NCBI GenBank assembly: GCA_023406965.1
Contig: JAEXTI010000574.1
Location: 1-14,853, forward strand
Source of the DNA: Chloroflexota bacterium
GTDB lineage: Bacteria; Chloroflexota; Anaerolineae; Anaerolineales; Anaerolineaceae
Direction: 5' to 3'
DNA length: 14,853 bases
The position numbers and the translations under genes were made by a program. Below the pieces are notes generated by a model, which was given only the letters and a program-made list of their open reading frames with translations, was not told the DNA's origin and did not search any database. Shown here piece by piece: positions 1-14,853 of this stretch (positions are counted from its first letter, which is position 1; each line of letters begins with the position of its first letter).

Positions 1-952
1 CGTTGCCCGGGTGCACAATGGCATCACAAGCTGTCCGGTCCTCGTCGCTCAGGCTCATCTCAAACACCGGCAGGTAGTCCTCCAGGTGCTGCAAGGTGCG
101 CGGGCCCCCAATCGGCGCGGTGATGCCGGGTTGATCCTTGCACCAGGTCAGCGAGAACTGCGCAGGCGTTACGCCGCGCTGCCGGGCCAGCTCAATCACT
201 TTCACACCCGTCTCCAGCGCGCGCAGCGTCACGCGGTCTTTGATGGCAGGCCAGTTGGCCCGTGCCGCGCGCGAATCCGGTGGGTAGGAACCGTCCAGCG
301 GGTAGCGTCCCGCCAGCACGCCCATGCCCAGCGGCGACCAGGGCAAAATGCCCAGGCCGTACTTTTGGCATAGCGGCACCAGTTCATTCTCAATTCGCCG
401 GTCCAGCAAATTATAGGGCGGCTGCTCGCTGATGTAGCGCACCAGGCCAAACTTCTCACTGATCGCCAGCGCTTCCATCACCTTCCAAGCCGGGTGCGTC
501 GAGCAGCCAATGTAGCGCACCTTGCCCGCCCGCACCAGATCGTCAAAGGCGCGCAAAGTCTCGTCCTGCGGGATGATCGCCGAAGGGCGGTGCAACTGGT
601 AGAGATCGATGTAGTCGGTCTGCAAGCGGCGCAGCGAATCCTCACACGATTTGAGAATGTGCAGCCGCGACGCGCCCTGGTCGTTGGGCCCCGGCCCCAT
701 CGTCCCATGCACCTTGGTCGCCAAAATCACCTGTTCGCGCCTGCCGTTTTCCTTCAATGCCTTGCCTACAATCCGCTCGCTCTCACCGGCGTTGTAGACA
801 TTGGCGGTATCGATGAAATTAATACCGCCATCCAACGCCCGGTTTATGATCTGGATAGACTCATCCTCGGGGGTTGGCCCCCCAAAATTCATCGCCCCCA
901 GGCACAACGGCGAAACCATCACCCCCGTCCGCCCTAACGATCGGTATTCCAT
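1..952 (-). CDS. Aldo/keto reductase, C-terminus cut by window edge
   Basis: Probable NAD(P)H-dependent aldo/keto reductase (YajO/Tas-like or voltage-gated K+ channel beta-like branch) that reduces a carbonyl to an alcohol in the cytoplasm. The physiological substrate cannot be told from sequence. Reading from ATG at 952, 317 codons are open to base 1 with no stop, so the C-terminus lies outside. The N-terminus MEYRSLGRTGVMVSPLCLG is typical of the family. The catalytic tetrad is visible as Asp48 and Tyr53 in IDTANVYNAGESE, Lys80 in LATKVHG and His121 in YQLHRP. A C-terminal cofactor-binding stretch (APIGGPRTLQHLEDYL, about 279-294) is also present. Family members are about 320-340 residues, so only a short tail is missing. 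The start is fixed by a good ribosome site, AAAGGAG at 959-965, six bases upstream. It is transcribed divergently from the AEC carrier. Family assignment is confident; the subfamily is not. Confidence 0.93.
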   Translation of the reverse strand, partial: MEYRSLGRTGVMVSPLCLGAMNFGGPTPEDESIQIINRALDGGINFIDTANVYNAGESERIVGKALKENGRREQVILATKVHGTMGPGPNDQGASRLHILKSCEDSLRRLQTDYIDLYQLHRPSAIIPQDETLRAFDDLVRAGKVRYIGCSTHPAWKVMEALAISEKFGLVRYISEQPPYNLLDRRIENELVPLCQKYGLGILPWSPLGMGVLAGRYPLDGSYPPDSRAARANWPAIKDRVTLRALETGVKVIELARQRGVTPAQFSLTWCKDQPGITAPIGGPRTLQHLEDYLPVFEMSLSDEDRTACDAIVHPGN

Positions 953-989
953 GCTTGGCTCCTTTCGAGTCTAGAATTGGATTATCACC

Positions 990-995
990 ATTATA
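990..995 (-). promoter_or_regulatory. Candidate -10 box of the aldo/keto reductase promoter
   Basis: On the minus strand this reads TATAAT, a perfect -10 match. It would give a leader of about 30 bases that holds the AAAGGAG ribosome site. The -35 region is weak: TTTGAT at 1012-1017 (16-bp spacer) is the best candidate. The call rests on consensus match and position only. Confidence 0.45.
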
Positions 996-1042
996 CGGTT
1001 TTTCGCGTCTCATCAAACAGCTTCCTTAACGCAGTTGGGGCC

Positions 1043-1062
1043 GGCGGGATTGATATCCCGCC
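1043..1062. repeat. Perfect intergenic hairpin (8-bp stem, 4-base loop)
   Basis: GGCGGGAT at 1043-1050 is perfectly complementary to ATCCCGCC at 1055-1062, with TGAT as loop. There is no T-tract, so it does not look like an ordinary intrinsic terminator. It lies between two divergent genes, where no terminator would be expected. It resembles the hairpins at 1141-1160 and 5430-5520 in style (GGG-rich stem, 3-4 base loop) and is probably an interspersed palindromic repeat. The 261-base intergenic gap (953-1213) otherwise holds two -10 boxes and no recognisable small gene. Confidence 0.6.
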
Positions 1063-1140
1063 TCAGTACACGGGAACCCCCGCAGGGTTTATTCTTCCGT
1101 AGGCCGGGTTTCTTACCAGGCACCTCCTCCAATCCCATCT

Positions 1141-1160
1141 CGCGGGAAGGGATTCCCGCG
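1141..1160. repeat. Second perfect intergenic hairpin (8-bp stem, 4-base loop)
   Basis: CGCGGGAA at 1141-1148 pairs perfectly with TTCCCGCG at 1153-1160 around a GGGA loop. The 80 bases between this and the 1043-1062 hairpin include GTAGGCCGGGTTTCTTACC (1099-1117). That stretch resembles the GTAGGGGTCGGGTTTCCCGACC start of the repeat units at 5426 and 5498. The whole 1041-1165 stretch may therefore be one degenerate repeat element. Confidence 0.55.
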
Positions 1161-1199
1161 TAACAGGCAGAAATGCGCCCCCACCTGCCGGGCCGGGAG

Positions 1200-1205
1200 T
1201 ATAAT
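1200..1205 (+). promoter_or_regulatory. Candidate -10 box directly upstream of the AEC carrier
   Basis: TATAAT, a perfect -10 match, ends eight bases before the ATG at 1214. The transcript would start at or within a few bases of the initiation codon, giving a leaderless mRNA. In agreement, no ribosome site lies at usable distance: the nearest purine run, GGGAG at 1195-1199, is 14 bases from the ATG and upstream of the predicted transcription start. No convincing -35 is visible. Confidence 0.45.
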
Positions 1206-1213
1206 CATTCCTC

Positions 1214-2137
1214 ATGCTGTTGCACATCCTCGTCAACATCACCCTGCCTGTCTTCCTGCTCATCGGAGCCGGGATCCTGGCCGAACGCGCCTACAAGGTC
1301 GACGTCGATTCGCTGGTCAAGCTCAATTTCAACGTTTTCCTGCCCGCTCTGGTCTTCCTCAAAGCTCTAGACGCCGACTTGCCTCCTGAATTGTTTGGCG
1401 GGGTAGCCGCCTTCAACCTGCTGCACACCGCGCTGATTTTAGGCGTCTCATGGGCCTTGTTCAGCCTGCCCGGCTTGCGCAGCCGCCGCCCCGAGTTGAC
1501 TTTGGCCAGCCTGCTCCCCAACGCGGGCAACTACGGCATTCCCCTGGCCATGCTGGCCTTTGGCGCAGCCGGGGCCAACATCATGGCTATCATCGTCCTC
1601 ATCCAGATATTCATCACCATCACCCTTGGCTTGTGGATCATTGACTCGGGCCGCACCCACTGGCGAGATGCCATCATCGGGCTGCTCAAAACTCCCATCC
1701 TGTGGGCCTCCCTGGCAGCTGTGTTGATGATGGTTTTCAAATTCGAATTGCCCGTTCCCGTCCGCCAGCCTGTCGAATACCTTGCCGATGGGTTGATTCC
1801 GCTGGCCCTGGTCACCCTGGGCGCGCAGCTCTCTCGCAGCCGCTCCGGCAAGCAAATCCGCTCCCTGGCCTTGGTCACCCTCATGCGCCTGCTGGTTGCG
1901 CCACTGCTGGCCTGGCTCATGCTGCTGGGCTGGGAAGCCGCCGCCCGCGCCGAGATGCTCCCCGGGCTGGGTCTGGCTGGACCGGTACTGATTATCGCCG
2001 CGGGCATGCCCGTGGCCGTCAACGCCTATATCCTCTCCAGCGAGTACAATCGTGACGGTGACCTCGTCTCACAAACCGTGTTGTGGTCCACGCTCATCAG
2101 CGCGCTCAGCCTCACCATCTGGCTGGCGGTTTTATAG
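1214..2137 (+). CDS. AEC-family transporter (auxin efflux carrier-like permease)
   Basis: A 307-residue integral membrane protein of the AEC (Mem_trans) family. Bacterial members move small organic acids such as malate or malonate across the cytoplasmic membrane; the substrate here is unknown. The sequence is almost wholly hydrophobic, with about ten membrane segments (first at about 3-22, last at about 290-307). Family signatures are NAGNYGIPLAMLAFG (103-117) at the central kinked helix, TLGAQLS (201-207) starting the second half, and MPVAVNAYILSSEYNRDGD (265-283) near the end. Length is normal for bacterial AEC proteins (300-320). ATG at 1214 is chosen because the hydrophobic first helix begins at once and a TATAAT box lies just upstream. 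The stop is eight bases before the start of the nucleotidyltransferase, so the two are probably co-transcribed. Family call is firm; substrate is open. Confidence 0.92.
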   Translation: MLLHILVNITLPVFLLIGAGILAERAYKVDVDSLVKLNFNVFLPALVFLKALDADLPPELFGGVAAFNLLHTALILGVSWALFSLPGLRSRRPELTLASLLPNAGNYGIPLAMLAFGAAGANIMAIIVLIQIFITITLGLWIIDSGRTHWRDAIIGLLKTPILWASLAAVLMMVFKFELPVPVRQPVEYLADGLIPLALVTLGAQLSRSRSGKQIRSLALVTLMRLLVAPLLAWLMLLGWEAAARAEMLPGLGLAGPVLIIAAGMPVAVNAYILSSEYNRDGDLVSQTVLWSTLISALSLTIWLAVL

Positions 2138-2145
2138 GAGGAATT

Positions 2146-2928
2146 ATGCCCACCGGCCCCCAACCCTACCCCCATGACCAGCGCATGTCCCGCGCTCGTG
2201 AGATCGCCGCTAAGTTCCAGGCTCATTACGGCGAGCAGATGCTTGCCTCGGGTTTATATGGCTCAGTGGCGCGCAGCGCTGACGGACCCCACTCTGACAT
2301 CGAGATTCACGTAGTGATCGATGGCAACAACATCGAGCGCTGCTTCGAATGGTCGGAAGGCCCCTGGAAGGCTGAAGTGGACGTCTATTCGCCGGATGTG
2401 ATCCTGGCCCAGGCGGCAGAGCTGGACGAGTTCTGGCCGCTCACCCACGGCGCTTATGTGTACGTCCAGCCCATTCACGACCCGCAGGATATTTTCGCGC
2501 ATGTTCGCAAGGTGGCCCTGGCCCACACCGACCAGGAGATCAATGCCATGCTGCGCGAGGTGCTCATTGGCGACATCTACGAATGCATCGGCAAGCTGCG
2601 CAACGGTATTCTGCCCGGTTTCAGCCACATCATGCCCGCTTACGCCGTCGACACGGTGCGCTTCGGGGCCTGCCTGCTAGGGCTGGCCCACCGCCGCATC
2701 TATTCTAGCAGCGTGGCCATGTTCCCCGAATCCCTCCAACTGCCCGACCGCCCCACCGGGTACAACCACCTGTGCGGCATGGTCATGCGCGGCGAACTTT
2801 CTAACCCGCCCCGCCTGCTCGAAGCCGCCAACGCCTATTGGGATGGTCTGGAAACCTGGGCCGCCGCCCGTGGGTTGACCATCCACACCAATCTGGACAC
2901 GCTGCTCAGCCAATCTCCCCGCGAATAG
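2146..2928 (+). CDS. ANT(4')-like aminoglycoside nucleotidyltransferase homologue
   Basis: A 260-residue soluble protein with the nucleotidyltransferase fold. It closely follows kanamycin nucleotidyltransferase (ANT(4'), 253 residues), which transfers AMP from ATP to the 4'-hydroxyl of kanamycin-type drugs. From memory of that enzyme, shared features are: GLYGSVARSADGPHSDIEI (36-54) with Gly39-Ser40 and the metal ligands Asp51 and Glu53; WKAEVDV (74-80) with Glu77; WPLTHG (97-102); IYECIGKLRNG (144-154), whose Glu146 and Lys150 match the catalytic base and nearby lysine; and TGYNHLCGMVMRGELS (204-219). The order and spacing hold along the whole length. ATG at 2146 follows AGGAGG (2136-2141). 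An in-frame ATG at 2083 lies inside the upstream gene and lacks such a site. Downstream come a methyltransferase and an efflux pump. Activity on drugs is not proven: a housekeeping substrate is possible. Confidence 0.85.
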   Translation: MPTGPQPYPHDQRMSRAREIAAKFQAHYGEQMLASGLYGSVARSADGPHSDIEIHVVIDGNNIERCFEWSEGPWKAEVDVYSPDVILAQAAELDEFWPLTHGAYVYVQPIHDPQDIFAHVRKVALAHTDQEINAMLREVLIGDIYECIGKLRNGILPGFSHIMPAYAVDTVRFGACLLGLAHRRIYSSSVAMFPESLQLPDRPTGYNHLCGMVMRGELSNPPRLLEAANAYWDGLETWAAARGLTIHTNLDTLLSQSPRE

Positions 2929-3113
2929 TGGTTGCCTGTAAAAAGGTCCCTATTTGTACGGAAAATTCTTCCAATCTCGCCGATCAGATTCAGTTCTCTG
3001 GGAGTTGCGCATCCCCGCCCTGTCGCGTAAAATAAGAACAATCTTAAGCGTGGCGTAAAAATAGAAACTCCTCTTCTGCGCTATACCTCATATTTCCCCA
3101 CACAGGTGTGACA
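2929..3113 (+). promoter_or_regulatory. Intergenic leader with candidate promoter for the methyltransferase
   Basis: The stretch is more AT-rich than its neighbours and holds no plausible small gene. The best promoter candidate is TTGCGC (3005-3010), a 17-base spacer and TAAAAT (3028-3033). This would give a leader of about 75 bases ending in AGGTG (3104-3108), five bases before ATG 3114. No terminator hairpin with a T-tract is seen after the upstream gene, so read-through from it is possible. Confidence 0.35.
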
Positions 3114-3866
3114 ATGGACCCTCTCTTCCTCCAAATCATTCAAGAAGCCTGGAAGGCCGATTTCTCTGGTTGGGACTTTTCCTGGCTGGAAGGTCGCTAT
3201 GTTGAAGAAGAACCAGCCTGGGATTACCGCGCCCTGGTTCTTGAGCGAATGAAAGGCGTCCAGGCTATGGTAGATATGGGCACAGGCGGCGGCGAATTCT
3301 TCTCCACCCTGCGCCCCTACCCGCCTGACACCTGGGTGACTGAGGCCTACGTTCCCAATGTGCCCATTGCCCGCAATCGTCTTGAGCCGCTAGGAGTCAA
3401 GCTGGTGCAAGTTTTCGACGACAACGACCTGCCTTTGCCCGGCAACCACTTTGATCTGGCTATCAATCGCCACGAATCTTTCTCGGGTAAAGAGTTGGCG
3501 CGTATCTTAAAACCCGGCGGCAGGTTCCTCACCCAGCAAATCGGCTGCCAGAACAGCACCCGTCTCAACGAACTGCTCGAAGAAACCAACACCTACGAGT
3601 ATGCGCACGAAACCCTCGAAAAACAGGTCGCCAGCCTCGTCTCAGCCGGATTTGAAATCCTCCAGGCCCGCGAGGACTTCCCCGTGGCCGCCTTCCGCGA
3701 TGTAGCCGCCGTTGTTTACTACCTGAAAGTGATTCCCTGGCAGATTCCCGGCTTTACCCCCGAAGCCTATCTGGAAGGTTTGGAAAAAATCCATGCCACC
3801 ATCCAGCGCGAAGGCGAATTGGTTGTGCCTGAACACCGCTACTTAATCGAGGCGGTGAGGCATTAA
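3114..3866 (+). CDS. Class I SAM-dependent methyltransferase
   Basis: A 250-residue soluble enzyme with a Rossmann-like methyltransferase domain; the methyl acceptor is unknown. Motif I, the SAM-binding glycine loop, is VDMGTGGGEF (53-62). An acidic strand end follows (TEAYVPN, 76-82), then FDLAINRHESF (113-123) at motif II and LKPGGRFLTQQIG (132-144) at motif III. The N-terminal 45 residues, rich in tryptophan and acidic residues (WKADFSGWDFSWLEGRY), probably form the substrate lid. Length matches single-domain members. ATG 3114 is preferred over the in-frame GTG at 3108 because AGGTG (3104-3108) is correctly spaced only for the ATG. It sits between an aminoglycoside nucleotidyltransferase homologue and a drug-efflux transporter, which allows a resistance role. 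It does not resemble the 16S rRNA methyltransferases ArmA/RmtB or NpmA as I know them, so that role is not asserted. Confidence 0.85.
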   Translation: MDPLFLQIIQEAWKADFSGWDFSWLEGRYVEEEPAWDYRALVLERMKGVQAMVDMGTGGGEFFSTLRPYPPDTWVTEAYVPNVPIARNRLEPLGVKLVQVFDDNDLPLPGNHFDLAINRHESFSGKELARILKPGGRFLTQQIGCQNSTRLNELLEETNTYEYAHETLEKQVASLVSAGFEILQAREDFPVAAFRDVAAVVYYLKVIPWQIPGFTPEAYLEGLEKIHATIQREGELVVPEHRYLIEAVRH

Positions 3867-3903
3867 TCCGGCAGCCCCTGCGCCTGCCACAAACAACAAA
3901 TGG

Positions 3904-5310
3904 TTGGCCATCGCCGGCATTGCGCTGGGCGTCTTCATGGCCACCCTCGACACCAGCATCGTCAACATTTCGCTGCCCACGCTGGTAACCTATTTTCATA
4001 CCGACTTCGCGACCATCCAGTGGGTGGTCCTGGCTTACAGCCTCGTAATCACATCGCTCATGCTCAGCGTCGCCCGCCTGGGCGATATGCTGCCCAAGAA
4101 GCGCATCTACCAGACCGGCCTGGTCCTGTTCATTCTCAGTTCTTGCCTGTGTGGACTGGCTCCCTCGGTGGGCTGGCTCATCGCCTTTCGCGCCTTGCAA
4201 GGCCTGGGCGGCACCATGATGCAGGCGCTTGGCATGGCCATGGTCACCGAGATATTCCCCGCCAGCGAGCGCGGCCGGGCTCTGGGAACAATGGGCGCTG
4301 TGGTGTCGGTAGGCATCGCCGTAGGGCCGCCCCTGGGAGGCCTGCTCATCGGCCTCGTCGGTTGGCAGTCGGTATTCTGGGTCAACCTGCCTGTCGGGCT
4401 CATCACCGCTTTCTTCGTCTGGCGCTTCGTACCCGACCTGCGTTCCGCTCGCCCCGGTCAGCGCTTTGACGTGGCCGGCGCCGCCATCCTCATGGCGGTG
4501 CTCATCACCTACGCCAGTGGCATGACCCGAGGCCAGAGCATTGGCTTCTCATCGCCATGGGTGTTAGCCTTGCTCATCGCCGCCGGGTTGGGCCTGCTCG
4601 TTTTCCTGGCTGTTGAGCGCAAAGCCGCTCAGCCTATGGTCGACCTAAAGCTGTTCGCCAATCCGCTCTTCTCCATCAACCTGCTCATGGGTTTCCTGGT
4701 GTTCCTGGTCCTGGCCGGCGGATTCATCCTGCCCTTCCTGCTCCAAAATGTGCTTGGATATTCCACGCAGGTTGTCGGTTTGTTGATGATGTCCAACCCC
4801 ATCGCTATGGGTCTGGTCGCGCCCATCGCCGGAACGCTCTCCGATCGCTACGGCTCGCGGGTCATCAGCCTGATCGGCCTGCTGTTGTTGGCGGTTGGCT
4901 GCCTGGTCATGAGCACCCTGCACACTGGGGTCACTCCGCTGGGGATTGTGGTCCGCCTGATTCCATTTGGCATCGGCTTTGGCCTGTTCCAGTCGCCCAA
5001 CAACAGTTCCATCATGGGCTCCGCCCCGCGCGAGCGGCTGGGCGTGGCCTCGGGGCTAATTGGGCTGTCGCGAACGCTGGGTAACTCCTCTGGTTTGCCG
5101 CTCATGGGCAGCATCTACGGCGCTTTCGTCCTGGCAGCGGGCAAGTTACCCGCCGGCACCGACGTGAACACTGCCCCGGCGCAAGCGGTAGTATCCGGCA
5201 TCCAGGGAACCTATATCATAGCCGCCGCGGGCATTTTCATCACCACCCTGCTGGCCGTGCTGGCGTTGTGGGTAGACACCCGCCGTAAAGCCCGCCAAAC
5301 CTCGCGGTAG
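3904..5310 (+). CDS. DHA2-type MFS drug:H+ antiporter (EmrB/QacA-like)
   Basis: A membrane transporter of the 14-helix DHA2 branch of the major facilitator superfamily, which exports lipophilic or cationic drugs using the proton gradient. Signatures: FMATLDTSIVNISLPTL (11-27) with the membrane-embedded Asp of motif D1; RLGDMLPKKRIYQTG (58-72), motif A between helices 2 and 3; FRALQGLGGTMMQA (95-108), motif B; and GIAVGPPLGG (137-146), the antiporter motif C. The rest is alternating hydrophobic segments to about residue 458, ending in a basic tail. At 468 residues it is slightly short for the family (470-510). No in-frame ATG lies at the N-terminus. TTG 3904 has no ribosome site, whereas the frame stays open back to 3859 and would allow ATT at 3862, nine bases after GAGG (3849-3852). 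That alternative adds 14 residues and overlaps the methyltransferase stop. The start is therefore uncertain; the family is not. Confidence 0.9.
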   Translation: MAIAGIALGVFMATLDTSIVNISLPTLVTYFHTDFATIQWVVLAYSLVITSLMLSVARLGDMLPKKRIYQTGLVLFILSSCLCGLAPSVGWLIAFRALQGLGGTMMQALGMAMVTEIFPASERGRALGTMGAVVSVGIAVGPPLGGLLIGLVGWQSVFWVNLPVGLITAFFVWRFVPDLRSARPGQRFDVAGAAILMAVLITYASGMTRGQSIGFSSPWVLALLIAAGLGLLVFLAVERKAAQPMVDLKLFANPLFSINLLMGFLVFLVLAGGFILPFLLQNVLGYSTQVVGLLMMSNPIAMGLVAPIAGTLSDRYGSRVISLIGLLLLAVGCLVMSTLHTGVTPLGIVVRLIPFGIGFGLFQSPNNSSIMGSAPRERLGVASGLIGLSRTLGNSSGLPLMGSIYGAFVLAAGKLPAGTDVNTAPAQAVVSGIQGTYIIAAAGIFITTLLAVLALWVDTRRKARQTSR

Positions 5311-5374
5311 GGTTGAATTTCCCGACCCGTTGTTGGTTGACCACGTCCCGGGCGCGGCGACCGCGCCCCTACCG
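5307..5374. repeat. Palindromic repeat unit A (68 bp)
   Basis: Begins GTAGGG and ends CCCCTACCG, so its ends are inverted copies of each other. It carries a perfect hairpin GGGCGCGG / CCGCGCCC (5350-5357 and 5361-5368, CGA loop). It aligns over its full length with unit B (5426-5494), sharing CCCGACCCG, CCACGTCC, GGGCGCGG and CCTACCG at the same offsets. Its left hairpin arm is eroded (GTTGAATTT in place of GTCGGGTTT). The TAG stop codon of the MFS gene (5308-5310) is formed by the repeat itself. Confidence 0.75.
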
Positions 5375-5396
5375 ACGATTACCCTGGGGCGTTGTC

Positions 5397-5411
5397 GCGG
5401 GTCGGAAAACC
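5397..5411. repeat. Inverted fragment of the same palindromic repeat
   Basis: These 15 bases are the reverse complement of the GGTTTCCCGACCCGC segment of the repeat family, with one mismatch. The 51-base spacer between units A and B therefore also seems to contain a decayed, opposite-facing copy. Confidence 0.5.
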
Positions 5412-5425
5412 GTTCTTTCGGTCTT

Positions 5426-5494
5426 GTAGGGGTCGGGTCTCCCGACCCGGCGTGGGTCAACCACGTCCTGGGCGCGGTAAGCGCGCGCCTACCG
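5426..5494. repeat. Palindromic repeat unit B (69 bp), three successive hairpins
   Basis: The best-preserved unit. Hairpin 1 is GGGTCGGG / CCCGACCC (5430-5437 and 5441-5448, TCT loop, perfect). Hairpin 2 is CGTGG / CCACG (5451-5455 and 5461-5465, GTCAA loop, perfect). Hairpin 3 is the GGCGCG / CGCGCC stem within 5470-5489, imperfect. The unit starts GTAGGGG and ends CCTACCG. It lies between two genes read in the same direction, like REP/BIME elements of enterobacteria or small MITEs, but it belongs to neither family by sequence. Confidence 0.8.
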
Positions 5495-5497
5495 CCT

Positions 5498-5521
5498 GTA
5501 GGGGTCGGGTTTCCCGACCCG
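5498..5521. repeat. Palindromic repeat unit C, left hairpin only
   Basis: A 24-base truncated copy identical to the first 24 bases of unit B except for one loop base. The stem GGGTCGGG / CCCGACCC (5502-5509 and 5513-5520) is perfect around TTT. It follows unit B after three bases. The promoter of the next operon begins 25 bases downstream. Confidence 0.75.
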
Positions 5522-5545
5522 CCCCAAATGCCCCCGGACACCCGG

Positions 5546-5573
5546 TTGCAAAAATGTACGCCTGCGGTACAAT
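5546..5573 (+). promoter_or_regulatory. Promoter of the DUF3054-sigma-anti-sigma-Nudix operon, predicted leaderless
   Basis: TTGCAA (-35, 5546-5551), a 16-base spacer and TACAAT (-10, 5568-5573). Only six bases (AATCCC) separate the -10 box from ATG 5580, so the predicted start site is the initiation codon or a base or two before it. No ribosome site precedes the ATG. The boxes are close to the housekeeping sigma consensus rather than an ECF-type (AAC / CGT) promoter, so autoregulation by the operon's own sigma factor is not evident. Confidence 0.6.
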
Positions 5574-5579
5574 AATCCC

Positions 5580-5981
5580 ATGCTAACCAACCGTTCTCGC
5601 ACCATCCTGATTGTTGGCGACATCCTGGCTATCCTTGCCGTCAGTGTCATTGGTTACCTGATGCATTACGCCGGAAAGGAAGCCTTCAGCCTGCGCTGGC
5701 TGAGCACTTTTCTGCCCTTTTGCCTGGGCTGGGCCCTGAACGCCCCCTTCCTGGAGCTCTATCAAGCCGGAACTGCCGACCGCATCGGGCAAGTTTGGTG
5801 GCGCGCCATCCTGGCGGCCTTCCTGGCAGCCCCCTTCGCCGCCTGGCTGCGCGGATTGTGGCTCAGCGCCGCCATCATCCCTGTTTTTGTCACGGTGCTA
5901 GGCGCCACATCGGCCCTGGGCATGGTTCTCTGGCGCGCTGCCTGGGCAGCTTTCGCCGGGCGGAAGACAGCGCATGGATGA
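5580..5981 (+). CDS. DUF3054-family membrane protein
   Basis: A 133-residue integral membrane protein of unknown function that matches the DUF3054 pattern. It has about four membrane helices (roughly 7-27, 38-58, 75-93 and 97-119), the characteristic GDILAIL stretch in helix 1 (13-19) and a WWRAILAAFLAAPFAAWLRG segment at 73-92. Length is normal (110-135). It is the first gene of a four-gene operon and its last eight bases overlap the start of the ECF sigma factor (ATGGATGA), which suggests coupled translation. The ATG lies directly at the predicted transcription start. No enzyme motif is visible. Its steady position ahead of a sigma/anti-sigma pair might mean that it takes part in sensing at the membrane, but that is a guess. 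Confidence 0.8.
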   Translation: MLTNRSRTILIVGDILAILAVSVIGYLMHYAGKEAFSLRWLSTFLPFCLGWALNAPFLELYQAGTADRIGQVWWRAILAAFLAAPFAAWLRGLWLSAAIIPVFVTVLGATSALGMVLWRAAWAAFAGRKTAHG

Positions 5982-6582
5982 GATTGCCCTGGTAGAATTC
6001 GCCCAAAAAGGCGACCTGGATGCGTTCAACCGCCTGGTGCTGGCCCACCAGGACCTGGCCTTCAACGTCGCCATGCGCATGCTTGGCGACTCAGATACCG
6101 CCGAGGATGCCGTTCAAACGGCCTTCATTTCGGCCTACCGGCACCTGGCCGATTTTCGCGGGGGCTCTTTTAAGGCCTGGGTCATGCGCATGGTCACCAA
6201 TGCCTGTTATGACGAACTGCGCCGCCGTCAACGCCGCCCTTCCGTGCCCCTCGAACCCCTTACCGATGATGATGAAGAGATCGAATCCCCTTCCTGGCTG
6301 GCAGACGACGCGGCCTCGCCGGAAGAACAGTTGGAGCGCGCTGAACTCGACCAGGCTTTACAGGCTTGCTTGCAGCGCCTGGAGGACGATTTCCGCGCCG
6401 TGGTGGTCATGGTGGATATCGAAGGCCTCGATTATCTCGAAGCCGCTGCCATCATCGGCAAGCCGCTCGGCACGGTTAAGAGTCGCGTGGCGCGCGCCCG
6501 CTTAAAACTGCGCGAATGCCTGCACCGGTTCTGGGAACTTTTCCCCCAACCTGTCCGTCTAAATGAGGAGAGGGAACCGTGA
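5974..6582 (+). CDS. ECF-type RNA polymerase sigma factor (sigma-70 family)
   Basis: A 202-residue group 4 sigma factor that would direct RNA polymerase to a stress or envelope regulon. Region sigma-2 spans about 17-87: LVLAHQDLAFNVAMRMLGD, the core-binding AEDAVQTAFISAYRHL (43-58), and FRGGSFKAWVMRMVTNACYD (61-80), which contacts the -10 element. An acidic linker (DDDEEIESPSWLADDAASPEE, 98-118) follows. Region sigma-4 (about 125-180) has the helix-turn-helix LDYLEAAAIIGKPLGTVKSRVARAR for -35 recognition. Regions 1.1 and 3 are absent, as usual for the group. The start overlaps the DUF3054 gene by eight bases. The stop overlaps the next gene's GTG by four bases, the standard sigma/anti-sigma arrangement. 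The regulon and inducing signal cannot be read from the sequence. Confidence 0.94.
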   Translation: MDEIALVEFAQKGDLDAFNRLVLAHQDLAFNVAMRMLGDSDTAEDAVQTAFISAYRHLADFRGGSFKAWVMRMVTNACYDELRRRQRRPSVPLEPLTDDDEEIESPSWLADDAASPEEQLERAELDQALQACLQRLEDDFRAVVVMVDIEGLDYLEAAAIIGKPLGTVKSRVARARLKLRECLHRFWELFPQPVRLNEEREP

Positions 6583-7436
6583 ACACAAATTTAACGTTAC
6601 GAGATCAAGAACTTTTATCGGCCTACCTGGACGGGCAGCTCACGGATGCTGAACGCAAGTCTGTAGAGCAAAACCTGGACACCCGCGGGGAATGGCGCCT
6701 GACGCTGGATGAGTTAGATCAAACTCGCCGGGTACTGCGCCGCGCCCCCCGTTACCGTGCTCCGCGCAGCTTTGCCTTGACCCCCGAAATGGCCAAACAG
6801 GCCCGCCGTTCCTTCCTCACCAATCTGATCGGCCTGCGCGTCTCAGCGGCCATGGCCACCCTGGCGCTTGTTGTTGCCCTGGTCATGCAGGGCTCGCCTC
6901 TCCTTGCCAATCAAGGCGCATCTCCTATGCTTAATGCCGCCCCCGCCATGCAAGAGGACGCCGCTGCCGGGGCAGTTGCGATGGAGGCCGAACCGGTCGA
7001 AAAATCGGCAGCCGAAGCCACCCCCATGATCATCACCTGGGGCGAACCCGGTGTTTATGGCGCCCCCAGTGGTATGGGTGGGATGGGCGGAGGTGGCTCG
7101 GATACTGCCCCGATGGACCTGGCCGCCCCAGCCGCGCCCAAAGTTCCAGGCGTGGAATCGGGCCCTGCTGAAGAAGCCCCCGCAACTCAAGAACGCAGCG
7201 CTGCTGAAAGTGAAACAGCCGTCGAAGGCAGCGGCCCAATCCTGGGCGTTCCCTCCGGCGAAACCGCCGGACAAATCCTGAGCACTTCGGAAGAAGCACA
7301 GGCGTATACCCAAGAAGACTTTCAATCAGCGCCAAAGGGCCTGATTGCCCTGCGCAGCGTACAACTTGGATTGATACTGCTCGCCGTCGTCAGCGCCGTG
7401 GCTGCCTTCTTGTTTGCCCGGCGGCGGTCTGCGTGA
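6579..7436 (+). CDS. Putative transmembrane anti-sigma factor without zinc motif
   Basis: A 285-residue protein that probably holds the upstream ECF sigma factor at the membrane. The N-terminal 60 residues (DQELLSAYLDGQLTDAERKSVEQNL, 9-33, then a basic helix) match the anti-sigma domain start seen in zf-HC2/RsgI-like proteins. The H-x3-C-x2-C zinc ligands are absent: the protein has no cysteine there. A membrane helix follows (about 84-106), then about 150 residues rich in Ala, Pro, Glu, Gly and Met with GMGGMGGGG (165-173). A second membrane helix lies near the C-terminus (257-279) and ends in RRRSA. This predicts a cytoplasmic head, an outward-facing flexible loop and a short cytoplasmic tail. 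The start is GTG 6579 within GTGA, after GAGGAG (6565-6570). Anti-sigma role is inferred from position plus the N-terminal pattern. Confidence 0.75.
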   Translation: MNTNLTLRDQELLSAYLDGQLTDAERKSVEQNLDTRGEWRLTLDELDQTRRVLRRAPRYRAPRSFALTPEMAKQARRSFLTNLIGLRVSAAMATLALVVALVMQGSPLLANQGASPMLNAAPAMQEDAAAGAVAMEAEPVEKSAAEATPMIITWGEPGVYGAPSGMGGMGGGGSDTAPMDLAAPAAPKVPGVESGPAEEAPATQERSAAESETAVEGSGPILGVPSGETAGQILSTSEEAQAYTQEDFQSAPKGLIALRSVQLGLILLAVVSAVAAFLFARRRSA

Positions 7437-7921
7437 AGTCATACGCGGTGCGCTTTTGCATAGCGTGCGGCGCACCGGTCTCTACCCGCGAGCTTTTCGG
7501 GCGCGAGCGCCCCTACTGCCCCGCCTGCGGTTGGATTCACTTTGCCGATCCAAAAGTCGCCGCCGCGGTGCTGGTCGAGAAGAATGACACCGTCCTGCTG
7601 GTGAGACGTCTCAACGAACCTCGCCAGGGGTTATGGAGCGTTCCGGCGGGCTTCATCGACGCGGGCGAAGACCCCGCCGAAGCCGCCTGCCGCGAATGTC
7701 TGGAAGAGACCGGCCTGGAGGTTGAGATCACCGGTCTGTTGGGCGTTGTGGCCGGGCGCGAGCATCCCAGCGGCGCCGACATTGTCATCGCCTACCGGGC
7801 AAAAATCCTTGGTGGAACGTTGCAAGCCGGGGACGATGCGGGCGAAGCGGCTTTCTTCCCGCGCAGCGCCTTGCCCAAACTGGCCTTTGAAGCCACGCGG
7901 AAGATTTTGGGATTGGAATAA
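7433..7921 (+). CDS. Nudix hydrolase with N-terminal zinc ribbon
   Basis: A 162-residue hydrolase of nucleoside-diphosphate-linked compounds. The complete Nudix box runs from Gly73 to Leu95 (GFIDAGEDPAEAACRE followed by CLEETGL), with Arg87-Glu88 and Glu91-Glu92 as the metal-binding core. Ahead of it lies a four-cysteine zinc ribbon (Cys9, Cys12, Cys29, Cys32), the arrangement found in NudC-type NADH pyrophosphatases and in a broad group of short ribbon-Nudix proteins. The N-terminal domain of true NudC is missing and I do not see the SQPWPFPxS NADH signature after the box. An ADP-ribose, NADH or other dinucleotide substrate is therefore possible but undecided. GTG 7433 overlaps the anti-sigma stop as GTGA, so the gene is the last member of the overlapping operon. 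The 41-base gap to the convergent TPR gene shows no clear terminator hairpin. Confidence 0.92.
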   Translation: MKSYAVRFCIACGAPVSTRELFGRERPYCPACGWIHFADPKVAAAVLVEKNDTVLLVRRLNEPRQGLWSVPAGFIDAGEDPAEAACRECLEETGLEVEITGLLGVVAGREHPSGADIVIAYRAKILGGTLQAGDDAGEAAFFPRSALPKLAFEATRKILGLE

Positions 7922-7962
7922 TCTAATCCGCGTGGGTTCATGTGGGGAAGGGCGGCGAACAA

Positions 7963-10290
7963 CTACTTCCGCAAACTATCTTTGCGCAGGGACTCGAGGG
8001 CAGTCTTATACTCTTCTACGTTGGTGGGGCGCAGGGCGATGATGGTCTCCATCATATTAATCGCCTCCAAATGCTTCCCCTGATCCAGATAAGCCCCCGC
8101 CACTACGTCTAACTGCGTCACAGCCTCTTGCACCTGCCCGCCGCGCGCATACAAATCCGCCAGCCGCTTGCGCAGAGCCAAATTGGTGCCGTGCTCCACC
8201 AGGAGATCATTCAAGAATTCGATCCCCATCTCTCGCCGGCCCGAGGATTCAGCCAGTTGCAAGAAGGCATCTACCTCGCCTAAAGCCACAGCGTCCTGCC
8301 CCAAACGCAAATTGAGCAGCACGATCTGTGATCGCACCGCGATATTGTCGGGTTGGATCGTGCGAATCTGCTCGTAGATCCGCACAGCCTGGCGCAGGTT
8401 CAAGCGCTGCAGGTCAATATCCGCCACCTTCATCAGAATGTCCACGCCCCAGGTGCGGTTATCCTGCGATTTCTGAGCTAAAGTAAGGGCGGTCAGATAT
8501 GTCTGGCGCGCCTTATCCAGCTCCGCCAGGCGGTAATACATTTCCGCCAGGTCCATATACTCGGTTAGAGCCGCGTCCACCTTGCCTTGGGATACCAGCA
8601 AGGTGATCAAGCGCTCGCGCACTCGCAAATCCATGGGCGCAACGGTTAAAATGCGCTTCAAACTGCGTACAGCCCGGCCCGTCTCGCCGCGCACTGATTG
8701 GAGGTCGGCTACCAGCATGAACTTTCGCACTGCTTCATCGATGTGCTGCTCTTGAAGCAGCATTTCACCGATCTGCACATGCAAGGGCAGGTACGTGGGC
8801 GCAAACTGCAAAGCGAAGAAGGCCTCCTCCATCGCGGTGCGAGTCATTCCGCGCGTGGCCAGTGTGCGCACAGAAGCCATTGCCTCCACCACCTGGCTGC
8901 CGCGAGATTCGATGATCATCTCTGCCACCGGCTGTAGGGGCGCGCCTTCCGGCACTGCGCCCATTTGCTGGCGGGCCATCAGCAAATATTGCTGCCACCC
9001 CGGGCGATTGATCTGATTTGCCACAGTGGCGCAAATATTCTTCAAAATTTCTTCGTCCGTCTCGCTCGACTGCGCGTCAATTAACGGTTCGTAAGCCTGG
9101 CGCAGTTCTTCAGCCCGGTTCGGGTCAACCACTGCCGAATCGGCCAGGCTGAGGGCCTGCATGTATGCCGTCGCAGCCTCGTTGAGCGCGCCGCTCTGCT
9201 GGCTCAACTGCCCAATCAGCAGGTTGCATGCCAGGTCGTAATCGGGATGACGCTGCGCTTCCTGCAAGTAGCGCAGAGCCCGGTCATTATCACGGCCCTG
9301 GGTTAAGAGTCCCAAAATAAAGTACGCGGTGGGATTGCGCAAGCCCAAATCCAGAGCCCGCTCCAACTCTTTGGCCGCCTGGCTCTCATCATTTTGCGTC
9401 AACGAGTCGATGGCCTGCCCCACGTGCAACACGATTCGCGAGCGGTCATGCCCCGCGCGCAAAGTGCCGGTATCCCCGCGCGTCAGCGCGCCCAGCCCGC
9501 GGCGGGCTGTGGGGTTTTCGTTGACCTCGTCGCCCTGGTCAAAGAGCAGCCCAGCCAGCAGCACCATCGCCTTCTGGCGGGCTTCCTCCACCGGGTCGGA
9601 CTGCTTTTTTCCATCTTCGTCTTCTTGTCCCAAAGATTTCACGCTGGCCATGCGCACGGGGCCCGTCCCGCCTTTGGGGCGAGCAGGTTTGGGCAGCATC
9701 TGATTCGAGCGCAGCGTAGAAAGCGCAAAACGAGCATCCTGGCTTTCGGGCATCATTTGAGAGGCATATTCCACCGCTTTCAACGCGCGCGTCAGGTCAC
9801 CGTTGCGCTGGAAAATACTGGCCGTCGCGATGTATTCAACCACCGCTTCGGCGCGTTTTCCGGTCTTCTCGTAAACCGCTGCCAGCCGCTGGCGGGTGGA
9901 TAGATGATCGGGGTTCAGGCTGAGCACATGCTGCCAGTTGTCGATGGCTTTATCCACATCGCGGCCCTTGAGGTGCAGCTCGGCAGCGCGCAAGGAAGAC
10001 TCCATGGCCTCTTTGAGTTTGCCCATGCGCTCAAAAATGCGGGCCAGCTTCTCTTGCGGCACTGGGTCGGCAGGCGCCAGATTGGTCGCCTGAAGATAAC
10101 ACTCCAGCGAGTTCTCGTAATCTTGTAACTCAAAATAAGCCAGTCCAAGGCTAGAAAGCGCTTGCGGGTTGTCGGGGAATTCTTCCAGCGCAGCCCGGTA
10201 AAATTTCGCCGCTTCCTTCCAATCCTGGTCCCAGGCTGCGGAGTGGCCCTGGTTCATCGCTTTTTGGTATGCTTGTTGATTTGCTGCCAT
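7963..10290 (-). CDS. Large soluble tetratricopeptide-repeat protein
   Basis: A 775-residue protein made mostly of tetratricopeptide repeats, which form a curved helical scaffold for binding other proteins. No signal peptide or membrane helix is seen, so it is probably cytoplasmic. Clear repeats begin at once: DWKEAAKFYRAALEEFPDN (23-41), LGLAYFELQDYENSLECYLQ (48-67), IFERMGKLKEAMESSLRAAE (84-103), AIDNWQHVLSLNPDHLSTRQ (115-134) and AAVYEKTGKRAEAVVEYIAT (137-156). A charged, probably flexible insert lies at about 200-245 (PARPKGGTGPVRMASVKSL, then EDEDGKKQSDP). Weaker repeats continue to the C-terminus. Start ATG 10290 lies 39 bases after the polA stop with only a weak purine run (GGGATGAG) before it, so it is probably read through from the polA transcript. 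No enzymatic domain is recognised. Confidence 0.85.
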   Translation of the reverse strand: MAANQQAYQKAMNQGHSAAWDQDWKEAAKFYRAALEEFPDNPQALSSLGLAYFELQDYENSLECYLQATNLAPADPVPQEKLARIFERMGKLKEAMESSLRAAELHLKGRDVDKAIDNWQHVLSLNPDHLSTRQRLAAVYEKTGKRAEAVVEYIATASIFQRNGDLTRALKAVEYASQMMPESQDARFALSTLRSNQMLPKPARPKGGTGPVRMASVKSLGQEDEDGKKQSDPVEEARQKAMVLLAGLLFDQGDEVNENPTARRGLGALTRGDTGTLRAGHDRSRIVLHVGQAIDSLTQNDESQAAKELERALDLGLRNPTAYFILGLLTQGRDNDRALRYLQEAQRHPDYDLACNLLIGQLSQQSGALNEAATAYMQALSLADSAVVDPNRAEELRQAYEPLIDAQSSETDEEILKNICATVANQINRPGWQQYLLMARQQMGAVPEGAPLQPVAEMIIESRGSQVVEAMASVRTLATRGMTRTAMEEAFFALQFAPTYLPLHVQIGEMLLQEQHIDEAVRKFMLVADLQSVRGETGRAVRSLKRILTVAPMDLRVRERLITLLVSQGKVDAALTEYMDLAEMYYRLAELDKARQTYLTALTLAQKSQDNRTWGVDILMKVADIDLQRLNLRQAVRIYEQIRTIQPDNIAVRSQIVLLNLRLGQDAVALGEVDAFLQLAESSGRREMGIEFLNDLLVEHGTNLALRKRLADLYARGGQVQEAVTQLDVVAGAYLDQGKHLEAINMMETIIALRPTNVEEYKTALESLRKDSLRK

Positions 10291-10329
10291 AGCTCATCCC
10301 ATTATTCGATCACCTGACATGAATACGCA

Positions 10330-13155
10330 CTAGGGTAATACCGTTAACTCACCCCAACGATCGCCCGCCCGGGCTTCGGTCTCCAATGGAATGGAAAGCA
10401 GGTAAGCTCCCTCCATCACCTTCTGCACCAACCGGGCCGTTTCCATCAATTCCTCATCCGGCACTTCCAGCACCAATTCGTCGTGCACCTGCAACAGCAG
10501 CCTGGCCCGGCTGCGCGCCTTATCCAGCGCGTCGGGCAGGCGGATCATGGCCAGCTTGACAATGTCGGCGGCAGTGCCCTGGATGGGCGCGTTGATGGCC
10601 TCGCGCTCCTCGCGCCCGCGCAAGGCCGGGTTCGAGCCACTGGCCAGGTTGGGGAAGTAACGCCGCCTGCCCAGCAGGGTTTCCACATACCCCTGGCGGG
10701 CAGCCAGGGCGCGAGTCTCGTCTAAATAACGCTTGACGCCGGGGAACTTCTGGAAGTAAGCCTTCACAAAATCTTCCGCTTCGGCCAGGGTCAACTCGGT
10801 GGAGCGGCTCAAGCCGAAAGCGCTCATGCCGTAAATCAGGCCGAAGTTGATGGCCTTGGCGTGGCGGCGCATGGACTTATCGACCTGCGCCAGCGGCACG
10901 CCGTACACCGCCGCGGCGGTGGTGGCGTGAATGTCCTGCCCAGCCCGGAAGGCCGCCAGCATAGCCTCGTCCTGGGCGGCGTGGGCCACAATGCGCAGTT
11001 CGATCTGCGAGTAGTCGATGGAGAGCAGCTTCCAGCCGGGTTGGGCGATGAAGCCGTTACGCACCTGCCGCCCCAGTTCGGTGCGGGTGGGAATGTTCTG
11101 CAAGTTGGGGTTCGAGGAGGCCAAGCGCCCCGTCACCGAGCCGGTCTGGTTGAAGGAGGTGTGCACCCGCCCGCTGAAAGGCGCAATCTGCTGCGGCAGC
11201 GCATCCACGTAGGTGGAGCGCAGCTTGGCCAACTCGCGGTTTTCCAGGATCAAGTCGACCACGGGGTGCTTGCCGCGCAGTTCTTCCAGCACGTCCGCCG
11301 AGGTGGAAAAATGCCCACTGGCGGTCTTCTTGCGGCGGTCGGGCGGCTCGAGCCGCAGCGTGCCAAACAGCACGTCTGAAAGCTGCTGGGTGGAGTTGAT
11401 GTTGAAGGACTTGCCCACCAGCGCATACACTTCCTTTTCAATCTCCGCCAGCCGCGTGCTGAGCATGTCGTTCATCTTGGTGAAGAAGGGCAGGTCCAGC
11501 AAAATGCCGTTCCATTCCATCTCCGCCAGCACCGCTACCAGCGGCATTTCCAGCTCCACAAACAGGCGATCCGCGCCGGTCTTGGCCATGCCTTTCTCTA
11601 ACAAGGGCTTGAGGCGCAAGGTCACCTCCGCGTCGGCAGCCGCATAGGGGGCCACCTCCGCCACAGTCACCTCGGCCATGCTGCGCTGGGACTTGCCCTT
11701 ACCGATCAACTCCTCGATGTGCGTCATGCGCTCACCCAGGTAAACCTCGGCCATGTCTTTCAGGCCCAGGTTATGCGAGCTGGGGTCGATCAACCACTCG
11801 GCGATCATGGTATCAAAGGCCAACCCATCCACATTGAGGCCGCATTTGCGCAGCATGAGCACATCATATTTCAGGTTCTGGCCCACTTTGGGCTTGCGCG
11901 GGTCGCCCATCACCGGGCTCAGCGCATCCAGCACCTGCTGCATGGGCAGTTGGGTCTCGCCGGTGCGGTGCCCCACGGGGATGTAGTAGCCCTCGCCGGG
12001 TTTGACCGCCAGTGAGATGCCGACCAGGTCAGCCAGCAGCGGGTCGGTGGAGGTGGATTCGGTATCAAAGGCCACCGCTTCGGCGCCTTCCAGGGCTTTC
12101 ACCAGGGCAGCCAGCTTTTCGGGGCTGTCCACCACCTGTACATCCACCTGGTAACCGGGGGCCGTGCCCACCCGCTCGACTGCCGGTTCGCCGCCGGCGG
12201 CAGGAGACTCAAACAAAGACAACTGCCCTCCAGGGCCGGATTTTGGCGTCGCAGCCGGGGCGGGCGTGGAGGGCAGCCCGAACACCTTGCGCAGGCGCTC
12301 CCATAGGGTGCGGAACTCCAACTGCTTGAACAGCGCTTCCAACTGCTCGATGTTTTGCTGCCCCACGCGAGCTTTGGCCAAATCCAGGGTAATCTCCAGG
12401 TCGGTGCGGATCAAGGCCAGTCTCTGGCTCAGATAAGCCGACTCGCGGCCCGCTTCCAAACGAGTCTTCACCCGGGCGGGCAGCTCGTCGAGGTGGGCAT
12501 AGATTTGATCCAGGGTGTCGTAGGTCTCCAGCAGAGAGATGGCCGTCTTCTCGCCCACCCCGCTTACGCCGGGGATGTTATCGGAGGTGTCGCCCACCAG
12601 GGCCTTGTAATCTACGACCTGATCGGGCCGCACGCCCAGGTAGCTCTTCACCTGCTCGGGCAGGTAATCCTGGGCTTCGGCGAGCTTGCTGCCCGCCAGG
12701 TTCACCATCACCCGCTCGTTGACCAGTTGCAGCAGGTCGCGGTCGCCGGTGATGATCTTGACCCCCAGGCCTTCCTTTACCGCCTGCACGGCGATGCTGC
12801 CGAGGATGTCATCGGCCTCGTAGCCTTCCAGTTCCAGGCGCGGAATGCCAAAGGCGTCCACCATCTCGCGGATGCGCACCATCTGCGTGCGCAGGTCGTC
12901 GGGCATTTTTTCCCGGGTAGCCTTGTACGCCGGGAAATACTCGTCGCGGAAGGAGTGGCCCCCGTCGAAGGCTACAGCCAGATAATCCGGCTTCTCCTGT
13001 TCCAACAGGCGCAGCAGCACGCTGGTGAAGCCAAACACCCCCGCGGTGGGCTCGCCATCCGCAGTAGAAAAGCGCGTACCGCTGCCTGCCGTGAGGGCAA
13101 AGAAGGTGCGGTATGCCAGGGCGTGTCCGTCGATTAGAAAAAGCGTAGGCGGCAT
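10330..13155 (-). CDS. polA: DNA polymerase I with intact proofreading site
   Basis: A 941-residue DNA polymerase I that fills gaps and removes RNA primers. Domain 1 (about 1-290) is the 5' nuclease: LFLIDGHALAYR, VAFDGG, EGYEADDILG, TGDRDLLQL and GDTSDNIPGVSGVGEKTA. Domain 2 (about 335-520) is the 3'-5' exonuclease. All four metal-binding carboxylates appear present: Asp364 and Glu366 in AFDTES, Asp431 in NLKYD and Asp508 in YAAADAEVT. Domain 3 is the polymerase: motif A LLSIDYSQIELR (Asp714), motif B RRHAKAINFGLIYGMSAFGL (Lys767, Phe771, Tyr775) and motif C QVHDELV (Asp892). The start is ATG 13155 (MPPTLFLIDG), matching where family members begin. The frame runs open 29 codons further upstream, but those residues lie inside the preceding gene. 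That gene's stop is seven bases away, so the two are translationally linked. Confidence 0.97.
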   Translation of the reverse strand: MPPTLFLIDGHALAYRTFFALTAGSGTRFSTADGEPTAGVFGFTSVLLRLLEQEKPDYLAVAFDGGHSFRDEYFPAYKATREKMPDDLRTQMVRIREMVDAFGIPRLELEGYEADDILGSIAVQAVKEGLGVKIITGDRDLLQLVNERVMVNLAGSKLAEAQDYLPEQVKSYLGVRPDQVVDYKALVGDTSDNIPGVSGVGEKTAISLLETYDTLDQIYAHLDELPARVKTRLEAGRESAYLSQRLALIRTDLEITLDLAKARVGQQNIEQLEALFKQLEFRTLWERLRKVFGLPSTPAPAATPKSGPGGQLSLFESPAAGGEPAVERVGTAPGYQVDVQVVDSPEKLAALVKALEGAEAVAFDTESTSTDPLLADLVGISLAVKPGEGYYIPVGHRTGETQLPMQQVLDALSPVMGDPRKPKVGQNLKYDVLMLRKCGLNVDGLAFDTMIAEWLIDPSSHNLGLKDMAEVYLGERMTHIEELIGKGKSQRSMAEVTVAEVAPYAAADAEVTLRLKPLLEKGMAKTGADRLFVELEMPLVAVLAEMEWNGILLDLPFFTKMNDMLSTRLAEIEKEVYALVGKSFNINSTQQLSDVLFGTLRLEPPDRRKKTASGHFSTSADVLEELRGKHPVVDLILENRELAKLRSTYVDALPQQIAPFSGRVHTSFNQTGSVTGRLASSNPNLQNIPTRTELGRQVRNGFIAQPGWKLLSIDYSQIELRIVAHAAQDEAMLAAFRAGQDIHATTAAAVYGVPLAQVDKSMRRHAKAINFGLIYGMSAFGLSRSTELTLAEAEDFVKAYFQKFPGVKRYLDETRALAARQGYVETLLGRRRYFPNLASGSNPALRGREEREAINAPIQGTAADIVKLAMIRLPDALDKARSRARLLLQVHDELVLEVPDEELMETARLVQKVMEGAYLLSIPLETEARAGDRWGELTVLP

Positions 13156-13162
13156 AAGTCTC

Positions 13163-14853
13163 TCATGGTTTGCGCGGTTCGTTGAGTGAAGGAACGCCCC
13201 CCTGCGGCAGCCGGGTGATTCCCTGGCGGCGGCGGGTTTCAACGATGAACTCTCGCAGCAGCTTGGCCGCAGGAGGCTGGGCCCCGCTGATAATCAAATA
13301 TCCGCTGGCCCAAAAATCATCCGAGGGGTTCTCTTCGCGAATGCGCTCAAAAGCGTTGAACAGGTAATGCGAGGTGCGCTGGCGGATGACCTTGACCACG
13401 TTGGCCGGGGAAACCGACGGCGCGACCTGCACCATCCACTGCAAGTATTCGGGCCGGATGGCGATGCCTTCCAGCCGCCAGCCAAAGGCCAGGCACAACT
13501 GCTGCACCCACTGCCCCACCCGCTCGCCAATCTCGCGGGTCAGGTAATGCTGCGGCAGGCGCGGGATCAACACGCAGGTGTAGTAAATCTGGCTGACCCC
13601 CGCCGAAGCGGGGTCGAGCTGGTTCAAGGAGGTGGGGGGCGTGAGTACCTGGGCATCGCCGGCTGGAGCCAGTTCTGCGGGGCCTTCTTCGCCTTCCTCG
13701 AGCATCACAAAACGTCCCTCGGTAGTTCCTGTTTGCACAGGCTGGGTTGTTTCAAGCTGCGGACTTTCGAGCTGTGCCCAGGAGGGAACCGTGGGTTGAG
13801 TTTGATCTGGGTCCCAGAAGCGGTCCGCTTCCCCGCTTTGCGGGTCGGGATCGGGAATGGAACCGAGGAGGGCTTCGAGATCCAGGTTTTGCAGTTGTGC
13901 TTCCAGGGCATCGTCCAATTCGCCCACAGATTCCATTTCCACCGGCTCCACCGGCCTGGATTTGCCGTTCAATGGTTCGGCCGAATCTTCGACATACCAA
14001 CGGTCTTCGTCCGCCACAGGAGGGCTCTTGACCGGAAGGGCCGCTTCATCTTTGGAAGCGCGTTGGGCCAGGTCCTGAATCAGCTTGCCCACCTGGTTGC
14101 GCACCTTGCTGAAAGGCGTCTTGGCGCTGAAGACCATGCCCAGCACCTGGTCGCCTTCCAGGGTAATCAGATACAACTGGCAGTCGCCGTCGTCGATGGG
14201 CAGGCGCACAAAACGCACCACCTCGCCGCGCTCGCCCTTCTGCCAGTAGCTTTGCAATTGTTCGGTTAGCTCGCGGGCTACGTCCGCTGCGGCAGGCCCG
14301 GCTTGATAGGCCCCCCGCCCGCGCGCCATCCACAGGCCCGCCAGGGCGTTGGTTTTCTCCAACAGGTTCGCAAACGCCGAATCGCTGCCCTCGACCGGCA
14401 GGCCGGGTTTCGCTTCGGCCGGTGGCTCGACGTCTTGAACCGGAGCCGGGGCCTGGGCCGCGGGGACTGCCGGTTCCGGCGCCAGGTCGGGGGCCGCGGG
14501 CGCATCCTCCACCGCCTGGGCCACCAGGTCCAGCAGGTCGGGCAGGTAAAACGGGCGCGCCAGCATGCCGCTCAACGGCAGCGCGGAGAAGGCATCGCTG
14601 GGGCTGCCTTCTGAGGGCGGCACCCCAAACACTTTCAAGCCCTGCTGGGCCTGTTGAGCCAGCAGCGCGAAAGGTAAATCCTGCAGGTCACCGTCCACGA
14701 TGGCCAGCGTGAAAGCATTCAGGTTAAGCTGCTGCTCCGCGGCAACTCCACTGGCAACCACCTGGACGCGGTAGCGCCGGGTCTCTTCCAGACTCAAGCG
14801 AATCAGCTCGCCAAAGGGGGTATGGGCCGTTGCAACCAGTATGGAATAAGCCA
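13163..14853 (-). CDS. Composite protein: degenerate receiver + Roadblock-like + inactivated Y1-transposase-like domain
   Basis: Unknown function. The frame is open to the right edge. The last visible bases form ?TG followed by AYSILVATAHTPFGEL, so the start is probably an ATG one base outside, giving 563 residues (numbering used here). Residues 3-116 follow a response-regulator receiver: ILVATAHTPFGELIRLSLEE replaces the usual acidic pair by Ala-Thr, LAIVDGDL keeps an Asp (54), and LARPFYLPDLLDLV has Arg for the KPF lysine. After a Pro/Ala linker, 162-264 resembles Roadblock/LC7. An acidic, probably disordered stretch (265-415) follows. Residues 421-544 match the IS200/IS605 Y1 transposase pattern (IYYTCVLIPRLPQHYLTREI, AFGWRLEGIAIRPEYLQWMV, VVKVIRQRTSHYLF, DDFWASGY, LLREFIVETRRRQG). 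There the HUH motif reads Tyr-Leu-Gln (470-472) and the catalytic Tyr is Phe536. It is the first gene of the polA-TPR operon. Domain calls are by eye. Confidence 0.7.
   Translation of the reverse strand, partial: AYSILVATAHTPFGELIRLSLEETRRYRVQVVASGVAAEQQLNLNAFTLAIVDGDLQDLPFALLAQQAQQGLKVFGVPPSEGSPSDAFSALPLSGMLARPFYLPDLLDLVAQAVEDAPAAPDLAPEPAVPAAQAPAPVQDVEPPAEAKPGLPVEGSDSAFANLLEKTNALAGLWMARGRGAYQAGPAAADVARELTEQLQSYWQKGERGEVVRFVRLPIDDGDCQLYLITLEGDQVLGMVFSAKTPFSKVRNQVGKLIQDLAQRASKDEAALPVKSPPVADEDRWYVEDSAEPLNGKSRPVEPVEMESVGELDDALEAQLQNLDLEALLGSIPDPDPQSGEADRFWDPDQTQPTVPSWAQLESPQLETTQPVQTGTTEGRFVMLEEGEEGPAELAPAGDAQVLTPPTSLNQLDPASAGVSQIYYTCVLIPRLPQHYLTREIGERVGQWVQQLCLAFGWRLEGIAIRPEYLQWMVQVAPSVSPANVVKVIRQRTSHYLFNAFERIREENPSDDFWASGYLIISGAQPPAAKLLREFIVETRRRQGITRLPQGGVPSLNEPRKP

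Follow-up and report, generated by a model that had tools for sequence, protein, structure and literature searches.

Predicted receiver, Roadblock and catalytically dead Y1 transposase domains in one conserved protein encoded next to polA in Chloroflexota

Introduction

What place would a transposase domain without its catalytic residues have in a protein encoded directly upstream of DNA polymerase I? The question is raised by one end of a 14,853-nucleotide stretch of Chloroflexota DNA (family Anaerolineaceae; GenBank assembly GCA_023406965.1, contig JAEXTI010000574.1), the whole of which was analyzed and is referred to here as the window. A preliminary description of this DNA had read the product of the gene upstream of polA as a receiver domain without its acidic pocket, a Roadblock/LC7-like middle and a Y1 (HUH) transposase domain with a lost active site, and had taken it to be a maintained, non-catalytic regulator. 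That interpretation is supported by the profile searches, structure predictions, alignments and gene neighborhoods presented here.

Results

The gene under study and the domains of its product are the following.

13163..14853, minus strand: gene encoding the receiver-Roadblock-Y1 protein, of which 562 residues can be read; the window end interrupts the start codon
14498..14851, minus strand: receiver domain, residues 1-118; Asp53 present, Thr8-Ala9 in place of the acidic pair, Arg99 at the Lys position
14042..14383, minus strand: Roadblock/LC7 domain, residues 157-270, from structure prediction
13598..14041, minus strand: linker, residues 271-418, disordered over most of its length in the model (pLDDT mostly under 55)
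13217..13597, minus strand: Y1 (HUH) transposase domain, catalytically dead, residues 419-545, from Pfam, NCBIfam and Foldseek; dN/dS 0.009 in one pair
13439..13447, minus strand: former HUH motif, now Tyr469-Leu470-Gln471, from alignment
13247..13249, minus strand: former position of the nucleophilic Tyr, now Phe535 (Phe536 counting Met), from alignment

The frame is intact, as had been described: it is open on the minus strand over 13163-14851, encodes 562 residues plus a Met whose codon is represented in the window by TG alone, and stops 7 bases ahead of the polA ATG at 13155. The nearest named relative of the window gene is a full-length homologue, 90% identical at the protein level, from a MAG labelled Anaerolineaceae (class Anaerolineae, phylum Chloroflexota). 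This homologue, in L001, reads MAYSILVATAHT; it has 560 residues, and its gene likewise stands immediately before polA, with the same 7-base gap. A protein scan of the genome contigs recovered a single locus, and the related genome G001 holds one full-length copy of the fused gene and no second full-length copy. The observation of a fused receiver-Roadblock-Y1 gene is confirmed.

PF01797 (Y1_Tnp) matched residues 419-526 at 1.5e-13 (51.3 bits; cut-off, 23), and the NCBIfam IS200 model matched at 5e-15 (55.8 bits; cut-off, 55); at E values up to 1, Pfam returned nothing else for the window protein. The Y1_Tnp match recurred in all 73 members of an alignment built from the window protein and 72 of the 120 homologues among the matches listed (alignment A1). 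When the C-terminal part of the model was compared with the PDB using Foldseek, the first 29 rows were all transposases (ISDra2, IS200, IS608, S. tokodaii and DR_0177; best E value, 7.9e-9), in line with the Y1 transposase fold that had been claimed. Since Pfam is blind to the Roadblock domain (PF03259 matched 1 of the 73 members, at an E value of 0.08, and 0 of 10 in another set of relatives), its presence was settled by a separate structure model. The Roadblock fold is present in that model, with MglB as the best match, and the prediction bears out the earlier reading of the middle region over residues 157-270.

The receiver fold is likewise present in the window protein by structure prediction, and its pocket proved to be partly degenerate. 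Among the 73 aligned rows from the matches listed, no acidic residue was found at position 8 or 9, and the Lys position was occupied by Lys in 39 and Arg in 31. The phospho-acceptor Asp53, however, is present in 72 of the 73, the remaining row having a gap. The earlier claim of a receiver without its acidic pocket thus stands for the acidic pair and not for the phospho-acceptor. Relatives that lack the Y1 domain have mostly retained one acidic residue at strand 1 of the receiver, and the phospho-acceptor Asp is missing, as judged by eye, in some deep-branch members (L132, L146 and L148). The mostly disordered linker contains a short P-x-P-x-P segment (residues 333-337) whose three prolines, P333, P335 and P337, are at least 90% conserved in the same 73 rows. 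Separately, the linkers of four long-branch members (L145, L096, L132 and L079) share a segment resembling LAxEEPPMPxxEDSGTVxDL, a possible short binding motif. By prediction and homology, these data show three folds, receiver, Roadblock and Y1, in one protein.

The residues assigned earlier to the two catalytic elements were correct: Tyr469-Leu470-Gln471 replaces HUH, and Phe535 replaces the nucleophile. In addition, the Gln normally found four residues after the nucleophilic Tyr is Thr539 in the window protein. Because both the metal pair and the nucleophile are absent, catalysis by the window protein is very unlikely, as judged from its residues. The same positions were inspected in 121 rows, comprising the window protein and the 120 homologues listed of 202 that passed the cut. 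Among these matches listed, a complete His-His-Tyr triad occurred in 0 of 121; HxH was found in two, P0114 and P0119, both reading H-L-H with Phe at the Tyr position, a single His together with Tyr in three, a single His without Tyr in one and no His in 115. Tyr469 was present in 103 and Gln471 in 112 of the 121, and the nucleophile position held Tyr in 72, Phe in 48 and a gap in one. In a second set, drawn from whole genomes, HxH was found in 0 of 28 fused rows versus 25 of 29 stand-alone Y1 rows, and the nucleophilic Tyr in 13 of 28 versus 28 of 29, the stand-alone rows including one dead paralogue, L038. The homologues are thus not intact transposases, and degeneracy throughout the family holds for the complete triad and for the HUH motif of the 28 fused rows. 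It does not hold position by position: absence of HUH residues from every homologue was rejected, since H-L-H survives in two and a single His in four others, and Tyr persists in the 72 rows.

The replacements differ between branches, with Tyr-Leu-Gln in that of the window and Phe-Ile-Tyr, Tyr-Val-Ser, His-Val-Gln, Phe-Ile-His and others in deep branches. Parts of the motif survive in P0114/P0119 and P0095, whose branches lie close to the base of the window clade, so the loss looks stepwise or repeated; the tree that places them omitted three long branches (L024, L166 and L204) besides duplicate or truncated loci. In the window clade the substitutes are conserved in their own right, a pattern more easily explained by re-use of the site than by drift.

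The dead Y1 domain is the best conserved part of the fused protein. In 69 more distant members, the median identity to the window protein was 62% for Y1, 38% for the receiver (68 of the 69) and 30% for Roadblock. Thirteen of the 18 invariant columns in the 73 rows from the matches listed lie within the Y1 domain, and its invariant residues include Arg431, Trp458, Arg490, Trp514, Arg540 and Gln543. For the single pair formed by the window and L001, dN/dS (Nei-Gojobori, own script) was 0.110 over the whole gene, 0.092 in the receiver, 0.038 in Roadblock, 0.495 and 0.134 in the first and second linkers and 0.009 in the Y1 domain. Other genes of the same pair gave 0.057 (polA), 0.049 (TPR gene) and 0.019 (sigma factor). 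The dead Y1 domain is therefore under strong purifying selection in this pair.

To count relatives, frame length was used as the separator of fused and stand-alone Y1 frames, because score fails: the fused frames of G134, G195 and G108 score below the best stand-alone one. Only a limited number of first-look candidates was scored, so the numbers of genomes given here are minima. Fused frames of 376-1039 residues were found in at least 22 of 199 genomes of the class draw (16-row Y1 profile), in several deep branches, and in at least 29 of 400 genomes of the phylum draw. At least 40 sampled genomes hold an open-frame relative, 37 of them with receiver, Roadblock and Y1 in one frame; in G131 and G224 the fused frame lacks the receiver, and the stretch examined in G084 (L194) shows Roadblock and Y1 only. 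Stand-alone dead Y1 paralogues, in frames of 144-231 residues, occur in at least five genomes: G652 (L227-L229), G638 (L230), G524 (L231), G537 (L232) and G028 (L233). G652 has four, two of them close together at L229.

In a tree of Y1 domains, from which 20 loci were left out as duplicates or truncated, all fused rows fell on one side of a 97/93 branch, with the dead stand-alone paralogue L038 among them. Because the tree contains long branches, a single origin of the fused Y1 domain is suggestive only. The main clades matched in a receiver-plus-Roadblock tree, where 13 Y1-less proteins grouped together and one, L025, stood beside the window clade; this tree may be read as one gain of Y1 and one loss, or as an ancient gain and two losses. 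Several public records list relatives as 'REP element-mobilizing transposase RayT', as 'transposase' or as a response regulator, so the family is in databases already, without a name of its own in those records. One of its members, P0022, is an Anaerolinea entry.

Downstream of the fused gene, two further genes follow on the same strand.

10330..13155, minus strand: polA, DNA polymerase I with 5'-3' exonuclease, 3'-5' exonuclease and polymerase domains, from Pfam
7963..10290, minus strand: TPR protein of 775 residues, after polA; also in L001; dN/dS 0.049

The link to polA recurs in the Chloroflexota sampled. Of 40 genomes, 30 have polA downstream of the fused gene, in the same orientation and no more than about 505 bases away, and the number rises to 32 at a limit of 1.7 kb, a count that omits L023 (same genome as L212); in the other 8 of 40 there is none in the sequence examined, which for L235 covers only 664 bases. 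By a rough estimate, chance would place a same-strand gene within 1.7 kb of polA about once per several thousand genomes. Shared descent inflates the count; the link nonetheless recurs in separate deep branches, where polA (N-terminal part compared) stands at about 43-48% to that of the window, yet the adjacency is again on the same strand. In the reverse view, a receiver or Roadblock relative was found on the same strand within 3.5 kb in 13 of 80 polA-upstream regions, which were hand-picked among the matches listed with the polA start present and ten window-clade fusion genomes excluded; 7 of the 80 comprise under 700 bases upstream. The 8 of 40 genomes and the 13 of 80 regions together indicate that the pairing is not obligatory. 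The Y1 domain as the reason for the link was rejected: polA is next in 6 of 12 Y1-less relatives as well, in some with small overlaps, so the link is not attributable to Y1. At the stand-alone Y1 loci L149-L178, polA was found in 0 of 30, with flanks of up to 1.5 kb. Elsewhere in the window, at 5974-7436 on the strand opposite polA, lie two overlapping genes, one for a sigma factor of the sigma-70 type (ECF-like) and one with a match to zf-HC2 (anti-sigma-like). A defence system was considered and rejected, there being no PADLOC match at E 0.1.

The features that bear on a ligand point in two directions. Arg or Lys is conserved at 431, 459, 487, 490 and 540 of the window-clade Y1 domain and the W of the W motif is kept in 28 of 28 fused rows, both of which point toward a nucleic-acid ligand. 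The mean net charge, on the other hand, is 0.75 in fused (n = 28) versus 5.9 in stand-alone Y1 domains (n = 29) and falls to -12 in deep branches, arguing against simple retention of DNA binding. On these grounds, nucleic-acid binding in the window clade is about evenly balanced between yes and no, and in the deep branches a protein partner appears more likely, because the Y1 domain there is mostly neutral to acidic.

REP-like hairpins may be the ligand of the Y1 domain. The window ends before the upstream region of its own fused gene, and the palindromes flanking the gene were read from L001. There, a 153-base tandem repeat of 2.5 copies (L001:7538-7914) lies just 5' of the gene's ATG and contains hairpins such as GCGGGAAnnnATTCCCGC. 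The core palindrome of this repeat has only 10 occurrences in G001, of which three fall inside the repeat itself; in the window, the palindrome is found at 1142-1159, and there are 7 matches with up to 3 mismatches versus 1.03 expected. A different set of GC-rich, REP-like palindromes, about 72 bases apart, is located at window 5430-5520, between the frame 3904-5310 and a DUF3054 gene, and similar ones are found at L001:17452-17618.

Discussion

We consider it probable that the fused gene encodes a host scaffold or regulator linked to Pol I, in which a pseudo-receiver and a Roadblock domain are joined to a Y1 domain that has been domesticated and is catalytically dead. TnpA Y1 domains dimerise. 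According to this model, a Y1 transposase domain would have been captured once and its cleavage activity then lost, the dead domain being kept as a non-catalytic dimerising module that would present the rebuilt active-site surface to a ligand. Such strict conservation of the fold is most simply explained by a role in binding or dimerisation. The Roadblock domain would add a second dimer or partner surface. In the window clade, the conserved Arg and Lys residues make structured nucleic acid a plausible ligand. The protein would be co-made with Pol I and most likely would act with Pol I or control its level or placement. The parts of the earlier interpretation that called the protein non-catalytic and maintained hold up (no complete triad among the matches listed; the Y1 dN/dS of one pair); that it is a regulator we infer. 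A more specific version is tentative and rather doubtful: throughout the group, the inactivated HUH domain would recognise the substrate or structure for a receiver-Roadblock scaffold, which would place or tune Pol I at structured single strands. If true, bacterial signalling and replication/repair would have incorporated an HUH pseudoenzyme.

MglB, a Roadblock protein, works together with a Ras-like GTPase as a scaffold for polarity or motility. The alternative that we take most seriously, while holding it unlikely, is that the adjacency to polA reflects conserved gene order only and that the fused protein works elsewhere, for example as such a scaffold. The best structural match of its Roadblock domain, the 8 genomes without polA after the gene in the sequence examined and the absence of the gene from most of the 80 polA-upstream regions are all consistent with this. 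Gene order by itself, however, sits less well with an adjacency that recurs on the same strand in deep branches despite the divergence of polA, and with the 7-base gap in the window and L001 and the small overlaps in some Y1-less relatives.

Less probable again is that the dead Y1 domain binds its own mRNA or a promoter hairpin and so autoregulates the polA operon, the receiver and Roadblock domains acting as the sensor. This would suit a gene directly upstream of polA, with a palindrome-bearing tandem repeat just 5' of it in L001. Against it, the window stops short of its own upstream region, the core palindrome is confined to 10 places in G001, three in the repeat, and the deep-branch Y1 domains are acidic.

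We regard as highly improbable that the protein is still an active single-stranded DNA transposase or RAYT using substitute residues. Among the matches listed, the nucleophilic Tyr in 72 rows, H-L-H in two homologues and one His with Tyr in three might suggest residual activity, but in no row do all three residues occur together and the window protein has none of them; the Phe-for-Tyr replacement is the one introduced in the ISDra2 Y132F complex (2xo6 title), and G001 has no second full-length copy. A decaying insertion-sequence copy fused by chance, which the lost catalytic residues might have indicated, is refuted by open-frame relatives in 40 genomes, the Y1 dN/dS of 0.009 and the Y1_Tnp match in all 73 aligned members.

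The preferred reading, a Pol I-linked scaffold or regulator, sets the protein apart from known systems. It shares with IS200/IS605 TnpA (PF01797, NF033573) the fold of residues 419-545 and the conserved W of the W motif; unlike TnpA, it has neither HUH nor the nucleophilic Tyr, has Thr539 in place of Gln, is fused to two signalling-type domains and has one full-length copy in G001. With MglB and other bacterial Roadblock/LC7 proteins it has the fold of residues 157-270 in common, here within a three-domain protein. TldR proteins derive from inactivated TnpB, a nuclease, and not from Y1 TnpA, and are not known to carry receiver or Roadblock domains. Described as RNA-guided transcription factors (PMC13418256), they offer a precedent for an IS200/IS605-type protein kept as a regulator. 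RAYT (TnpA-REP) proteins are likewise Y1 proteins outside insertion sequences (PMC6006769, available text), whereas the window family is without an intact catalytic core. The extra domains described for RAYTs in that text lie inside or after the core, and none is a receiver or Roadblock domain. In the same portion of the paper, Quentin et al. 2018 retained 722 of 924 sequences for the Y1 classes, those having both HuH and Y motifs, and suggested that sequences without core motifs are non-functional; the words 'receiver' and 'response regulator' do not appear there, and Chloroflexi appears once, in a figure note (PMC6006769). Aspartate-Less Receiver domains, as presented in the accessible part of PMC4395418, also have a degenerate pocket, but the receiver described here has lost the acidic pair and retains its phospho-acceptor Asp. 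The preliminary description knew of no family with this architecture, and the literature searched, with thin coverage of subscription papers, likewise contained no description of the receiver-Roadblock-Y1 layout.

The HUH and Tyr motifs are the marks by which Y1 transposases are recognised, and sequences lacking them were set aside in the family-wide survey (PMC6006769, available text). The dead Y1 domain described here is, in one pair, more strictly conserved than the neighboring Pol I. The layout suggests signalling to replication or repair and makes the protein a candidate partner of Pol I, and it offers a testable route to uses of the transposase fold without its chemistry. In some Chloroflexota, a former part of a parasite appears to have been turned into a conserved, non-cutting piece of host machinery.
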